Assembly: GCF_000316645.1 (NCBI RefSeq)
Contig: NC_019684.1
Location: forward strand, 558,001-622,000
Reading direction: 5' to 3'
From: Nostoc sp. PCC 7524
GTDB taxonomy: Bacteria > Cyanobacteriota > Cyanobacteriia > Cyanobacteriales > Nostocaceae
Length of the DNA: 64,000 bases
Shown here: one piece after another, positions 1-64,000 of the stretch
Layout: every line of letters begins with the position of its first letter
Position numbering within the stretch: position 1 is the stretch's first letter
The notes under the pieces: model-generated
Databases searched by the model: none
Told to the model about the DNA's origin: nothing
What the model saw: only the letters and a program-made list of their open reading frames with translations
Translations under genes and position numbers: made by a program

Positions 1-918
1 GTTTTGACCAGCTTAACAGAATTACCACCTAATAAATATCACCTATTTGATGAACAAAAACTATCTGATGAAGAGATAGAGCAAATAACTGTAACTAACC
101 AAGCTACAGTTTTTGGTTTTGCTTGTAATCAAACATCAACACTCATGCCCTTGCCTATCTGGTTAGCACATAAATTAGCCAGAAAAATGAGTGAAGTGAG
201 AAATAAAAATATCCTCGATTATTTAACGCCTGATGGTAAAACCCAAGTAGGAATTGAATATAGAAATCGCCGCCCCTATAGAATTCATAGTATTACAGTT
301 ATTGCCAGTCAATATAAACGTGGAAAACCAGAACTCAAGCAATTACAAGATGATATTAGAGAAACTGTAATTTTTCCAGTCTTTGAGCATGAAGATATTA
401 AACCAGATGAAAAAACTCGAATATTTATCAACCCCGATGGCCCATTTATTATTGGTGGACCGTCGGTGCATTCTGGTTTAACAGGTAGGAAAAATGCTAT
501 AGATACCTATGGCGAATATTCTCAACATAGTGGTTCGGCATTAAGTGGTAAAGACCCCATCAGAATTGATAGGGTAGGAGCTTATGCAGCCCGTTATGCA
601 GCTAAGAATATTGTCGCAGCTAAATTAGCTGATGAATGTGAAGTACAGCTAAGTTATTCTATTGGCATTTCTCGTCCTGTGAGTGTGCAAGTAGAAACCT
701 TTGGTACAGGTAAAATATCTGATGAAGAAATTACAATTCTGTTAGAAAAACATTTTGATTTTCGCCTTGCTGGTATTTTGAAAGAGTTTAATTTAAGACA
801 TTTACCTTCATTAGTGAAAGGTGGATTTTATAGAAAGCTGGCCGCCTATGGTCATGTCGGTAGGGATGATATAGATTTGCCTTGGGAGAAATTAGATAAA
901 GTCAGCTTTTTCAATTAA
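1..918 (+). CDS. S-adenosylmethionine synthetase-like protein, 5' end outside window
   Basis: The middle and C-terminal thirds match methionine adenosyltransferase (MetK), which makes SAM from ATP and methionine. Visible family stretches are FGFACNQ, MPLPIWLAHKLAR, GLTGRK, SGKDP, AAKNIVAAKLADECE, SYSIGISRPV and a C-terminal AAYGHVGRDDIDLPWE. The frame is open to the window edge. The N-terminal GHPDK region of normal MetK (about 400 residues) is not visible, so the TTG at position 4 is probably not the true start. The protein is clearly divergent: the usual GAGDQG loop reads ITVTNQATVFGFA and the usual GDxGLTGRK reads SVHSGLTGRK, so two acidic active-site residues of the family are replaced. 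It may be a second, altered MetK paralogue rather than the housekeeping enzyme. Family membership is confident; activity is uncertain. Confidence 0.8.
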   Translation, partial: VLTSLTELPPNKYHLFDEQKLSDEEIEQITVTNQATVFGFACNQTSTLMPLPIWLAHKLARKMSEVRNKNILDYLTPDGKTQVGIEYRNRRPYRIHSITVIASQYKRGKPELKQLQDDIRETVIFPVFEHEDIKPDEKTRIFINPDGPFIIGGPSVHSGLTGRKNAIDTYGEYSQHSGSALSGKDPIRIDRVGAYAARYAAKNIVAAKLADECEVQLSYSIGISRPVSVQVETFGTGKISDEEITILLEKHFDFRLAGILKEFNLRHLPSLVKGGFYRKLAAYGHVGRDDIDLPWEKLDKVSFFN

Positions 919-933
919 CAAGAAAACATAACG

Positions 934-979
934 AAACAGCCCGTCTACTCTTTATTTCATGGAGTGAGCGGGCTTGTTT
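934..979. terminator. Hairpin between convergent genes
   Basis: AAACAGCCCG at 934-943 pairs with CGGGCTTGTTT at 969-979, and an inner ACTC/GAGT extends the stem. The stem has A-rich and T-rich outer arms, so it can act as a terminator for the metK-like gene and for the converging hemerythrin gene. Confidence 0.6.
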
Positions 980-1018
980 GACTATCAACCGACTTGATTA
1001 GACAGTGGGCATTTTATT

Positions 1019-2074
1019 TTACCTATTTGCTCCGGTAGCTTGCCCGCCTAATCTTTCTTGAATGCGGCTTTTAGCTGCTTTAAATTGTGTTGCCAATTGT
1101 TCACTTTGATCTGAACTGAGATTATTGCGAATAGACGCAAACATGGTGCTTTCTTCTTGACGAATATGATCGCCCACTATATCCATCAAATGTCTGACTC
1201 TATCTTTGAATTCAGATGTAGAAGGATTCATGTTGCGGATGGTATCTAATAGCCGCTTCATTTCAGATTGTTCATCATACAGTTCTTGGGTTTCACCCTC
1301 ACCGTAGAAGGAACGTACTCTGGGATAAACTACTTCTTCTTCTGCTTCAGCGTGAGCAGTCAAATCTTTATAAATTTGACCGAAATATTCTTGAATCTTC
1401 TGAGGATCGTTACTTTGTAGTAATTCGGTAAACAGGATATTTACCTTATTGTGATCCATCCGAATCACATCTTGAATATTCATATCCCGCTTGTCACTAC
1501 CTTGGGTAACAGCACTACCAACAGCACCAGTCAAAGCCGCCATCGCATCTTGGACTCGTCCCCAAATACCTTGATCTACTTCTTGCCCAGTCAGTTCGCG
1601 CACACCCAGCACTTCCAAAATACCTTTCAGTTGTTCTTGGTGAGCGCGGTTCTCAAAATTAACGGTATTTAAAGGGCCAATTGCTGCCATCACATCAGCA
1701 CCAACTTTTTGTGCAGCTTTGTGAACCAACAAACCACTCATTACTTGCTGATGCTTCAATAATTCGTGCTGAAATACTTTTTCATAGAAGTTCAATTCCG
1801 AGCCTTGCATTAATTGGCGAATTGTATCTACCATTTGGCGAACTGTATTGCGTGGTTCTTTTTGAATGCCATACTGCACATTAACAGTTTCCAGAACTCC
1901 CATATTTTTGCGATCATCATCGAGCATACTGCGAAAGCGATCGCTAATTTCATTATCAGTTGATTCTCTCAAAAATAATTGCTCATTATCTATGAGCAAC
2001 TGTTGAAGTAATTTCATATCTGCCAATTTAGCAGCAATAGCATTACGTTTTGTATCATCTAAAGTTGATACCAT
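1019..2074 (-). CDS. Hemerythrin HHE-domain protein
   Basis: 351 residues. The C-terminal part, about residues 200-330, is a four-helix hemerythrin-like HHE domain. Candidate diiron ligands are H208 in MDHNK, H241 and E245 in HAEAEEEVVYP, H295, and H303 with E307/E308 in DHIRQEE. The N-terminal 190 residues are helical and Glu/Gln-rich and may be a second, degenerate helical bundle (HELLKHQQ around 103-110). There is no signal peptide or membrane segment, so it should be cytoplasmic. Such proteins bind O2 or NO or take part in oxidative-stress and iron handling; the exact role here is not visible. It converges with the upstream gene and stands alone. Confidence 0.85.
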   Translation of the reverse strand: MVSTLDDTKRNAIAAKLADMKLLQQLLIDNEQLFLRESTDNEISDRFRSMLDDDRKNMGVLETVNVQYGIQKEPRNTVRQMVDTIRQLMQGSELNFYEKVFQHELLKHQQVMSGLLVHKAAQKVGADVMAAIGPLNTVNFENRAHQEQLKGILEVLGVRELTGQEVDQGIWGRVQDAMAALTGAVGSAVTQGSDKRDMNIQDVIRMDHNKVNILFTELLQSNDPQKIQEYFGQIYKDLTAHAEAEEEVVYPRVRSFYGEGETQELYDEQSEMKRLLDTIRNMNPSTSEFKDRVRHLMDIVGDHIRQEESTMFASIRNNLSSDQSEQLATQFKAAKSRIQERLGGQATGANR

Positions 2075-2332
2075 CTTGAGTTCTCCTCAAAAAATACTCG
2101 GATCATTAATAATCTTAAATTTACATACTTTACAGACAATATTCCTCTTTCTTTTGAGCGATTAGCTCGTAACCCAAGATAGAAAAATAGTCTTTTTTAG
2201 ACATCATATTCACGCTTATACTTCTAGGTGGATAGCTATTTCTTAGCTACTCCATCGCCAGATAGATTAATTTTTAATCTCAGTTTTATAGATTAGCTCA
2301 GAGATAATTGTAAATTTGGAGATAATTTAATA

Positions 2333-3076
2333 ATGCCAGAGGGTTCTGGAATAGGAGAACAGGCACTAAATAAAGCCGCAGAAATTGGTTTATCTAGTCA
2401 GTTAGATGAAGTTGAAAATCTAGATGTAAATATTAAAACTGATCCGTTAAAGCTGGTTCAAGGAGAGGTAGAATCAGTCAATATTACAGGTGAAGGTTTA
2501 GTCATGCAGGAAGACCTCCGTATGGAGGTCATGGAAATGCAAATTCATAGTGTGGCTATTAATCCCTTAAGTGCAGCTTTTGGCAAAATTGAACTGACAA
2601 AACCAACAGCAGGTAAGGCGCTGGTGGTATTAACAGAAGCAGATATTAACCGCGCTTTTAACTCTGAATATATCCGCCAACAAATTCAAAGCCAGAAAAT
2701 AAATATTAATGGGCAACCTTACACAGTCGTACCTCAACAAGTAGACTTTCGTCTACCAGGTGAGGGTAAAGTTGCGCTCAATGCCAGCATTCTGTTAGTA
2801 GAAAATGGCGAAACTCACCAAGTTGCATTTACAGCCGTACCCCGTGTTAATGCTAATGGTACAACCGTGACACTAGAAAATGTCACCTATGGCGAAGGTG
2901 AAGAAATTTCACCGGAATTAACCAAAGCTTTGGTAGCGCAAACCAGCGAAATTCTGAACTTAAGTAACTTCGATTTAGAAGGAATGAGTTTGCGAGTTAA
3001 ACAACTAAAAGTAGACACGGGTAAACTCACACTGCAAGCAGAAGCGGACGTAGAACAAATTCCCTTTGCTGAATAG
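2333..3076 (+). CDS. DUF2993 (LmeA-like) domain protein
   Basis: 247 residues, recognised as the cyanobacterial DUF2993 family from the pattern of alternating beta-strand repeats (LDVNIKTDPLKLVQGEVESVNITGEG) and the conserved VLTEADINRAFNSEYIR segment. Actinobacterial LmeA members of this family bind phospholipid; function in cyanobacteria is not established. There is no obvious signal peptide. The next gene, a DUF2231 membrane protein, starts 10 bases after the stop, so the two are probably one transcription unit at the envelope. Confidence 0.8.
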   Translation: MPEGSGIGEQALNKAAEIGLSSQLDEVENLDVNIKTDPLKLVQGEVESVNITGEGLVMQEDLRMEVMEMQIHSVAINPLSAAFGKIELTKPTAGKALVVLTEADINRAFNSEYIRQQIQSQKININGQPYTVVPQQVDFRLPGEGKVALNASILLVENGETHQVAFTAVPRVNANGTTVTLENVTYGEGEEISPELTKALVAQTSEILNLSNFDLEGMSLRVKQLKVDTGKLTLQAEADVEQIPFAE

Positions 3077-3086
3077 GATAAATATT

Positions 3087-3647
3087 ATGGAAACCACAGA
3101 AACAACTTCCACAAATTCAACAGCTTCTACACCATTTCCCCATATTCCCCCAGTAATTGAAAGTGACGATCGCGAATATCGTGATTCAGGTGTACCCAGT
3201 ACAGTAGCGATCGCGGGACATCCTTTACATCCCCTCAGTGTCATTTTTCCCATCGCCTTTTTAGCTGCCGCCTTGGGTAGTGACTTTGGCTACTGGTTAA
3301 CCCGCGATTTCTTCTGGGCAAGAGCTTCCCTTTGGCTAATTGGATTGGGATTAGCTAGTGGTGCGATCGCTGCAATTATCGGCTTAAGCGACTTTTTGCA
3401 AATTGAACGTGTCCGTAAACGTCAAGCAGGTTGGGCGCACCTGATTCTTAACGTTTCTCTCCTAGCCTTAACTGTAGTCAACTTTCTACTGCGACTAGGC
3501 GACGCTGAAGCCAGAATCTTACCTTGGGGACTGTTACTTTCGTTAATTGTCGGTACTCTCACCAGCATTTCCGGCTGGTTTGGCGCAGAACTCTCCTATC
3601 GTCACAAAATTGGTGTAGTTGGTGCAGGTAGTAGAAGATACCCGTAA
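3087..3647 (+). CDS. DUF2231 predicted membrane protein
   Basis: 186 residues from the ATG at 3087; a longer reading from TTG 3066 would overlap the previous gene and is less likely. After a hydrophilic N-terminus rich in Thr and Ser there is the family signature GHPLHPLSVIFPIAFL, followed by four hydrophobic segments, each carrying the usual Asp/Gly turns. DUF2231 proteins are inner-membrane proteins of unknown function, sometimes beside haem or redox genes. It follows the DUF2993 gene by 10 bases and is probably co-transcribed. Confidence 0.82.
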   Translation: METTETTSTNSTASTPFPHIPPVIESDDREYRDSGVPSTVAIAGHPLHPLSVIFPIAFLAAALGSDFGYWLTRDFFWARASLWLIGLGLASGAIAAIIGLSDFLQIERVRKRQAGWAHLILNVSLLALTVVNFLLRLGDAEARILPWGLLLSLIVGTLTSISGWFGAELSYRHKIGVVGAGSRRYP

Positions 3648-3650
3648 TAT

Positions 3651-3682
3651 TTCAGAGGGGAGAGAATTTCTTCCCCTCTGAA
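3651..3682 (+). terminator. Hairpin after the DUF2231 gene
   Basis: A perfect 10-bp stem, TTCAGAGGGG (3651-3660) with CCCCTCTGAA (3673-3682), starts 4 bases after the stop codon. It is followed by a T-rich stretch (TTTTTG). Confidence 0.7.
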
Positions 3683-4494
3683 TAATGATTTTTGTATTTG
3701 TTATTAGCGAAAATCTGGGGATGGTTTTCTGCACAGTGTATCTGAGTGCTTGCTATGCCAAAGCTCGATAATTGATAAATGGTAAAAGTTTTCGGAGAAT
3801 GACAGAAGCAATATAAATACGGACTTCTGCCGATTTTCTTAAAACTTAAAGGTAGTGCGAATTGTACCTATGACGACATCAGGGTTATCACTGCTTTGGT
3901 TAGGAGCAATTAACCAAATTACACCCGGTGTAATTGAAATATGATCGCTAAGTTGATATTTGTAAAACGCTTCTAGATGCACTGGGGTGGCGCGATTGGG
4001 AATAGTTTTTACTAGGTCATTACCACCAAAGAAAGCTTGAAATGTAGGATCAGCTACACCGTAACGAGTGGCGTGAGGTGGGACTCCAGCGATAATTCCC
4101 CCCAGATTTCCCTTTTTACCCAAATCAGGAAAAGCTAAGGCGATCGCATAACTATAAATATCTGTACTATCACCATTTTCTCCTGGTTCTGGTTCACCTT
4201 GCACATTGGTGTACATAAACCAACCATTGACTGCAAATCGGGGAGAAATTCGCCATAACCCCGCTACACCATAGGAATTGGTGGACAAGCGCAAATTGCC
4301 TGTACTAGAAAGACTGGGAATGTTGGCTGAAGTCGTCCCAACATCATTGAGGAAAATAGGTGTTCCTCCAGTGTAACTGTTAACGTAGGTTAGCCCAAAG
4401 GCAATGTCTTGACTTGGTTGGATGCTTAACTGTGCCAAAGCTGAATATCGGCCATTAAATAAACCACCCGCAAACAAATTAGCGTTAGTTAAAT

Positions 4495-6734
4495 CCCACA
4501 TTCCGCACCCATAAGTATCACAGAGTGAAATAACGGAGAAGAAACATCGAAGTGAGAATAAAAACAGACATACTGAGTGTCAAAAGACATTTGAGTAACA
4601 ATAAACCAGCAAAAATGGCATCAAAACCTATTCTCAATAAGTACCAATAAGAACTAAGGGAATAGGAAGGAGTGAGAGATAAATAAAAGAAGACGTTGAA
4701 GAGGAAAATGATAAATTAGACTCATAAAGCCTGCGAAAAACCTAAATTATTGGCAAAAAGAAAAAGAGCTATGAATCAAAGAGATTAGCTCATGATATTG
4801 GAGAAATAAAATTAATAGAGAGAAGAGTTAGCTGGCTAATTGATAATAAATTAAACAATCATCAGGTAAAAGATTTAAGATAAAGTCTCTTTCGGGATTC
4901 CAATTAGAGATGTGTTTTTCATTCTTAAATTTAACTAAATGAATAGACTGAAAGCATTGAAAAATCCAGCGTAAAGTGGGGCGGTCAGTCGATTTACCTA
5001 ACTGATTCTTAATTGTTGATTGAGATTTTCTGAGTGCAGTCCTGATTTGACGTTGAGCCAAGGTATAAACTAGCAGACATAAACCCATAATCATTGCCAA
5101 TGACTCTATTCTCTCTGGACTTTTGAGGAAAATACTGTCGGCAAAAAATAATGGGTCTTTCAGGAAAGCAAATCCTCTTTCACAAGACTGCTGGGCTTTA
5201 TATTCATTCAACATCGAGTCATTGCTAAGTTCATTTAAATCTAAAACATTAGTGGCAATAATGAAACGTCCTGCACCCAGAACTTCTGTGTTAATTTTAC
5301 TTTCGTCCTGGGAAACTGTCGCTGATATTTGGTATGCTGTTTCTACTTGATTATCTTGATTTTTGAACTTGATTTCAGTAACTTGGCTCGACTGAATTTG
5401 ATGGTATTTAAATTGTTTTGATAGTTTGGTTAATGCCTTGACAGCATCAACCTCACAAGCAAATTTATCTTTTGATAATTCTTTTAACTCAAGAACAGCT
5501 TTCGATTCAGCTTTCGTAATTTTTTGTGAAAGTTTACGCAGGTCTGATGCTTTTCGCTCTTGACTTTGCACTACCAACCATCTTTGCTCTATTCCTGCAT
5601 AACTTACAATTTTTGCAGCAAATTTATATCCTGGTAAGTTACTATCAATAAATTCTGATGCTGCTAATGTTGATATTAATGATTGTGCTGCTTTAATGGT
5701 TAATGGCACTCGACATAACCAACGTAAATCCGACATTAATTTCAGATTTGATTCTGTGTATAAAGCCGAGTCTGCAACTATGAGACTATCAACTTCTAAT
5801 TGTTTTTGATACTCTACTGCTATTTGACCAAAGCAGGATGAGTCAGCTTGATTTCCAGATGCTAATTTTAAAAATATTGGTATATCTCCATCTCCCGAAC
5901 ATATTAGTTCTATGATAAATTGTTTTAAGTCTGGTCTATGGTCACGGGAATAGCCATAGGTGATGGTAATCTCTTTTGGTGATTTTACTACTAATTCTTC
6001 TGATTCTTGGGTATTTCCTATTTGTTGATTCTCAAATATTACTTCTGGTAATCTGGTGTTGTACTGCCCATGTACGTGCATTGATGACGAATCTAAATGT
6101 GATGATGACAGAGATACACCAAATTTTTGGGCAGCTTTTAAGGCAATGATAGAAAATATTGTATCCAGTCCTTTGATAAATAGTTTATCCATGACTCTTC
6201 CCAGCTTATCGTCGTTGAGATATTCTGGTTTTACTCCTACTCCCATTAAATGCTCACAGGCTATTGTTTCAAAATATTTGGGAAACATATATAAAGGTTT
6301 GGATACAAATCCTAACCCATTCAATATCATGGCTTTGACAACATGACCTGAACTGATTTTTTCTCCTTTTTCAACTCCTATTAATTCATTGATTATTTCT
6401 ACTAATCCTATCCTATCTATTATTCCTGCTACTATCCCTAGATGGTCTATGTTCTGAATTTCCATTTCTTGGGGTGGCAATTGCACAACAGATTTCTCCA
6501 CAGCTTCTGTTGTGATTTTCTCATTTATCTTTTTATGAGCAATTAATTTTTTTCTCTGAACTTTTCTTTTCCTTTCTTTTATCTCTGCGGCAAAACTTCA
6601 CTTTCTCACTCCCCCTGTCGATTTTAATGCAACTTATTCTCATTACCTCTCTTAGCAATTGAATTGACTTTAGTTCTTGTGTACTACTTTGCTGGCTTTG
6701 CTTGATGTGTGACAGTTAGGGTGCGGAAGGTGGG
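4495..6734 (-). mobile_element. IS1634-family insertion sequence, 2,240 bp
   Basis: The left end reads CCCACATTCCGCACCC (from 4495) and the inverted right end reads CCCACCTTCCGCACCC (to 6734). Similarity continues inward as TAAGTATCACA against TAACTGTCACA. Both ends are flanked by the direct repeat TTAAAT (4489-4494 and 6735-6740), which is the target duplication. The element carries one transposase gene. About 330 bases of non-coding sequence (4502-4827) lie between its left end and the transposase stop; I see nothing else there. Intact ends and an undamaged transposase suggest a recent insertion. Confidence 0.92.
4828..6501 (-). CDS. IS1634-family transposase
   Basis: 557 residues. The N-terminal region (IQNIDHLGIVAGIIDRIGLVEIINELI) is the DUF4277 domain typical of IS1634-type transposases. 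The DDE nuclease core follows, with SSSHLDSSSMHVHG, YGYSRDHRPDLKQ, LIVADSALYTESNL and a late acidic segment, CERGFAFLKDP. The C-terminal helical part (AMIMGLCLLVYTLAQRQIRTAL) is also standard. The frame is full length with no stop or shift, so the element may still be mobile. It is the only gene in the element and lies on the same strand as the interrupted porin. Confidence 0.93.
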   Translation of the reverse strand: MEKSVVQLPPQEMEIQNIDHLGIVAGIIDRIGLVEIINELIGVEKGEKISSGHVVKAMILNGLGFVSKPLYMFPKYFETIACEHLMGVGVKPEYLNDDKLGRVMDKLFIKGLDTIFSIIALKAAQKFGVSLSSSHLDSSSMHVHGQYNTRLPEVIFENQQIGNTQESEELVVKSPKEITITYGYSRDHRPDLKQFIIELICSGDGDIPIFLKLASGNQADSSCFGQIAVEYQKQLEVDSLIVADSALYTESNLKLMSDLRWLCRVPLTIKAAQSLISTLAASEFIDSNLPGYKFAAKIVSYAGIEQRWLVVQSQERKASDLRKLSQKITKAESKAVLELKELSKDKFACEVDAVKALTKLSKQFKYHQIQSSQVTEIKFKNQDNQVETAYQISATVSQDESKINTEVLGAGRFIIATNVLDLNELSNDSMLNEYKAQQSCERGFAFLKDPLFFADSIFLKSPERIESLAMIMGLCLLVYTLAQRQIRTALRKSQSTIKNQLGKSTDRPTLRWIFQCFQSIHLVKFKNEKHISNWNPERDFILNLLPDDCLIYYQLAS

Positions 6735-7835
6735 TTAAATTTCCTGGTTGATTAGCATCCGTTGCTAAGTAGCCTAAACTCAAACTCATGGCGGGATTAA
6801 ATTCATAAGTTAAGCCTAAACCAGCACCAGAAGCACCGATGCGGTAAATCGGACTATATTGACCGAAGGTAGACACAGAACCTGAACCACCGTCTTCATC
6901 TCCCACTGTACTAAACACATTGGGTAAATAATCTACGTGTTCACCACGGTTAGCAAAAACAGCCGCGTGCAATTTCCTCCCCACAGGAAATTTATAACTA
7001 ACAGTTCCCAATTCTACACTCCCAAAATTATTGGCGGGAACTCCTTGGTTAAATGTTTGACCACCTTCAGGAGTTGTACCAAGGATACCGAAGTTAGCCA
7101 GGATGGGATCTGCACCATATCGAAAACCGCCAGCCCTTTGGGGGTGGGGCGTGCTACCAGTGACTAAGCGAATTTTTAACTCATCTTTACCAGTAAAACT
7201 ACTGATTAAATTCAGACGGATTCTGTTAGCAAAGACAGCATTATTACGAGTGACACCAGCATTCAACGGGTCACTATCTCCTGAGAAAACATCAGTAATA
7301 GCAAAAATCACTTCGCCGGAAAGTTTGGTAGTGGTGGAGAACTGCTGTGTTTCTAAAGTTGCAGTTCTGGCTTCTGTTGCATCCACCCGTCCCCGTAAAG
7401 TCGCTAGTTCGGCTGTAAATTCCTCTTGTAGCCTTTGTAAAGTCGCTAAGTCTTCTTTTTGAACTGTTTCAGCCGTAGCCGTAGCTATTAGCTCATTTAC
7501 CCTATCTAAGCAAGCATTTAACCCTGCGGCGAACTCATAACGAGTCATCGCACGATTTCCCCGGAACGTACCGTTGGGATAACCTGCAATACAGCCATAA
7601 CGTTCTACTAAAGATTGCAAAGCTGCAAACGCCCAATCTGTGGGTTGGACATCGGATAGCTGAGATACGGAAGTTACCTGTGCTAATGAGTCATCTGTAT
7701 TTTCCGCCGCCCATACTTCCGCCGCAATTACCCATGTTGATACACCTAAAAGCCCACACCACAATGCTTTTAACATCACAACCTCAATAGTATATACACC
7801 TGTATCCCAAATACTTTACGTTGGTATCTAGACAA

Positions 7836-7850
7836 TGATAATAATTATCA
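7836..7850. promoter_or_regulatory. Fur-box-like operator between porin and lanM
   Basis: TGATAAT-A-ATTATCA is a perfect 7-1-7 inverted repeat and matches the well-known Fur consensus exactly. It sits 57 bases upstream of the porin start (minus strand) and 34 bases upstream of the lanM start (plus strand), so one Fur dimer pair could repress both. The porin family fits iron control. Binding is inferred. Confidence 0.75.
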
Positions 7851-7860
7851 TAATCACGCG

Positions 7861-7876
7861 ACAGTGTAAACACTGT
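7861..7876. promoter_or_regulatory. 16-bp palindrome just before lanM
   Basis: ACAGTGT-AA-ACACTGT is a perfect 7-2-7 inverted repeat ending 8 bases before the lanM ATG, distinct in sequence from the Fur box next to it. It may be a second operator or a hairpin in the leader that overlaps the ribosome-binding region (no strong Shine-Dalgarno is seen here). The binding factor is unknown. Confidence 0.5.
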
Positions 7877-7884
7877 GATTTCTC

Positions 7885-10800
7885 ATGAAAAAAATTAACA
7901 GTGAGGATGCCGCTTGGTATCGTGCAGTATCACTAACAGAAAGAATTGCGGCTATGTCGCTAACAGCACCAGCGAATGTTGATTTGGGACAGCGACGACT
8001 CCAGCAATGGCGGATGCAATCTCCTTTCATGAATGAGACTTTGTTTGTCCAAAGATTAGCAATAGATGGTTTAAAGGTAGATGATTTTTGTTACTTATTA
8101 GGGCAAACAGCACCACAAATTCCACAAGCTTGGTTAGGGAAATTGACGGCAGTTTTCAGTGATTCTGGGGATGAGGAGATGATAGAAATACAAGGTTTGC
8201 CCCATCCTCATCTGGGATTGCTAAATGCGATCGCACCCTGGATTCATCAAGGTATGATGCAATTGAGGGCGGGGGTTAATAACCTACAAAATATACCTAT
8301 TAATATCAGTAATATTGACAGTATTTTTTTACAAGGCTTACCAGAACAACTATTATTCATGCTCCAGCCCACCTTGGTACTAGAACTCAATGTAGCAAGG
8401 TTACAAGGATTATTAACAGGTGATACTGCCGAGGAGAGATTTTCTAGCTTTGTGCAACGGTTGCTAACGGGGGAAGCGAGGCTAATGCTTTGGCAAGAAT
8501 ACCCTGTGTTAGCACGGCTAACTATAGAAGAAATTCAGCGATGGGTAACAACTAGCTTAGAATTTCTGCAACGTCTTGGCGATGATTGGGAAGAAATATG
8601 TCAGCACTTCCAGCCAGATAACCCCGGTAAACTGATCAAAATTCAACGGGGTGCAGGGGATAGTCATCATGGTGGTAGGTCTGTTTTTATACTGAAATTT
8701 GAGAGTGGTTGGCAGTTAGTTTATAAGCCCCGTTCCCTAGCTGTAGATGGGCATTTTCAAGAATTATTACTCTGGTTAAATCAACAAGGTACTCATCCCC
8801 CCTTTAAAACCCTAAAAATTCTCAACCGGGGTGATTATGGTTGGATGGAATTTGTCAAAGCGCAAGAATGTACTTCCTTGGAGGAAATTGAGCGGTTTTA
8901 TCAGCGTCAAGGCGGTTACTTAGCCTTGTTATATGTTTTATCAGCTACAGACTTTCACTTTGAAAACTTAGTCGCTGTCGGCGAACACCCCATACTAATT
9001 GATTTAGAATCTCTATTTCATCCCCACAGCCATGAAGCCACAACCACAGCCGCCGCTACCTTAGATAGAGAAATGATTGCAGATTCCGTATTGCGGGTAG
9101 GTTTATTACCTCAGTTAGTCTGGGGAAATACCCAAGCAGCCGGAATTGATTTGAGTGGCTTGGGTGGTGCGGCTGGACAAGTTACACCAGAAAGAGTCCC
9201 CCAGTTAGAGAAGATGGGGACTGATACCATGCGAATTGTCCGCCGACAGGTGGTATTAGCAGGTAGTCAGAATCGCCCCACACTCAACGATAAGGAGGTG
9301 AATGTACAAGCCTATACACCAGCTATTATCCAAGGATTTACAGATGTTTACCGCACCCTTTTACAACATCGTCAAGAATTACTGAAGATATTAGAGAGAT
9401 TTGCGGCTGATGAGGTGCGTGTAGTGCTGCGTCCGAGTCGAAGTTATGCTTTACTACTGCGGGAAAGCTATCACCCGGATGTGTTGCGCGATGCCTTAGA
9501 GCGCGATCGCCTGTTTGATAAACTGTGGGTAGACGTACAAAATCGTCCCATTCTCAGTCAAGTTATTAGGGCGGAACGTCAAGCATTATGGCAAGGTGAT
9601 ATTCCCTTATTTACCACCAATCCCCAATCCCGCGACTTATGGAGTCTAGATACTGGTTTACATTTGCCCAATTTTTTCACCCAGTCGGGAATGGAATTAG
9701 TTTACCATCGCATCCAACAACTCAGCGAAGGAGACTTGCAGCGTCAGCAATGGTTTATTCAGTCAGCTTTGGCTACCTTGGGGATAAATACTAATACTGA
9801 TCAACATCAAGTCAAACACTCAGCTAGTATTATTCACTCCCAAATTTCCGTCCCCCACTCACCACTCACAGCAGCTTGTATAATTGCTGACCGTCTAGAA
9901 CTCCTCGCCCATAAAAGCAGTGAATTAATTAATTGGATGGGTGTCACCGTCACCAACAATCATCAATGGACATTAGCCCCCTTGGGAACAGATTTTTATG
10001 AAGGTGTACCAGGAATAGCTTTTTTCCTAGCTTATTTAGGAGAAATTACGCAAAATTATCACTACACCCGTCTAGCACAAGTCACCATCAAAACTTTACA
10101 ACAGCAGTTAATTAGAGATGCCGACACAATCAAATTCATCGGCGCATTTAGTGGCTGGGGAGGAATTATTTACACCTACACTCACTTAGGTACACTCTGG
10201 CAAAATCCTGATTTAATTGCTGATGCAGTCACCTTAGTCGAAAAACTTCCTCCCTTGATAGCCCAAGATGAACAGTTAGATATCATCGCAGGTGCGGCTG
10301 GTTGCATTGCTAGCTTGTTAAGTTTATACCAAGTTTTTCCCGATGACTTAATTTTAGATGTCGCCTTAGAGTGTGGAGAACATCTTCTCAACCAAGCCCA
10401 AATCATAGATAATTGCATCGGCTGGATTTCCCCCAGTGGTGGAAAACAACCCCTCACAGGATTTGCTCATGGTGCGGCTGGGTTTGCATCGGTGCTGTTA
10501 GAATTAGCCCAAATTACTGGCAAACAAGAATTTCAAACCGCAGCTATCAAAGCAATTAACTACGAACGCAGACATTTTTCCCCAGAGGCGGGGAACTGGC
10601 TAGACTTACGCACCCCCGCACAAAACCAGTTTATGACAGCGTGGTGTCATGGTGCGCCAGGGATTGGCTTGGGACGCTGGCGTGCCTTAAAATACCTAGA
10701 TGATCCAGAAATTCACAAAGAAATTGCGATCGCCATTCATACCACCATCAACCAAGGATTCGGGGATAATCAATGTCTGTGTCATGGAGACTTAGGCAAC

Positions 10801-11097
10801 CTAGACTTATTATTACTCGCCAGCAAAATCTTCAACCAGCCAGAACTCACATCCCACACATCCCCCATCACCAACCAAATTCTAAATCAAATCCACCAAC
10901 ATAACTTTTATTGTGGCGTACCCCTAGCCATAGAAACCCCAGGACTCATGACAGGACTAGCAGGTATAGGCTACGGATGCTTACGCCTAGCCCATCCTGA
11001 AAAAATCCCCTCCATCCTCCTCCTAGAACCCCCTCGTACCAATTCAAAATTCAAAATTCAAAATTCAAAATTAAGAAAGTTCGACTCTCGATCATAG
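7885..11097 (+). CDS. lanM: Class II lanthipeptide synthetase LanM
   Basis: 1,070 residues, normal for LanM. The N-terminal half is the dehydratase (DUF4135), which phosphorylates and dehydrates Ser/Thr of a precursor peptide; visible segments are RGAGDSHHGGRS (about 256-267), LVYKPRSLAVD and ATDFHFENLVA with ILIDLESLFHP. The C-terminal half is the LanC-like cyclase that forms thioether rings. Its zinc ligands are C921 (WCHGAPG) and C966-H967 (CLCHGD), with HGAAGFA upstream. The gene heads the cluster lanM, exporter, precursor, HlyD, and the precursor is of the matching mersacidin type. The last 20 or so residues (TNSKFKIQNSK...) come from an intergenic-type ATTCAAA repeat that has entered the end of the gene. 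Upstream are a Fur-like box and a second palindrome. Confidence 0.95.
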   Translation: MKKINSEDAAWYRAVSLTERIAAMSLTAPANVDLGQRRLQQWRMQSPFMNETLFVQRLAIDGLKVDDFCYLLGQTAPQIPQAWLGKLTAVFSDSGDEEMIEIQGLPHPHLGLLNAIAPWIHQGMMQLRAGVNNLQNIPINISNIDSIFLQGLPEQLLFMLQPTLVLELNVARLQGLLTGDTAEERFSSFVQRLLTGEARLMLWQEYPVLARLTIEEIQRWVTTSLEFLQRLGDDWEEICQHFQPDNPGKLIKIQRGAGDSHHGGRSVFILKFESGWQLVYKPRSLAVDGHFQELLLWLNQQGTHPPFKTLKILNRGDYGWMEFVKAQECTSLEEIERFYQRQGGYLALLYVLSATDFHFENLVAVGEHPILIDLESLFHPHSHEATTTAAATLDREMIADSVLRVGLLPQLVWGNTQAAGIDLSGLGGAAGQVTPERVPQLEKMGTDTMRIVRRQVVLAGSQNRPTLNDKEVNVQAYTPAIIQGFTDVYRTLLQHRQELLKILERFAADEVRVVLRPSRSYALLLRESYHPDVLRDALERDRLFDKLWVDVQNRPILSQVIRAERQALWQGDIPLFTTNPQSRDLWSLDTGLHLPNFFTQSGMELVYHRIQQLSEGDLQRQQWFIQSALATLGINTNTDQHQVKHSASIIHSQISVPHSPLTAACIIADRLELLAHKSSELINWMGVTVTNNHQWTLAPLGTDFYEGVPGIAFFLAYLGEITQNYHYTRLAQVTIKTLQQQLIRDADTIKFIGAFSGWGGIIYTYTHLGTLWQNPDLIADAVTLVEKLPPLIAQDEQLDIIAGAAGCIASLLSLYQVFPDDLILDVALECGEHLLNQAQIIDNCIGWISPSGGKQPLTGFAHGAAGFASVLLELAQITGKQEFQTAAIKAINYERRHFSPEAGNWLDLRTPAQNQFMTAWCHGAPGIGLGRWRALKYLDDPEIHKEIAIAIHTTINQGFGDNQCLCHGDLGNLDLLLLASKIFNQPELTSHTSPITNQILNQIHQHNFYCGVPLAIETPGLMTGLAGIGYGCLRLAHPEKIPSILLLEPPRTNSKFKIQNSKLRKFDSRS
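11041..11076. repeat. ATTCAAA tandem repeat at the 3' end of lanM
   Basis: About four tandem copies of a 9-base AATTCAAAA unit (ATTCAAA core). Similar short repeats are scattered between genes in heterocystous cyanobacteria; here the copies are translated as the C-terminal tail of LanM. Confidence 0.7.
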
Positions 11098-11149
11098 TTT
11101 TTTTGTGAATTGGTATCAACTCAACTCCTACCCTCTGCATCTGTGCGTG

Positions 11150-13309
11150 ATGAAATACCCCGTCGTCCTACAACACAACGAAGAAGACTGTGGCCCCGCC
11201 TGTCTAGCCACCATCTGCAAATACTACGGCCAGCTATTCACCATCAACCGCACCCGTGAAGCCGCAGGAACAGGACAATTAGGAACAACTTTACTCAACC
11301 TCAAACAAGGGGCGCAAGTTTTAGGCTTCCATGCGCGGGGAGTGAAAGCTGTTATCGACTTAGTAGACAAGCAACAGATACCCCTCCCAGCCATCATTCA
11401 CTGGAAAGGTAATCATTGGACTGTATTATATGGACGCAGAGGCAAAAAATATATCGTCGCTGATCCCTTGGTGGGTGTGCGTTATTTAACCAAAGAAGCA
11501 CTGTTAACTGGTTGGAGTAACGGGGTGATGCTGCTACTAGAACCCCGTCCCGATTTTCTTTCTCAAGCAGATGATCAAGATAAAGTCGGGGGTTGGAAAC
11601 GCTTAGGGCAACGTCTATTTAGTTACCGTCATATCTTAGCAGAAGCCTTACTACTTAACTTTGTCGTCGGCTTATTAGCATTACTTTCGCCATTTCTCAT
11701 CCAAATTCTGACGGATGATGTTTTGGTGAGAGGAGACACCCAATTACTCACGGGTATAGCCTTGGGAGTCCTAGCGATGAGTTTAATTAGTAGTGCTTTG
11801 CAATGGGTACAAGGAAACTTAGTAGCACACTTTGCCCATCGTTTGGAATTAGATTTAGTCTTAGAATTTGGCAGAACCATTTTACGTTTGCCTTTGTCTT
11901 ATTATGAATCTCGCCGCAGTGGTGAAGTGGTGAGTAGATTACGGGATATTCAAACCATTAATCAATTAGTGTCGCAAGTGGGTGTGACTTTACCCAGTCA
12001 ATTATTAATTGCGATCGCTTCTTTAGCTTTGATGCTATTTTATAGCCCTAAACTCACCTTCGCCTCATTATTCATTGCTTTATTCATGCCCCTATCCACA
12101 GTGGTTTTCTTCCCCAGTTTGCAACAGAAAATCCGCAGTGTTCTGGGAATAGCCGCCGAAAATCAAGGTATTTTAGTGGAAACCTTCAAAGGTGCATTAG
12201 TTGTCAAAACCACCAATGCAGCACCAGAATTTTGGCAAGAATTTCAAACTCGTTACGGTAGACAAGCTAACTTCATGTTTCGTACCGTGCAGATTGTCAT
12301 TACTAATAATATTTTTTCTGGTTGGGTAGCCACATCGGGAGGGATAATTTTGCTGTGGTTCGGCAGTACATTGGTAATTAATCGAGAAATCACAATAGGG
12401 CAACTATTAGCTTTTAATAGTTTAAATACTCAAATTATTGCCTTAGTCAATACAGTCGTTGGTTTTGTCACCGAATTTACCCGCGCCCAAGCCGCTACAG
12501 AACGTTTAAATGAAGTCATTCAATCTACCCCAGAATTTCCTGAAGTCAATCACAAACCCTTTGTCAACATTCCCGACAATGCAGAGATTATTTGCAGTTA
12601 TCTCAATTTTCACCATCCTGGGAGAGTCGATTTATTACAAGATTTCTCCTTGACTCTCCCAGGGGGAAAAGTGATAGCCATTATTGGGAAATCAGGGTGT
12701 GGTAAAAGTACCCTCGCTAAACTCCTCGCTGGGTTGTACACCCCCCAATCAGGGAATATTCGTATTCACCGCTACAACCTCCAAGATTTATCACCCGACT
12801 GCTTACGCCAACAAGTAATTCTAGTTCCTCAAGAAGCTCATTTTTGGAGTCGTTCAATTTTAGATAATTTGTGTCTTGGTAATCCCCAAGTCAGTTTTGA
12901 ACAAGTCGTGACAGCGTGTCAAGTAGCAGATGCAGACACTTTTATCAGTAAATTACCAGAGAAATACCAAACCATCTTAGGGGAATTTGGAGCTAACCTT
13001 TCCGGCGGACAAAGACAAAGATTAGCTATAGCCAGAGGTATCATTACCCATCCACCAATTTTGATTTTAGATGAATCCACCGCCGGACTAGACCCCAAGA
13101 GCGAAAGTACAGTTTTAGATCAATTACTAGCCTATCGCCAAGGTAAAACCACCATCCTCATTAGCCATCGTCCCCAAGTCATCAAACGTGCAGACTGGAT
13201 TGTACTCTTAGAAGCTGGACAACTCAAACTCCAAGGTACTCCATCCGAACTACTCAACATCCCCGGTGAACACCTAGATTTTCTCCAATCTTTGCGTTCC
13301 TCCGCGTAA
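11150..13309 (+). CDS. lanT: Peptidase C39 ABC exporter for lanthipeptide (LanT)
   Basis: 719 residues from the ATG at 11150; an upstream TTG at 11105 would add 15 residues that do not look like family. The N-terminal C39 peptidase cuts precursors after a double glycine; its catalytic residues are C14 (EEDCGPAC), H89 (GNHWTVLY) and D105 (VADPLVGV). A six-helix ABC membrane domain follows (about residues 150-430). The ATPase has Walker A GKSGCGKST at 513-521, the signature LSGGQRQR and Walker B ILILDESTAGLD. It starts 52 bases after lanM and is probably in the same operon. Its expected job is to remove the leader of the precursor at 13486 and export the core. The HlyD-type gene downstream would be its periplasmic adaptor. 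Confidence 0.95.
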   Translation: MKYPVVLQHNEEDCGPACLATICKYYGQLFTINRTREAAGTGQLGTTLLNLKQGAQVLGFHARGVKAVIDLVDKQQIPLPAIIHWKGNHWTVLYGRRGKKYIVADPLVGVRYLTKEALLTGWSNGVMLLLEPRPDFLSQADDQDKVGGWKRLGQRLFSYRHILAEALLLNFVVGLLALLSPFLIQILTDDVLVRGDTQLLTGIALGVLAMSLISSALQWVQGNLVAHFAHRLELDLVLEFGRTILRLPLSYYESRRSGEVVSRLRDIQTINQLVSQVGVTLPSQLLIAIASLALMLFYSPKLTFASLFIALFMPLSTVVFFPSLQQKIRSVLGIAAENQGILVETFKGALVVKTTNAAPEFWQEFQTRYGRQANFMFRTVQIVITNNIFSGWVATSGGIILLWFGSTLVINREITIGQLLAFNSLNTQIIALVNTVVGFVTEFTRAQAATERLNEVIQSTPEFPEVNHKPFVNIPDNAEIICSYLNFHHPGRVDLLQDFSLTLPGGKVIAIIGKSGCGKSTLAKLLAGLYTPQSGNIRIHRYNLQDLSPDCLRQQVILVPQEAHFWSRSILDNLCLGNPQVSFEQVVTACQVADADTFISKLPEKYQTILGEFGANLSGGQRQRLAIARGIITHPPILILDESTAGLDPKSESTVLDQLLAYRQGKTTILISHRPQVIKRADWIVLLEAGQLKLQGTPSELLNIPGEHLDFLQSLRSSA

Positions 13310-13350
13310 ACCTCCACACTCCTCTGCGTTTCAAAATAATACTTGACTAC

Positions 13351-13375
13351 AAGAATGATAATGATTATTATTCTT
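13351..13375 (+). promoter_or_regulatory. Fur-box-like operator before the lanthipeptide precursor
   Basis: TGATAAT-G-ATTATTA at 13356-13370 differs from the Fur 7-1-7 consensus at one base. It lies in a longer palindrome, AAGAATnATAATnATTATnATTCTT, spanning 13351-13375. It is 110 bases upstream of the precursor ATG, which indicates a separate iron-controlled promoter for the precursor and HlyD genes. Confidence 0.7.
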
Positions 13376-13485
13376 ATGTTGATGAAATTGTCATCAATAA
13401 TACTTTTTTACTCGTGATTTCTAGGGAATAAACACTAGGAATGGCGAAATAGTCATGACCTAATCCCCAATATTGGAGGTATATT

Positions 13486-13710
13486 ATGTCTGTGGATATC
13501 ATTCGTGCTTGGAAAGACGAAGAATACCGTCAAAGCCTCAGCACCGAACAATTGCAACAGCTACCAGCAAACCCGGCTGGCTTGATTGAATTGAATGATG
13601 AAGATATGTCATCTGTTTCTGGCGGATGTACAACCTGTGGTAATCCTCTGCATACACCAATCATCAAATGCAAAGCTGTATTTGGTGAATTGGGCGATAT
13701 CAGTGCCTAA
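13486..13710 (+). CDS. lanA: Mersacidin/lichenicidin-type lanthipeptide precursor
   Basis: 74 residues behind a strong GGAGG ribosome site. The leader, residues 1-47, has the family opening (VDIIRAWKDEEYRQSLS), the PANPAGLIEL segment and the cleavage site SVSGG. The predicted core is residues 48-74: CTTCGNPLHTPIIKC (48-62) followed by KAVFGELGDISA. It has three Cys (48, 51, 62) and three Thr plus one Ser that LanM could dehydrate, so up to three thioether rings are possible. A histidine lies between the rings. It stands between the C39 exporter and the HlyD gene and has its own Fur-like operator. The modified product and its activity are unknown; the core is not one I recognise. Confidence 0.93.
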   Translation: MSVDIIRAWKDEEYRQSLSTEQLQQLPANPAGLIELNDEDMSSVSGGCTTCGNPLHTPIIKCKAVFGELGDISA

Positions 13711-13734
13711 TTGGTTGTAGTTGCAGCTACATTC

Positions 13735-13800
13735 TTTTGTAGTGGGAACTTCAGCCTTAATTTTAAAAAAAGACAAAGGACTAAAGTCCTGACTACAAAC
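13735..13800. repeat. Imperfect palindromic interspersed repeat
   Basis: TTTTGTAGTGGGAACTTCAG at the left is matched by the inverted arm GACTAAAGTCCTGACTACAAAC at the right, around an A/T-rich centre. It resembles the cleaner copy at 34554-34599, so both are members of one hairpin repeat family. It separates the precursor from the HlyD gene and may act as a terminator or as an RNA-stabilising hairpin. Confidence 0.6.
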
Positions 13801-13812
13801 TAAATTGAATTG

Positions 13813-15315
13813 ATGGTAGAAGTTAAACAGTTTAGTTCGGCGTTTCTTCCTAGCGCGAAATCTGATGAATACCTACCTAACATTGGTATTTGGACACGAC
13901 TAGGAGGATTTTTTCTTGTGGGTGTGGTGGGTGTGGCTGTGAGTGTCGCAGCCTTGACAAGATATCACCAAACAGTGAAAGCACCTGGTTCTGTGCGTCC
14001 ATCTGGAGAATTACGTATAGTTCAGACAGCAATAGCAGGAACAGTGAAAAAAACTTTTGTGAGAGAAAATCAGCTTGTTAACCAAGGTGAATCTTTAGTA
14101 ATTCTTGATGACACTCAACTACAAACTAAAAAAAGTCAACTACAAGGAAATATTCAAAAATCTCAGCAACAACTCACCCAAATCAATGCTCAAATTCTCG
14201 CTTTAGATCAGCAAATTGCTACGGAAAATCAACGCGGTGAACGTGTGATATCCTCAGCTAAGGCTGAACTCAACTTGACACAAAGAGAGTATGCAGATAA
14301 ACAAATTGCGGTGAGTAGTGAATGGCAAGAAGCTGAGGCTAATCTGAAAATTGCTCAAAATGAATTGCAGCGATCGCAAGCTGATTTAAAATCAATTCAA
14401 GCTAATCTCAAAAGTGCAGAGGCTGCATATCAAGCGGCAATTGTCAAGCGCGATCGCTATCAAATCATTGCCCAATCTGGTTCAATTTCGCAAAACCAAC
14501 TAGAAGAAGTACAACTGGCAGCAATTCAACAAGCACAAGTTTTAGAATCCCAAAAAGCCGCCGTAGAAAGTCAAAAACAAGTCATTCAGCAAAAACAGCA
14601 AGCTTTAACAGCAGCAGTAGCCAACCGGGTGAAAGCCTCCTCAGCATTAAATCCCAGTGATGCAGTGATGACTATTGCTCAAGAAAAAATTGCCACTGAA
14701 CAGGCTAGTAAACAAAATAATTTAGCTCGTTTACGCCAAGAAAAAGAAAGTTTATTACAGCGTCAAACGGAAATTCAAGACACAATTAATAATACCAAAA
14801 AAGAACTGAAACAGATTTTAGCTGATATTCAAAAAACTATCATTCGGGCTTCAGCTACAGGCCATATTCTCAAACTAGAATTGCGAAACCCTGGACAGGT
14901 GCTACAGTTGGGAGAGGCGATCGCTCATATTGCCCCCCAAAATACACCTTTAATTATTAAAGCCCGTGTAGCATCTGCTGACATTGGTAAAGTACAAATT
15001 TGTCAATCACAAAAAGTTGCTGACTGTCAACAAGGTAAAGTACAAATCAGATTTTCTGCTTATCCCTATCCCGATTACGGCACACTTAAAGGTGCAGTGA
15101 GAGAAATTACTGCTGATGCAATTACTACAGCAAATAACTCATCAATACCTACCTATTATGATGTAACAATTGAACCAGAAGTAAATTATTTGCAAAATAA
15201 TTTGCAAAAGTATTATATTCAAGCAGGTATGGAAGTCACAACAGATATCCTAGCTCAAGAAGAAACTCTATTAACATTCATTCTCAGAAAAACTAGATTA
15301 CTTACTAATTTATAG
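13813..15315 (+). CDS. HlyD-family membrane fusion protein of the lanthipeptide cluster
   Basis: 500 residues from the ATG at 13813 (a TTG directly before it is ignored). There is one N-terminal membrane helix (about 32-50, GGFFLVGVVGVAVSVAAL), then a biotinyl-lipoyl-like half (VKAPGSVRPSGELRIVQ, VRENQLVNQGESLVILD). A long coiled-coil hairpin rich in Gln and Ala (about 105-340) follows, then the second lipoyl half and a beta-barrel domain (ILKLELRNPGQVLQLGEAIAHIAP). Such adaptors join an inner-membrane ABC exporter to an outer-membrane channel. Its place after the C39 exporter and precursor implies it completes export of the lanthipeptide. No TolC-like gene is in the window. Confidence 0.9.
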   Translation: MVEVKQFSSAFLPSAKSDEYLPNIGIWTRLGGFFLVGVVGVAVSVAALTRYHQTVKAPGSVRPSGELRIVQTAIAGTVKKTFVRENQLVNQGESLVILDDTQLQTKKSQLQGNIQKSQQQLTQINAQILALDQQIATENQRGERVISSAKAELNLTQREYADKQIAVSSEWQEAEANLKIAQNELQRSQADLKSIQANLKSAEAAYQAAIVKRDRYQIIAQSGSISQNQLEEVQLAAIQQAQVLESQKAAVESQKQVIQQKQQALTAAVANRVKASSALNPSDAVMTIAQEKIATEQASKQNNLARLRQEKESLLQRQTEIQDTINNTKKELKQILADIQKTIIRASATGHILKLELRNPGQVLQLGEAIAHIAPQNTPLIIKARVASADIGKVQICQSQKVADCQQGKVQIRFSAYPYPDYGTLKGAVREITADAITTANNSSIPTYYDVTIEPEVNYLQNNLQKYYIQAGMEVTTDILAQEETLLTFILRKTRLLTNL

Positions 15316-15360
15316 AATTTATCTAACTTCACACATGAACTAATCGTCAGTATTTAGAAA

Positions 15361-15777
15361 ATGCCTAATAATCGTACCCAATCAAAATTAATTATTCTGT
15401 CTTTGCTCATCGTGGTAGCGATGGGCTTTTTGTTTAAATATTACCCAGGTATTGGTTATCAATGGTTAAACAATTATGGAGCAGCCATCTTTTATGAAAT
15501 ATTTTGGTGTCTCTTGGCATTTTGGTTTTTCAGAAGTCAAGCTGCTATTAATAAAATTGCTATTTGGGTTTTTATTATTACCTGTATTCTAGAATTTCTG
15601 CAACTTTGGCATCCACCACTATTAAATCAGATGCGCGCTACATTAATAGGTAAACTCTTGCTGGGTACCACCTTTGCTTGGTGGGATTTTCCTCATTATG
15701 CAGTTGGTTGTATTTTAGGCTGGTTGTGGCTAAAAAAATTACAGAAAACAGGTTATGCAAAAAAAGGTGAAAGTTAA
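15361..15777 (+). CDS. DUF2809 membrane protein
   Basis: 138 residues with four predicted membrane helices ([63 protein letters not shown]). The segment [19 protein letters not shown] is the DUF2809 signature. Function is unknown. It overlaps the next gene by 23 bases, indicating translational coupling, and starts 45 bases after the HlyD gene, so it may be read through from the lanthipeptide operon, but nothing ties it to that pathway. Confidence 0.8.
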
Positions 15778-15976
15778 ACCCAACTCAAAACAGCAAAAGA
15801 TTGAAGAACAATCTGATGGTAGCCTAACGGTACATTTAAAATCTCCACCAGTAGATGGTAAAGCCAATGAAGAATTAATTAAACTGCTGGCTGATAAATT
15901 CGATGTACCAAAATCTTATATCAGAATTAAGTCTGGCTTATCTTCACGACAAAAATTGATTGAAGTTGATGAATAG
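15755..15976 (+). CDS. DUF167 (YggU-family) protein
   Basis: 73 residues. The sequence follows the family pattern closely: [11 protein letters not shown], then [27 protein letters not shown] and the end [18 protein letters not shown]167 proteins are small, widespread and of unknown function. The start lies inside the 3' end of the DUF2809 gene (23-base overlap). Confidence 0.88.
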
Positions 15977-16033
15977 TCATTAGTCATTCGTGATGATTCT
16001 GTGCATGGCTCTAGTTCAATGCCTAATGCCCCA

Positions 16034-16666
16034 TTACCAATCCAAGCACAATTGTGGTTCGTGAGTGATACTGATATATCTAGGTTGAGCTTTAACACGC
16101 TCTATCCAAGCTTGAATAGCAGGAAATTGTGTTAAATCAAAACCACCTTCATCGGCGATATGAGTGTAAGCGAACAGAGCAATATCAGCAATTGTGTAAC
16201 GCTCATCCACAAAAAAGCTGTGGAAACGCAAGTGATTTTCCATTATTTTCAGGGCTGCATAACCCTGTTCTCGTTTTTGTTCTAAGGCGGCGCGATATTC
16301 TTCCTCTTTCCCTAAAATAGAAATCCAAAATCTTGAAGTAGCAATGTATGGTTCGTGACTATATTGTTCAAAAAATAACCATTGCATTACCTGCGCTTTT
16401 AAATAGCGATCGTAAGGCAGAAATTCTGTATACTCGCTCAGGTACAACAATATAGCATTTGATTCTGACAAATATTTTCCTGGCTCAATTTCCAAGACTG
16501 GTATCTTACCGTTAGGATTTTTACTTAAAAATTCTGGCGTGCGACTCTCTCCTTTTAAAATATTCACCTCTACTGTTTCAAATGGCATCCCCATTTGTGT
16601 TAATAAAAGACGTATCTTGTAGCCGTTACCTGAAGGTAAGAAATCGTACAATTTTAGATTTTCCAT
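16034..16666 (-). CDS. Glutathione S-transferase family protein
   Basis: 210 residues from the ATG at 16666 (MENLKLYDF); an upstream in-frame start at 16696 would add ten unconserved residues. The N-terminal thioredoxin fold has SGNGYKIRLLLTQM, the cis-proline segment NGKIPVLEI and the glutathione-binding SESNAILLYL. The all-helical C-terminal domain has YTIADIALFAYTHIADEGGFDL, the usual GST N-capping box region. The likely role is conjugation of glutathione to electrophiles or peroxides in the cytoplasm. The substrate is not predictable. Confidence 0.9.
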   Translation of the reverse strand: MENLKLYDFLPSGNGYKIRLLLTQMGMPFETVEVNILKGESRTPEFLSKNPNGKIPVLEIEPGKYLSESNAILLYLSEYTEFLPYDRYLKAQVMQWLFFEQYSHEPYIATSRFWISILGKEEEYRAALEQKREQGYAALKIMENHLRFHSFFVDERYTIADIALFAYTHIADEGGFDLTQFPAIQAWIERVKAQPRYISITHEPQLCLDW

Positions 16667-16865
16667 AGAAAAATATAGTGCAGAAGATGTGGACAATTAA
16701 TGGTCTAAAATACAATATCTTACAAAATTATTTTTATTAAACAGGATATTTCATGGAAATACTATGCTTATAAAGCAGATATTAATTATTGATAAAATAA
16801 AAATCTTAGTAATATTTTATTCGGGCGTTTCAATGTTTAATTTGATGCAATAGTCAAAAAAAATT

Positions 16866-17567
16866 ATGTGTGGAAGATTTACTTTAACCCAGTCAGCATC
16901 AGCATTAGCCGAATTTTTCCATGTTCAACCAATGCAAAATTTGGCTGCACAATATAACATTGCACCTACGCAAATGGTGGCGACAGTGTTACATAATGCT
17001 GAAATTAATCAGCGTGAATTGCGGCAGTTACGTTGGGGACTAATACCCTCCTGGGGCAAAAAAGCCAGCATCGGGACAAAGTTGATTAACGCCAGAGCCG
17101 AGACTGTAGCGGAAAAGCCAGCTTTTCGTTCTGCTTTCAGGCATCGACGCTGTTTAGTGGTAGCTGATGGCTTTTATGAGTGGCAAAAACAACCAAGCAC
17201 AAAACAGCCATTTTATTTTCGTCTCCAAGATGGGAAACCTTTTGCTTTTGCAGGTTTGTGGGAAAAATGGATATCTCCTGAGCAAGAAGAAATTACATCT
17301 TGTACAATTTTGACAACAGATGCCAACGAGTTGCTACAACCAATCCATAACCGGATGCCAGTGATTCTTGACTTCAAAGATTACGATTTGTGGCTAGATC
17401 CGGAAGTTCAATCCCTTCCAGCCCTACAGTCCTTATTATCTCCCTATCCTGCCACAGCCATGACCGCCTACCCAGTAAGCAAACTGGTTAATAGCCCAAA
17501 ACACAACAGCCCAGAATGTATCATTCCACTCCACGAGCAGAATAGCCACCCAAATCAGTTAAATTAG
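16866..17567 (+). CDS. SRAP (YedK/HMCES) abasic-site processing protein
   Basis: 233 residues starting MCGRF; Cys2 becomes the N-terminal residue and forms a thiazolidine crosslink with abasic sites in single-stranded DNA. Other SRAP marks are WGLIPSW, LINARAET with the conserved Asn/Arg, the acidic VADGFYEW and the late PIHNRMPVIL histidine. The length is typical. It protects abasic lesions during replication and is often SOS-associated. It is a single gene upstream of ycf3. Confidence 0.94.
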   Translation: MCGRFTLTQSASALAEFFHVQPMQNLAAQYNIAPTQMVATVLHNAEINQRELRQLRWGLIPSWGKKASIGTKLINARAETVAEKPAFRSAFRHRRCLVVADGFYEWQKQPSTKQPFYFRLQDGKPFAFAGLWEKWISPEQEEITSCTILTTDANELLQPIHNRMPVILDFKDYDLWLDPEVQSLPALQSLLSPYPATAMTAYPVSKLVNSPKHNSPECIIPLHEQNSHPNQLN

Positions 17568-17620
17568 CTATTGAGTGTCATACCCAATCCTTAATCCCCA
17601 ATCCCTAATCAGAAGCGAAT

Positions 17621-18142
17621 ATGCCAAGAACGCAGAAAAACGATAACTTTATTGACAAATCCTTTACAGTCATGGCAGATATCATTCTGAAGATGCTGCC
17701 AACCAACAAGAAAGCTAAAGAAGCATTTGTTTATTACCGAGATGGGATGTCAGCCCAGGCAGAAGGCGAATATGCCGAAGCTTTAGAATATTATGAAGAA
17801 GCCCTCACCCTAGAAGAAGACCCAAACGATCGCGGTTATATTCTTTACAATATGGGTTTAATCTATGCCAGCAATGGCGACCATAACAAAGCTTTAGAAC
17901 TATATCATCAAGCGATTGAACTCAATCCTCGTCTACCCCAAGCTTTAAACAACATCGCCGTAATCTACCACTACAAAGGCGAAAAAGCCAAAGAAGATGG
18001 TGACAATGATGGCGGCGAAGCATTATTTGATCAAGCCGCAGATTACTGGATTCGAGCCATTCGCATGGCTCCCAATAACTACATTGAAGCCCAAAACTGG
18101 CTCAAAACCACCGGGCGGATGCAAATAGACGTATTCTTTTAG
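17621..18142 (+). CDS. ycf3: Photosystem I assembly protein Ycf3
   Basis: 173 residues, the usual length, opening with [23 protein letters not shown]. Three tetratricopeptide repeats are seen: [60 protein letters not shown], then [16 protein letters not shown] with [20 protein letters not shown]. Ycf3 is a thylakoid-associated chaperone that helps assemble PsaA/PsaB and peripheral subunits of photosystem I. The gene confirms an oxygenic phototroph. gatC follows after a repeat-filled gap. Confidence 0.96.
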
Positions 18143-18164
18143 TCATTAGTCCAAAGTCAATAGT

Positions 18165-18222
18165 CCACAGTGAATAACTATTGACTATTGACTATTGACT
18201 ATTAATCATTGACTATAGACTC
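18165..18222. repeat. TATTGAC-type tandem repeat before gatC
   Basis: At 18178-18202 the heptamer CTATTGA is tandemly repeated about three and a half times, with degenerate flanks (AGTCAATAGTC, CATTGACTATAGAC). It belongs to the short tandem heptamer class common in heterocystous cyanobacteria. It sits directly upstream of the gatC start. Confidence 0.75.
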
Positions 18223-18236
18223 TGGAATAACAAACC

Positions 18237-18527
18237 ATGATTGATCGCGAACAAGTGCATAAAGTAGCCCTGCTGGCTCGTTTAGAATTGACTCCAGAAG
18301 AGGAGGAACAATTTACCACTCAGCTAGGTAGTATTTTGGATTATGTGGAGCAGCTGAGTGAATTAGATGTCACCGATGTCCCTCCTACAACACGAGCTAT
18401 TGATATCAGCAATGTCACCAGAGAGGATGAACTACAGCCCTATCCTGATAGAGAAGCTATCCTCAACAGTGCGCCTGAACAAGAAGGCGAATTCTTTAAA
18501 GTGCCAAAAATTTTAAATGCTGAATAG
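18237..18527 (+). CDS. gatC: Asp/Glu-tRNA amidotransferase subunit C
   Basis: 96 residues with the GatC pattern: [46 protein letters not shown], the [18 protein letters not shown] stretch and a final FFKVPKIL. GatC is the small clamp subunit of the GatCAB amidotransferase, which turns mis-acylated Glu-tRNA(Gln) and Asp-tRNA(Asn) into the correct species. gatA and gatB are not in the window, as is normal in cyanobacteria, where the three genes are scattered. Confidence 0.96.
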
Positions 18528-18535
18528 CATAAAAA

Positions 18536-18554
18536 AGGTGGGTATTACCCACCT
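18536..18554 (-). terminator. Hairpin terminator for the 18580 gene
   Basis: AGGTGGGT-ATT-ACCCACCT is a perfect 8-bp stem. On the minus strand it is followed by a T run (TTTTTT), so it ends transcription of the leftward gene. On the plus strand it lies just after gatC but has no T tract. Confidence 0.8.
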
Positions 18555-18579
18555 GATTCTCTACACTCTGATCTAAAAT

Positions 18580-19122
18580 CTATCTGCGGCTACTCAACCA
18601 CTTCGCTGCGGCAATCCCAATAATCCCCGCCACAATAGGATTACTGAGAAACTTGATAATGCCTGGTTGCTCCGCTAGCACTTCCCGGAAAATATCCGGA
18701 TGGTTGTGATAGGCAAAGGATGCAAGTCTGCTGACATCATCAGCATTCATACGGCTAGCGTGGTGTGTGGAAAGTCCTAACTGTTGCTCTAGATGTCGCT
18801 CGTCTAATCCTCTTTGCTTGAAATGTTTGAAAAAGGCGCGTGCAACATCGTCACGTTCGTTGGGTTTAATTTGGGCGATCGCTCTTTGTAATTCTGGCTC
18901 CATTTGGCTGGGAGGAATCCGTTCTGGATTTAAAGAACGACTGAACAAATTACGCCGTTGATCTGCTGTTGTCCGTTGAGCAAAATCATCGAAGGTTTCG
19001 TATTGAGTACCGGCATCGGTTGTTGTATCATCCAGATATTCAATATTCCCTTCAGCCAAATCCTTCATGATTTGCCGTCTGTATTCTTCGCTGCTAGTCA
19101 CTTCACTTCGCTCCGAATTCAA
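18580..19122 (-). CDS. Conserved-looking protein of unknown function with C-terminal membrane anchor
   Basis: 180 residues, not recognised. The N-terminal two thirds are charged and helical (EEYRRQIMKDLAEGN, DDVARAFFKHFKQRGLDERHLEQQL). The C-terminus is a single hydrophobic helix, FLSNPIVAGIIGIAAAKWL, ending SSRR, so it may be tail-anchored. The middle segment NERDDVARAFFKHF resembles a helical stress-protein repeat, but I cannot name a family. It ends at a good terminator and has its own promoter region. Confidence 0.7.
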   Translation of the reverse strand: MNSERSEVTSSEEYRRQIMKDLAEGNIEYLDDTTTDAGTQYETFDDFAQRTTADQRRNLFSRSLNPERIPPSQMEPELQRAIAQIKPNERDDVARAFFKHFKQRGLDERHLEQQLGLSTHHASRMNADDVSRLASFAYHNHPDIFREVLAEQPGIIKFLSNPIVAGIIGIAAAKWLSSRR

Positions 19123-19211
19123 AATTTCTTGAGTGATGAGTCCTAAGTGCTGATTGTGTACTTTTTCTCTCCCAACTCCTCAATCCCCAGTCCCCACTAC
19201 CTTCCTTCTAC

Positions 19212-19652
19212 TTAGCTATATTGAATTTGACTTGTTTGCACATCATAATTAGCAGTCAAAATCAACTTTTTATCAGGGCCGTAAACCAAAACCGTTAAAT
19301 CTTGATTAGGAAAGTTTTTGTGAAAACCTTGCAGTAGAGATTTTGCTAAAGGACGCACTTCGTTAGGACGCACTTGAGGGGCAATCACCACGCCTAACTT
19401 ATTGTTATCGCGTACATACGCATCTTGTACTAAGCCTCTGGATGTTTGTACTACCCAGTTACCAAAACTTTGCCCTGATTGAGTATTGCCTCGTTCTAAC
19501 TCTGAATATGTGACACTTCTACCAATAGCTGGTGGGGTAGTGGTGCGTTCGCTTTGTGTATATGTGCCACCGCCGCAAGCAGTAGTGATCATCAACACTG
19601 CAATTAAGATAAAAGTCGTCAAGATTTTGCGACTCTGCTGTAGCAGAATCAT
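19212..19652 (-). CDS. Small putative lipoprotein
   Basis: 146 residues from the ATG at 19652, chosen because GGAGG stands 7 bases upstream; the longer reading to 19670 would place the start before that site. Residues 1-27 form a signal peptide ending in the lipobox-like TTAC, followed by GGG, so Cys is probably lipidated. The mature part ends in beta-rich segments (LTVLVYGPDKKLILTANYD). The family is unknown. It is probably anchored at the periplasmic or outer-membrane face. Confidence 0.75.
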   Translation of the reverse strand: MILLQQSRKILTTFILIAVLMITTACGGGTYTQSERTTTPPAIGRSVTYSELERGNTQSGQSFGNWVVQTSRGLVQDAYVRDNNKLGVVIAPQVRPNEVRPLAKSLLQGFHKNFPNQDLTVLVYGPDKKLILTANYDVQTSQIQYS

Positions 19653-19848
19653 ATTATTTCCTCCTATCAACTAGAGTAAATCACATAGAAAATATGTAGC
19701 TTTGCCTAGAATATTAAGCAGATATTTGGTTATTTAAGATAGTCTATGCTAGTAAATAAGGTTCAGAAATGTAGAGACATGATGCACACGTCCCTACGCT
19801 AAATAACTATTTAATCAAGGCTTTATTGTTCCAAGTAAAAGTCAAGGC

Positions 19849-20031
19849 TTAATCAAGCTTTTTCTTGATGTTATCTTTGACATCTTCAACGCCATGACGT
19901 ACTTCGCTTTCAGCTTGCTTGGCTTTACCTTCAGTTTTATCTTCTGGGTCGCCAGTAACATTTCCTACTGTTTCTTGGGCTTTACCTTCAATATTTTTGG
20001 CTGTAGCTTTTGCCCGTTCTTCTAAACTCAT
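19849..20031 (-). CDS. CsbD-family stress protein
   Basis: 60 residues. The pattern ERAKATAKNIEGKAQETVGNVTGD, then KTEGKAKQAESEV, is that of CsbD-like proteins: small, highly charged and probably disordered or helical proteins induced by general stress in many bacteria. The molecular role is unknown. A GGAGTG-like ribosome site precedes the ATG. The gene is alone, between the lipoprotein and the RPIA-repeat gene. Confidence 0.9.
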   Translation of the reverse strand: MSLEERAKATAKNIEGKAQETVGNVTGDPEDKTEGKAKQAESEVRHGVEDVKDNIKKKLD

Positions 20032-20356
20032 TTTACACTCCTAATATTTCATAGAAAACTAATTTCAAAGCCATCAAATAACTTTGAATTCTTTGTTATC
20101 GCTTCTACAAGATAGCTTAATAAATCTATGGAAGCCTTCCCCCACAGGATATATTAATTACCTATACAAAAAGGGAGATATAGCAATCCGATTTGATTTT
20201 GGAATTTACTTGTGTAGTCAAAATCTTCAGGGAATTCAAAATCCAAAATTATCATGTTAATTAGCGATTACTTTTAACTAAGTAAGTCGGCGGGAATGAA
20301 TAGACCTATTTTCATCTCTAAAGGAGGAGGGGTTGACTCATAACTTGTCAATCAAA
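20032..20356. other. Non-coding stretch upstream of csbD
   Basis: The stretch is A/T-rich and contains no convincing gene. It holds the csbD promoter region and an ATTCAAAATCCAAAATT short repeat near 20230. Nothing else was seen. Confidence 0.5.
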
Positions 20357-20383
20357 AACCCAGTTACTATATAGAACTGGGTT
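20357..20383 (-). terminator. Hairpin terminator after the RPIA-repeat gene
   Basis: AACCCAGTT (20357-20365) pairs perfectly with AACTGGGTT (20375-20383). Read leftward it is followed by TTTTGATTG, fitting a terminator for the gene at 20421. Confidence 0.75.
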
Positions 20384-20420
20384 AATGCAATTATTGAGGT
20401 GAATGAGATTTTTCTTTGAC

Positions 20421-20909
20421 CTAATCTATAAAACCCATCAGGCTATCAGAATCATCAGTAGTATTTGAGGCTACCGGACGGTTCCCCATTACCGAGTAGC
20501 TGCTAGAAACCACTAACGCACTAGAAGCAATTGGGCGAATTCCAGAAAGATTAATACTGTCAACAACGTGAATTGTATTAGCAGCAATGGGGCGAATTCC
20601 CATAACATTCATTGTGTCAACCACTTGCAAATGACTGATACCAATTGGACGTAACCCAGCAATTGATACTGTTTGAGATACTTCCAAGTCACTCCCAGCG
20701 ATAGGGCGCACTCCAGCAACAGCGAGTGTTCCCACAACCTCTTGTTTATCGGAATTTTCTACTTGCACTGATAAATTAGCACCTTGTTCGACTTGATCTT
20801 GATTCAAGCTATGACCTTGATTATTTTCAACTTCCACTGTTGTTTCTCCTTTAAGTTTGGCACGTCTTTGCCGAGGGCTGACCGTTTTGCCATTACTGCT
20901 GATGGTCAT
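20421..20909 (-). CDS. Protein with five 19-residue GxRPIA repeats, unknown function
   Basis: 162 residues. After a basic, Gln-rich N-terminus (RQRRAKLKGETTVEVENNQG) there are five near-identical units of about 19 residues, each with a core like VxGxRPIAxxxLxVxxxxx. The cores are AGVRPIAGSDLEV, AGLRPIGISHLQV, MGIRPIAANTIHV, SGIRPIASSALVV and MGNRPVASNTTDD. The alternating hydrophobic pattern suggests short beta strands and turns stacked as a solenoid or sheet. There is no signal peptide, membrane helix or cysteine. I do not recognise the family. It has its own terminator and is monocistronic. Confidence 0.8.
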   Translation of the reverse strand: MTISSNGKTVSPRQRRAKLKGETTVEVENNQGHSLNQDQVEQGANLSVQVENSDKQEVVGTLAVAGVRPIAGSDLEVSQTVSIAGLRPIGISHLQVVDTMNVMGIRPIAANTIHVVDSINLSGIRPIASSALVVSSSYSVMGNRPVASNTTDDSDSLMGFID

Positions 20910-21128
20910 AACTAGACACCTCTGGTCTATTAACTGAACGTTACAATATTTAAGGAAAACTTAAATTATTTCCTATATAAGAGAGTTTAACTCTAAACAA
21001 CCTTACATAGATATAAGTATCTTCAAAACTGATACATAAGTAAATTTAAACTGCAAATTTCTATAAAGTAAGATTGCCGCTTTGAAAAAAGGTGTGGGGT
21101 TGTGGGAGGAGACAAGGGAGAAATTCTT

Positions 21129-21168
21129 TCCCAGTCCCCAGTCCCCAGTCCCCAGTCCCCAGTCCCTA
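21129..21168. repeat. CCCCAGT simple tandem repeat
   Basis: About five tandem copies of CCCCAGT downstream of ubiD. Related CCCCAAT and CCCCAGT tracts occur at 22848-22880, 37400-37418, 38427-38480 and 39748-39772, always between genes. Confidence 0.7.
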
Positions 21169-21184
21169 CCCAGAAAATGAGGTC

Positions 21185-22693
21185 TTACTTCACGTCATAA
21201 CCAAACAAATTGGGGTCAACTTCACCTAGTTGCAAATCAGCCAAACCATATTCAGACCATCGCCTTTGTACCATTGCGGCTACATCTGGGTCAGATTCTA
21301 AAGGCGCGCCCCATTCGTGGTCTGTTTCTGGGGGAATCTTCGTAGTTGCATCAATACCCATGCGTCCGCCTAAGCCAATTTTTTCGCTGGCAAAATCTAA
21401 AGTATCAAATGGTGTATTTGGCAGAATAAATACATCTCGTGTGGGGTCAACCTTGGAACTAATTGCCCAGACTACTTGACGCGGGTCACGGATATTAATG
21501 TCTTTATCAACAACAATCACAAACTTGGTGTAAGTAAATTGGGGTAATGCACTCCAAAAGGCTAAAGCTGCTCGTCTTGCTTGTCCGGGGTATGCTTTAT
21601 CAATGGAAATAATTGCGGCTTTGTAACTCAAAGCTTCCATTGGGAGAAAGAAATCCACAATTTCTGAGACTTGTTGCCGCAATATAGGAGTATAAATCCG
21701 ATTGAGCGCGATCGCCATCATGGCCTCTTCTTTGGGTGGACGACCGCTAAATGTCGTTAAATAAATCGGGTCTTTGCGGTGCGTCATACAATGGAAGCGA
21801 ATCAAAGGCGAATCTTCCACGCCACCGTAGTATCCCATATGGTCGCCAAAGGGGCCATCTGGTAACACTTCCCCTGGTGTAATTGTTCCTTCCAAGACAA
21901 ACTCGGAATCGGCGGGAACTTCCAAATCTACGGTTTTACACTTCGCCAACTGCACACCCGAACCACCATATAATCCAGCAAATAACCACTCAGATAAATC
22001 GACAGGGATAGGTGTAGCAGCTGCCATGATAATTAAAGGATCTACACCAAGTGCGATCGCTACTTCTAATTTTTTCCCATTTTCGGCAGCTTTACGTAAA
22101 TGTCTCGCCCCTCCCCGCACCGATAACCAATGAACTGTCATCGTATTCTGGGATTGCAATTGCAAGCGATACACACCGACATTTGGCGTACCTGTCTCAC
22201 AATCTTTAGTAATTACCAGTCCCAAGGTGATAATCTTGCCAGCATCACCAGGGTAAGGACGAATCAAAGGTAACTGGTTTAAATCCAAATCATCACCTTG
22301 AATCATCACCTGCTGACAAGCAGGAAAAAAGTCCCGTCCTGGTTTCGCTTTGACGACATCAAACAGCACTTTACCAAAATCTATAGCCTGAGAAATCTTT
22401 TTCGGCGGTTTTGGTTGTTGCAGCATACTCAACTTTTTCCCCAGAGTCTCTAACTCTTGGGGATGCTGCATATTCATTGCCCAGCATATCCTTTCCACCG
22501 TTCCCATCAAATTCACCGCCACCGGGAAAGATGACCCCTTGACGTTTTCAAATAACAAGCCAGGGCCACCTTGTTGCAGCATCCGGTTGGAAATCTCAGC
22601 AATTTCTAAATCAGAGTCAACTAACGCAGATATTCTCCGCAATTGACCTTTTTCTTCTAAAATCTTAATGAATCCCCGCAAATCTCTGGCCAT
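21185..22693 (-). CDS. UbiD-family decarboxylase
   Basis: 502 residues from MARDLRGFIKILEEKGQLRRI; four residues upstream (MTRT) are less likely. Family marks are LLFENVKGSSFPVAVNLMGT, the central PLIRPYPGDAGKIITLGLV, PFGDHMGYYGGVEDSP and YLTTFSGRPPKEEAMMA. UbiD enzymes use prenylated FMN, made by UbiX, to decarboxylate aromatic or alpha,beta-unsaturated acids. In cyanobacteria the likely task is decarboxylation of the 4-hydroxybenzoate-derived ring in plastoquinone synthesis. No ubiX is in the window. The gene stands alone on the minus strand. Confidence 0.9.
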   Translation of the reverse strand: MARDLRGFIKILEEKGQLRRISALVDSDLEIAEISNRMLQQGGPGLLFENVKGSSFPVAVNLMGTVERICWAMNMQHPQELETLGKKLSMLQQPKPPKKISQAIDFGKVLFDVVKAKPGRDFFPACQQVMIQGDDLDLNQLPLIRPYPGDAGKIITLGLVITKDCETGTPNVGVYRLQLQSQNTMTVHWLSVRGGARHLRKAAENGKKLEVAIALGVDPLIIMAAATPIPVDLSEWLFAGLYGGSGVQLAKCKTVDLEVPADSEFVLEGTITPGEVLPDGPFGDHMGYYGGVEDSPLIRFHCMTHRKDPIYLTTFSGRPPKEEAMMAIALNRIYTPILRQQVSEIVDFFLPMEALSYKAAIISIDKAYPGQARRAALAFWSALPQFTYTKFVIVVDKDINIRDPRQVVWAISSKVDPTRDVFILPNTPFDTLDFASEKIGLGGRMGIDATTKIPPETDHEWGAPLESDPDVAAMVQRRWSEYGLADLQLGEVDPNLFGYDVK

Positions 22694-23748
22694 AGTTCTA
22701 GTCAAGCTAAATATTTAAGAAGTGTAAAGCGCCTTCTTATATTATTAGCCATTAGCTACAGTGCTGTTAGCGGTAACACGGCGTTTAGCTGAGTGCTGAG
22801 TTGTGATTTGGGTATTGGATTTTTCTCCCCCTACTTCGCCCCAATCCCCAATCCCCAGTCCCCAATCTCCAATCCCCATAACTTTAACTACAAATTAACC
22901 ATTTGCCTGGCTTCCCTTAACCCCTAACAGCATTAATTCAGTTATCCTAGATACGGATAGGCATTATTTCCTATAAATAAGCACTACCCCAATCAATCAA
23001 ACATGGCGAGAAAATACCGTGCCATCCTGGTAGTCAGTCTGGTGAAATAGACTCTGCCAGGTTTATTTTTTTATCAAAAGAATAAGGTTCAAAACCTCAC
23101 CCCTTGTGGGTGGTTTTTCTCTCCTGCTCCCCTGCTCCCCTGCTTTTCACCCTTCGCTAGTGGACGCAACACCGAGAAACATAGGTTTTTGGTTAAATTT
23201 GTATCTTTCTCTACCCCACTTTACATATTTGCGATTGCGATCGCCATCCCAAACTTATTGAATCCATCATCTCAGGGGTTATTTATACATAGACCCAAAT
23301 AAAGCCTATAACAAAGGGATAAAAATGTCTTTTCCTCACTCCCCACTTCCTACGCCCTATTTTCAAGTGCTGTTCAAGCAAAAAATTACAATTGCTCAGG
23401 CTGTAGATATCAAAATCTAGCTAAATTAATCCTCTACAAAGATTCCATAACATTGGCACAATTGATTTTACTAATTGTATCCATAGTATTCTTGATGGAT
23501 ACTAATTTTAATTCATCATAACTTTACAAGATTTTATCTAATAATGCAAAAAATTTATGCAATCTGAGAAACATTACCACATGGTTATAACCGTTAGAGA
23601 TGTGTGGCATCTTGCCTGATTGCATAAGACTGTCAATTTGATAATACGTTCACTCAGAATGATAATAATCAACTTCTAATCTGGTTTTCGTTAACTTACT
23701 AAAAACTAGGTTTTACAGACAATAAAAAGAGATTATTGCCCAGCTTTA
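22694..23748. other. Long intergenic region with a candidate small RNA
   Basis: No convincing gene was seen in about 1.05 kb. It holds CCCCAATC tracts (22848-22880) and, at 23026-23072, an orphan hairpin: CCTGG pairs with CCAGG around an inner AGTCT/AGACT stem, followed by TTTATTTTTTT. This looks like a plus-strand intrinsic terminator with no gene before it. A small RNA or short leader (a 15-codon frame begins at 23003) could end there. The remainder toward 23748 is A/T-rich promoter DNA for pstS. Confidence 0.45.
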
Positions 23749-23789
23749 TTTAAACACAGTTTAAACGTTTATTTACCTTTCCTTAATCT
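23749..23789 (+). promoter_or_regulatory. PHO box of four 8-bp repeats upstream of pstS
   Basis: TTTAAACA, TTTAAACG, ATTTACCT and CTTAATCT start at 23749, 23760, 23771 and 23782, each separated by exactly 3 bases. This is the 11-bp phasing and sequence type of the cyanobacterial PhoB (SphR) binding site. It lies 75 bases before the pstS ATG, so phosphate starvation should induce the pst operon. Confidence 0.82.
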
Positions 23790-23864
23790 AAATTAAAAAC
23801 AAAAAATGTACCTTAATTAAGGTTTTGATTTAAGCAGTAAGTAGTCCTTAAATTCCGAGGCAAT

Positions 23865-24908
23865 ATGATTTTTTCAACCACCGTTCTTCAGCGTGTATTT
23901 AGCACTGCGGTTGTAGCAGCTGCTGTGACAGTTACTCCTATTTTTACAGCCACAGCTCAAGCTCAAACTCTCAATGGTGCAGGAGCAACTTTCCCAGCTC
24001 CACTATACGAACGGTATGCTCGTGAAGTGAGAAAGAAACATCCAGAGTTGAGAATTAACTACCAAGGGATTGGTAGTGGTGGTGGGATTCGTCAAACCAT
24101 TGCAGGTACCGTTGACTTTGGTGGTAGTGACGCTGCCATGACAGATAGTGACATGGCTAAAGTTCAAAGAGGTGTGATTCTAGTTCCCACCGCAGGCGGT
24201 GCTGTTTCTGTTGTTTATAACGTTCCAGGTGTAAACAATCTGAGATTGTCTCGTAAGACGCTACCAGCAATTTTTTCTGGTCAAATCACTAACTGGAATG
24301 ATGCAAGCATTAGAGCAGACAACCCTGGTGTTAACCTACCAAATCAACCAATTCGATTTGTAGTTCGTGCTGATAGTAGTGGTACAACTTTCATTTTCAC
24401 TAACCACTTAAGTAGCATTAATGGTTATTTCCGAGGCAGAATTGGTGCTAATACGGCTCCTCGATGGACTTTGCCAAACGTCCTCAGAGGTAAAGGTAAT
24501 CCAGGGGTAGCTTCTTTAGTAGCTCGGACTCCTGGCTCTATTGGCTATGTTGAATATGGTTATGCGGTTGCTAACAACTTAAGATCAGCTCAAATTCAAA
24601 ACAAACGAGGAGAATTTGTTGCTCCTTCTCTACAAACAGCCAACGCGGCTTTATCATCTGTCACTTTTCCAGATAACTTCCGTACTTTCGTAGGAGATCC
24701 AGGACAAGGTTATCCCATTGTTGGTCTGACTTGGATGATGGTTTATAGAAACTATCCAACTGCTGCTAAAGCTGAGGCTGTGAGAAAGTGGATTAACTGG
24801 GTATTGACAGATGGTCAACAATTTAATGATGATCTGAACTACACCAGAATTCCGAGTGACGTAGCTAGACGGGTACTCCAAACAGTGAATAACAATGTTA
24901 AGCCATAG
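23865..24908 (+). CDS. pstS: Phosphate ABC transporter substrate-binding protein PstS
   Basis: 347 residues with an N-terminal signal peptide cleaved near TAQAQT. The phosphate-binding loops are visible: LNGAGATFPAPLYERY, GIGSGGGIRQ, VDFGGSDAAMT, ADSSGTTFIF and GSIGYVEYGYA. It binds phosphate in the periplasm and passes it to PstC/PstA. It is the first gene of pstS-pstC-pstA-pstB, preceded by a PHO box and followed by a stable hairpin that may keep its mRNA more abundant than that of the downstream genes. Confidence 0.96.
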   Translation: MIFSTTVLQRVFSTAVVAAAVTVTPIFTATAQAQTLNGAGATFPAPLYERYAREVRKKHPELRINYQGIGSGGGIRQTIAGTVDFGGSDAAMTDSDMAKVQRGVILVPTAGGAVSVVYNVPGVNNLRLSRKTLPAIFSGQITNWNDASIRADNPGVNLPNQPIRFVVRADSSGTTFIFTNHLSSINGYFRGRIGANTAPRWTLPNVLRGKGNPGVASLVARTPGSIGYVEYGYAVANNLRSAQIQNKRGEFVAPSLQTANAALSSVTFPDNFRTFVGDPGQGYPIVGLTWMMVYRNYPTAAKAEAVRKWINWVLTDGQQFNDDLNYTRIPSDVARRVLQTVNNNVKP

Positions 24909-24940
24909 TTGGCAATTTTACTAATTTTTTACGTAGTATT

Positions 24941-24962
24941 GGGTGGGCTATTTGTCCACCCG
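24941..24962 (+). terminator. Intra-operon hairpin between pstS and pstC
   Basis: GGGTGG pairs with CCACCC across a short loop (with an additional inner GC/GT step) 32 bases after the pstS stop. There is no T tract, so it is more likely a stabilising or attenuating hairpin than a full terminator. Confidence 0.55.
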
Positions 24963-25004
24963 AATAAATAACAAATAATTTCACAATCCAGTTGCAATGC
25001 TTTT

Positions 25005-25991
25005 ATGGCAAATCTCTCTCAACCATCCAAACAACCTGCTTCAAATAATGAAAATTTTCAATTAACAACTCATGGTGATGTAAATTTTTGGCTAGACAAG
25101 GGATTTACTTGGCTAATACATATATTTTCTGCCATCACAGTTACTGTATTATTTGTGATGAGTTGGATTATTTTTTCTGAGGCTAAACCAGCAATTACAC
25201 AATTTGGTATAGGATTTTTATGGAGTCAAGATTGGGATGTAGGTAATGAAATTTTTGGAGCTTTACCTTATATCTATGGAACTTTAGTCAGTAGCGCGAT
25301 CGCTATTTTTTTAGCCTTTCCTATAGGCATAGCAGTCGCCTTAGTCACTAGCGAGGATTTCCTCCAACCAGCTGTAAAAACAACATTAGCTTTTGTAGTG
25401 GAATTAATTGCGGCAATTCCTAGTGTGATTATTGGGCTGTGGGGAATTTTTATATTTATTCCTTTTATAGAACCCTGGCAAAAATGGTTAGGTAGTACCT
25501 TTCACTGGTTGCCAATATTAAAATCAGATTTCCCTGTAGGCACAAATATGCTGACAGCCGGGATAATTTTAGCCATTATGATTTTACCGGCAATGGCAGC
25601 CATTACCCGCGATGTTTTGCTCGCTATACCTAGAGAATTACGCACAGCATCTATGGCTTTGGGTGGTACTCGTTGGGAAACAATTTTTCGGGTTTTGTTA
25701 CCGGCTGGTTTCTCTGGAATTGTGAGTGCAGCCATGCTGGCTTTAGGACGTGCTTTGGGTGAAACTATGGCCGTCACTATGGTAATTGGTAACTCCGCTC
25801 AAATTAGTCTGTCTTTACTTGATCCAGCCTATACAATTCCTTCTGTATTAGCTAATGAATTCGCAGAAGCCAACCCAGGATTACATATTGGCGCTTTAAG
25901 TTATTTGGGGTTAATTTTATTTGCTGTAACTCTCATTGTGAATATTGCTGCTCGGTTATTAGTGCAGTTCGTAGTTAGAAAAAGTAAATAA
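25005..25991 (+). CDS. pstC: Phosphate ABC transporter permease PstC
   Basis: 328 residues with six membrane helices. The permease loop contacting the ATPase is MALGGTRWETIFRVLLPAGFSGIVSA, followed by GRALGETMAVTMVIGN, both typical of PstC. The N-terminus is cytoplasmic and hydrophilic. It works with PstA as the membrane channel. It starts 96 bases after pstS, and pstA follows 58 bases later. Confidence 0.95.
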   Translation: MANLSQPSKQPASNNENFQLTTHGDVNFWLDKGFTWLIHIFSAITVTVLFVMSWIIFSEAKPAITQFGIGFLWSQDWDVGNEIFGALPYIYGTLVSSAIAIFLAFPIGIAVALVTSEDFLQPAVKTTLAFVVELIAAIPSVIIGLWGIFIFIPFIEPWQKWLGSTFHWLPILKSDFPVGTNMLTAGIILAIMILPAMAAITRDVLLAIPRELRTASMALGGTRWETIFRVLLPAGFSGIVSAAMLALGRALGETMAVTMVIGNSAQISLSLLDPAYTIPSVLANEFAEANPGLHIGALSYLGLILFAVTLIVNIAARLLVQFVVRKSK

Positions 25992-26049
25992 ATTTTGCCG
26001 AGAAAAATTATCTTGATGTATGTCCCAGTGAACAGCAAAATTGCCAAAA

Positions 26050-26931
26050 ATGAATAACTTTGAACAACCAGAAATAGATAAAATTTTAGCAGCAGAATTA
26101 TACAATCCTTTACCTAAAGGCAGGCTGTTATTCTCTTACTTCATGAATGGGGTTGCATTCGTATTTTCGATTTTAGCTTTAATTCCGTTAATATCTATTC
26201 TGTGGGAAATTATTGTTCGAGGCATTAGTGGTCTAAGAACAGAAATGTTTGTCACAACAGTCATTGACAATGGTTTTGCTAATGCCATTTTAGGAACAAT
26301 TACAGTCGTGACTATTGGCTTTATATTAAGTTTTCCCATTGGCTTATTTACAGGGATATTTTTGGCAGAATTTGGTCAAACTAATGCGATCGCTCGTTCT
26401 GTACGTTTTATTACCAGTATTCTGACTGGTGTACCTTCTATTGTTGTCGGGATATTTGCCTATGGTGTGATAGTTTTAGTGACTAAACAATTTAGTGCGA
26501 TCGCAGGTGGTTTTGCTCTAGGAACAATCATGCTACCCATTATCGTACTGACTACAGAAGAAGCCTTAAAGCTGATTCCCATAGACCAACGTCTCGCCTC
26601 TGCGGCTTTAGGCGGTACACGCTTCCAAACCACTTTTCGTGTTGTTGTCAGAGCAGCCATACCCACCATCACCACAGGTGTATTACTAGCTGTAGCGCGT
26701 GCAGCCGGAGAAACAGCACCCTTAGTTTTTACCGCCTTATTTAGTCTGGATTGGTCGGCGGGATTAATCAGTCCTACCGCTTCCTTGCCAGTATTAATTT
26801 TTAACCTCTACAACGACCCTGACCCCGCTAGAAACCAATTAGTTTGGACTACCTCCATAGTCTTACTTGCTTTAGTTTTGTGCGTTAGTGTGATTTCTCG
26901 GTTAGTTACAAGTAAGAAAAAGACCAAGTAA
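26050..26931 (+). CDS. pstA: Phosphate ABC transporter permease PstA
   Basis: 293 residues from the ATG at 26050 (a TTG at 26041 is in frame but unlikely). Six membrane helices; the ATPase-contact loop is AALGGTRFQTTFRVVVRAAIPTI and the next segment is ARAAGETAPLVFTALF, diagnostic of PstA. It is the second permease of the high-affinity phosphate transporter, co-transcribed with pstB, which starts 20 bases downstream. Confidence 0.95.
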   Translation: MNNFEQPEIDKILAAELYNPLPKGRLLFSYFMNGVAFVFSILALIPLISILWEIIVRGISGLRTEMFVTTVIDNGFANAILGTITVVTIGFILSFPIGLFTGIFLAEFGQTNAIARSVRFITSILTGVPSIVVGIFAYGVIVLVTKQFSAIAGGFALGTIMLPIIVLTTEEALKLIPIDQRLASAALGGTRFQTTFRVVVRAAIPTITTGVLLAVARAAGETAPLVFTALFSLDWSAGLISPTASLPVLIFNLYNDPDPARNQLVWTTSIVLLALVLCVSVISRLVTSKKKTK

Positions 26932-26951
26932 TACCAATTCCAAATTGAATC

Positions 26952-27731
26952 ATGAATCAACTAACCCCATCTATCAAAGTTAAAAACCTGAGCTTTTACT
27001 ACAACACCTCAAAAGCAATTGAAGGGGTGTCTATGGATATTTACCAAAATCATGTCACCGCAATTATTGGCCCTAGTGGATGCGGTAAATCCACTTTTAT
27101 TAAAACCCTCAATCGTATCAGTGAATTAGAAGGCCCTGTAAAAGTAGAAGGCAGTGTGGAATTTTTTGGTCAAAATATTTATGACTCTCGGATTAATATC
27201 AATAGACTACGCCGCCAAATCGGTATGGTGTTTCAAAGACCAAATCCTTTTCCCATGAGCATCTATGAAAATGTTGCCTATGGTGTCAGAATATCAGCTA
27301 GGTTGCCACAAGCAGAGTTAGATGAGATTGTGGAATCTGCACTCAAAGGTGCTGCACTCTGGATGGAAGTTAAAGATAAGCTCAATCAATCAGCTTTAGG
27401 ACTTTCTGGTGGTCAACAACAAAGACTTTGTATTGCGCGTGCTTTAGCAATCAAGCCAAAAGTGTTGTTAATGGATGAGCCTTGTTCTGCTCTTGACCCC
27501 ATCGCTACAATGAAAGTTGAAGAATTAATTCACAGTTTACGCTCTGAATTAACTATTGCCATTGTCACTCACAATATGCAGCAAGCCACTCGCGTTTCTG
27601 ATTTCACCGCTTTCTTTAGCACTGATGAGAGTCGTATTGGTCAGATGGTCGAGTTTGGTGCGACAACGCAAATATTTAGTAATCCCCTCGACCCTCGTAC
27701 CCGTGACTACGTTTCTGGACGCTTTGGTTGA
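26952..27731 (+). CDS. pstB: Phosphate ABC transporter ATPase PstB
   Basis: 259 residues. Walker A is GPSGCGKST (about 40-48), followed by the PstB-type FIKTLNRISELEG; the Q-loop is MVFQRPNPFPMSIYENVAYG, the signature LSGGQQQRLCIARAL, Walker B LLMDEPCSALDP and the switch His is in THNMQQATRVSD. It energises phosphate import. It is the last gene of the pst operon; no phoU follows. Confidence 0.96.
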   Translation: MNQLTPSIKVKNLSFYYNTSKAIEGVSMDIYQNHVTAIIGPSGCGKSTFIKTLNRISELEGPVKVEGSVEFFGQNIYDSRININRLRRQIGMVFQRPNPFPMSIYENVAYGVRISARLPQAELDEIVESALKGAALWMEVKDKLNQSALGLSGGQQQRLCIARALAIKPKVLLMDEPCSALDPIATMKVEELIHSLRSELTIAIVTHNMQQATRVSDFTAFFSTDESRIGQMVEFGATTQIFSNPLDPRTRDYVSGRFG

Positions 27732-27773
27732 AGTACAGGCTTTCAGGAAACAGTGCTGAGTCAGTCCAGTAGC

Positions 27774-27802
27774 GTGCGTTATGGACATTAGTCCTAACGC
27801 AC
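27774..27802. terminator. Hairpin after pstB
   Basis: GTGCGTTA (27774-27781) pairs perfectly with TAACGCAC (27795-27802), with an inner GGAC/GTCC stem. It ends the pst operon or is a member of an interspersed hairpin repeat family. There is no T tract. Confidence 0.5.
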
Positions 27803-27851
27803 CGAGAATATCAGATGGTGGATTGCGCTACATGACCTTTGATTCAGCCAA

Positions 27852-28919
27852 TTAAAATATTATTACTCCATCTAATTCTGACAACATCTGCTCTAGCATA
27901 TCTTCCATCGTTTCTTGATTTAGGGATTGTAGAGTTGCTGGGCCATTGAGAAATTCTTTAATGGTTATTTTCTGTGCTTGAAAATCTTTGACAAAATCAC
28001 GAATTTCCGAGACTATATTAATTTGATATTCTATTGTCTCTAGCATCATAGTAACAGAGTCAAGACCTTTTTTAGCAGCTTTGCGGGCATCAGAAACCAT
28101 CATGCCTTCAGGAGTATTTTTTGCTAAACGTAATTCCCGTTTCAAGTTCTCATATTGAGTTACAAGAATTTCATTTTGCTGTTCTAGGGTTCTACATTTG
28201 CGAGTTAAATCATCTTCACTATTATTATCAATAGCTTCTCCGATTTGATGCTGTCTTTCTATTTCTAAAAGTCTTGCTAAATCACCTTCTTGATAAGCCC
28301 GATTAATTTCCTTCATGATTTCCGTATGAGACTGAAGGGTTTCGCTATCTGTAACTCTATCGGGGTGGAAAATTTCTGCTAACCTTAAAAATGTCTGACG
28401 AATTTTTCTAGATTCATCGGTTCTGCTAGCAGAAGGAGATTCTAAAAACTCTTGTGTTTGGGAATGTTGATGGCGGTGTTCTGTCGTTTCTTGAGAGCCA
28501 TCATTTTGAGCTTTAAAATTTTCAAACAGTTCATCTAACTCTGTATCTGCATCATCTTCATCATCACCATCGAATTTTAAACTAATGATGCCTGTTAACT
28601 GGAGTTGACGGTAAACTGCTTCTACATTTTTTTGAGTTTGTTTACCAAACTTCCTAGTAGTCAAAATTTCTTTGAACAGTGCATGAATTTCTTGGTCGAG
28701 TTCTGCCATCTTTTGGAATTTTGGCGTGGCTCGATGAAATATATCGGTGGCTAAAGAACGCATTTGTTCGACAAAGTTCTTTAGTTCAGTTCGCTTTCTT
28801 TTAATCTGTTTTAGTATTGATTGGTGTTCTTTTTCTAAAGCATCTAAGCGGATATGTAAATCAGATAGTGCCAGGGGGGTGGCTGTGGTGGTGGATGGAG
28901 AGGAGGTTTTTTTCGGCAT
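27852..28919 (-). CDS. J-domain protein with coiled coils
   Basis: 355 residues. The N-terminal part is a charged coiled coil (LDALEKEHQSILKQIKRKRTEL). A J domain lies at about 170-222: IRQTFLRLAEIFHPDRV, with the HPD tripeptide at 185-187, then IMKEINRAYQEGDLARLLEIE. Another coiled coil follows. The HPD motif would stimulate the ATPase of an Hsp70 (DnaK). It has no Gly/Phe or zinc-finger region, so it is a specialised co-chaperone rather than DnaJ. Partner and substrate are unknown. It stands alone, convergent with pstB. Confidence 0.85.
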   Translation of the reverse strand: MPKKTSSPSTTTATPLALSDLHIRLDALEKEHQSILKQIKRKRTELKNFVEQMRSLATDIFHRATPKFQKMAELDQEIHALFKEILTTRKFGKQTQKNVEAVYRQLQLTGIISLKFDGDDEDDADTELDELFENFKAQNDGSQETTEHRHQHSQTQEFLESPSASRTDESRKIRQTFLRLAEIFHPDRVTDSETLQSHTEIMKEINRAYQEGDLARLLEIERQHQIGEAIDNNSEDDLTRKCRTLEQQNEILVTQYENLKRELRLAKNTPEGMMVSDARKAAKKGLDSVTMMLETIEYQINIVSEIRDFVKDFQAQKITIKEFLNGPATLQSLNQETMEDMLEQMLSELDGVIIF

Positions 28920-29041
28920 GGAAGGTGTAGTTCAGTTGAGGGCTTAAACCAGAATAGAATTGTCAATGTCTGGGAACATCAACCTAGGGCATATACCTTT
29001 AGTTGTATTTAGTTTATAGGTAATTACTAAGTTTGTTAAAG

Positions 29042-29497
29042 TTAAGAAATTTTGAGTGCCTGAATTTTTTCAGCGACTGCTTCAGGAACGGGTATTACTG
29101 ATAAGCGATTACCTTGTCGTACTACCATGAGTTCCTCGGCGGTAAACTTTTCTTTGAGTGTTGGTAGTAAGATAGGCTGGAGAAAAGCTTCTACAAATTC
29201 CACGACAACGGTTTGCCAACGCGGCGATTCAGGCGTTGATTTGGGGTCATAATATTTACTGCTGGCTTCAAATTGAGTAGGATCAGCAATATCTGTGTTC
29301 ACTACACGCATTAACCCCACAATACCGGGAGGGTTGGCGTTGGAGTGGTAGAAAAAAGCTAAGTCTCCTACTTGCATTTGACGCAGATAATTGCGAGCTT
29401 GATAGTTGCGAACGCCATCCCAGATAGTTTGATGCTGCTGTTGTAAGTCAGCAATGCTATAGACTTCTGGTTCTGACTTCATGAGCCAATAATTCAT
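29042..29497 (-). CDS. EVE-domain protein
   Basis: 151 residues starting MNYWLMKSEPEVYSIADLQ, then WDGVRNYQARNYLRQMQVGDLAFFYHS and GIVGLMRVV, all classic for the EVE (PUA-like) fold. The family is thought to bind modified bases in nucleic acids and is linked in bacteria to modified-DNA restriction or tRNA processing. No restriction gene is adjacent here. A single gene. Confidence 0.93.
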   Translation of the reverse strand: MNYWLMKSEPEVYSIADLQQQHQTIWDGVRNYQARNYLRQMQVGDLAFFYHSNANPPGIVGLMRVVNTDIADPTQFEASSKYYDPKSTPESPRWQTVVVEFVEAFLQPILLPTLKEKFTAEELMVVRQGNRLSVIPVPEAVAEKIQALKIS

Positions 29498-29785
29498 CGA
29501 ATCCAGATGGTGAGGAAAATTTCAACTTCAGATGGCTTTCAGGTTTTGGTTAATGTCTATGCCAAAAGGGACAGAGCAGTCATGTCAAAACCAAGAGCAG
29601 ACGTTATAAATACTACCGTCTTTCTGTCTCAGATAGTTCAAGAAGTAGTTTAACGCTCTGTTAAGCTGCGGTTAAAGAAATATTGCTTGCAGAGATGGTT
29701 AAGTTGATTTTGGTTACACGCATATGCCGTAGGCGTTCCCGTGAACTACCTACACTAACCTTCTCTTACGCAAATAATCTCATAA

Positions 29786-30106
29786 TCAAGCGCAAGCAAG
29801 CAGCCGTGCGGGTGTCTCCCCAAATCTGGGACGCAATTGAGGCGCGGATGTTGTTGGTTGAGGATATTTAGTCAACAATAGGAGATAAAAACACGACGGT
29901 TCAAGCTCAGAACTCAAAATTCCGTGTTCGGAAGTCAAATCATCGTGTTCAGAACTCGAAACTTCGTGCTTAGAACTAGAACCGTCAAGCTGAGAACTCG
30001 AAATTCCGTGTTCGGAAGTCAAATCATCGTGTTCGGAACTCGAAACTTCGTGCTTAGAACTAGAGCCGTCAAGCTGAGAACCCGAAATTCCGTGTTCAGA
30101 ACTCAT
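29786..30106 (-). CDS. Possible heptapeptide-repeat ORF over a minisatellite
   Basis: A 106-codon frame whose first 65 or so residues are units of seven: SSEHGIS, GSQLDGS, SSKHEVS, SSEHDDL, TSEHGIS, and so on. The opposite strand is also open through the same repeat with units such as LRTRNSV and FGSQIIV, because a 21-bp period keeps all frames in register. The ribosome site is weak and the C-terminal third is unrelated low-quality sequence. I regard translation as doubtful. Whatever is transcribed here, the repeat itself is the real feature. Confidence 0.25.
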   Translation of the reverse strand: MSSEHGISGSQLDGSSSKHEVSSSEHDDLTSEHGISSSQLDGSSSKHEVSSSEHDDLTSEHGILSSELEPSCFYLLLLTKYPQPTTSAPQLRPRFGETPARLLACA

Positions 30107-30107
30107 C
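29893..30107. repeat. 21-bp minisatellite with 84-bp higher-order unit
   Basis: The basic unit is 21 bp, for example AACTCGAAATTCCGTGTTCGG. Four variants (ending TTCGG, TTCGG or TTCAG, CTTAG, CTGAG) follow in fixed order to give an 84-bp unit present about two and a half times. The copies are nearly identical, so the array is young. It is not a CRISPR: there are no unique spacers. Confidence 0.85.
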
Positions 30108-30184
30108 CCAATTTAAGTTTTTAGACTGGTTATCTCAGCAATTAGGTGAAGAGCAATTTTACAAATAGACCAAGCTCCTGCTCA

Positions 30185-30286
30185 TATCAACTGCGAACCC
30201 GAAGGGTCAAGATGCTTGGCGAGGGGTTAAGCAATAGCTCCCTTTTGACCCAAGAATCCCCCGTTTTATAAACGGGGGAGTGTCAA
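30185..30286 (+). mobile_element. Solitary IS200/IS605-type right-end relic
   Basis: A tract ending GACCCAAGAAT, then a perfect hairpin CCCCCGTTT-TAT-AAACGGGGG (30258-30278) and GAGTGTCAA. The same arrangement (AATCCCC hairpin GGGGAGTATGTCAA) forms the right end of the complete element at 58231, inverted. No tnpA or tnpB is attached, so it is a remnant or a miniature element. Confidence 0.6.
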
Positions 30287-30368
30287 GAACTCGCATACAA
30301 CAACTATTCGAGCAATTAACATTTGAGCAGGTAACTCTATATCTCTGTATATTCAGTAATATACTCTA

Positions 30369-31955
30369 CTATGCTACTGTAGCCAAAGACATCTGCCTTA
30401 CAAGCTGATTATGCAAGAATTGTAGCAAAGGCTTAATATGCACATCTTCCAACCATTCACTAGCTATATCCTCAATAACATGATGTTCACAAATCAAATT
30501 TGCACCACAAAAACGGCGAATTATGGGATGCAGGCTAGGACTTTGTTCTGCATTTTCGACATCATCTTTATGGACACGCTCAAGTGCAAATGGATCAGGA
30601 CTAGCATTTATGATATCCAACCCAAATTCTAAAGTAATTGTATAGTAGTGTGCGTACTGACCTAAATTGCTTTCATGCACATAATCTACTGGTATATCTT
30701 CATAGTAATGGGCTATTGTACCTTCTTCAGCAATCACAACTAGATCACATAAAAAGCCAGTTTGTTGCCACAATCCTGAACTGATATTTACCCTGTTAAT
30801 AATAGCCTTGGTTAAACTTTCGGGGTTAGCATCAATTAGCTGATTAGGTAGCTCTTGATGATGATATTTGTACTCTAATATTTGGTGTAATGCTCTAATA
30901 TTGTAACGAAAACCATGAATAAATCCAGATTGCTTTTTCTGATAATCTCTCATGTGCATCAGCACACCAGCAAAATACAAATCTTTGATATTGGTTGATT
31001 CCCATGTACTTGTCTGAGCAGGAAAGCGTCTATTAATGGCTAGCTGAGGTTTACATGATTCATCAAAGATAGAATCATTAAATTTAAAGCCTGTACATAC
31101 AATTACACGATCATAAACAAGGTCTTCATCTTCATTTACATTTGTGTAAGAAACAGAAACTATAAATTTACCATTTAGATGCTCTATCTTATTGATAGTA
31201 GCATCTAAAATAAGATTTTGAGATTTTAGCTGATATGTATCCAAGAGGTTATTATTAACTGCTCTTAAATTGCCAACATACTTTGTCTTCCAAGCCATTT
31301 TTACAGAGTGGGGGCTAGCTATATGTATTAATGCTGCCGTTCCCATCAGATTATCAGCAGTTTCAAACCCAGAATTTCCTTTACCAATAATTAAGACTTT
31401 TTGATTAATAAAATCTTCAGGATTGATGGATACATCTGCGTAGTTTTCTGCGAGTTCTATACCTGGTATTGATGGTATGTATGGCTGAGAAATTCCTGTG
31501 GCAATGATCAGCCGTTCTGCACAATAAACGTTATCATTGCTGTCTACAACAAAGAATTTATCTCCTTTGCTAATCTTGACGACTCTGGAACCATATTTAA
31601 TATTGAGATGAAAATGTTCAGCAAAATCGCCCAGGTAATTTACTAAAGCATCTGTATGCGGGAAATACTCTTTACTGTAATTTTTAAACTGCATCTCTTG
31701 ACTATCATTTAGTAGAGAATTCCAGTCCCATCTCAAATTTATTTCTGGATCAGAATAGCCGGTATAAACCTTATTAATTGAAATTAGTTTTTGATGGCGA
31801 GGAAATTTTTTGAAAAAAGTTCCTGGACTATCGCCTGCTTCTAAAATCATGTAATTGTGATTAGCTTTTTCCAGGTAATAGCCCAGTTGTAATCCAGCCG
31901 GACCCGCACCAATAATCAGATATTCTAACTGTGCCACTAAATTTATGCTTGCCAT
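30369..31955 (-). CDS. FAD-dependent monooxygenase-like oxidoreductase
   Basis: 528 residues from the ATG at 31955 (the longer form starts at TTG 31985). The FAD-binding loop is IIGAGPAGLQLGYYLE and the second dinucleotide loop VLIIGKGNSGFETADNL binds NADPH. Between them, ERLIIATGISQPYIPSIPG closes the FAD domain. This is the layout of flavin-containing monooxygenases and FOXRED2-like enzymes, which use NADPH and O2 to oxygenate nitrogen, sulfur or carbon centres. The last 130 residues are unusual and contain a Pro/His-rich end. It lies about 130 bases after a gene on the same strand for a haem-oxygenase-like enzyme; together they suggest a small oxidative pathway. The substrate is unknown. 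Confidence 0.85.
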   Translation of the reverse strand: MASINLVAQLEYLIIGAGPAGLQLGYYLEKANHNYMILEAGDSPGTFFKKFPRHQKLISINKVYTGYSDPEINLRWDWNSLLNDSQEMQFKNYSKEYFPHTDALVNYLGDFAEHFHLNIKYGSRVVKISKGDKFFVVDSNDNVYCAERLIIATGISQPYIPSIPGIELAENYADVSINPEDFINQKVLIIGKGNSGFETADNLMGTAALIHIASPHSVKMAWKTKYVGNLRAVNNNLLDTYQLKSQNLILDATINKIEHLNGKFIVSVSYTNVNEDEDLVYDRVIVCTGFKFNDSIFDESCKPQLAINRRFPAQTSTWESTNIKDLYFAGVLMHMRDYQKKQSGFIHGFRYNIRALHQILEYKYHHQELPNQLIDANPESLTKAIINRVNISSGLWQQTGFLCDLVVIAEEGTIAHYYEDIPVDYVHESNLGQYAHYYTITLEFGLDIINASPDPFALERVHKDDVENAEQSPSLHPIIRRFCGANLICEHHVIEDIASEWLEDVHIKPLLQFLHNQLVRQMSLATVA

Positions 31956-32083
31956 AATTTGAGGTGAATGTAGTATTTCTAACAAGTTGAACGTCTTAGC
32001 AATTATCTAGAGAAATGGGCTTTATTTTACCCCCCTTAGCAAAAGAGGGGTAAAATATACTGTTGATTCACATAGAAATGGTA

Positions 32084-32806
32084 TTAGCCTACTGATTGTG
32101 CTATCAAAGGTTGAGTAATAGAGCATTTCTCTGCATAATTCATCATTTCTTGCATAGCTTCTGTGAACACTTCAAATACTTTCTCTACTATTTCAAGTGC
32201 TTTAGCGTTTTGTTCTTCAGTTAGATTTATATTGGCAATAAACTCCTCTATACCCTGTGTTCCAGTAGTGTGGCCAGTTTCTACACGCAAATGATATGCA
32301 CCGAAATAACGATAACTTTTATCAGTAATTTCTTGCAGTTCTGCTGATACTTTTGCAGTGCAAGATAATGCTACATTTCCAGTTGCTTCTATTGCCTCAA
32401 GTGCTGCCAGTACAACCACAGGTTCTGCTTGAAAAGCGTATAGTGCAATCTGATGACATACTTGACGTGTTTTCCTTGTTTCTTCACCCCAGAAAAATCT
32501 CATGGCTTCACTAAATTTCATGGAATAATTCAAACCTAATTTTTCCAGGTCTTCTAAAAACCATGCCCAGTGATGATCATCTTCATAGGTGTGCTTGTTA
32601 ATTATTGCTTGAATAGGATCATTGGTTGGTTCTTTTCGCAGATCATATTTATTCAATTCTCCAAATCCCATTGCAAAGGGAGCTACACAGGGAACCCAAG
32701 CAAGTCTTTGCATTGGATCTATGGTTGTATCTTGCAAGAACTCAAATAATGGTAACTTAGCGAATTCTTGCTTTCTTTGTTCAACTAATGCTAGAACTTC
32801 TTTCAT
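32084..32806 (-). CDS. Haem-oxygenase-like (HDO-type) iron enzyme
   Basis: 240 residues from the ATG at 32806; a TTG at 32872 would add 22 residues. It is all helical with the layout of the TenA/haem-oxygenase-like superfamily. Candidate metal ligands are in NKHTYEDDHHWAWF (H72, E75, H78, H79), EAIE (E137/E140) and HLRVETGHTT (H172, E176, H179). This pattern of acidic and His residues on three helices suggests a diiron oxidase (HDO) rather than haem oxygenase. Related HDOs break C-C bonds or N-oxygenate amino acids and fatty acids. It is upstream of the flavin monooxygenase gene on the same strand, so they are probably co-transcribed. Confidence 0.72.
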   Translation of the reverse strand: MKEVLALVEQRKQEFAKLPLFEFLQDTTIDPMQRLAWVPCVAPFAMGFGELNKYDLRKEPTNDPIQAIINKHTYEDDHHWAWFLEDLEKLGLNYSMKFSEAMRFFWGEETRKTRQVCHQIALYAFQAEPVVVLAALEAIEATGNVALSCTAKVSAELQEITDKSYRYFGAYHLRVETGHTTGTQGIEEFIANINLTEEQNAKALEIVEKVFEVFTEAMQEMMNYAEKCSITQPLIAQSVG

Positions 32807-33732
32807 TTTAATTACCCAATCCTTTAATAATTTAGTGTGAGCTAAATTGCCGATAACAAGCCATTTATTCAAAATGTAGTTTTCTTTGAATCAGGAGAGC
32901 AAAAGAAAATGCTACTGCTTCAATCAGCTATGTTAAGTAGTGTTTTACTGCCTCACATAGTTTGTTTGGAATTAGGTTTTATTCCTATTACTTAAGTGAA
33001 CCTACTTAAGTATTTTTTTATATTTTTGTTAAAAAGGTAACTGTAATTTTATTTAACTATTTAGTTATTTAAAACAATAATTATACAAAGTATTAAAAAA
33101 TACTAATTTGCAAGAAGTTTCTTAAGTGTATTTTCGTAGCGTTTGATTTTCTTTTTAGAATAAACATATTTTGATCACCTCAAACCTTAAGAAACCCTTT
33201 AGTTTGAGGTTGCTTGCGTATTATTACTTAGTTTTCTGATAATTGAGTATTTATTGTAGCTAATATAACTAAATGTAACAGTAGCTTTACATTAATGTTA
33301 TGTAATCATGACATAATTATTGGCTTACAAAGCCTTCGATAAGTTGTCTGGTAACTAAGCATACAGAAACTATGCCATTATCTACACTATTTTCCAGCTC
33401 AGGATAGATGCGAATTCCTGCAAACTTTTAATAGTAATAAATTATACTAAGTTAGAAATTAGTCATAAATCTGCGTGAAAATACTCTAAAAGATGGATGA
33501 AAATTAACAAAACATTTGATAATAAATAGTTAGACGAGAAGGTATTTATTTATTTACGCTGAACTGCGTAGTATTTTTTGCAATTGAATTTATATGTGCT
33601 GAAGTTTACAGACCAGCAAATATTAGGTTGTTGATTAGTTTATACCTAAGCAAGGCAAATTTTCCCAGATTTGGTAGGTATCTCTGGGATTGAGAGCAAT
33701 TTCTATGTACTATATGTTTGTGAAAGCGTTGA
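32807..33732. other. A/T-rich intergenic region
   Basis: There is no gene in about 930 bases. One inverted repeat, ACCTCAAAC (33177-33185) with GTTTGAGGT (33202-33210), could form a hairpin. The remainder is low-complexity A/T-rich DNA holding the promoter for the HDO gene and the 3' flank of the 33733 gene. No tRNA or riboswitch was recognised. Confidence 0.45.
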
Positions 33733-34515
33733 CTAAGGTTGTGAAGATCCCTTTTGTGTGGGCAAGTTCAAATTTTCAGCGATCGCATAAAAATAAGGTT
33801 GAAAGATCGCTAAATTTTCCAGCTTGTCAAAGCTACCTGTCACTGAACCTGGATCAAAAGATGTGGTAATGACGTACAGTTGCTTACCATCGTAGGTGAC
33901 ATGGCCAATCTGTTGCTCTTGTACTCCCCCATCGGGTTTGATACCTACGAAACCATAGCGGAGAGCAGGTAGTTCACCAATTGTTGTCTGTTGGGGTGGA
34001 TAAGTAGAAAGAATAATTTTCTCAGCTTTGGCGGCTTGACGATCTTTGGTGATAGTAGAGTATAAGTCTGCAACCCAAGCTTGCAAAGCTTTGATGACTT
34101 TATTTTGGTACTCAGGATTTTGGAGATCTACCGGAGAACCGAAAGGAATACCAACTTCTGTTAAGTGCTTTTGGAAATCTGGATTGTTTGTTACTGGGTA
34201 AATTCCCATTTCCACTGTACCCAACAGTTTCCCATTGGCTGAAACACATAACAAAGAAACATTATCTTTACAAGGTAAAACTTCCCAGCCATTGGGAGAT
34301 GAAGTTTTACCTAACAGTTTTTGCCAAGTATTTTCTGCTCTGGTATTGGGATTACTTGGGGGAGTAGTGGGAGGTGTAGCTGTGGGAGTAGGCGTTGGTA
34401 GATTATTGGATGGTGTTACTTGCTCTCTAGACAATTGGGGTAAAACAAATTTAGCCCCTACTGGGATTAAAACTAATAAAACAGCAGCAATGAGAAGATG
34501 ATAAACACGTAACAT
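33733..34515 (-). CDS. Secreted or anchored protein of unknown function
   Basis: 260 residues. A hydrophobic N-terminus (LLIAAVLLVLIPVGAKFVL) is a signal anchor or signal peptide, followed by a Pro/Thr linker (PTPTPTATPPTTPPSNPN, about 41-58). The globular part carries two cysteines (PCKDNVSLLCVS), perhaps a disulfide, and ends with beta-rich segments (HVTYDGKQLYVITTSFD). I do not recognise the domain. The linker and cysteines imply a periplasmic location. Single gene. Confidence 0.7.
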   Translation of the reverse strand: MLRVYHLLIAAVLLVLIPVGAKFVLPQLSREQVTPSNNLPTPTPTATPPTTPPSNPNTRAENTWQKLLGKTSSPNGWEVLPCKDNVSLLCVSANGKLLGTVEMGIYPVTNNPDFQKHLTEVGIPFGSPVDLQNPEYQNKVIKALQAWVADLYSTITKDRQAAKAEKIILSTYPPQQTTIGELPALRYGFVGIKPDGGVQEQQIGHVTYDGKQLYVITTSFDPGSVTGSFDKLENLAIFQPYFYAIAENLNLPTQKGSSQP

Positions 34516-34553
34516 TTTCTGAAAAACCCAAATAAAAAGATTGCATCGAGTTC

Positions 34554-34599
34554 GTAGTAAGGACTTTAGTCCTAACAGAAGGACTGAAGTCCTTACTAC
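34554..34599. repeat. 46-bp near-perfect palindromic repeat
   Basis: Arms of 20 bases (34554-34573 and 34580-34599) match at 19 positions around a 6-base loop; the arms carry GTAGTAAGGACT and AGTCCTTACTAC. A degenerate relative lies at 13735-13800. It is a typical small interspersed hairpin of Nostoc-type genomes. Confidence 0.8.
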
Positions 34600-34670
34600 A
34601 AACCTTTAACGACAAGAATAATTTAATCGAGTTGATATTTTGTAATATTTACATTAACGCTATTAACGCC

Positions 34671-34701
34671 AGTAACGCTCTCAATTAAAGAGAGCGTTAC
34701 T
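34671..34701 (-). terminator. Hairpin downstream of rpsU
   Basis: AGTAACGCTCTC and GAGAGCGTTACT form a perfect 12-bp stem with a 7-base loop, 49 bases after the rpsU stop. There is no T tract on the minus strand, so it may stabilise the 3' end rather than terminate. Confidence 0.6.
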
Positions 34702-34749
34702 ACTAGATATATATTTAAGCTAGTTGATGCTTGTCAAATGATGTGTAGC

Positions 34750-34944
34750 TTATCTGTAGCGAGAGCGGTTTCTATGGTTTTGCTTGTGTCTAGCAATTGC
34801 TTTGCGCTTTTCTTTTTCTAAGGGTGTTTCAAAGTGACGTTTCTTTCTCATATCTTGGAAAATTCCCGCTTTGGAAACTTCCCGTTTAAATCTTCGTAAT
34901 GCTGACTCAATCCCTTCGTTCTCCCCTAAAACTACTTGTGTCAT
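34750..34944 (-). CDS. rpsU: 30S ribosomal protein bS21
   Basis: 64 residues from the ATG at 34944; the in-frame ATG at 34950 lies only one base after the GGAGGA site, so the second start is better spaced. The sequence [22 protein letters not shown], then KRRHFETP-like [15 protein letters not shown] and a basic tail, is bS21, which binds near the anti-Shine-Dalgarno end of 16S rRNA. It follows an RRM protein gene, the rbp-rpsU order known from Anabaena. Confidence 0.96.
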
Positions 34945-35061
34945 TCTCATTCCTCCTTGATGTGGATGAATCGTTGAAGACTGGAGACAAAAAAATATTC
35001 CAGCAGAGTCGAGCCTTTGGCTTTATCTGCTGGAGACTCTGGAGTTTCTGTTCTGGAAGCT

Positions 35062-35367
35062 TTAGTAGCGCCGATTGCTGCGGTTGTTGTTACCCCAGCC
35101 ACCACTACGAGAAGAACTTCTTTCTTCACGGGGTTTAGCCTTGTTCACCTTAAGATCCCGCCCCATCCATTCAGCACCATCAAGGGCTTCAATGGCGGCG
35201 GTTTCTTCAGCCTCTGTTTCCATTTCTACAAAGGCAAAACCACGAGGACGACCAGTTTCCCGATCAGTGGGTAGCTGTACACGATTAACCTTCCCATACT
35301 CTGCGAAGGCACGCTTCAGGTCTTCCTCTGTAACTTGATAAGACAAGTTACCGATGTAAATTGACAT
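35062..35367 (-). CDS. rbp: RRM-type RNA-binding protein (Rbp)
   Basis: 101 residues. One RNA-recognition motif with RNP2 IYIGNLSYQVTEEDL and RNP1 RGFAFVEME, followed by a Gly/Arg/Asn-rich tail (RSGGWGNNNRSNRRY). Cyanobacterial Rbp proteins with Gly-rich tails are cold-inducible RNA chaperones. The gene is directly upstream of rpsU, matching the cold-regulated rbpA1-rpsU pair described in Anabaena variabilis. Its leader can fold over the ribosome site (see the hairpin at 35373-35415). Confidence 0.95.
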   Translation of the reverse strand: MSIYIGNLSYQVTEEDLKRAFAEYGKVNRVQLPTDRETGRPRGFAFVEMETEAEETAAIEALDGAEWMGRDLKVNKAKPREERSSSRSGGWGNNNRSNRRY

Positions 35368-35372
35368 ACAAT

Positions 35373-35415
35373 GTCTCCGAATTGAACAAGTGTAGAGAGT
35401 TAAATTCGGAGAGAC
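35373..35415 (-). promoter_or_regulatory. Leader hairpin covering the rbp ribosome site
   Basis: On the minus strand GTCTCTCCGAATT (35415-35403) can pair with AATTCGGAGAC (35383-35373), with a two-base bulge. The second arm contains GGAGA, the ribosome-binding site 6 bases before the ATG. The structure could hide the site at one temperature and open it at another. Confidence 0.5.
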
Positions 35416-35563
35416 GCTTTTTAGAAATCAAAAGGAGTTACTCAACCGAAAATAATTCTTATATCCACCAGCATAGCACGATGATTCAATATTAGCTCTT
35501 TTAGATTAGTATCTTGGCGCAAAAATCTTAGGACAGTGTGTTGACATACCAATTGCCCTAAAT

Positions 35564-36442
35564 TTAGCCATTTGCTAACTGAGCTAATATTCTGGCTGCT
35601 TGTTGACACAAGATGTCGTGATGTTGACTATTGCTAGCTAGTAAATCACCCCACTGATTGATATCACCAGTGTTGTATTGTAATAAATTACCATTGAAAT
35701 GGGTAAAATTGCCACCAGCTTCGAGCAAAATTAGTTCTGGTGCTGCTATGTCCCAATCTTTGGGGGCAGACTTTCCAGAAAGGGAAATGTAAATGTCTGC
35801 TTGTTGTTCCAGAATTGTGACAATTTTACAACCGACGCTGCCCACGGCTTTTTGATTGCCAAAGGGTAAATTTTGCAAGAGATAATCTAATCTGTGATTA
35901 CGGTGAGAACGACTCACAACTACAGTTAAATTCTCCAAATTTTGGTTGTGGTAATTTGATGATAGTTGCACAGGTATAACAGCACCATTGCGGGTTTCTG
36001 CAAATGTACCTCCGCCTTTGGTAGCGTAATATAACTTGTCTTTTTCTGGCACTACTACTACGGCTAGGACTGGCCTATGTTCATGGACTAAAGCAATGTG
36101 AATGGCATAGTCCCCAGTTTTGTCGATAAAGTCCCGTGTCCCATCTAAAGGATCAATCACCCATACCCAAGCAGGTGTAGGCTGTGCATTTTCTAGATCG
36201 ATTTGGGTTTTATAGGTTTCTTCGCTGATATATGCAAAATCTTCTAGCCCCAAGGCGGCTTGTAGTTTCTGTAATATGTATTGACTGGTGGCTACATCCG
36301 CAACGGTGACAGGCTCATTCTGTTTGTACTGTACGTCAAGGTTGGGATCTTTGGCTGTACCGTGATAGTAAGATTGTAGTATGTCTGCTGCTCCCCAACC
36401 GACTGCACGGGCGATCGCCAGTATTTCTTGTAAATCTTTCAT
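35564..36442 (-). CDS. cysQ: 3'(2'),5'-bisphosphate nucleotidase (inositol monophosphatase family)
   Basis: 292 residues. Metal-binding motifs are YISEET (acidic), WVIDPLDGTRDFI and the late PKDWDIAAPELILLEAGG. The order and spacing fit CysQ-type enzymes, which remove the 3'-phosphate from PAP or PAPS and so support sulfate assimilation. It could also act on inositol phosphates, as family members overlap in substrate. It follows a PfkB kinase gene on the same strand by five bases. Confidence 0.88.
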   Translation of the reverse strand: MKDLQEILAIARAVGWGAADILQSYYHGTAKDPNLDVQYKQNEPVTVADVATSQYILQKLQAALGLEDFAYISEETYKTQIDLENAQPTPAWVWVIDPLDGTRDFIDKTGDYAIHIALVHEHRPVLAVVVVPEKDKLYYATKGGGTFAETRNGAVIPVQLSSNYHNQNLENLTVVVSRSHRNHRLDYLLQNLPFGNQKAVGSVGCKIVTILEQQADIYISLSGKSAPKDWDIAAPELILLEAGGNFTHFNGNLLQYNTGDINQWGDLLASNSQHHDILCQQAARILAQLANG

Positions 36443-36447
36443 GCTAT

Positions 36448-37314
36448 TTACTGTGTCCTTAAATCCATCCAGCGACGCGTACCAAAATATTTACAAGCTC
36501 TGGCAGCAACTTTCGCGGCTTGTTCCAGGGCATCACTAAAGCTAGCTTGTAAAATATAGTGGCAAAAAGCACCGTGAAAAATATCTCCAGCCCCTAGTGT
36601 ATCAACTGCCTGGATAGGAGGTACAGCGATCGCGCCAGATTGACCATGACTTGAGTAGGCAATTGGCTGTTCTCCGTGGGTAATGGCGATGTGGGGAATT
36701 CTCAAGGCGTGGAGATAGGCGAAAACTTCAGACTCGGAGTGACAGTTGGGGGGGTGAAAGTTAGCTGAACAAATGGCGTAATCTACTAATGGCAAGACTT
36801 GCTCAAATCCTGGTTTCCAACTACCACCATCAATGACGATAGGGAGATGATGAGCCTTGGCCATTTGGGCGATCGCATATCCTACGGCCATTTGATGTCC
36901 ATCTATCAAGATGATATCTATATTATCTAAGATATCTGGTGGAATAGAGGTGCTATTGGCTTGAGTTTTGACAGCGTTGATGGAAATGACCGCCCGTTCC
37001 CCGGTGGTTTGGGTGACAATAATTGAAGATACAGGTGGAGGTGTATTGATACTGGGTTCCAGATCAGCGATCGCTACATTATATTTAGTTAAATCCCCCC
37101 GAATTAACTGCGTCATCGGGTGTGAACCCAACACACCTAAAACTGTAGCTTGATTACCGAAATAACTAAAAGTTACAGCCGCATTAGTAGCCGGGCCGCC
37201 TGCTGCTACAGTGTAGTCAGATGCAACTAACTTTTGATTAGTTTGCGGGGCAGATTCCGCTAAATAAATTAAGTCTAAAGTGATTAAACCGATGAATAAA
37301 CAGTGATTGATCAT
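36448..37314 (-). CDS. PfkB/ribokinase-family sugar kinase
   Basis: 288 residues from the ATG at 37314 (MINHCLFIGL). A longer frame to 37356 is created by the CAATAGG repeat and is rejected. The N-terminal glycine motif is ASDYTVAAGGPATNAAVTFSYFG and the C-terminal catalytic motif VDTLGAGDIFHGAF carries the catalytic Asp. It phosphorylates a sugar or nucleoside with ATP; the substrate is not predictable. It is five bases upstream of cysQ, so the two are likely one operon. Confidence 0.9.
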   Translation of the reverse strand: MINHCLFIGLITLDLIYLAESAPQTNQKLVASDYTVAAGGPATNAAVTFSYFGNQATVLGVLGSHPMTQLIRGDLTKYNVAIADLEPSINTPPPVSSIIVTQTTGERAVISINAVKTQANSTSIPPDILDNIDIILIDGHQMAVGYAIAQMAKAHHLPIVIDGGSWKPGFEQVLPLVDYAICSANFHPPNCHSESEVFAYLHALRIPHIAITHGEQPIAYSSHGQSGAIAVPPIQAVDTLGAGDIFHGAFCHYILQASFSDALEQAAKVAARACKYFGTRRWMDLRTQ

Positions 37315-37359
37315 TAGGTAATAGGTAATAGGCAATAGGCAATAGGCAATAGGCAATAG
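37315..37359. repeat. CAATAGG heptamer array
   Basis: About six tandem copies of (C/T)AATAGG, directly upstream of the sugar kinase start. The same heptamer recurs at 39647-39720 and 59964-59998. It is the long tandem heptamer class of heterocystous cyanobacteria. Confidence 0.9.
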
Positions 37360-37419
37360 TTATTCTCCCCTGCTTCCCCTGCTTCCCCTGCTTTCCCAGT
37401 CCCCAGTCCCCAATCCCTC

Positions 37420-38286
37420 ATGCAGACAGATCCCAAACCAGCAACACTATATATAGTTGGTACACCCATTGGTAACTTAGAAGATATCACCTTTAGGGCG
37501 GTGCGGATTTTGCAGAATGTGGATTTGATTGCTGCGGAAGATACGCGCCATACGGGGAAACTGCTACAACATTTACAGGTGAAAACACCACAGATAAGCT
37601 ATCACGAGCATAATCAGAGTAGTCGTATCCCAGAATTATTAGAGCATCTGCACAGTGGCAAAGCGATCGCTCTAGTTAGTGATGCGGGGATGCCAGGAAT
37701 TTCTGATCCAGGGTATGAATTGGTGCAGGCTTGCATTGAGGCAAAGATTTCTGTAGTTCCTATCCCTGGTGCAAGTGCAGCGATTACAGCGTTGAGTGCG
37801 GCGGGTTTGCCAACAGATAAGTTTGTGTTTGAGGGTTTTTTACCTGCGAAAAGTCAGCAACGGCGAGAATATTTAGAGACTTTACAGACAGAATCCCGCA
37901 CTATAATTTTCTACGAATCACCCCACCGTTTGCGGGATACTTTACAAGATTTAGCAGAGATTTGGGGAAGCGATCGCCAAATTGTCCTGGCACGGGAGTT
38001 AACTAAATTGTATGAGGAATTTTGGCGAGGTAGTATTGGGGATGCGATCGCCTACTATCAACAACGGGAACCCCAAGGGGAATATACCCTAGTGATAGCA
38101 GGGAACCCACCCAGCCAACCACTACTCACAGAAGCACAATTGAAGGACGAATTAGAACAATTAATTCGTCAAGGTGTATCGCGATCGCAAGCTAGCCGAC
38201 AATTAACCAAATATACTGCCCTGAACCGTCGCCAAGTTTATCAAATAGCTCTTTCGATTGTGATTAATGAAGGGAGTGGGGAGTAG
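37420..38286 (+). CDS. rsmI: 16S rRNA (cytidine-1402-2'-O)-methyltransferase RsmI
   Basis: 288 residues. Family motifs are LYIVGTPIGNLEDITFRA, IAAEDTRHTGKLL, ALVSDAGMPGISDPGY, PGASAAITALSAAGL and IFYESPHRL. RsmI uses SAM to methylate the ribose of C1402 in the decoding centre of 16S rRNA, working with RsmH. The length is normal. The C-terminal helical extension (GVSRSQASRQLTKY) is also typical. A single gene divergent from the sugar kinase. Confidence 0.96.
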   Translation: MQTDPKPATLYIVGTPIGNLEDITFRAVRILQNVDLIAAEDTRHTGKLLQHLQVKTPQISYHEHNQSSRIPELLEHLHSGKAIALVSDAGMPGISDPGYELVQACIEAKISVVPIPGASAAITALSAAGLPTDKFVFEGFLPAKSQQRREYLETLQTESRTIIFYESPHRLRDTLQDLAEIWGSDRQIVLARELTKLYEEFWRGSIGDAIAYYQQREPQGEYTLVIAGNPPSQPLLTEAQLKDELEQLIRQGVSRSQASRQLTKYTALNRRQVYQIALSIVINEGSGE

Positions 38287-38526
38287 GGAGTGGGGAGTAG
38301 GGGACAGAGGAGCAGAGGAGCAGAGGAGCAGAGGAGGATGTAGCATCAGCTTGTCTTACGATGGCGTAAGCCTACCCGCAGGGTGGGAGTGAGGGGAGAT
38401 AAGGTAGAAAAGCTAGAATTTTTACCCAATCCCCAATCCCCAATCCCCAATTCCCAATCCCCAATCCCCAATCCCCCATCCCCATTTTTGCTAGGCTAAA
38501 CTTATAGGACTGAGAGATTTGCTGCC
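38287..38526. repeat. Intergenic low-complexity repeats
   Basis: GGAGCAGA and GGGGAGTAGGG repeats come first, then a CCCCAATC tandem run (38427-38480). No gene is present. Confidence 0.65.
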
Positions 38527-39342
38527 ATGTCTGTAGCTAAAGATTTAACAAACCCAGAATATGTTATCTTTCCTCCAGGGGATTTATACAGTGACGAGCC
38601 GCCTTTGGAAAGTTATCTACATTTACAGCAAATAATCCTGTTATTAACCTGCTTAGAATGGTGGTGGCAAGAACGCAATGATTTTTTTGCTGCGGGTAAT
38701 CTGACGATTTTTTACAGTCCAAAACAGTTGAAATCTGAACATTTTCGCGGCCCGGATTTTTTTGTCGTGCTGGGAACGGAACGCAAACCGCGTAAAAGTT
38801 GGGTTGTCTGGGAAGAAGAAGGTAAGTATCCCAACGTCATTATCGAACTACTATCAGATTCAACTTCAGCTACAGACAAAGGCTTAAAAAAACAAATTTA
38901 CCAAGATATATTTCGCACACCTGAATACTTTTGGTTTGATCCCAATAACTTAGAATTTGCTGGCTTCGTTTTACTGGCTGGTAAATACGAGCCAATAGCA
39001 CCAAATCCCCAAGGTAGATTATGGAGTCAGCAGTTAGAGCTATATTTAGGGGTTGAGCAGCAAAGTTTACGCTTTTACACTGCTGACGGGGAACTTGTAC
39101 CCACACCTGACGAAGTTGCACGGCAGCAGATACAGCGCGTTGAAGAAGTAAAACAGCGTGCTGAAGAAGCACAACAGCTTGTTGAACAGGAAAAACAGCG
39201 TGCTGAACAAGAAAAGCAGCGTGCTGAACAGGAAAAGCAGCGTGCTGAACAGGAAAAGCAGCGTGCTGAACAAGAAAAACTACGCAGCGATCGCTTGGAG
39301 GCGAAGCTGCGAGAATTAGGTATAGATCCAGATGCTATTTAG
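38527..39342 (+). CDS. Uma2-family (DUF820) nuclease-like protein with repeat coiled coil
   Basis: 271 residues. The first 200 residues are a PD-(D/E)XK-like Uma2 fold; visible marks are FRGPDFFVVLG (acidic), YPNVIIELLSDST (ExL type) and IFRTPEYFWFDP. The C-terminal 70 residues are a coiled coil of at least four exact heptads AEQEKQR, encoded by a 21-bp tandem repeat (GCGTGCTGAACAGGAAAAGCA). Uma2 proteins are very numerous in cyanobacteria and their function is unclear. The stop overlaps the end of a convergent small gene by four bases. Confidence 0.88.
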   Translation: MSVAKDLTNPEYVIFPPGDLYSDEPPLESYLHLQQIILLLTCLEWWWQERNDFFAAGNLTIFYSPKQLKSEHFRGPDFFVVLGTERKPRKSWVVWEEEGKYPNVIIELLSDSTSATDKGLKKQIYQDIFRTPEYFWFDPNNLEFAGFVLLAGKYEPIAPNPQGRLWSQQLELYLGVEQQSLRFYTADGELVPTPDEVARQQIQRVEEVKQRAEEAQQLVEQEKQRAEQEKQRAEQEKQRAEQEKQRAEQEKLRSDRLEAKLRELGIDPDAI

Positions 39343-39545
39343 CTATCTTCTGGTAAAACCCATTTTGGCGGTTCCATCATTTTTTTTCGCAGACGTTCTT
39401 CTGCGATGGCTAACATTTGGTCTAAAGAAGTCTCAGCAATGAATTTTGAGGCAGCCTCTCTAAACTCAATGTTTGGGCATTTATCGCCTAAAACGCAACC
39501 GTTGACGCAGGCTTGAGCGCAGTTAATTTTCTGCTCCACAGTCAA
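39339..39545 (-). CDS. Small Cys-motif protein of unknown function
   Basis: 68 residues. The N-terminus carries four cysteines, CAQACVNGCVLGDKC (9-23), which could bind a metal or an iron-sulfur cluster. The remainder is helical and charged (EERLRKKMMEPPKWVLPEDS). I do not recognise the family, but a compact gene with its own ribosome site (GAGAGGAATTG) before the ATG looks real. Confidence 0.7.
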   Translation of the reverse strand: MTVEQKINCAQACVNGCVLGDKCPNIEFREAASKFIAETSLDQMLAIAEERLRKKMMEPPKWVLPEDS

Positions 39546-39646
39546 TTCCTCTCTAAATCGGGCTTTTTTCTACCCTGAAGGTAAATTTTACCTTGCTAGT
39601 TGTTTACAAATTGGTCTAAATACTTACCATTTTAGAACAAGAGTGA

Positions 39647-39720
39647 ATAGGCAATGGCTAATAGGCAATAGGCAATAGGCAATAGGCAATAGGCAATAGG
39701 CAATAGGCAATAGGCAATAG
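39647..39720. repeat. CAATAGG heptamer array upstream of mnmE
   Basis: About nine to ten copies of GCAATAG/CAATAGG in uninterrupted tandem, with a degenerate first unit (GCAATGGCTAATAG). Followed by a CCCCAAT tract. Confidence 0.92.
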
Positions 39721-39817
39721 TTTTTTCTCCCCCATCTCCCTCATCTCCCCAGTCCCCAATCCCCAATCCCTGTTACCCTATCTATATATATGCAATCTCT
39801 GGCTCAAAAGATAGCTC

Positions 39818-41209
39818 ATGTCGCAACTGTTGGCTACAACTGGAACTATTGCCGCGATCGCTACTGCTGTTGTCCCCCAACAGGGTAGTGTAGGTATTGT
39901 CAGGGTTTCTGGTTGTCACGCAATGGGGATTGCTCAAACTTTGTTTGATGCTCCAGGCAAGCAAGTTTGGGAAAGCCACCGCATTCTTTATGGTTACATC
40001 CATCATCCCCAAACACGCCAGTTGGTAGATGAAGCTTTGTTACTCATCATGAAAGCACCCCGTTCTTATACCCGTGAGGATGTGGTGGAATTTCACTGTC
40101 ATGGTGGAATTATGGCAGTGCAACAGGTATTACAATTGTGTCTGGAACATGGCGCAAGGTTGGCGCAACCGGGAGAGTTTACTCTCCGTGCCTTTTTAAA
40201 TGGACGATTAGATTTAACTCAAGCGGAAAGTATCGCGGATTTAGTTGGAGCCAAATCACCCCAAGCTGCTCAAACAGCTTTAGCTGGGTTACAGGGAAAA
40301 TTAGCCCATCCCATCCGTCAGTTACGCGCCAACTGTTTGGATATTTTGGCAGAAATTGAAGCTCGGATCGATTTTGAGGAAGACTTACCTCCGTTGGATG
40401 ATAAACAGATAATATCAGATATTGACAGCATTGCCGGAGAAATCAGCAAGTTACTGGCAACTAAAGATAAAGGTGAACTGCTGCGTACAGGTTTAAAGGT
40501 GGCAATTGTCGGTCGGCCAAATGTCGGCAAGTCTAGCTTGTTGAATGCTTGGAGTCAGAGCGATCGCGCGATCGTGACTGACTTACCTGGGACAACCCGC
40601 GATGTTGTCGAGTCTCAGTTAGTCGTGGGGGGAATTCCTGTACAAGTGCTAGATACAGCAGGCATTCGGGACACAACAGACCAAGTAGAAAAAATTGGTG
40701 TGGAGCGATCGCGTCATGCTGCTAACACAGCAGATTTAGTCTTGTTTACCATCGATGCTGCCACAGGTTGGACAGATGGCGATCGACAAATCTATGAACA
40801 GGTGCAACACCGTCCGTTAATTCTCGTAATTAATAAAATTGATTTAGTAGAAAAGCAACGCATTCATGCTTTAGAATATCCCCATCATATAAGCCATATT
40901 GTTCACACAGCAGCCGCCCAAAATCAAGGTATTGATGCCTTAGAAACTGCAATTTTAGAGATAGTCCAAGCAGGAAAAGTACAAGCTGCTGATATGGATT
41001 TAGCTATTAATCAAAGACAAGCGGCTGCACTCACGCAGGCTAAAGTTTCTTTAGCACAAGTACAAGCAACAATTGCCCAACAATTACCCCTTGATTTTTG
41101 GACAATTGACTTAAGAGGCGCAATTCAAGCACTCGGAGAAATCACTGGGGAAGAAGTGAGTGAATCTGTACTTGATAAAATTTTTAGTAGATTTTGCATC
41201 GGTAAATAA
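39818..41209 (+). CDS. mnmE: tRNA modification GTPase MnmE
   Basis: 463 residues. The N-terminal folate-binding domain is followed by helices and an inserted G domain: G1 GRPNVGKSS (about 231-239), G2 LPGTTRD, G3 DTAGIRD, G4 NKID. The C-terminus ends FCIGK, the conserved catalytic Cys motif. With MnmG it installs the carboxymethylaminomethyl group on wobble uridine 34 of certain tRNAs, using GTP, tetrahydrofolate and glycine. The length is normal. mnmG is not in the window. Confidence 0.97.
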
Positions 41210-41230
41210 TATAACTAACACAGTATTAAT

Positions 41231-42001
41231 ATGTCTTTTATTGATGAATTGAATCATGCCAATACATTAATTGTAGGAGCTAGCCAAGGCATTGGTTTAG
41301 GTTTTGTGAAAAAATTGCTCCAAGATGACAGAATCAGCAAAATTTATGCAACCTATCGACAACCAAAATCATCTGCTGAGTTGCTAACTTTAGCTAATCA
41401 ATATTCTAACCGTCTAACTTGTTTAATGTTAGATATTACTGATGAATTACAAATTGCTGAAACTATACAAAAAATAAGCACTCAAACCGATAAATTACAT
41501 TTAGTAATTAACTGCGTGGGATTGCTACACGACAGTGATTTACAACCTGAAAAAAGTTTAAGACAAATAAATGCCGATAATTTATTACGTTACTTCCAAG
41601 TAAACAGTATTGGTGCTGTACTGTTAGCTAAACATCTTGTACCGTTGTTTCGCCATCATGAGTCTGCTGTTTTCGCTACCATATCAGCTAAATTAGCCAG
41701 TATTGGCGATAACCAACTTGGTGGATGGTATGGCTATCGTGCTTCTAAAACTGCACTCAATATGTTTATGCGAAATGTGGCGATTGAGTATGGTAGAAGT
41801 TGTCCTAATACAGTAGTTGTAACTTTACATCCCGGTACAACTGATACACAACTTTCTCGGCCATTTCAAAAAAATGTATCTGCGGAAAAACTATTTTCAG
41901 TTGAACGCACCGTTACCCAATTACTCGCTGTTATCGAACAACTTCAAAAAGTTGATAGCGGTACATTTTTCTCATGGGATGGAAGTAGATTACCTTGGTA
42001 A
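41231..42001 (+). CDS. Short-chain dehydrogenase/reductase
   Basis: 256 residues. Cofactor motif LIVGASQGIGLGF (about 13-25), the NCVGLL segment in place of NAG, active-site S in ATISAKLASIGD and the catalytic YxxxK in YGYRASKTALN. It resembles the CsgA/C-factor-like branch of SDRs (TLHPGTTDTQLS). It probably oxidises or reduces a small alcohol or ketone with NAD(P). It starts 21 bases after mnmE and converges on the peptide gene at 42012. Confidence 0.9.
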   Translation: MSFIDELNHANTLIVGASQGIGLGFVKKLLQDDRISKIYATYRQPKSSAELLTLANQYSNRLTCLMLDITDELQIAETIQKISTQTDKLHLVINCVGLLHDSDLQPEKSLRQINADNLLRYFQVNSIGAVLLAKHLVPLFRHHESAVFATISAKLASIGDNQLGGWYGYRASKTALNMFMRNVAIEYGRSCPNTVVVTLHPGTTDTQLSRPFQKNVSAEKLFSVERTVTQLLAVIEQLQKVDSGTFFSWDGSRLPW

Positions 42002-42011
42002 AGGTAAAAAT

Positions 42012-42257
42012 CTAAAGGTAGAACCAGTTATAAATAGACCTTGAATAATCTATGGTATAAATTTTGTTATCGTGGAAATTGAACGAGTAAGAACCAGTAT
42101 AGTAGGTATTCTCAGTACCATTTATACCACCACTAATATTGGTTACATGAACGTACATATACCCTCCCGATACAGTTTCAGCTTGAAATGAAGGTAGTTC
42201 GTGTATCAACAACCCTATATTATGAACATATAATTGAGAACTTACTATTTGATCCAT
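42012..42257 (-). CDS. Double-glycine leader peptide, member 1
   Basis: 81 residues. The leader, residues 1-32, ends QAETVSGG, so a predicted cleavage at 32/33 leaves a 49-residue core that opens YMYVHVTNISGGINGTENTYY and ends DNKIYTIDYSRSIYNWFYL. The core has no Cys, is rich in Tyr, Asn and Ser, and shares its end motif with three neighbours. I do not recognise a named family. It may be a bacteriocin-like or signalling peptide exported by the DevBCA-type exporter nearby. An AGGAC ribosome site precedes the ATG. It converges on the SDR gene. Confidence 0.75.
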   Translation of the reverse strand: MDQIVSSQLYVHNIGLLIHELPSFQAETVSGGYMYVHVTNISGGINGTENTYYTGSYSFNFHDNKIYTIDYSRSIYNWFYL

Positions 42258-42495
42258 TGTCCTACTTGAGTGGTTAGGTTTGTGATTTAGGACATTTCAG
42301 TTGTTAGCTGAAATGGCTTACAACATTTTGGCTGAGATGTAATGTTTGAACAACAATTGTGCTGATATAATGCAGGTAAATTTCCCAGATTTCCTACATT
42401 TATTAAATGGAGTAATTTAATAACTACTCTGTTACGCTAACTATCGTAAGCTCTATGAGCAAGTTTTTACTTTCAAGTCTCAACAAGTGTCGAAA

Positions 42496-42762
42496 CTAAT
42501 AAATAAATGTATTATAGATTGACCTTGAATAGTCTATTGTATTAATTTTATTATCGTGATAGCTAACCGAATATGCACCACCAGCTTCAATTGTATTATC
42601 TCCTCCTGAATTCTTGATATTTACACTATCAGTAATGTTATTAATATAAAATCCGTAGGGATAACCACCTCCTGCTATAGTCTCTGCTTCCTCTGAAGTT
42701 AGATTGTAGATAAATGTCTTTATAGGATTAATATATAAACCAGTAATTACAATTTTAGCCAT
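42496..42762 (-). CDS. Double-glycine leader peptide, member 2
   Basis: 88 residues from the ATG at 42762, which follows a GGAGGA ribosome site; the longer frame to 42909 is rejected because it lacks one. Leader: MAKIVITGLYINPIKTF then NLTSEEAETIAGG, with GG at 31-32. Core: GYPYGFYINNITDSVNIKN, an internal EAGG, then HDNKINTIDYSRSIYN. It is a close tandem duplicate of member 3; their upstream 45 bases are also alike (AAGTAAGTAG-TGTCATGAATTGCGTA). Function is inferred only from the leader and context. Confidence 0.78.
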   Translation of the reverse strand: MAKIVITGLYINPIKTFIYNLTSEEAETIAGGGYPYGFYINNITDSVNIKNSGGDNTIEAGGAYSVSYHDNKINTIDYSRSIYNTFIY

Positions 42763-42925
42763 GATTTTAGTTCCTCCGAAGTAAGTAGCTGTCATGAATT
42801 GCGTACACCGAAACACAATAAATCTTAAGTTAGAGAGTATTTTCGCTAAATACTCTGCTACACTTATTATCATCAGTCCTATCAATAATTTTCTAGTTTC
42901 AATTCTCAATAATTTCTACAATCTA

Positions 42926-43189
42926 CTAAATAAATCTGTTATGGATTGACCTTGAATAGTCTATTGTATTGATTTTATTATCGTGGTTGCTGACAGAATA
43001 TATACCACCAGCTTCAATTGTATTATCTCCTCCTAAATTCTTGATACTCACCTCATCAGTAACATTATTAATATAAAATCTGGAGGGATAACCACCTCCT
43101 GTTATAGTATCTACTTCCCCTGTAGTCAAATCGTACATAAATGTCTTTATAGGACTAAGATGTAAACTGGAAAGGACAATTTTAGTCAT
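42926..43189 (-). CDS. Double-glycine leader peptide, member 3
   Basis: 87 residues from the second of two adjacent ATGs (MTKIV). Leader ends GEVDTITGG with GG at 31-32. The core GYPSRFYINNVTDEVSIKN, internal EAGG and HDNKINTIDYSRSIHN closely match member 2, which marks a recent tandem duplication. No Cys, no membrane helix. It is the first gene of the leftward peptide group and has about 720 bases of upstream DNA, shared with the rightward exporter operon. Confidence 0.78.
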   Translation of the reverse strand: MTKIVLSSLHLSPIKTFMYDLTTGEVDTITGGGYPSRFYINNVTDEVSIKNLGGDNTIEAGGIYSVSNHDNKINTIDYSRSIHNRFI

Positions 43190-43192
43190 CAT

Positions 43193-43913
43193 TTTATTTC
43201 CTCACAAGTAAGTAGTTGTCATGAATTGCGTAAACCCAAATATATAAAAAACCTTCACTCAAAATTGACCTTTAATTTATTGTATTAATTAACTTGCTTA
43301 CAAGGTTATTATATATGAAACTCCATTGTGCAACCATTATTTTACGATATTTTTAAGACATAAAACAATTTTTTTGTCCATAAAAAAGATTGTCAAATTA
43401 GCAGGTTTTATCTAAAATAAACCAGTCAAATAACTACATAAGTAAATTGGCTACGCCTCCCATAAGGGATACAGAAATCAAATTGGATTGCTTGGAGCGA
43501 TCGCTGTTGTTAAGTGCAAGTGCAATGGGGTAAATCTATTGCAAACATTACAGCTTTCGGAAGTGATTCCTAAAAAGCTTTTCCATATAATCATTCTTAA
43601 CACACCACAACCAAGGTGTTCATTGGATAAGGTGATTCCTTAGCTTCGACAGATAATTATAGATAAAAACAAGTTGTAATGTATGAAACTTACTCAGTAC
43701 ATATCATCAACAATCTAGTTGATAAAAAATTACAACGCATCATATTTTGCTTTTGTACATATCTTAGTAATCATCTCTATTTTGTCATTTTCTTTCGTGA
43801 GATTTAGTCTCCAATCCCGCATTGATTCATGATAGTGATATTTAGCTAATGCTTAATAAGCATACAATTATCTGAAATAGAATTCAATTTGCTCCTTATT
43901 TAGAGAAAAAATA
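43193..43913. other. Divergent intergenic region of the peptide cluster
   Basis: About 720 A/T-rich bases between leftward peptide genes and the rightward operon, so promoters for both should lie here. One GCGATCGC-type site is near 43498. I saw no gene, no convincing named operator and no riboswitch. Confidence 0.5.
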
Positions 43914-44186
43914 ATGGCTAAAACAATTACTCCTGACTCACCTGCAATTGATGTCAAGGCTTTGCTAAATGAGATACTTCCAGTGCAAGCAGAGACTGTA
44001 TTAGGGGGTGCTACTATTGTCGATTTAACTAATATTCAGGATGGTATAAATACCATTTCAAATAGCTTGAGTATGCTCTCTGTCAGTGGCAACAAGCTCT
44101 TTACTATTGACTTCTCCAGAACGACTATCAATCTGGTAATAGTGTTACCTCAATCAGAACCAACTGTTCTAAGTTGGCTTCTGTAG
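43914..44186 (+). CDS. Double-glycine leader peptide, member 4
   Basis: 90 residues. Leader ends EILPVQAETVLGG with GG at 31-32, exactly as in the other three. The core reads ATIVDLTNIQDGINTISN and later GNKLFTIDFSRTTIN, a diverged form of the NKIxTIDYSRS end motif, plus a distinct hydrophobic tail (LVIVLPQSEPTVLSWLL). It is the first gene of the rightward unit and is followed after 93 bases by the DevB-type adaptor, which is the best evidence linking the peptide family to this exporter. Confidence 0.78.
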   Translation: MAKTITPDSPAIDVKALLNEILPVQAETVLGGATIVDLTNIQDGINTISNSLSMLSVSGNKLFTIDFSRTTINLVIVLPQSEPTVLSWLL

Positions 44187-44279
44187 ATTGAATTAATTAA
44201 GCAGATGGCATAGATATCTGCACAAGCTTTCTACTGTTTTGATCCATTTATAGTATTCACAAACTGGAATGAAATAATT

Positions 44280-45467
44280 ATGGTATATAAACAAAGGCAG
44301 CCGTTGACAAAACCTAACGGTTGGTGGTCGATCATGTTGACAGCCTCTACTGCTGTAATTGCTAGTATAATTTCCGTCTACAGCTTTTCACAATATCAGT
44401 TGAAATCTCAATTGGACTCACCAACACGCAGCACTTCTCCTGTTATCACTGCTGTTACAGCTTTAGGATATCTAGAACCGGAAGGAAAAGTTATTCGTTT
44501 ATCTGCTCCTAATTCTCAAGGAGGTGTTCGAGTAGCAAAGCTCCTTGTCAATCAAGGAAGTTCGGTACGTCAGGGACAAACAGTTGCTATTCTTGATAGT
44601 TATTATCCTCGTCTTGCAGCCTTAGAAAAAGCACAAAAACAAGTCCTAGTTGCTCAAGCTACTCTTAATCAAGTGAAAGCTGGTGCAAAAACTGGAGATA
44701 TCTCTGCACAGAAAGCAATCATTGCTCGCCTGGAAGCTGATTTGGATGGAGCGATTTCTGTACAAAAAGCCACAATTACTCGTCTAAAAGCTGAGTTACG
44801 TAATGTGGAAAGCGAAAATCAGCGATATCAACAGTTATACAAAATAGGTGCGATTTCAGCTTCTGATTCAGAAGCGAAGAATTTACGTGTCGAAATTATT
44901 CAACAACAGTACAAAGAAGCTAAAGCTGATCATAAGCGGATTATAGAAAACATTCAAAAGCAGCTAATGGAGGCCAAAGCCAAGTTTAAGAGTATTACAG
45001 AAGTTCGTCCTACTGATGTGCAAGTAGCGCAAGCTAATGTCGAGAGTGCAAAAGCTTCAGTGAAACAGGCTCAGGCAGAGTTGGAACTAAGTTCTGTGCG
45101 ATCGCCTATATCTGGACAAATCCTGAAAATTAATACTCGTCCTGGAGAAATTGTCAGTGCTACAGGAATAGCAGACTTAGGTCGTACACAGCAGATGTAT
45201 GTAGTAGCAGAAATTTATGAAACCAATATTAAAAAAGTACGTCTAGGTCAGTCAGCCGTTATTACTAGCGATGCGTTACCAAAGGAACTGCACGGAACAG
45301 TTACAGATATTGGTTTACAAGTCGGCAAACAAAATATTTTCAATAATTTACAAGCTGACACAGATAACAAAATAGTTGAGGTCAAAATTCGGATCAATAA
45401 TATGGAGGATCTCAAACAAATTACTGCTCTGACTAACTTACAAGTGCAGGTACGCATTGATATATAG
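44280..45467 (+). CDS. devB-like: DevB-type HlyD membrane fusion protein
   Basis: 395 residues. One N-terminal membrane helix (IMLTASTAVIASIISVYSF), then the lipoyl half ALGYLEPEGKVIRLSAPN with VRVAKLLVNQGSSVRQGQTVAILDS. A coiled coil (about 115-265) follows, then the second half SPISGQILKINTRPGEIVS and a beta barrel. ALGYLEPEG is characteristic of DevB, the adaptor of the cyanobacterial DevBCA exporter. It should connect DevC/DevA in the inner membrane to an outer-membrane channel such as HgdD (TolC). It lies between a GG peptide and devC. Confidence 0.92.
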   Translation: MVYKQRQPLTKPNGWWSIMLTASTAVIASIISVYSFSQYQLKSQLDSPTRSTSPVITAVTALGYLEPEGKVIRLSAPNSQGGVRVAKLLVNQGSSVRQGQTVAILDSYYPRLAALEKAQKQVLVAQATLNQVKAGAKTGDISAQKAIIARLEADLDGAISVQKATITRLKAELRNVESENQRYQQLYKIGAISASDSEAKNLRVEIIQQQYKEAKADHKRIIENIQKQLMEAKAKFKSITEVRPTDVQVAQANVESAKASVKQAQAELELSSVRSPISGQILKINTRPGEIVSATGIADLGRTQQMYVVAEIYETNIKKVRLGQSAVITSDALPKELHGTVTDIGLQVGKQNIFNNLQADTDNKIVEVKIRINNMEDLKQITALTNLQVQVRIDI

Positions 45468-45733
45468 AGTTACAAAGAAAGTTTTGTTAATACATCAAAC
45501 AAAAAATCTTGTAATATTTAACAGATAACTAACTTTAATTGGAAAATAAAGTTAACTATTACTAGATAGCATTTACGTGTTTAAGTTACAGCATAAAGAT
45601 TATTACATTGCAATCAGCAGTCTTGCTTTAATTAGGATAGGAGCTTAATTTGTGCTGATTTTAGTGAAGTCTAGTGTCTATTGTTCAAGTATTTTAGTCA
45701 GCAATATTATCTTAATATATTTGGGTTTCTAAG

Positions 45734-46906
45734 ATGATTTTAACTATATCTTTAGCTTGGCTACAACTGGCTAGACAAAAAGTTCGCTTTTGTGTAGCCT
45801 TAACGGGAATTGCTTTTATTGCAGTATTAATGTTTGTACAAATTGGTTTCCAAGATGCTCTATATACCAGTGCTACACAGCTGCATCATAATCTCGAAGG
45901 CGATTTATTTATCATTAGCACTCAATATCAATCTTTGACATTACATCAAAGCTTTTCACATCGGTATTTATATGAAATATTAGGGTTTGATTCTATAGAA
46001 TCAGTTACCCCTTTATATATGCAATTTGCTAAATTAGAAAATTCTATTAATGGATTGAAATTACCAATATATGTTTTAGGCGTTAATCCAGTTAGAACAG
46101 GTTTAAAATTACCAATCAGTCAGGAAAATCTCAGCTTAATACAACTACCATACATGGTTTTATTTGACAGAAATTCCAGACCAGGTTTTGGTTCAATTGT
46201 GCAAGATTTTGAGGAAGGAAGAGATGTAACAGTTGAAATGTTTAATTATACTTCATCAATTGGTCATAAAGTAAAAGTTGGTGGATTATTTAGCCTAGGG
46301 CCATCTTTTGGGGTGGATGGAAATTTAATTGTTAGCGCCTCGACTTTTTTCCAAATATTTCCAGATCGTTCAGCACAAAATGTAGATATAGGCTTAATTA
46401 AACTCAAACCCAATACTAACACCCAAGAATTTTTGGCTCATTTGTCAGCTAAATTGCCTCAAGACGTAATAGCAATTACGCATCAGGATTTTATTAATTT
46501 AGAAAAAAACTATTGGCAGGTCAGAGCGCCTATTGGATTTGTGTTTCAATTGATGGTGACTATGGTATTTATTGTTGGTGTAGTCGTAGTCTATCAAATT
46601 CTTTATAGTAATATCTCTAGTCATTTAGCTGAGTATGCAACTCTCAAAGCAATGGGATTTAAAAATAAATATCTTTTAGTTGTAGTTTTTCAACAGTCTT
46701 TAATCCTAGCACTTTTTGGTTACATACCTGGCTTTGCTATATCTACAGGTTTGTATGATGTAGCAAAAAATACTACTAATTTACCGATTAGTATGAGTGT
46801 AGATAAAGCAGGTATAGTATTAGTCTTTATAATTTTAATGTGCTTGGCATCTGGTTTCATATCTACAAAAAAACTACGTAATGTAGATCCAGCTAACTTT
46901 TTTTAA
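45734..46906 (+). CDS. devC-like: DevC-type ABC exporter permease
   Basis: 390 residues. MacB/FtsX-like layout: an N-terminal helix (FCVALTGIAFIAVLMFVQIGF), a large periplasmic domain (about 45-270), then three C-terminal helices. SLAWLQLARQKVRFCVALTGIAFIAVLMFVQIGF is the typical DevC opening. It is the transmembrane subunit of a DevBCA exporter. A gap of 266 bases separates it from devB, while devA follows after 32 bases. Confidence 0.93.
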   Translation: MILTISLAWLQLARQKVRFCVALTGIAFIAVLMFVQIGFQDALYTSATQLHHNLEGDLFIISTQYQSLTLHQSFSHRYLYEILGFDSIESVTPLYMQFAKLENSINGLKLPIYVLGVNPVRTGLKLPISQENLSLIQLPYMVLFDRNSRPGFGSIVQDFEEGRDVTVEMFNYTSSIGHKVKVGGLFSLGPSFGVDGNLIVSASTFFQIFPDRSAQNVDIGLIKLKPNTNTQEFLAHLSAKLPQDVIAITHQDFINLEKNYWQVRAPIGFVFQLMVTMVFIVGVVVVYQILYSNISSHLAEYATLKAMGFKNKYLLVVVFQQSLILALFGYIPGFAISTGLYDVAKNTTNLPISMSVDKAGIVLVFIILMCLASGFISTKKLRNVDPANFF

Positions 46907-46938
46907 TCTCATTTACTTAACTTAATTTCTTGTGTAAT

Positions 46939-47631
46939 ATGCTCACAACAGACTTTATTGTTAGCATCAGAAACCTTAACCATTACTTTGGTAATCAAAT
47001 ATTGAAAAGTCAAATTCTATTTGATATTAATCTCACGATTAAATATGGAGAAATTGTTACCATGACTGGTCCTTCGGGTTCAGGAAAAACAACCCTGCTG
47101 ACTTTAATTGGTGGATTACGTTCTGTACAGAAGGGGAGTCTAAAATTTCTCAATCAAGAGCTTTATGGGGCTAGTAATGAAAAGTTAGTACAAATACGTA
47201 GTCAGATTGGCTATATTTTTCAATCGCATAACTTACTAAATTTCCTAACATCTCGGCAAAATGTTCAAATATCGCTGGAATTAGACAAAAATATAGATAA
47301 ATTGGAAGCTCGTAGAAAAGCAGAAGCTATGCTCCATGCTGTTAAATTAGGGAATCGAATGAATTATTATCCATCTGAACTGTCTGGAGGCCAAAAGCAA
47401 CGGGTAGCAATTGCCCGTGCTTTAGTAAGACATCCTAAATTAGTTCTGGCTGATGAACCTACTGCTGCATTAGACAGTAAATCGGGGCGAGATATTGTTA
47501 ACCTCATGCAGCAATTAGCTAAGGAACAAAATTGTTCCATCTTAATGGTTACTCATGATAGTCGAATTTTAGATATATCTGATCGAATAATTCATATAGA
47601 GGATGGCCGATTAATTAAAGAAGTTTCCTGA
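46939..47631 (+). CDS. devA-like: DevA-type ABC exporter ATPase
   Basis: 230 residues from the ATG at 46939. Walker A GPSGSGKTT, signature LSGGQKQRVAIARAL, Walker B LVLADEPTAALD and the switch His in MVTHDSRILDISDRI. HYFGNQILKSQILFDINL and the LolD/MacB-like length place it in the DevA group. It powers the exporter. It ends about 140 bases before the predicted outer-membrane protein gene. Confidence 0.94.
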   Translation: MLTTDFIVSIRNLNHYFGNQILKSQILFDINLTIKYGEIVTMTGPSGSGKTTLLTLIGGLRSVQKGSLKFLNQELYGASNEKLVQIRSQIGYIFQSHNLLNFLTSRQNVQISLELDKNIDKLEARRKAEAMLHAVKLGNRMNYYPSELSGGQKQRVAIARALVRHPKLVLADEPTAALDSKSGRDIVNLMQQLAKEQNCSILMVTHDSRILDISDRIIHIEDGRLIKEVS

Positions 47632-47775
47632 CACCTTTACAAAAGATTGTCATGATATCTTAGCGATCAGTTAAGGCTCTATCCTAATTGTCAGAGCCTG
47701 ACTTTTTTCAGAAATATATATAGTAATTACCTGAACATTATTAATACTAATTTAAATTAGTTATTATAGGTTCAA

Positions 47776-50073
47776 ATGATTAATAAATTAGTTCCTTATC
47801 TCAGGCTTGTTAATATAGTTATTATCTTCATATTTATATTAACCAATAATTTCATAGCAGGCAGAGCGAATGCTAAAAAAAAGTCAGACCTAAAACTGCC
47901 AGAATCTAGCAAATTTGTTAACACAATCATAGAAACAAGAACTGAAAATAATTTATTTCTTTTTTTAGACAATTTAAAACCTACAATTATTACACAAGAA
48001 CCTAAGACTATACAATCAAAGATTCATAAGAAGCAGAATCGAAAGCTAATTCTGCAACACAAGAATTTAACACCATTTATTTTAAACGCAATTACTAATA
48101 ATGAATTTAAATATTATTGGAGTATTGATTATCAAGACAAATTTACTGTCCAAAATGCCAATTTTAATTTCATAGAAAACACCAACAAAATTGAATTTTC
48201 AATTAAGTTCTCATCAGAATATTCTGTATTTAACCGATTTGTATTTGCCGATTTTCCCCAACCAGACCAATTTTATTGGGTATTACCTGGCAATCGAATT
48301 GTAGTGGTAAACCGAGGTTGGCAGAGTGGAGTTTTATATCAAGGAGAATCAACAGATGTTCAAACCATACAGAAAATTAGTTTGGATCAAACAATTGGGA
48401 CTATGGAAGCAGCTTTCTCTCTTCCCCAATCTTTCCAAGAATCAACAGATAGTATTAACCAATTTGCTATTGAAGGAATTGTAGAGGAAACAAGTAATCC
48501 AGTAGGTGTTACTGCTGCTCCTATTATTACCGATAGTCAACGTAAGTTATATGACTTAAATTCCTTATATGGTGATGATTTAAGCGAAATACAAAATAAT
48601 TTAGAAGTTAGTCAAAAACTTGAAACCTACAGTTGGCATAGATTGTATTTTAGTTATCCTCAAAATCAAACTTTATTAGAATACGATTCTTCAGAAGCTA
48701 AAGTAACCTACACTAATATTTATGTCAATCCAGGAATGTCTTTATTTTTAACATTTTCTGATAGAAGAATAGATGAATTACAAAGTGCAAATTCTACGCT
48801 AGGAATGCTCGTTGGAGGCATTTTTAGATTAATTGATTTTCCGAATTTAACACAAAGTTTGGAGGAAGCTCAAGAACGTTTCTCCCGACAAGAAAGTTTG
48901 GCAAATTTATACTCTAAAGCCACACCAGAGCAAAGAAGACAAATTTACCAAACACTAAATAGAACCCTATTATTAGGTAATCGTACCAGTGGATTAGAAC
49001 AAATTTCTGGCACAGTATCCTTTCCTAGTATAATTACACCCAATAGCTCCAGTATTTTACAAATACGTACTGGTAATCATCGACGAGCAGTTCAGTTTTT
49101 AGATGAAAGACGTACTTGTAGAAATGAAGTTTCTCATAACAGTTTTGGTGGTTTGACATCTGTTATCTCTCCTGTTTCTGCACAACAAATATCTAACCAT
49201 TCATCAGATACACAGATGGATTTAATTACACTTAATGGTGAGCAGTATGTTCAAAATTGGAGTTCATTTGATATAACATCAGTTCCAATTGATATTCTTT
49301 CGTTCAATATGGCATTTGACTGCCTTGGATCAAGTCAAGATAGTCAACTCATAAGTTATTTACAAACTTTTGATGGATACTTATCTTTACCTGCTATAGA
49401 AGGTTTATGGACTGGTTCTTCTGGCAGATGGAATTACAGTATTAATTTAGGTATGTGGTTTAACCTCAATGCAAACACCGCACTTAATATAACAAATAAT
49501 TTTGGTTTTTTAGAGCCAACACTAGGTATTTATACAAATGGAGCATTGAATTATGTCGATACTCATGTAGAGATTGATGCAGAAGGTGAAACTCAAGCTA
49601 TTACTACCAATATTCCATCCTTGCAATTTGCTTGGAATAGTGCGGCTGATTTTCAAAATCCGGCTTATCTAAATTTGAGCTACTTTTTTTCTAGTCAAGA
49701 TAGAAATAAAAATTATTCTCTATCCACAGCTATTATGCTTATGGATGATCAATACAGTCTTATCCCTTCTGGATTTCTACAGGGTAAATTAGGATTCAAT
49801 ACAGGTTTAGAATTTAGCACTTCTTTAGATATAGGAGAGCAGTTTTTTTACACATTAGAAAGTATTCAACAAGTAAATACTCATTGGTCTTTAGGAATTT
49901 ATCTACAGAACTTTAGAAATATTGATCGAGGTATAAAAAACCGAGATATAAATTTTTCATATGGCTTGATAATTCAGCATGATACCCCAGGTAGTAGTTC
50001 TTTTTGGGAGTCACGTATTGGGATGAATGGAGATATATTTGAAGTCAATTTTGAAGGAGGTGTGAGATTTTGA
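47776..50073 (+). CDS. Large predicted outer-membrane protein, unknown family
   Basis: 765 residues. A signal peptide (VNIVIIFIFILTNNFIAGRANA) is followed by a Lys-rich stretch, then a long beta-rich body. Segments such as WNYSINLGMWFNLNANTALNITNNFG, NLSYFFSSQDRNKNYSLSTAIML and the last residues FEVNFEGGVRF, ending in Phe, fit a beta-barrel inserted by the BAM machinery. The central part contains a helical segment (EEAQERFSRQESLANLYSKATPEQRRQIYQ). I do not recognise the family. It directly follows devA on the same strand, so it may be the outer-membrane or surface partner of this exporter. Confidence 0.72.
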   Translation: MINKLVPYLRLVNIVIIFIFILTNNFIAGRANAKKKSDLKLPESSKFVNTIIETRTENNLFLFLDNLKPTIITQEPKTIQSKIHKKQNRKLILQHKNLTPFILNAITNNEFKYYWSIDYQDKFTVQNANFNFIENTNKIEFSIKFSSEYSVFNRFVFADFPQPDQFYWVLPGNRIVVVNRGWQSGVLYQGESTDVQTIQKISLDQTIGTMEAAFSLPQSFQESTDSINQFAIEGIVEETSNPVGVTAAPIITDSQRKLYDLNSLYGDDLSEIQNNLEVSQKLETYSWHRLYFSYPQNQTLLEYDSSEAKVTYTNIYVNPGMSLFLTFSDRRIDELQSANSTLGMLVGGIFRLIDFPNLTQSLEEAQERFSRQESLANLYSKATPEQRRQIYQTLNRTLLLGNRTSGLEQISGTVSFPSIITPNSSSILQIRTGNHRRAVQFLDERRTCRNEVSHNSFGGLTSVISPVSAQQISNHSSDTQMDLITLNGEQYVQNWSSFDITSVPIDILSFNMAFDCLGSSQDSQLISYLQTFDGYLSLPAIEGLWTGSSGRWNYSINLGMWFNLNANTALNITNNFGFLEPTLGIYTNGALNYVDTHVEIDAEGETQAITTNIPSLQFAWNSAADFQNPAYLNLSYFFSSQDRNKNYSLSTAIMLMDDQYSLIPSGFLQGKLGFNTGLEFSTSLDIGEQFFYTLESIQQVNTHWSLGIYLQNFRNIDRGIKNRDINFSYGLIIQHDTPGSSSFWESRIGMNGDIFEVNFEGGVRF

Positions 50074-50162
50074 TATTTGTTTTGTAAATGGTCGTCAAGT
50101 ATATTTATTACAAGGTAATTTACACGATCACAGCACATTCAAACCCCACTAATATCCTAAAA

Positions 50163-51407
50163 TTAATCATGTAATATACACAATTTTCGACTCATCACAA
50201 TACACACAACTACAACTATCAAAGCAACTTCAGCTAACAAAAATGCTGCTATTGATGTAATTCCTACCTCTTGAATGAGTAAAGATACTAAAGCTGTACC
50301 GCCAGCAGTACCACCAAAATATAGTCCTGTACCTAAACCTAGATTACTAGGGTGAAATTTAGCTAATATCACAGGAAGAATACTGATAATAACTAAGCCA
50401 AGGCTGATACCAAAAGCCAATATAAACCCAATGACTAATGTATGGCTGTCGTTCAATACTGCCAACCCCATCAAGGCTGTCATAGTTCCTAAACCCAGTA
50501 AAATCGACTTATCAGCACATCGTTTATCTGTCCAATCCCCTAAAGGAATCGAAGCGATCGCAGATACTAAAAGGATGGCAGAAGTAATAAATTCTACTGT
50601 CAAGTTTGGTAGTTGTGTTTGCAATTGTTGCGGAAATATAGATAACAGTAAATTTACTTCTACTCCTGTAGCTACACCAATGACAAATATTACAACCAAC
50701 ATCTCTACAGGAGTATTCACAGATTGATCATGAGTTGATCTAGATGGGTAGAAAGAATTTTTGGGAGTCAACGATCGCAAAATGTATGCGCCTAAAACTA
50801 AAGCGATCGCTCCTAATAGAAAAGTCAGCGATGCACCCATACTATGCAGCACAGTGTTCAACAATGGCTCTGTAGCCCTGATCGCTCCCAAGACAAACAC
50901 TAGCAACGCATTAGCCTGGGGTAATTCGGTTGTGGGTACTAATTGAGTTAATAGTGCGATCGCTGGGCTGCGAAAAATGATGATTGTCATCACCCAAGCA
51001 GTCATTAAAACTGGCACAATCCAACGTATATCTGTGGACAAATTCTGCTCTACTAACAGTGATACACTCACAAAAATCAAACCTGCTAGCACTACTCCCA
51101 CACTAATCATTGGTAAGCGGCTACCCCAACGCTGTTGGATGCGATCTGATAGTCCCCCAATCATCGGTTCTATGAATGCTGCAAGTAATCCTTGTAATAT
51201 TCCTAACCAGCCTATTAGTTCAACAAATTCTAATTTTTGTAAAATAATTGGCTGATAAAAATTATAGGACATCCAACTCAAGATGATCGCTGCTAGTAAA
51301 GCAGCTAATCCCCAAACTTGTCGCCATAAACTTTCAGGTCGGGTATTGACAGAGTGAAACATTATTTTGTCTGATTCTTCTTCATGGGTGATGGGATTGT
51401 CTGACAA
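50163..51407 (-). CDS. MFS transporter
   Basis: 414 residues with about 12 membrane helices (VWGLAALLAAIILSWMSYNFY at the N-terminus, LLAEVALIVVVVCIVM at the end). The loop after helix 2 reads EPMIGGLSDRIQQRWGSRLP, close to the GPH/SLC45-like variant of the MFS A-motif. The repeated half has PLGDWTDKRCADKS. The substrate is unknown. It converges with the outer-membrane protein gene and is probably independent of that cluster. Confidence 0.87.
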   Translation of the reverse strand: MSDNPITHEEESDKIMFHSVNTRPESLWRQVWGLAALLAAIILSWMSYNFYQPIILQKLEFVELIGWLGILQGLLAAFIEPMIGGLSDRIQQRWGSRLPMISVGVVLAGLIFVSVSLLVEQNLSTDIRWIVPVLMTAWVMTIIIFRSPAIALLTQLVPTTELPQANALLVFVLGAIRATEPLLNTVLHSMGASLTFLLGAIALVLGAYILRSLTPKNSFYPSRSTHDQSVNTPVEMLVVIFVIGVATGVEVNLLLSIFPQQLQTQLPNLTVEFITSAILLVSAIASIPLGDWTDKRCADKSILLGLGTMTALMGLAVLNDSHTLVIGFILAFGISLGLVIISILPVILAKFHPSNLGLGTGLYFGGTAGGTALVSLLIQEVGITSIAAFLLAEVALIVVVVCIVMSRKLCILHD

Positions 51408-51969
51408 ATTTTATTACTAAGATTGCATGAGCAATTACATATCTTTTCGTGGTAGTAAAATCACTCCTTACAAGATATCACACAACAACAGCACCCATAT
51501 CGTAAAGAGTTTGCAGAATTATTACATCAAAATTTATGCAATAATTATCTAAAAAAAAGTCATATTTATAATTACATATCAAAAAAATAGATGCTATATA
51601 CTAGAAATATTTAATTAGGTGGTTGCATCTTTACCCAATTAACTGCCCTCTGCCATTTAATCCTGATTTTATAAGTTTTTATATCCAGTTTAACTGTATT
51701 ACTTTAAAATTTAATTTTGGATTTTTTCTGTTATAAACAATACAATAATTTGAATAAATTCGCAGGTGAATTTATCTTGATAAGTTTGTTATTTTTAACA
51801 TAAATAATTCTTGACTTTGTAACCCTCTCAACTCAGCACTCCCCAACGCCACTTGCTACAAGTCGGCATAGCTGCCCAACGCAGTGACTTCTCACCACTC
51901 AGCACTGACTTGATCCCCAAGATACCAATCCAAGATAGGATGGACGTTGATTTACGTAGGTTTGACATA
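51408..51969. other. A/T-rich intergenic region before psb27
   Basis: No gene. The last 130 bases carry short repeat-like tracts (CTCAGCACTCCCC, CTCACCACTCAGCACTGAC) common between genes here. An in-frame extension of psb27 back to 51853 runs through these and is not coding. Confidence 0.5.
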
Positions 51970-52371
51970 ATGCTTATGAATCGCTATTGGTCGCGTCTGC
52001 TTGCCTTAATTTTAGTTGCAGTGATTGGCTTAGTGGGCTGTGGTAGCCTGGATAGCCTGACAGGGGATTATCGCCAAGATACGTTGGCTGTAGTCAATAT
52101 TTTGAGAACAGCCATAGAATTACCTCAAGATTCCCCAGAAAAAGCGGCAATCCAAGCAGAAGCCCGACAAAAAATTAATGATTTTTCTGCTCGTTACCAA
52201 AGGGTTAACTCTGTTTCCGGACTCAGTTCCTTTACCACCATGCGAACCGCCCTTAACTCCCTAGCCGGACACTACAGTTCTTACCCGAATCGCCCTGTAC
52301 CAGAAAAACTCAAGAATCGCTTAGAGCAAGAGTTTAATCAGGTAGAAGCGGCACTAAGACGAGGTGCTTAA
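51970..52371 (+). CDS. psb27: Photosystem II assembly lipoprotein Psb27
   Basis: 133 residues from the ATG at 51970 (an alternative start is the ATG at 51976). A signal peptide ends in the lipobox IGLVGCGS. The mature four-helix part has DYRQDTLAVVNILRTAIELP, INDFSARYQRV and SGLSSFTTMRTALNSLAGHYSSYPNRPVPEKLK, the Psb27 pattern. Psb27 is bound to the lumenal side of CP43 in assembling or repairing photosystem II, before the manganese cluster is in place. Confidence 0.95.
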   Translation: MLMNRYWSRLLALILVAVIGLVGCGSLDSLTGDYRQDTLAVVNILRTAIELPQDSPEKAAIQAEARQKINDFSARYQRVNSVSGLSSFTTMRTALNSLAGHYSSYPNRPVPEKLKNRLEQEFNQVEAALRRGA

Positions 52372-52737
52372 ACAGTTAAGTAATCAACTTGACATCAGGA
52401 TGTGGGCAGAAGGGGAAATGAGGAAGAGAGACTAGCGATCGCCCACCCAAATTTCTGTGATTGGTAGATACTCAAGATTCTCCACCTCCCCCTGTCCTCT
52501 TAATCATTAGGTGACAAAGCACACAAATATCCCCTTAGTAGGATGTTATGGCTGAAGTAGCTTTAATAAAACTTTAATAACTTCACAAATAAACATTCAT
52601 TCACATCATGGGGGCGAAGCAGTCTTTCCTCGTGTAGACTGCAAAACCCCTATTTTGGGAATACAACATTTAATACACATTCGCCAGTTTAGGGGAATGG
52701 GTGTAAATTGTTGCTTGCTTCTATTTTTTAGTTAGTT
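52372..52737. other. Intergenic region before the glycoside hydrolase
   Basis: 366 bases without a gene. One CTTTAATAA direct repeat (52560-52578) was seen; otherwise nothing clear. Confidence 0.4.
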
Positions 52738-54237
52738 ATGTCTAACTTTCCTTTGAACCGTGGCAGAGCGAAATTATTTTATCAAAGACTGTTCGCTGCT
52801 ATATGCAGCAGCAGTATATTGCTTCTGTACCTAAGTAGTCAACCAGTACAGGCACAACTAACAGCGCATTGTCAATTATCACAGACAGCAGTCAAAACAA
52901 AAGAAAACTTACGCCTATTAGCACTCAAGGGGAATAAAAATGCCCAAACACGCTATCAGCAGTTAATTAAAAAACACGCTCAGGAAATACAGCAGTGTCG
53001 CCAACGCACCTGGCCAAACATCCAAGCCCTTTGGATACGTTTATATCCCTGCGATCTGAAGCCAGGGGCTATAGACCAAATTATGGATCGGATTGTCAAC
53101 GGTGGTTATAACCAAGTCTATTTAGAAGTGTTCTATGATGGACGAGTATTATTACCCGCAGCCGCTAACCCCACAGTTTGGCCTTCAGTAATTCGCAATC
53201 CGGGAGCAGAAAAAGTTGATTTGCTGGCTACAGCCATTCAAAAAGCCAGACAACGGGGGTTAAAAGTTTATGCTTGGTTGTACACGGCTAATTTTGGCTA
53301 TAGCTATGCCTTGCGACGAGATAGAGAAGGGGCGATCGCTCGCAACGGTAAGGGTCAAACTAGCTTATATGTCGTCAATGATAGCAATCAAGTATTTATC
53401 GACCCCTACAACGAACAAGCCAAACGCGACTACTACCGCATGGTACAAGAAGTCTTACGCCGTCGCCCAGATGGTGTATTGTTCGACTATATTCGTTATC
53501 CCCGCCAAGCAGGTAGTGATTCCATTGCTACCAAAGTGACGGATTTATGGCTATTTACCAAGGCTACCCAAGAAGCATTATTTCGTCGCGCCCAAAATAA
53601 CAAAGGACTAGAGTTGATTCGGCGTTTTTTAGGCAAAGGATATGTGACAACCGGAGATATTAGCGAAGTTGATCAACTCTATCCCCAAGAAAATGAACCT
53701 CTATGGCAAGGACGTGTTCCATCATCACAAGAAAAATCCCTGCTGTCACCTAGCGATAGACAACCACTACTGCAAATGGAATTATGGTTGTTGGCTGTAG
53801 CCCATGCTATGCAAGGGATTGTAGATTTTGTCGCCTTAGCCAGTCACCCAGCGAAACAACAAGGCATTCCCTCTGGGGTGGTATTTTTCCCAGAAGGCAA
53901 TCAAAGTGTGGGACAAGGATATGATTCCCGCTTGCAGCCTTGGGATCAGTTCCCTAATTCCTTGCAGTGGCATCCCATGTCTTATGCAACTTGCGGTAAC
54001 GTTAGCTGTATTGTGGAGCAAGTGCAACGGGTATTGAGTTTGGCCAAGCCAGGGACAAAAATCATTCCGGCTTTAGCTGGCAAATGGGGAGGAGAGATCA
54101 GTAATCGTCCGTCATTAGAAGCACAAATGCAGGCATTGCGACAATATGCCCCCAAACTCAAGGGAGTCAGCCACTTTGCATATTCTTGGCAGTATCCAGA
54201 ACATGATAGCGATCGCAAGGCTTGCCGTAGTCAGTAA
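52738..54237 (+). CDS. Family-10-like glycoside hydrolase (secreted)
   Basis: 499 residues. A signal peptide is cleaved near PVQAQL. The catalytic-type barrel has ALWIRLYPCDLKPGAIDQIMDRIVNGGYNQVYLEVFYDGRVLLP, YAWLYTANFGYSY, VFIDPYNEQAKRDYYRMVQEVLRRRPDGVLFDYIRYPRQ and late QWHPMSYATCG. These match the glycosyl-hydrolase-like family 10 domain widespread in cyanobacteria. The likely role is trimming extracellular or periplasmic polysaccharide; the substrate is unknown. A single gene. Confidence 0.85.
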   Translation: MSNFPLNRGRAKLFYQRLFAAICSSSILLLYLSSQPVQAQLTAHCQLSQTAVKTKENLRLLALKGNKNAQTRYQQLIKKHAQEIQQCRQRTWPNIQALWIRLYPCDLKPGAIDQIMDRIVNGGYNQVYLEVFYDGRVLLPAAANPTVWPSVIRNPGAEKVDLLATAIQKARQRGLKVYAWLYTANFGYSYALRRDREGAIARNGKGQTSLYVVNDSNQVFIDPYNEQAKRDYYRMVQEVLRRRPDGVLFDYIRYPRQAGSDSIATKVTDLWLFTKATQEALFRRAQNNKGLELIRRFLGKGYVTTGDISEVDQLYPQENEPLWQGRVPSSQEKSLLSPSDRQPLLQMELWLLAVAHAMQGIVDFVALASHPAKQQGIPSGVVFFPEGNQSVGQGYDSRLQPWDQFPNSLQWHPMSYATCGNVSCIVEQVQRVLSLAKPGTKIIPALAGKWGGEISNRPSLEAQMQALRQYAPKLKGVSHFAYSWQYPEHDSDRKACRSQ

Positions 54238-54287
54238 GCGTTAGAGGTGAGAGACTAGAAACTATAGTATTGAATTGAATTGAATTT

Positions 54288-55334
54288 TCACCCCCGCCAA
54301 TCTTCCAATTGTGTGGCTAAAAAATAACGCACATGATCAACAAAAGTTGCACCCCATTGTCTAGTCCCATGTCCCATTCCAGGAACGACATAACAAGCAC
54401 CATCGGGAAAGTTTTGAGCGCAAGCACGGGCATCTTTAACATTTACCATTGGGTCGTTAGCACCAATTAAAAAACGTACTCGACGCGGTAATTTGACTGA
54501 TGCAATATAGTTCATGGGATTGCATTTCCACGCAAATTCATCTTGATATTTGAGATTATTAGCTAGTTGCAAAAGTTTGATTACAGGTGTTAAATCAGGT
54601 TGCAATCGGTCTAAAATTGACTCTGCTAATCCACCCACAGGAGACGCAGCGATATCTGGTAGAAAGTTATACCCCCAACTTTTAGCAAAGGATTTGAGAT
54701 CCGCATGGCCAATAGTTCCCAATAATCTCTCTCCTAAACCATTGGCTGTAAAAGCGTAGGCGGACAGCAACACACCCATACTCACCCCAAATAATGCCAG
54801 TCTAGAATCACAAAGTCCATAGCGATCGCCGCAAAATTCCCTGACTCTAGCGATATCATTCGCTGTGCTGCAAAATATCGACAGCAGCATGGCTGTATCG
54901 AAAGCAATTCCCTGGTCAAGTAAGGGTTTAATCTCGTGCTGTGCCAGACTTGTAAAGGTGCGTACTAAACTCCGTTCACCGGCTAAGGGGGTATCGAATA
55001 AAGCTACTGCTATACCCATTTGGGTGAGTGTGGGGATAATAAAAGCATTCCAACCATAGGGCGCACACATCCCTTGTAAACCTATGACTAAGGGTGTGTC
55101 CTGTCTGGGGCGATGGTGTGGCAAAAATATCGCCACAGGAAAGCCGCTTAATTGTTCATCGATGTCACTTACCCCAGTATAAGGATAAGGCTCATAAAAC
55201 CAATAGCGATCGCCTCTTACTCCTTCAAAAGTAATTGTATCCGGTGCGTAAATCGGCATATTGTGGTAGATAAAAACAGTAATGGTTAATCCTGTGACTA
55301 AGATTAATTTACTTTGTTTCCATCCAGTTTTCAC
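54288..55334 (-). CDS. Alpha/beta hydrolase, overlapping polA
   Basis: 348 residues. A hydrophobic N-terminus (LILVTGLTITVFIYHN) suggests a membrane anchor or signal. The nucleophile elbow is FGVSMGVLLSA (GVSMG), the acid is probably D in LIGANDPMV and the His lies in VPGMGHGTRQW. The start ATGAAAACTGGATGG lies inside the polA end, a 26-base overlap, so translation may be coupled; a shorter form from 55259 is possible. The substrate is unknown. Confidence 0.8.
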   Translation of the reverse strand: MKTGWKQSKLILVTGLTITVFIYHNMPIYAPDTITFEGVRGDRYWFYEPYPYTGVSDIDEQLSGFPVAIFLPHHRPRQDTPLVIGLQGMCAPYGWNAFIIPTLTQMGIAVALFDTPLAGERSLVRTFTSLAQHEIKPLLDQGIAFDTAMLLSIFCSTANDIARVREFCGDRYGLCDSRLALFGVSMGVLLSAYAFTANGLGERLLGTIGHADLKSFAKSWGYNFLPDIAASPVGGLAESILDRLQPDLTPVIKLLQLANNLKYQDEFAWKCNPMNYIASVKLPRRVRFLIGANDPMVNVKDARACAQNFPDGACYVVPGMGHGTRQWGATFVDHVRYFLATQLEDWRG

Positions 55335-58221
55335 CTGCTCTGACTTCTACTAACAACGGCACACTTAAATTTACTGCTTTTTCCATGACGGATTTAATTT
55401 GTGGTTGTAATTCTTCCCACTCATGGGGGGGAACTTCAAAGACTAATTCATCATGAACTTGTAGTAATAACCGCGCTTGATAGTTTCGCAAAACTTCATG
55501 CAGTTGCACCATGGCAATTTTGATAATATCTGCACTCGAACCTTGAATTGGTGCATTGGCGGCGGAACGCAATAAGCCTGCATCGTAAGCACCTAAATTT
55601 TTTAATTTACTCAAGTCAATATCTGCTGGATTGCTACCTTTGAGCTTGCGTAAACTGTTGCTGGTAAACTCAAAATAACGCCGACGACCAAGGATAGTTT
55701 CGACATAACCTTGAGAGATTGCTTGTTTTTTCACTCCTTCTAAATAAGCGAAAACTTCAGGGTAGCGATCATTAAATCGTTTAATAAATTCATTGGCTAT
55801 GTTTTTATCAATTCCTGTAGAACGGGAAAATTTCAGCGAACCCATGCCATAAATTACACCAAAGTTAATTGTTTTGGCGATTCTACGTTCATCGGCTGTA
55901 ATATCTTCTTTTTCAAAGACCAACTTTGCTGTCACCGTATGAATATCTTCATTCTGCTGATAGGCTTGCACTAAAACTGGTTCTTGACTTAAATGTGCCA
56001 AAATTCTTAATTCAATTTGCGAGTAATCAGCCGCCACCATTAACCAATCTGATTCCGGTAAAAATGCTTTGCGAATTTGGCGACTAAAGGCTGTCCGAAT
56101 GGGGATATTTTGCAAATTGGGATTAGAAGAAGATAGCCTACCAGTTGAGGTTGCTGTTTGATTAAAATTAGTATGTACTCTGTGGGTATCTGAACGGACT
56201 AATGCTGGTAAAGCATCTACATACGTAGACTTTAATTTAGATAAAGTCCGATACTCAATAATGGCATTAACAAAACCTGTTTCATCAATTTCTTGCAGTT
56301 TTTCTAAAGTGGCTGCATCTGTAGAATAACCAGTCTGAATTTTCCGTGAATATTTGGTACTTAAACCTAATTTTTCAAACAATATATAACTTAGTTGTTT
56401 AGGAGAACCTAAATTAAAACTTTCTCCGGCGATTTCCGTCGCTTGCTCATGTAATTTGGCTAGATCTGTTTCTAATTGCTGGGAAAGTTCTTGTAAATAA
56501 GCAGAATTAATCCGGACTCCAGTATATTCTATTGCTGCTAAAACTGCTTCTAGGGGCTGTTCTATCTCTGTTAATAGTTGAGATAAAGCTGGAATTTTAT
56601 CTAACTCTTCGCGCATTTTCGGCACAAGTTGCCATGTTGCATAGACTTGCAAACAGCAATAATGAGCTACAGCCGAAATATTTATATCTGCGATGGTTTT
56701 ACCTTTAGGAACTAAATCAACATAATTGGTTAATATTAATCCCAAATAACGCAAAGCTAAATCAGTGAGATTATGGCTAGTATCTGGATTCAAAACATAA
56801 CTAGCCAACATAGGGTCAAAGACAATTCCCGCCAAGTTAATTCCTTGAGTGCGAAAAACTAAACGGTCAAATTTACCGTTTTGAAAAGTTTTGGGATATT
56901 TAGCATCTTCTAGAATTGGTTTTAGTGCTTGGAGTGCGACATCTTTATTTAAGTTATCTCCAATTTTATGAGCCAGGGGAATATAGGCTAATTCATCAGG
57001 TGCAGTTCCCCAACAGCAGCCAATACCGACTAATTCAGCGTCTCTAGGTTCTAAATCACTGGTTTCTGTATCCCAAGCAACGGGATTCTCTGTATTAGTG
57101 AATGTCTGTAATATCGCAACTAATTCTGTGAGTTTTGCCTCAGTATTAATGATGTGTGGTTGAATTGGAGAATCAACTGGTTGAGAGACAGCTGCTGTGT
57201 CATCAGCACTGAAAAACCATAGGTCTTCATCTTCTTCATCTGTACTGATTGATGCGGCTGGTATTTCTTCAACTTGTCCACCAAACTTTTGCTGTAGGTC
57301 GCTGATTTTTTTTAAATAGGTGCTAAATTCTAACTTTTCTAAGATGGGGATGAGAACACTATGATCAAAACCTTGCAGTTTGCTATGTTCTAAATTGACT
57401 TCTAGGGGAACATCTACAACTATTTTGGCTAAATATTGAGATTTATATGCGTCTTCTTTCCCCTCTATCAGTTTTTTTTGAGTTGCGCCTTTAATATCAT
57501 TGATTGCTGCGTAAATCTGCTCTAGGGAATCGTAAGTATTAAGTAATTGGACTGCGGTTTTTTCTCCAATCCCCCTTACACCGGGAATATTATCTGATTT
57601 ATCCCCACACAAAGCTTTAAAATCAACAACTTGTGTGGGTAAAATACCAAGTTTGGCTTTAACTTCTTCTGTACTGAATTCAGTGATGCTATTTGTAGCT
57701 CGCTTAAGCGCATCCGGGCTAAAATTTAAAACAGTAATTTCCTTAGCGGGGTCGATGAGTTGAAATAGATCGCGATCGCCTGTTAAAATCTTCACCCTAT
57801 ACCCAGCCGCAGTGGCTTGCTGTGCTAATGTCCCTAATACATCATCAGCTTCATAACCAGGTGCGGTGTAAATTGGCAGATTGAAACCTGCGAGTAACTC
57901 GTGCAGATTTTTTAAATCCGGGACAAAATCTTCTGGTGTTCCTGGACGATCAGCTTTATAGGTATCGTCGGCTTCGTGGCGAAAAGTTGGCAAACCCAAA
58001 TCAAAAGCAACTGCCATTGCTTGCGGTTGTTGTGTATCCATGACTTCCAAGAGTGACTTGAGAAAGCCAAAACATACACTGGTAGGAATTCCCGTTTTAG
58101 TACGCAGTCCACCGTCTCGTCCTTTAGCGAAAGCAAAGTAAGAACGAAAAGCCAAGGAGTGTCCATCCACGAGGATGAATGTAGGACGGGTAGTGGTTAC
58201 AGAAGTAGAAGTTTGAGACAT
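55309..58221 (-). CDS. polA: DNA polymerase I
   Basis: 970 residues from the ATG at 58221 (MSQTSTSV); the TTG reading to 58248 begins inside the IS end and is rejected. Domains in order: 5'-3' exonuclease (FILVDGHSLAFRSYFAF, GYEADDVLGTLA, GDKSDNIPGVRGIG); 3'-5' exonuclease with acidic residues present (AWDTETSDLEPRD); polymerase (STGRLSSSNPNLQNIP, AADYSQIELRILAHLSQ, QVHDELVFEVP). It fills gaps and removes RNA primers. An IS605-type element ends only about 10 bases upstream of the start codon, and the start has no clear ribosome site. Confidence 0.97.
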   Translation of the reverse strand: MSQTSTSVTTTRPTFILVDGHSLAFRSYFAFAKGRDGGLRTKTGIPTSVCFGFLKSLLEVMDTQQPQAMAVAFDLGLPTFRHEADDTYKADRPGTPEDFVPDLKNLHELLAGFNLPIYTAPGYEADDVLGTLAQQATAAGYRVKILTGDRDLFQLIDPAKEITVLNFSPDALKRATNSITEFSTEEVKAKLGILPTQVVDFKALCGDKSDNIPGVRGIGEKTAVQLLNTYDSLEQIYAAINDIKGATQKKLIEGKEDAYKSQYLAKIVVDVPLEVNLEHSKLQGFDHSVLIPILEKLEFSTYLKKISDLQQKFGGQVEEIPAASISTDEEDEDLWFFSADDTAAVSQPVDSPIQPHIINTEAKLTELVAILQTFTNTENPVAWDTETSDLEPRDAELVGIGCCWGTAPDELAYIPLAHKIGDNLNKDVALQALKPILEDAKYPKTFQNGKFDRLVFRTQGINLAGIVFDPMLASYVLNPDTSHNLTDLALRYLGLILTNYVDLVPKGKTIADINISAVAHYCCLQVYATWQLVPKMREELDKIPALSQLLTEIEQPLEAVLAAIEYTGVRINSAYLQELSQQLETDLAKLHEQATEIAGESFNLGSPKQLSYILFEKLGLSTKYSRKIQTGYSTDAATLEKLQEIDETGFVNAIIEYRTLSKLKSTYVDALPALVRSDTHRVHTNFNQTATSTGRLSSSNPNLQNIPIRTAFSRQIRKAFLPESDWLMVAADYSQIELRILAHLSQEPVLVQAYQQNEDIHTVTAKLVFEKEDITADERRIAKTINFGVIYGMGSLKFSRSTGIDKNIANEFIKRFNDRYPEVFAYLEGVKKQAISQGYVETILGRRRYFEFTSNSLRKLKGSNPADIDLSKLKNLGAYDAGLLRSAANAPIQGSSADIIKIAMVQLHEVLRNYQARLLLQVHDELVFEVPPHEWEELQPQIKSVMEKAVNLSVPLLVEVRAGENWMETK

Positions 58222-58264
58222 AGGCTTATTTTGACATACTCCCCGCAATTGAATTGCGGGGATT

Positions 58265-59422
58265 CTAGGCTAAAACAGCGATTGCTGGCGTAGCCAGTCT
58301 GACATCACCTAACCCAATGGTTGATGCCCCAACCATTTGAATATTACGTGCGGCGTTTTCGTCTCTTCCGTTAACTGACTGACAGGAAGGACAACGCCAT
58401 TCTCTAACGGACAAATCAAGACTTTCTAGAATATGCCCACAGTGAGAACAAGTTTTAGAACTTGGATACCATTGATCCACAAACACCACTTGTTTATGTT
58501 TCTGTTTGGCAACCCATTCTAGAATTTGCAGAAATTCACCAAATGCCAAATCTGATATCTTCCTACCCCAAAGTCGTTGCATTCCTTTAAGGTTTAAGGT
58601 TTCAAAACAGAGAACATCAAATTTATCCGTTAACTCATGAGCTAACTTCCAGAACCAGTCACGACGACGGTTAGAGATATCTTCATACCTGCGTACTAAG
58701 TTCTTTCTAGATTGCTCCCGATTGGCTGAACCTTTTAATTTCTGAGAATGTTGTCGGTTGGCTTTTTTAATTGCATTTAGGGATTGCTTAAAAAACTGGG
58801 GAGACCCAATTATTGTACCGTCTGAGCAAGTAAGAAATGTCTTCAATCCAAAATCAAAACCAGCGATTTTACCCGTCTTAATCTCAATTTCTGATTTACT
58901 ACCTTCTCTTTCAGAGACGAAGAGAGAGCGAACATCAACAACAATAACCATAAACAGTTCACCTAAAGGAGTTCGTTTAATGGTTAGAGTTTTAACCGTT
59001 CCCTCAATCTCTCTAGACTTCCAAAATTGATAAACTCGACTACCAATTTTTACTCTGTTGCCACCCAAAAACTTATAACCTGCTTGCTTAAGGGTGAAAG
59101 ATTTGTACTTTTTAACCTTCTTAAAACCTGGTGGTCTAACTCCTTTCTTATTGTGTTTAAAGAATAGTTGGTAGGCTTTCTCAATGCGTTGGCAAATATC
59201 TTGCACTGACTGAGAACCTACTGATTGCCAAAACGGATTTCGCTTTCTCATCTTGGCAATATGAGACTGAAGTTTTGCACAGTTTAAATGCTTGCCCCAC
59301 ATCCGGTAGTACCGTTTATGCAAAGCAATGCAATGGTTATAAATCACCCCAGCAGCGTTAATTGTGCGCTTGAGGTGTCTATTCCGTTTGTGCTGATATA
59401 ACTTAAACTTCAGAGTTTTCAT
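58265..59422 (-). CDS. tnpB: TnpB RNA-guided nuclease of IS605 element
   Basis: 385 residues. The N-terminal helix-turn-helix region (KRTINAAGVIYNHCIALHKRYY) is followed by a beta-rich OrfB domain and the RuvC-like core: D in IAGFDFGLKTFL, E in LCFETLNLKGM and D in VNGRDENAARNI. A zinc ribbon, CSHCGHILESLDLSVREWRCPSC, lies before the last. TnpB cuts DNA guided by the omega RNA made from the right end. Its 3' end abuts the right-end hairpin. All catalytic residues are present. Confidence 0.94.
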   Translation of the reverse strand: MKTLKFKLYQHKRNRHLKRTINAAGVIYNHCIALHKRYYRMWGKHLNCAKLQSHIAKMRKRNPFWQSVGSQSVQDICQRIEKAYQLFFKHNKKGVRPPGFKKVKKYKSFTLKQAGYKFLGGNRVKIGSRVYQFWKSREIEGTVKTLTIKRTPLGELFMVIVVDVRSLFVSEREGSKSEIEIKTGKIAGFDFGLKTFLTCSDGTIIGSPQFFKQSLNAIKKANRQHSQKLKGSANREQSRKNLVRRYEDISNRRRDWFWKLAHELTDKFDVLCFETLNLKGMQRLWGRKISDLAFGEFLQILEWVAKQKHKQVVFVDQWYPSSKTCSHCGHILESLDLSVREWRCPSCQSVNGRDENAARNIQMVGASTIGLGDVRLATPAIAVLA

Positions 59423-59468
59423 GGAGTTATGATATCATCTATTGTGTAGATAATCAACACTCATCTAC

Positions 59469-59870
59469 ATGAAAACCGTTTACAATCACTACAACTACGC
59501 TATTGGTTTGGCTATTGTCCATTTAGTTTGGATACCATGCCGAAGAAGAAAAGTCTTTGCTAACAATGAACAACTAAAACTCAGATGTATTGAGATATTT
59601 CAATCTGTTGCTAAAGATAATAAATGGGTGATCAAAGCGTTGGAAGTTGCACCAGATCATGTTCACCTATTAGTTGAGTATGACCCGCATCATTCAATAT
59701 CCCAGGTTGTTAAAGCCTTCAAGGGTCGGTCATCAAGATATTTAAGGCAAGAGTTTCCAGAATTAATGAAACTGCCTAGTCTGTGGACGCATTCATATAT
59801 GTTCGACACCACAGGAAAAGTTAGTACCCAGAAAGTCTTGGAGTACATTAATGACCCACATCACGGATGA
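59469..59870 (+). CDS. tnpA: TnpA Y1 HUH transposase of IS605 element
   Basis: 133 residues. HUH motif HVHLLVEYDP, preceded by VHLVWIPCRRRKVF; the catalytic Tyr is probably in VLEYINDP and the region LWTHSYMFDTTGKVSTQKVLEYI is the family C-terminus. It moves the element as single-stranded DNA. Divergent from tnpB, with 46 bases between the start codons. Confidence 0.93.
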   Translation: MKTVYNHYNYAIGLAIVHLVWIPCRRRKVFANNEQLKLRCIEIFQSVAKDNKWVIKALEVAPDHVHLLVEYDPHHSISQVVKAFKGRSSRYLRQEFPELMKLPSLWTHSYMFDTTGKVSTQKVLEYINDPHHG

Positions 59871-59963
59871 ATAAATTCATCCTGTTCGCTTATATCCCCC
59901 GGCTGTTCGCGCAGCGTGCCGAAGGCAAGCGCGGGGGCTTTACGCATCACGACTCGTAATGAA

Positions 59964-59998
59964 AGGCAATAGGCAATAGGCAATAGGCAATAGGCAAG
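59964..59998. repeat. CAATAGG heptamer array
   Basis: About five copies of GGCAATA beside the IS605 left end. Same heptamer as at 37315 and 39647. Confidence 0.88.
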
Positions 59999-60171
59999 AG
60001 TTATTAGTTTTTCTGCCCTGCTCCCCTGCTCCCATATCTCTATCTTTAAGATATTTTGTGAAAACTTTACAAAAAATTACGTATATTTATCAAACCTTTT
60101 AATAAACTTCCAGAGTTAGAAATGGGTGAGTCATCTTTTTAGCCGTCGTTCTTTTGAGAAGATTATTACCC

Positions 60172-60894
60172 ATGACAACAACACTATTTAAAACACTCGG
60201 TGCTGCTACAACATTGGCAGGTATGATTGTTACTGCTGGCTCTGCTAATGCAGCTTCTATTAGCTACGACAGTTCAACTAATTTTCAGCTCACAAATATC
60301 TCCAACGCACCTCTCAGTGTCCAAAAGTTTGACTCATCCCTTGGTACACTCAACAGCGTAACTTTAACATTTACTGGCGACCTGGAAGGAAGCGCAAGAT
60401 TTGAAAATCTCGGTGCTAGTTCTACTCCCATAACCGTAAATCTTGCAGGTCAACTCGGCTTAATATTTGCTGGTCAGTCTTTGTTTAGTATTAATCCACA
60501 AGAAACTTATCCACAAGACTCCTCTGGCTACCAAGTTGGAGCTTTTGATGGCACAATAGACTTCGCAGGTACTTCTGGAAAAACAATTCAGGGATTGACC
60601 GCCCAAAAGTCAGAAACTCAGAGCTTTACTGATGCTCAATTCTTACAAGCTTTCACGGGTACTGGTAACTTAGATTTCTTATTCTCAGCTCTAGCCACCT
60701 CAACAGTTTCTGGTTCTGGAAATATGATTTCCCAAATTACAACTCTTGCTAAAGCAGGTGTTAAAGTCACTTATGACTATGATCCTGCTCAGTCTGTACC
60801 AGAACCATCTGCTGCATTAGGATTTGGTCTAGTTGCAGGTGTTGGTTTATTGTCACAACGCAAAAAAAACTGGCTCAAGACTTCCCATTCATAA
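60172..60894 (+). CDS. PEP-CTERM choice-of-anchor protein
   Basis: 240 residues from the ATG at 60172. Signal peptide ending SANAAS. A beta-sandwich with FDSSLGTLNSVTLTFTGDL resembles the choice-of-anchor E domain. The C-terminus VPEPSAALGFGLVAGVGLLSQRKK is a PEP-CTERM sorting signal (PEP, helix, basic tail), which targets proteins to the surface or matrix via an exosortase. No exosortase is in the window. The DNA repeat and IS lie upstream, so its promoter is close. Confidence 0.9.
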   Translation: MTTTLFKTLGAATTLAGMIVTAGSANAASISYDSSTNFQLTNISNAPLSVQKFDSSLGTLNSVTLTFTGDLEGSARFENLGASSTPITVNLAGQLGLIFAGQSLFSINPQETYPQDSSGYQVGAFDGTIDFAGTSGKTIQGLTAQKSETQSFTDAQFLQAFTGTGNLDFLFSALATSTVSGSGNMISQITTLAKAGVKVTYDYDPAQSVPEPSAALGFGLVAGVGLLSQRKKNWLKTSHS

Positions 60895-61004
60895 ATTTTT
60901 TTGAGTAGATGATTTTATCTACTCGCTTGATTAACCGCTTCAAAAGTGAATCAATTACTGGAAACAATTGTTGTTTTTAACAACTCATCTCAAAAAAATT
61001 AGAT

Positions 61005-61047
61005 TAAAAAAACCCAGGTTCACTTTGTGTAATCTGGGTTTTTTATT
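61005..61047 (+). terminator. Intrinsic terminator after the PEP-CTERM gene
   Basis: AAAACCCAG pairs with CTGGGTTTT (61034-61042) and is followed by a T run; also preceded by A's, so it works in both directions. Confidence 0.85.
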
Positions 61048-61130
61048 GTTCAAAGTCCTCACAGATGTAGAGGTATAGGGGTTATCCGAGAGAAGAATTT
61101 TTACACATTGCCCAATACCCCATACCCATT

Positions 61131-62810
61131 TCAAAAAGGCGGCAATTCATTGAGAATCGTAAACCGGATATGATTAATCGCTAAATCACCTATAGGGATA
61201 TCTTCCTTAGTCAACCTGATACCTTGACTACTCAGGGTTTCAAAAGGAATGCCTTTACCGATTTCAATGTGATACCAGCATAAGCCCATGAAAAAGCGCG
61301 TAGGATAGGGGCCATCATTACCCAAATCATCGGGATTAGATTCCATTGGCAACCAGCCAATACCCGGTATGTAGAATTCTAACCACACATGATTAAAATC
61401 TGGTTGCAGAGGCACCCCTTGGTGTTCGCCGTAGGGAGGGCATTTGTATCTACCAACAGTACGGCAAGGAATACCATTTAAACGACAAAGTGCCAGTAAA
61501 ACACCTACATACTCACCACAGGAACCTACACCCCTCTCTAAAACGATATCTGGTGTATCAATGTAGGGTTTAATACCGTAGGATAACTCATCATAAACAT
61601 AGTTGCGGATACTGTACATTTTCCGCAGAATATTGGTTTCTGACCCAACAGCATCACGGGCAGAACGGCGGACAATGGGGGTATCCATTGCTAAATCATC
61701 ATTATCGACTAAATAGCGGGTTTGAAATTCCTCTGGTAATTCTGGAATATCTTCCACATCTTTAGGCGTAATGCGATACTTAATTCCTCGCACTTCTAAC
61801 AGTGCTTTCCAACCAAATATGTGACGTTCTCCGGGAGTGAGAGCATCGAATTTAAAGACTGCTACCCGTTGCCCATCAATGATTTCTTCTGTAAAGGGTA
61901 TACCGATCGCTTCAACGTGTTTGACTTTTTGACGTTCGGTTTCTGAGGGGAGAGCAATCCGCCATTCCACATCAGGCAGATATACCTCGTCTAACGGGGA
62001 AATTTCCTCAGCATAGGACATTTCGATCAGATAGCCATTAGAAAGGGCATATTTTTGATCTGGCTCATGGTGATAATACAGGGGATGAATAAAGGTGCGA
62101 TCGCGGTATGTTAATTCATGATTAGGATCAGCATTGGGGTTATCTCGAATATACGGTTCCTCGGAAGCATAGGCGACAAACAGACTTTCTTTGCCAGTCT
62201 CAGTATCTAGATGTACTGCTATACCTGTAGGTGAGTCAAAGGGAGTTAACACGCTAAATCTGACTTCCCCAGTTGCCCTATCCATAGAGTAGACTGTTTG
62301 TTCTGTGCGATCGCAAATCCACAGGGTGTCCCGATTTACTGCTAAATTCTGTATTCCCACCCCTGGAGTATAAAATCTCGTAATTTCTTTACGCGTATCA
62401 CGATCAAAAATCAGGATGTAACCCACTTTTTGACAACTTACGTAAACTGTTGACTCCCAAACAGCAACACCATTGGCAGGATAAGGCAAGGTGACAAAAT
62501 GCTCTAAACCCCAAGACGAAAGCTTGGATAGATAAACACTGTTACCACGAGTTACCCAAAGTGTGTCTTCCCAAACAGCTAAACCTGTTACCTCACTAAA
62601 TTCTTTGGTTTGGTGAGGGTTGAGAATTCTACTATTATCGGTATGAGGGTCAATTTCTAGTAAATGTCCCTTGATGGTATCAATCGCAATCAGTTGATCT
62701 TGAATAAACGCAATGCCGCAGATAGTAGCAGCAGTCAACGGTCGAATTGTCCTTTGCCCAAACATTTGGCTAGCTGTCAAACTAATGGGTGCAAAACTCA
62801 TATTAAGCAT
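61131..62810 (-). CDS. Transglutaminase-like protein with N-terminal propeller
   Basis: About 559 residues if started at the ATG at 62810 (an upstream frame to 62867 is open; the start is uncertain). The first half has repeated blades such as GIAFIQDQLIAIDTIKGHLLEID, VTGLAVWEDTLWVTRGN and GVAVWESTVYVSCQ, a beta-propeller. The second half has the papain-like triad: C in RGVGSCGEYVGVLLALCR, H in PDFNHVWLEFYIPGIG, D in PMESNPDDLG. It may crosslink or hydrolyse peptide bonds. No signal peptide. Single gene. Confidence 0.87.
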   Translation of the reverse strand: MLNMSFAPISLTASQMFGQRTIRPLTAATICGIAFIQDQLIAIDTIKGHLLEIDPHTDNSRILNPHQTKEFSEVTGLAVWEDTLWVTRGNSVYLSKLSSWGLEHFVTLPYPANGVAVWESTVYVSCQKVGYILIFDRDTRKEITRFYTPGVGIQNLAVNRDTLWICDRTEQTVYSMDRATGEVRFSVLTPFDSPTGIAVHLDTETGKESLFVAYASEEPYIRDNPNADPNHELTYRDRTFIHPLYYHHEPDQKYALSNGYLIEMSYAEEISPLDEVYLPDVEWRIALPSETERQKVKHVEAIGIPFTEEIIDGQRVAVFKFDALTPGERHIFGWKALLEVRGIKYRITPKDVEDIPELPEEFQTRYLVDNDDLAMDTPIVRRSARDAVGSETNILRKMYSIRNYVYDELSYGIKPYIDTPDIVLERGVGSCGEYVGVLLALCRLNGIPCRTVGRYKCPPYGEHQGVPLQPDFNHVWLEFYIPGIGWLPMESNPDDLGNDGPYPTRFFMGLCWYHIEIGKGIPFETLSSQGIRLTKEDIPIGDLAINHIRFTILNELPPF

Positions 62811-63091
62811 ATTTGTTAACGGTTTAGCACTCCTAAAATTAATTGTGGCATATCTTCTGTGACTCAATTTGAGACTTTAATACCCATTCCTATTATCAGT
62901 ACAATGTTGTTTTAAAAACTCTTACCTCAGAAATAATACACAAGTGTGCAGCCCAAAAGTTAGTCCCATCTGGGAATGACATTTCATTCTTATACACCTT
63001 GACAACAGTTGTAATGTAACTTTAGTAGATGGTTTTTCAGCCATCACTAAATTATGATCGAATCTTGTAACTATTTCCTGTGACTTACACA

Positions 63092-64000
63092 ATGTCTGCT
63101 AATTCTTTGCCTGAAGGTGTCGCCATTTGGCATAGTTTGGAAGTTGATAAAGCACTCAACCTGCTCGATAGTAATGCAGACAGTGGCTTGACAACCCCAG
63201 AAATTGAAAAGCGATTGCAAAAATATGGCCCTAACGAACTAGAAGAACACGGGGGTCGTAGCGCCTGGGAAATTCTGCTGGATCAGTTCAAAAACATCAT
63301 GCTGTTGATGCTGATTGCTGTGGCTTTCATTTCTGGGTTATTAGATTTCCTGGCTTGGCAAGCAGGGCAACTCAAACCTGGGGAAGTGCCATTTAAAGAC
63401 ACGATCGCTATCTTAGCAATTGTAATTCTCAATGGTATTCTGGGATACGTCCAAGAAAGCCGTGCCGAACAAGCCCTAGCAGCACTAAAAAAACTGGCTT
63501 CTCCCTTAGTCCGCGTCATCCGTAACGGCAAACTGGAGGATGTAGCAGCTAAGGATATAGTTCCAGGCGATGTCATGTTTTTAGAAGCTGGGGTACAGAT
63601 ATCCGCCGATGGACGCTTGATTGAACAAGCTAATTTACAGGTGCGTGAGTCAGCACTAACAGGTGAAGCGGAAGCAGTTAATAAACAAGCAACTATACAA
63701 CTACCAGAAGATACATCTTTAGGCGATCGCATTAATTTAGTGTTTCAAGGTACGGAAGTTGTCCAAGGGCGCGGTAAGGTACTGGTGACGAACACTGGTA
63801 TGCAAACCGAACTGGGTAAAATTGCTGCCATGTTGCAGTCAGTAGAAAGCGAACCCACCCCCTTGCAGCAACGCATGACTCAACTAGGCAATGTCCTAGT
63901 TACAGGTTCCTTGGTTTTGGTGGCGATTGTTGTCGTCGGTGGAATTATCCAGGCTAGAGGTTTTAGCAATTTACAAGAACTGTTAGAGGTTTCTTTAAGT
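63092..64000 (+). CDS. P-type cation ATPase, 3' end outside window
   Basis: The first 303 codons of a frame open to the window edge. It begins MSANSLPEGVAIWHSLEVDKALNLLDS with the cation-ATPase N-terminal domain (SGLTTPEIEKRLQKYGPNEL). Two membrane helices follow (NIMLLMLIAVAFISGLL, DTIAILAIVILNGILGYVQESRAEQAL). The actuator domain has VPGDVMFLEAGVQISADGRL and the TGE motif in VRESALTGEAEAV (about 189-191). The type IIA calcium/proton-like pattern suggests a Ca2+ or related exporter such as PacL. The phosphorylated DKTG motif lies beyond the window. Confidence 0.93.
   Translation, partial: MSANSLPEGVAIWHSLEVDKALNLLDSNADSGLTTPEIEKRLQKYGPNELEEHGGRSAWEILLDQFKNIMLLMLIAVAFISGLLDFLAWQAGQLKPGEVPFKDTIAILAIVILNGILGYVQESRAEQALAALKKLASPLVRVIRNGKLEDVAAKDIVPGDVMFLEAGVQISADGRLIEQANLQVRESALTGEAEAVNKQATIQLPEDTSLGDRINLVFQGTEVVQGRGKVLVTNTGMQTELGKIAAMLQSVESEPTPLQQRMTQLGNVLVTGSLVLVAIVVVGGIIQARGFSNLQELLEVSLS

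Follow-up and report, generated by a model that had tools for sequence, protein, structure and literature searches.

The window analyzed here, a 64,000-nucleotide stretch of the Nostoc sp. PCC 7524 genome, encodes four small double-glycine (GG) leader precursors (PEP1-4), one of which lies directly upstream of genes for a DevBCA exporter (Table 1). The pairing of PEP4 with this clade of DevBCA is exclusive and conserved, and is not due to chance. Judged by gene neighborhoods and sequence similarity, it suggests that the PEP4-linked branch of DevBCA handles secreted peptides. We tentatively propose (probability of about 0.45) that this is a secreted-peptide locus in which a C39 exporter acting in trans cuts the leader and the DevBCA clade expels the mature cores in the manner of MacB. 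The peptides may be signals, antimicrobials or surface peptides.

Table 1. Genes of the peptide locus and its neighbor, with positions in the window.
Feature	Coordinates	Strand	Description	Evidence
PEP1	42012..42257	-	81 aa GG-leader precursor; leader 1-32, core 49 aa	ORF; profile match 106.6 bits; relatives
PEP2	42496..42762	-	88 aa GG-leader precursor; core 56 aa	ORF
PEP3	42926..43189	-	87 aa GG-leader precursor; core 55 aa; paralog of PEP2	ORF
PEP4	43914..44186	+	90 aa GG-leader precursor; core 58 aa; member kept upstream of devB	ORF
devB	44280..45467	+	Membrane-fusion protein of peptide-linked clade	TIGR02971, 328 bits (cut-off 129)
devC	45734..46906	+	FtsX/MacB-type permease	TIGR01185, 422 bits (cut-off 290); PF02687
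devA	46930..47631	+	ATPase	TIGR02982, 361 bits (cut-off 296); Walker A GPSGSGKT, signature LSGGQ
765-aa protein	47776..50073	+	Predicted outer-membrane barrel protein; neighbor, probably outside the system	No family; 17 homologs

The peptide family

The four open reading frames are present where the first-pass annotation had placed them, and the translations read as it had described. Gly-Gly occupies residues 31-32 in all four peptides and is preceded in each by (A/V)(E/D)T(V/I)x, the cores are devoid of Cys, and NK(I/L)xTID(Y/F)SR(S/T) is common to all. On reading, an evident membrane-active pattern was not apparent in the cores, with the exception of the hydrophobic tail of PEP4. PEP3 is 72% identical to PEP2. 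Its start may lie one Met earlier, at 43192. Ratios of dN/dS are as expected of coding genes: eight orthologous peptide pairs gave 0.08-0.38, a single pair of hydrophobic peptides gave 0.22, and PEP2 versus PEP3 of the window gave 0.62.

The suggestion that these proteins form a new family with GG leaders is supported. A database search with PEP2 returned 12 matches at E<=1e-3, including two from the window itself. The earlier annotation would have been contradicted by variation at the GG position; instead, GG is conserved in all 17 rows of alignment A1 and in 101 of 112 profile hits from 41 loci, the others having GS (5), AG (4), GN (1) and DS (1). By reading, two further hits have GN, which the profile alignment scored as GG. 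A GG leader conserved before a variable core is one of the marks of a C39-type system and is found here. Another, a C39 exporter in the same cluster, is absent from the peptide locus of the window.

The leaders are modular, with one type occurring on unrelated cores. Type-I leaders are found within the same loci both on PEP4 cores and on unrelated Ala/Gly-rich hydrophobic cores; in seven comparisons from five loci, z was 11-16 for leaders and -1.6 to -0.4 for cores. On reading, the hydrophobic peptides encoded alongside resemble bacteriocins. Also present near the peptides in type-I-leader loci is a sigma-factor-like gene (c5).

Pairing of PEP4 with a DevBCA clade

DevB, DevC and DevA were correctly named at the outset, as all three pass their NCBIfam cut-offs. 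DevBs 77-100% identical to that of the window occur in 10 of 217 family genomes, and in all 10 of these clade loci PEP4 lies directly upstream of devB, versus none of 34 other devB loci searched for PEP4 with 1.5 kb flanks. The clade loci span three genera, with gaps between PEP4 and devB of 45-251 bp (mechanical ORF ends); one of them (G147) is without devA nearby. In a tree of 38 DevB sequences that included eight of the 10 linked DevBs, the linked proteins form one group (100/100 support).

PEP4 orthologs (at least 100 bits) were identified in 12 of the 217 genomes. The DevB clade is confined to these: 10 of the 12 have it, against 0 of the remaining 205 (Fisher 1e-15, uncorrected for shared ancestry), which leaves two PEP4 genomes lacking the DevBCA clade. 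Within the genus of the window, the clade and PEP4 are patchy together, occurring in 3 of 13 genomes. The claimed link between the fourth peptide and DevBCA is thus real and conserved.

The wider expectation, that homologs of the peptides would adjoin DevBCA, fared less well. Of the 41 loci found by profile search, DevBCA accompanies the peptides in eight and a C39 exporter in six; the stretches examined of the other 27 contain neither. Homologs in the broad sense are mostly away from DevBCA, which by the refuting condition set in the first-pass annotation weakens its view.

The neighboring 765-aa protein

PEP4 had been described as the first gene of a unit that continues through devB, devC and devA to the gene for the barrel-like protein. 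The link of PEP4 to devB stands, and membership of the barrel gene is uncertain because a terminator-like site (47690-47702) lies between it and devA. Seven such sites occur in the region, only a mild excess over the 3.8 (sd 1.7) averaged by shuffled sequences, and a promoter scan gave no excess over shuffles.

The 765-aa protein is probably not part of the system. It has no family match at E<=1, and profile searches of Pfam and PDB yielded nothing convincing. No relatives were confirmed in the GTDB contig collection; a later search of family genomes found many, with homologs in 61 of 192 genomes, its own included. DevB and DevC are absent from all 15 fetched loci of these homologs. The 192-genome draw includes seven further linked genomes, four of which (G098, G113, G136 and G191) carry both the barrel protein and DevBCA, megabases apart or on separate contigs, and no homolog occurs in the stretches examined of G517 and G520. 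Of the seven gene families that neighbor barrel homologs elsewhere, only d3, an ABC ATPase, gave any match in the window, and its matches were confined to devA and one further ATPase gene. In addition, published DevBCA paralogs seem, from the accessible part of the source, to use one TolC homolog, HgdD (PMC8277102). We therefore reject the barrel protein as a conserved DevBCA partner, and its earlier designation as the outer-membrane component is not supported.

Proposed leader cleavage and export

In the preferred reading, the four precursors, all of one family, would be synthesized with a double-glycine leader, which would be bound and cut after Gly32 by a C39-peptidase ABC exporter whose gene lies at another place in the genome. 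Once in the periplasm, the mature cores (49-58 aa) would be expelled by the linked DevBCA clade, working as a MacB-type pump with a TolC homolog (HgdD in Anabaena); this step would complete export and also shield the producer. The resemblance of the leaders to C39 substrates is why cleavage is better ascribed to such an exporter in trans. C39 exporters with HlyD are generally considered to bridge both membranes on their own; a second pump beside them would then be redundant, which counts against the two-step model. According to the portion of the source available, MacB is reported to operate from the periplasm, and the related YknXYZ and AS-48EFGH to guard producing cells against the peptides they make (PMC5985334).

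Similar leaders occur directly beside C39-peptidase exporters with HlyD in four genomes (G000, G147, G154 and G002) and, at noise level, in G025. PEP1-, PEP2- and PEP4-like genes lie beside a C39 exporter and HlyD in G036, which is one of six peptide loci with a C39 exporter in cis (with G028, G033, G034, G074 and G078). Type-II (window-type) leaders beside C39 exporters are clear in G036 only. None was found beside a C39 gene in G000 at E<=1, and in G002, G113, G136 and G191 there are weak matches (E 0.001-0.1) at a distance of some 8-11 kb from C39 genes. Since the GG leader consensus is general, a leader that resembles C39-linked ones says little about which exporter it uses. The C39 exporter of the window (11105-13309) is not preferred as the processor, as it belongs to a LanM lanthipeptide cluster, one that encodes its own precursor. 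G002 and G025 both retain the peptide cluster in a genome lacking the DevBCA clade, and the 19.9 kb examined contain no DevB, C39 or HlyD gene, implying that something acts in trans there.

An unlikely alternative is that DevBCA is an immunity pump only, clearing the periplasm of peptide that has come back in or leaked, with all secretion performed by a C39 exporter. MacB-type pumps with adaptors do self-protect against SDP and AS-48, as described in the part of PMC5985334 that was available. The bacteriocin-like appearance of the hydrophobic companions and the two PEP4 genomes that lack the clade are also consistent with such a role. However, the PEP1-4 cores have neither Cys nor, apart from the tail of PEP4, an evident membrane-active pattern, and pairing of PEP4 with devB holds in three g1 loci where no hydrophobic companion was found in the scanned stretch.

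It is slightly less likely that DevBCA is the sole exporter, taking GG precursors from the cytoplasm while a stand-alone protease removes the leader. The strict pairing of PEP4 with devB would be expected in that case. The nearest C39 gene to the peptide set of the window, that of the lanthipeptide cluster, ends about 29 kb away (none lies within 28 kb), and none occurs in the examined stretches of the other nine DevBCA loci. Moreover, the six genomes with C39 in cis lack the DevBCA clade, as if the two exporters replaced each other. In the five DevBCA genomes with type-I leaders that were searched (G072, G098, G113, G136 and G191), the type-I leader profile picked up no peptide next to a C39 gene at E<=1, and C39 loci from three of these have peptides with poor leader scores. 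As the C39-linked leader matches fall outside these five genomes, the two-step model is less favored and C39-free readings slightly more so. Against DevBCA as sole exporter, MacB structures are without a sufficient inner-membrane channel, according to the accessible text of PMC5985334, and G002 and G025 have the peptides without the clade. No recognized protease gene recurs in the loci, though c6 belongs to no recognized family (no Pfam match at E<=0.01). The first-pass annotation had this exporter handling the peptides. The link to the DevBCA clade is in keeping with that view; its sole-exporter sense is weakened by the position of most homologs away from DevBCA and by the C39-like leaders. 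A dedicated double-glycine peptide exporter working without C39, and hence a second, MacB-type cyanobacterial route for GG-leader peptides, is a doubtful prospect; if true, it would give a peptide-based function to a pump class known for glycolipids.

Least probable is that the devB link is regulatory only, with DevBCA moving a lipid or drug and the peptides being co-expressed surface or signaling products: known substrates (glycolipids and drugs, in the available part of PMC8277102) and the nearby c5 gene fit this, but the three g1 loci do not have c5 next to the peptides, and a housekeeping lipid pump would hardly be expected to be restricted to PEP4 genomes and to be patchy together with PEP4.

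Comparison with known systems

The two-step reading gives an orphan DevBCA clade a likely substrate class. If true, DevBCA substrates widen from lipids and drugs to ribosomal peptides, and the locus is a compact example of how filamentous cyanobacteria finish export of, or self-protect against, GG-leader peptides. No link between DevBCA and GG-leader peptides was found in the open-access literature, among the matches listed.

Resemblance of the peptides to the CTB family bacteriocins (NF038167) is weak. PEP2 scores 13.9 bits, far under the cut-off of 32 bits, as is a hydrophobic co-encoded peptide (15.3 bits, under the same cut-off), and two of 17 family members match at E<=1. The eight NCBIfam families matched by any of the 17 members (E<=1) include no NHLP/N11P precursor model.

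Cyanobacterial C39 (PCAT) bacteriocin and EbfG clusters (PMC3140520, PMC4997328) also encode several small GG-leader precursors each, and members of the peptide family described here sit in such clusters in six relatives. Unlike those clusters, the locus in the window has DevBCA and no C39 exporter in cis; DevB has no occurrences in either paper.

DevBCA-HgdD and its paralogs in Anabaena PCC 7120 consist of the same three subunits. Their published substrates, in the part of the source seen, are heterocyst glycolipids and drugs (PMC8277102), whereas the clade in the window is tied to peptide genes.

MacAB-TolC, YknXYZ and AS-48EFGH likewise link a pump of MacB architecture and an adaptor to a ribosomal peptide. 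The peptides in these cases are STII, SDP and AS-48, and the accessible portion of the source names no GG-leader family (PMC5985334). The system in the window differs from all three in having separate DevC and DevA subunits.

A peptide family with a narrowly distributed member

An ORF check located the four small ORFs that the first-pass annotation had described (PEP1-PEP4, the GG-leader precursors of the window). They had no Pfam match at E<=1 and nothing above a model's cut-off in NCBIfam, where the nearest model, CTB bacteriocin, was matched by PEP2 at 13.9 bits (cut-off 32). Among 5.8 billion proteins searched, PEP4 had 6 matches and PEP2 had 12, the window's own counted; related database proteins carry the names Nostoc and Anabaena. 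The Gly-Gly at residues 31-32 is conserved among relatives, as G31 and G32 are invariant in an alignment of 17 sequences, along with N42, N71, D77 and S79.

At least one match to a broad profile of the family (17 rows) was found at E<=0.01 in 66 of 192 sampled Nostocaceae genomes. From an order-wide draw of 388 genomes, which omitted some genomes of this family, all 30 genomes matching at E<=0.001 belong to it. Strict-sense PEP4 orthologues form a set apart by score gap: best matches are 137-154 bits in 12 of 217 family genomes (ten of which, excluding G517 and G520, contributed rows to the PEP4 profile) and at most 64 bits outside them. Genome G154 has a second copy at 103 bits.

PEP4 is paired with one DevB clade

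In the window's 6.7 Mb genome (G000), devB, devC and devA downstream of PEP4 all exceed NCBIfam cut-offs. The window's DevB was used as a query against 192, and later all 217, family genomes. Identities fall into ten at 77-100% and a remainder at 73% or less, and PEP4 lies directly upstream of devB in all ten loci of the higher group (gap 45-251 bp, by mechanical ORF ends). Peptide-profile matches at E<=0.1 were found in none of 34 other devB loci searched with 1.5 kb flanks (22 from the 192-genome search, 8 G000 paralogues and 4 from the 217-genome search; Fisher test 4e-10, ignoring shared ancestry). The linked clade is present in 10 of 12 PEP4 genomes and 0 of 205 others (1e-15, with the same disregard of ancestry). 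In a tree of 38 DevBs, eight of the ten linked and 30 others, the linked sequences form one side of a branch with support of 100/100 (midpoint root only).

Neighbouring genes vary among most of eight compared loci (L097 and L099 have common flanks) and the distribution is patchy, with the set present in 3 of the 13 genomes that represent the window's genus. Thus, PEP4 and DevBCA seem to have been inherited or transferred as one unit. All seven g7 and g27 loci (both are genera) have an extra peptide-family gene downstream of devA. In G147 (locus L088) devB and devC adjoin PEP4, and no devA was detected (tblastn E<=1, 19.9 kb); a similar absence has been published for HgdBC (passages of PMC6161253).

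The 765-aa predicted barrel protein was seen encoded next to DevBCA in G000 only, beyond a terminator-like site. Searches established neither its fold nor its family. Its last residue, Phe765, is invariant in 17 homologues; a C-terminal Phe is typical of many outer-membrane barrels. Many of its homologues exceed it in length (about 800-1000 aa); their extra sequence falls near residue 250 of the window protein, which lacks it.

Table. Features of the window and of fetched loci (L-numbers)
Feature	Sequence	Positions	Model
LanM, class II lanthipeptide cluster (7885-15315)	window	7885-11097	TIGR03897
C39 exporter, same cluster	window	11105-13309	
Mersacidin-family precursor, same cluster	window	13486-13710	TIGR03898
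HlyD-like protein, same cluster	window	13810-15315	
PEP4	window	43914-44186	
devB	window	44280-45467	
devC	window	45734-46906	
devA	window	46930-47631	
Barrel protein	window	47776-50073	
Gly-Cys hydrophobic peptide	L100	10782-10994	
Gly-Cys hydrophobic peptide	L257	3370-3582	
Gly-Cys hydrophobic peptide	L258	533-814	
Peptide-family gene and, 0.8 kb away, 375-aa protein with faint DevB similarity (38 bits)	L121	9330-11586	

The leader is a separable module

PEP4 cores are similar throughout seven compared loci (21 pairs, core z 11-34), yet their leaders are of two types. Type I (MLQIxDLENNELF...GG) was found in genera g27, g7, g3 and g26; PEP4 of the window's genus (g1) has type II, closer to the PEP1-3 leaders. 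Type I also heads short Ala/Gly-rich hydrophobic peptides of the same loci (leader z 11-16), whose cores are unrelated to that of PEP4 (z -1.6 to -0.4); both ranges rest on 7 comparisons from 5 loci. The leader is a module, separable from the core. The residual likeness of the two types between PEP4s (z 2.8-8.5) is of the sort common to GG leaders. In three genomes, co-encoded hydrophobic peptides have Gly-Cys in place of Gly-Gly at the leader end (Table).

Two neighbouring genes, c5 (sigma-factor-like, 215 aa; the L097 copy passes TIGR02937) and its partner c6 (232-249 aa, no Pfam family at E<=0.01), lie beside type-I-leader peptide clusters in nine of nine loci (L086, L090, L091, L095, L097, L099, L100, L263, L264). 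They adjoin peptides in seven g7/g27 loci, likewise in G002 and G025, and are absent beside peptides in the three g1 loci.

Exporter contexts

The window plus 40 loci chosen by hand from profile matches comprised 8 with DevBC(A), 6 with a C39 exporter (an ABC exporter with a C39 peptidase domain) and its adaptor HlyD, and 27 with neither within the stretch examined; two more DevBCA loci were added later. The expectation that family members adjoin DevBCA held for PEP4, in 10 of 10 clade loci, and failed for the broad family (8 of 41). One of the 27, L121, encodes a protein faintly similar to DevB 0.8 kb from a peptide-family gene (Table). Three loci have an ATPase near the peptides: those of L085 and L092 belong to the import type, and the third is in L093.

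The clearest C39 case, and the only genome with a window-type leader clearly beside such an exporter, is G036 (L098), with two PEP2-like, one PEP1-like and one PEP4-like gene, HlyD and a 1039-aa protein (cNMP, C39 and ABC domains). By reading, the PEP4-like genes of the five remaining C39 loci have GN or GS, not GG; profile alignment scores only two GS and one GN.

Near C39 exporters, L098, L106, L107, L120 and L122 have genes clustering with APH-kinase-like, HopA1-like and M16-peptidase-like proteins of L098 (assigned by domain scan of the L098 copies), accompanied by up to seven small ORFs of ~80 aa. This set is reminiscent of parts of class V lanthipeptide synthetases. A class II lanthipeptide cluster occurs elsewhere in the window (Table).

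C39 genes were present in 10 of 10 genomes checked (5-12 matches each). Type-I-like leaders adjoin C39 exporters (716-725 aa) and HlyD in G000, G147, G154 and G002 (27-39 bits); G025 has the same arrangement, but its leader match is weak (E 0.4). Neither G002 nor G025 has DevBCA of the linked clade, and no exporter was found in cis of their peptide clusters. Given these clusters and the two exporter contexts, the data point towards processing in trans and an additional role for DevBCA.

A proposed two-step export model

We infer export in two steps because MacB is reported to expel substrates from the periplasm and to have no sufficient inner-membrane channel (passages of PMC5985334), and because Anabaena DevBCA paralogues seem to have the outer-membrane factor HgdD in common (part of PMC8277102). 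A C39 exporter would cleave the leader and carry the peptide across the inner membrane; DevBCA with a TolC homologue would then eject the mature core. The sequences themselves establish the peptide family, its modular leader and the PEP4-devB pairing, whereas all steps of transport are inferred.

Several observations count against this model. The 28 kb around the window's peptide set contain no C39 gene on either side, and HlyD-type export may make a second pump redundant. A type-I leader beside a C39 gene was found at E<=1 in none of five searched type-I DevBCA genomes (G072, G098, G113, G136, G191), and leader scores were poor for peptides in the C39 loci examined in G072, G113 and G191; G000, G147 and G154 have C39-adjacent type-I-like leaders, yet their own PEP4 leader is type II. 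Also adverse are the lack of devA near devBC in G147 and of the pump in two PEP4 genomes.

No link between DevBCA and GG-leader peptides appeared in the open-access literature searched. Published accounts of cyanobacterial GG-leader peptide clusters with C39 exporters (PMC3140520 and PMC4997328) contain no mention of DevB. Among known systems, MacB relatives with adaptors shield producers against their own peptides, as described in passages of PMC5985334.
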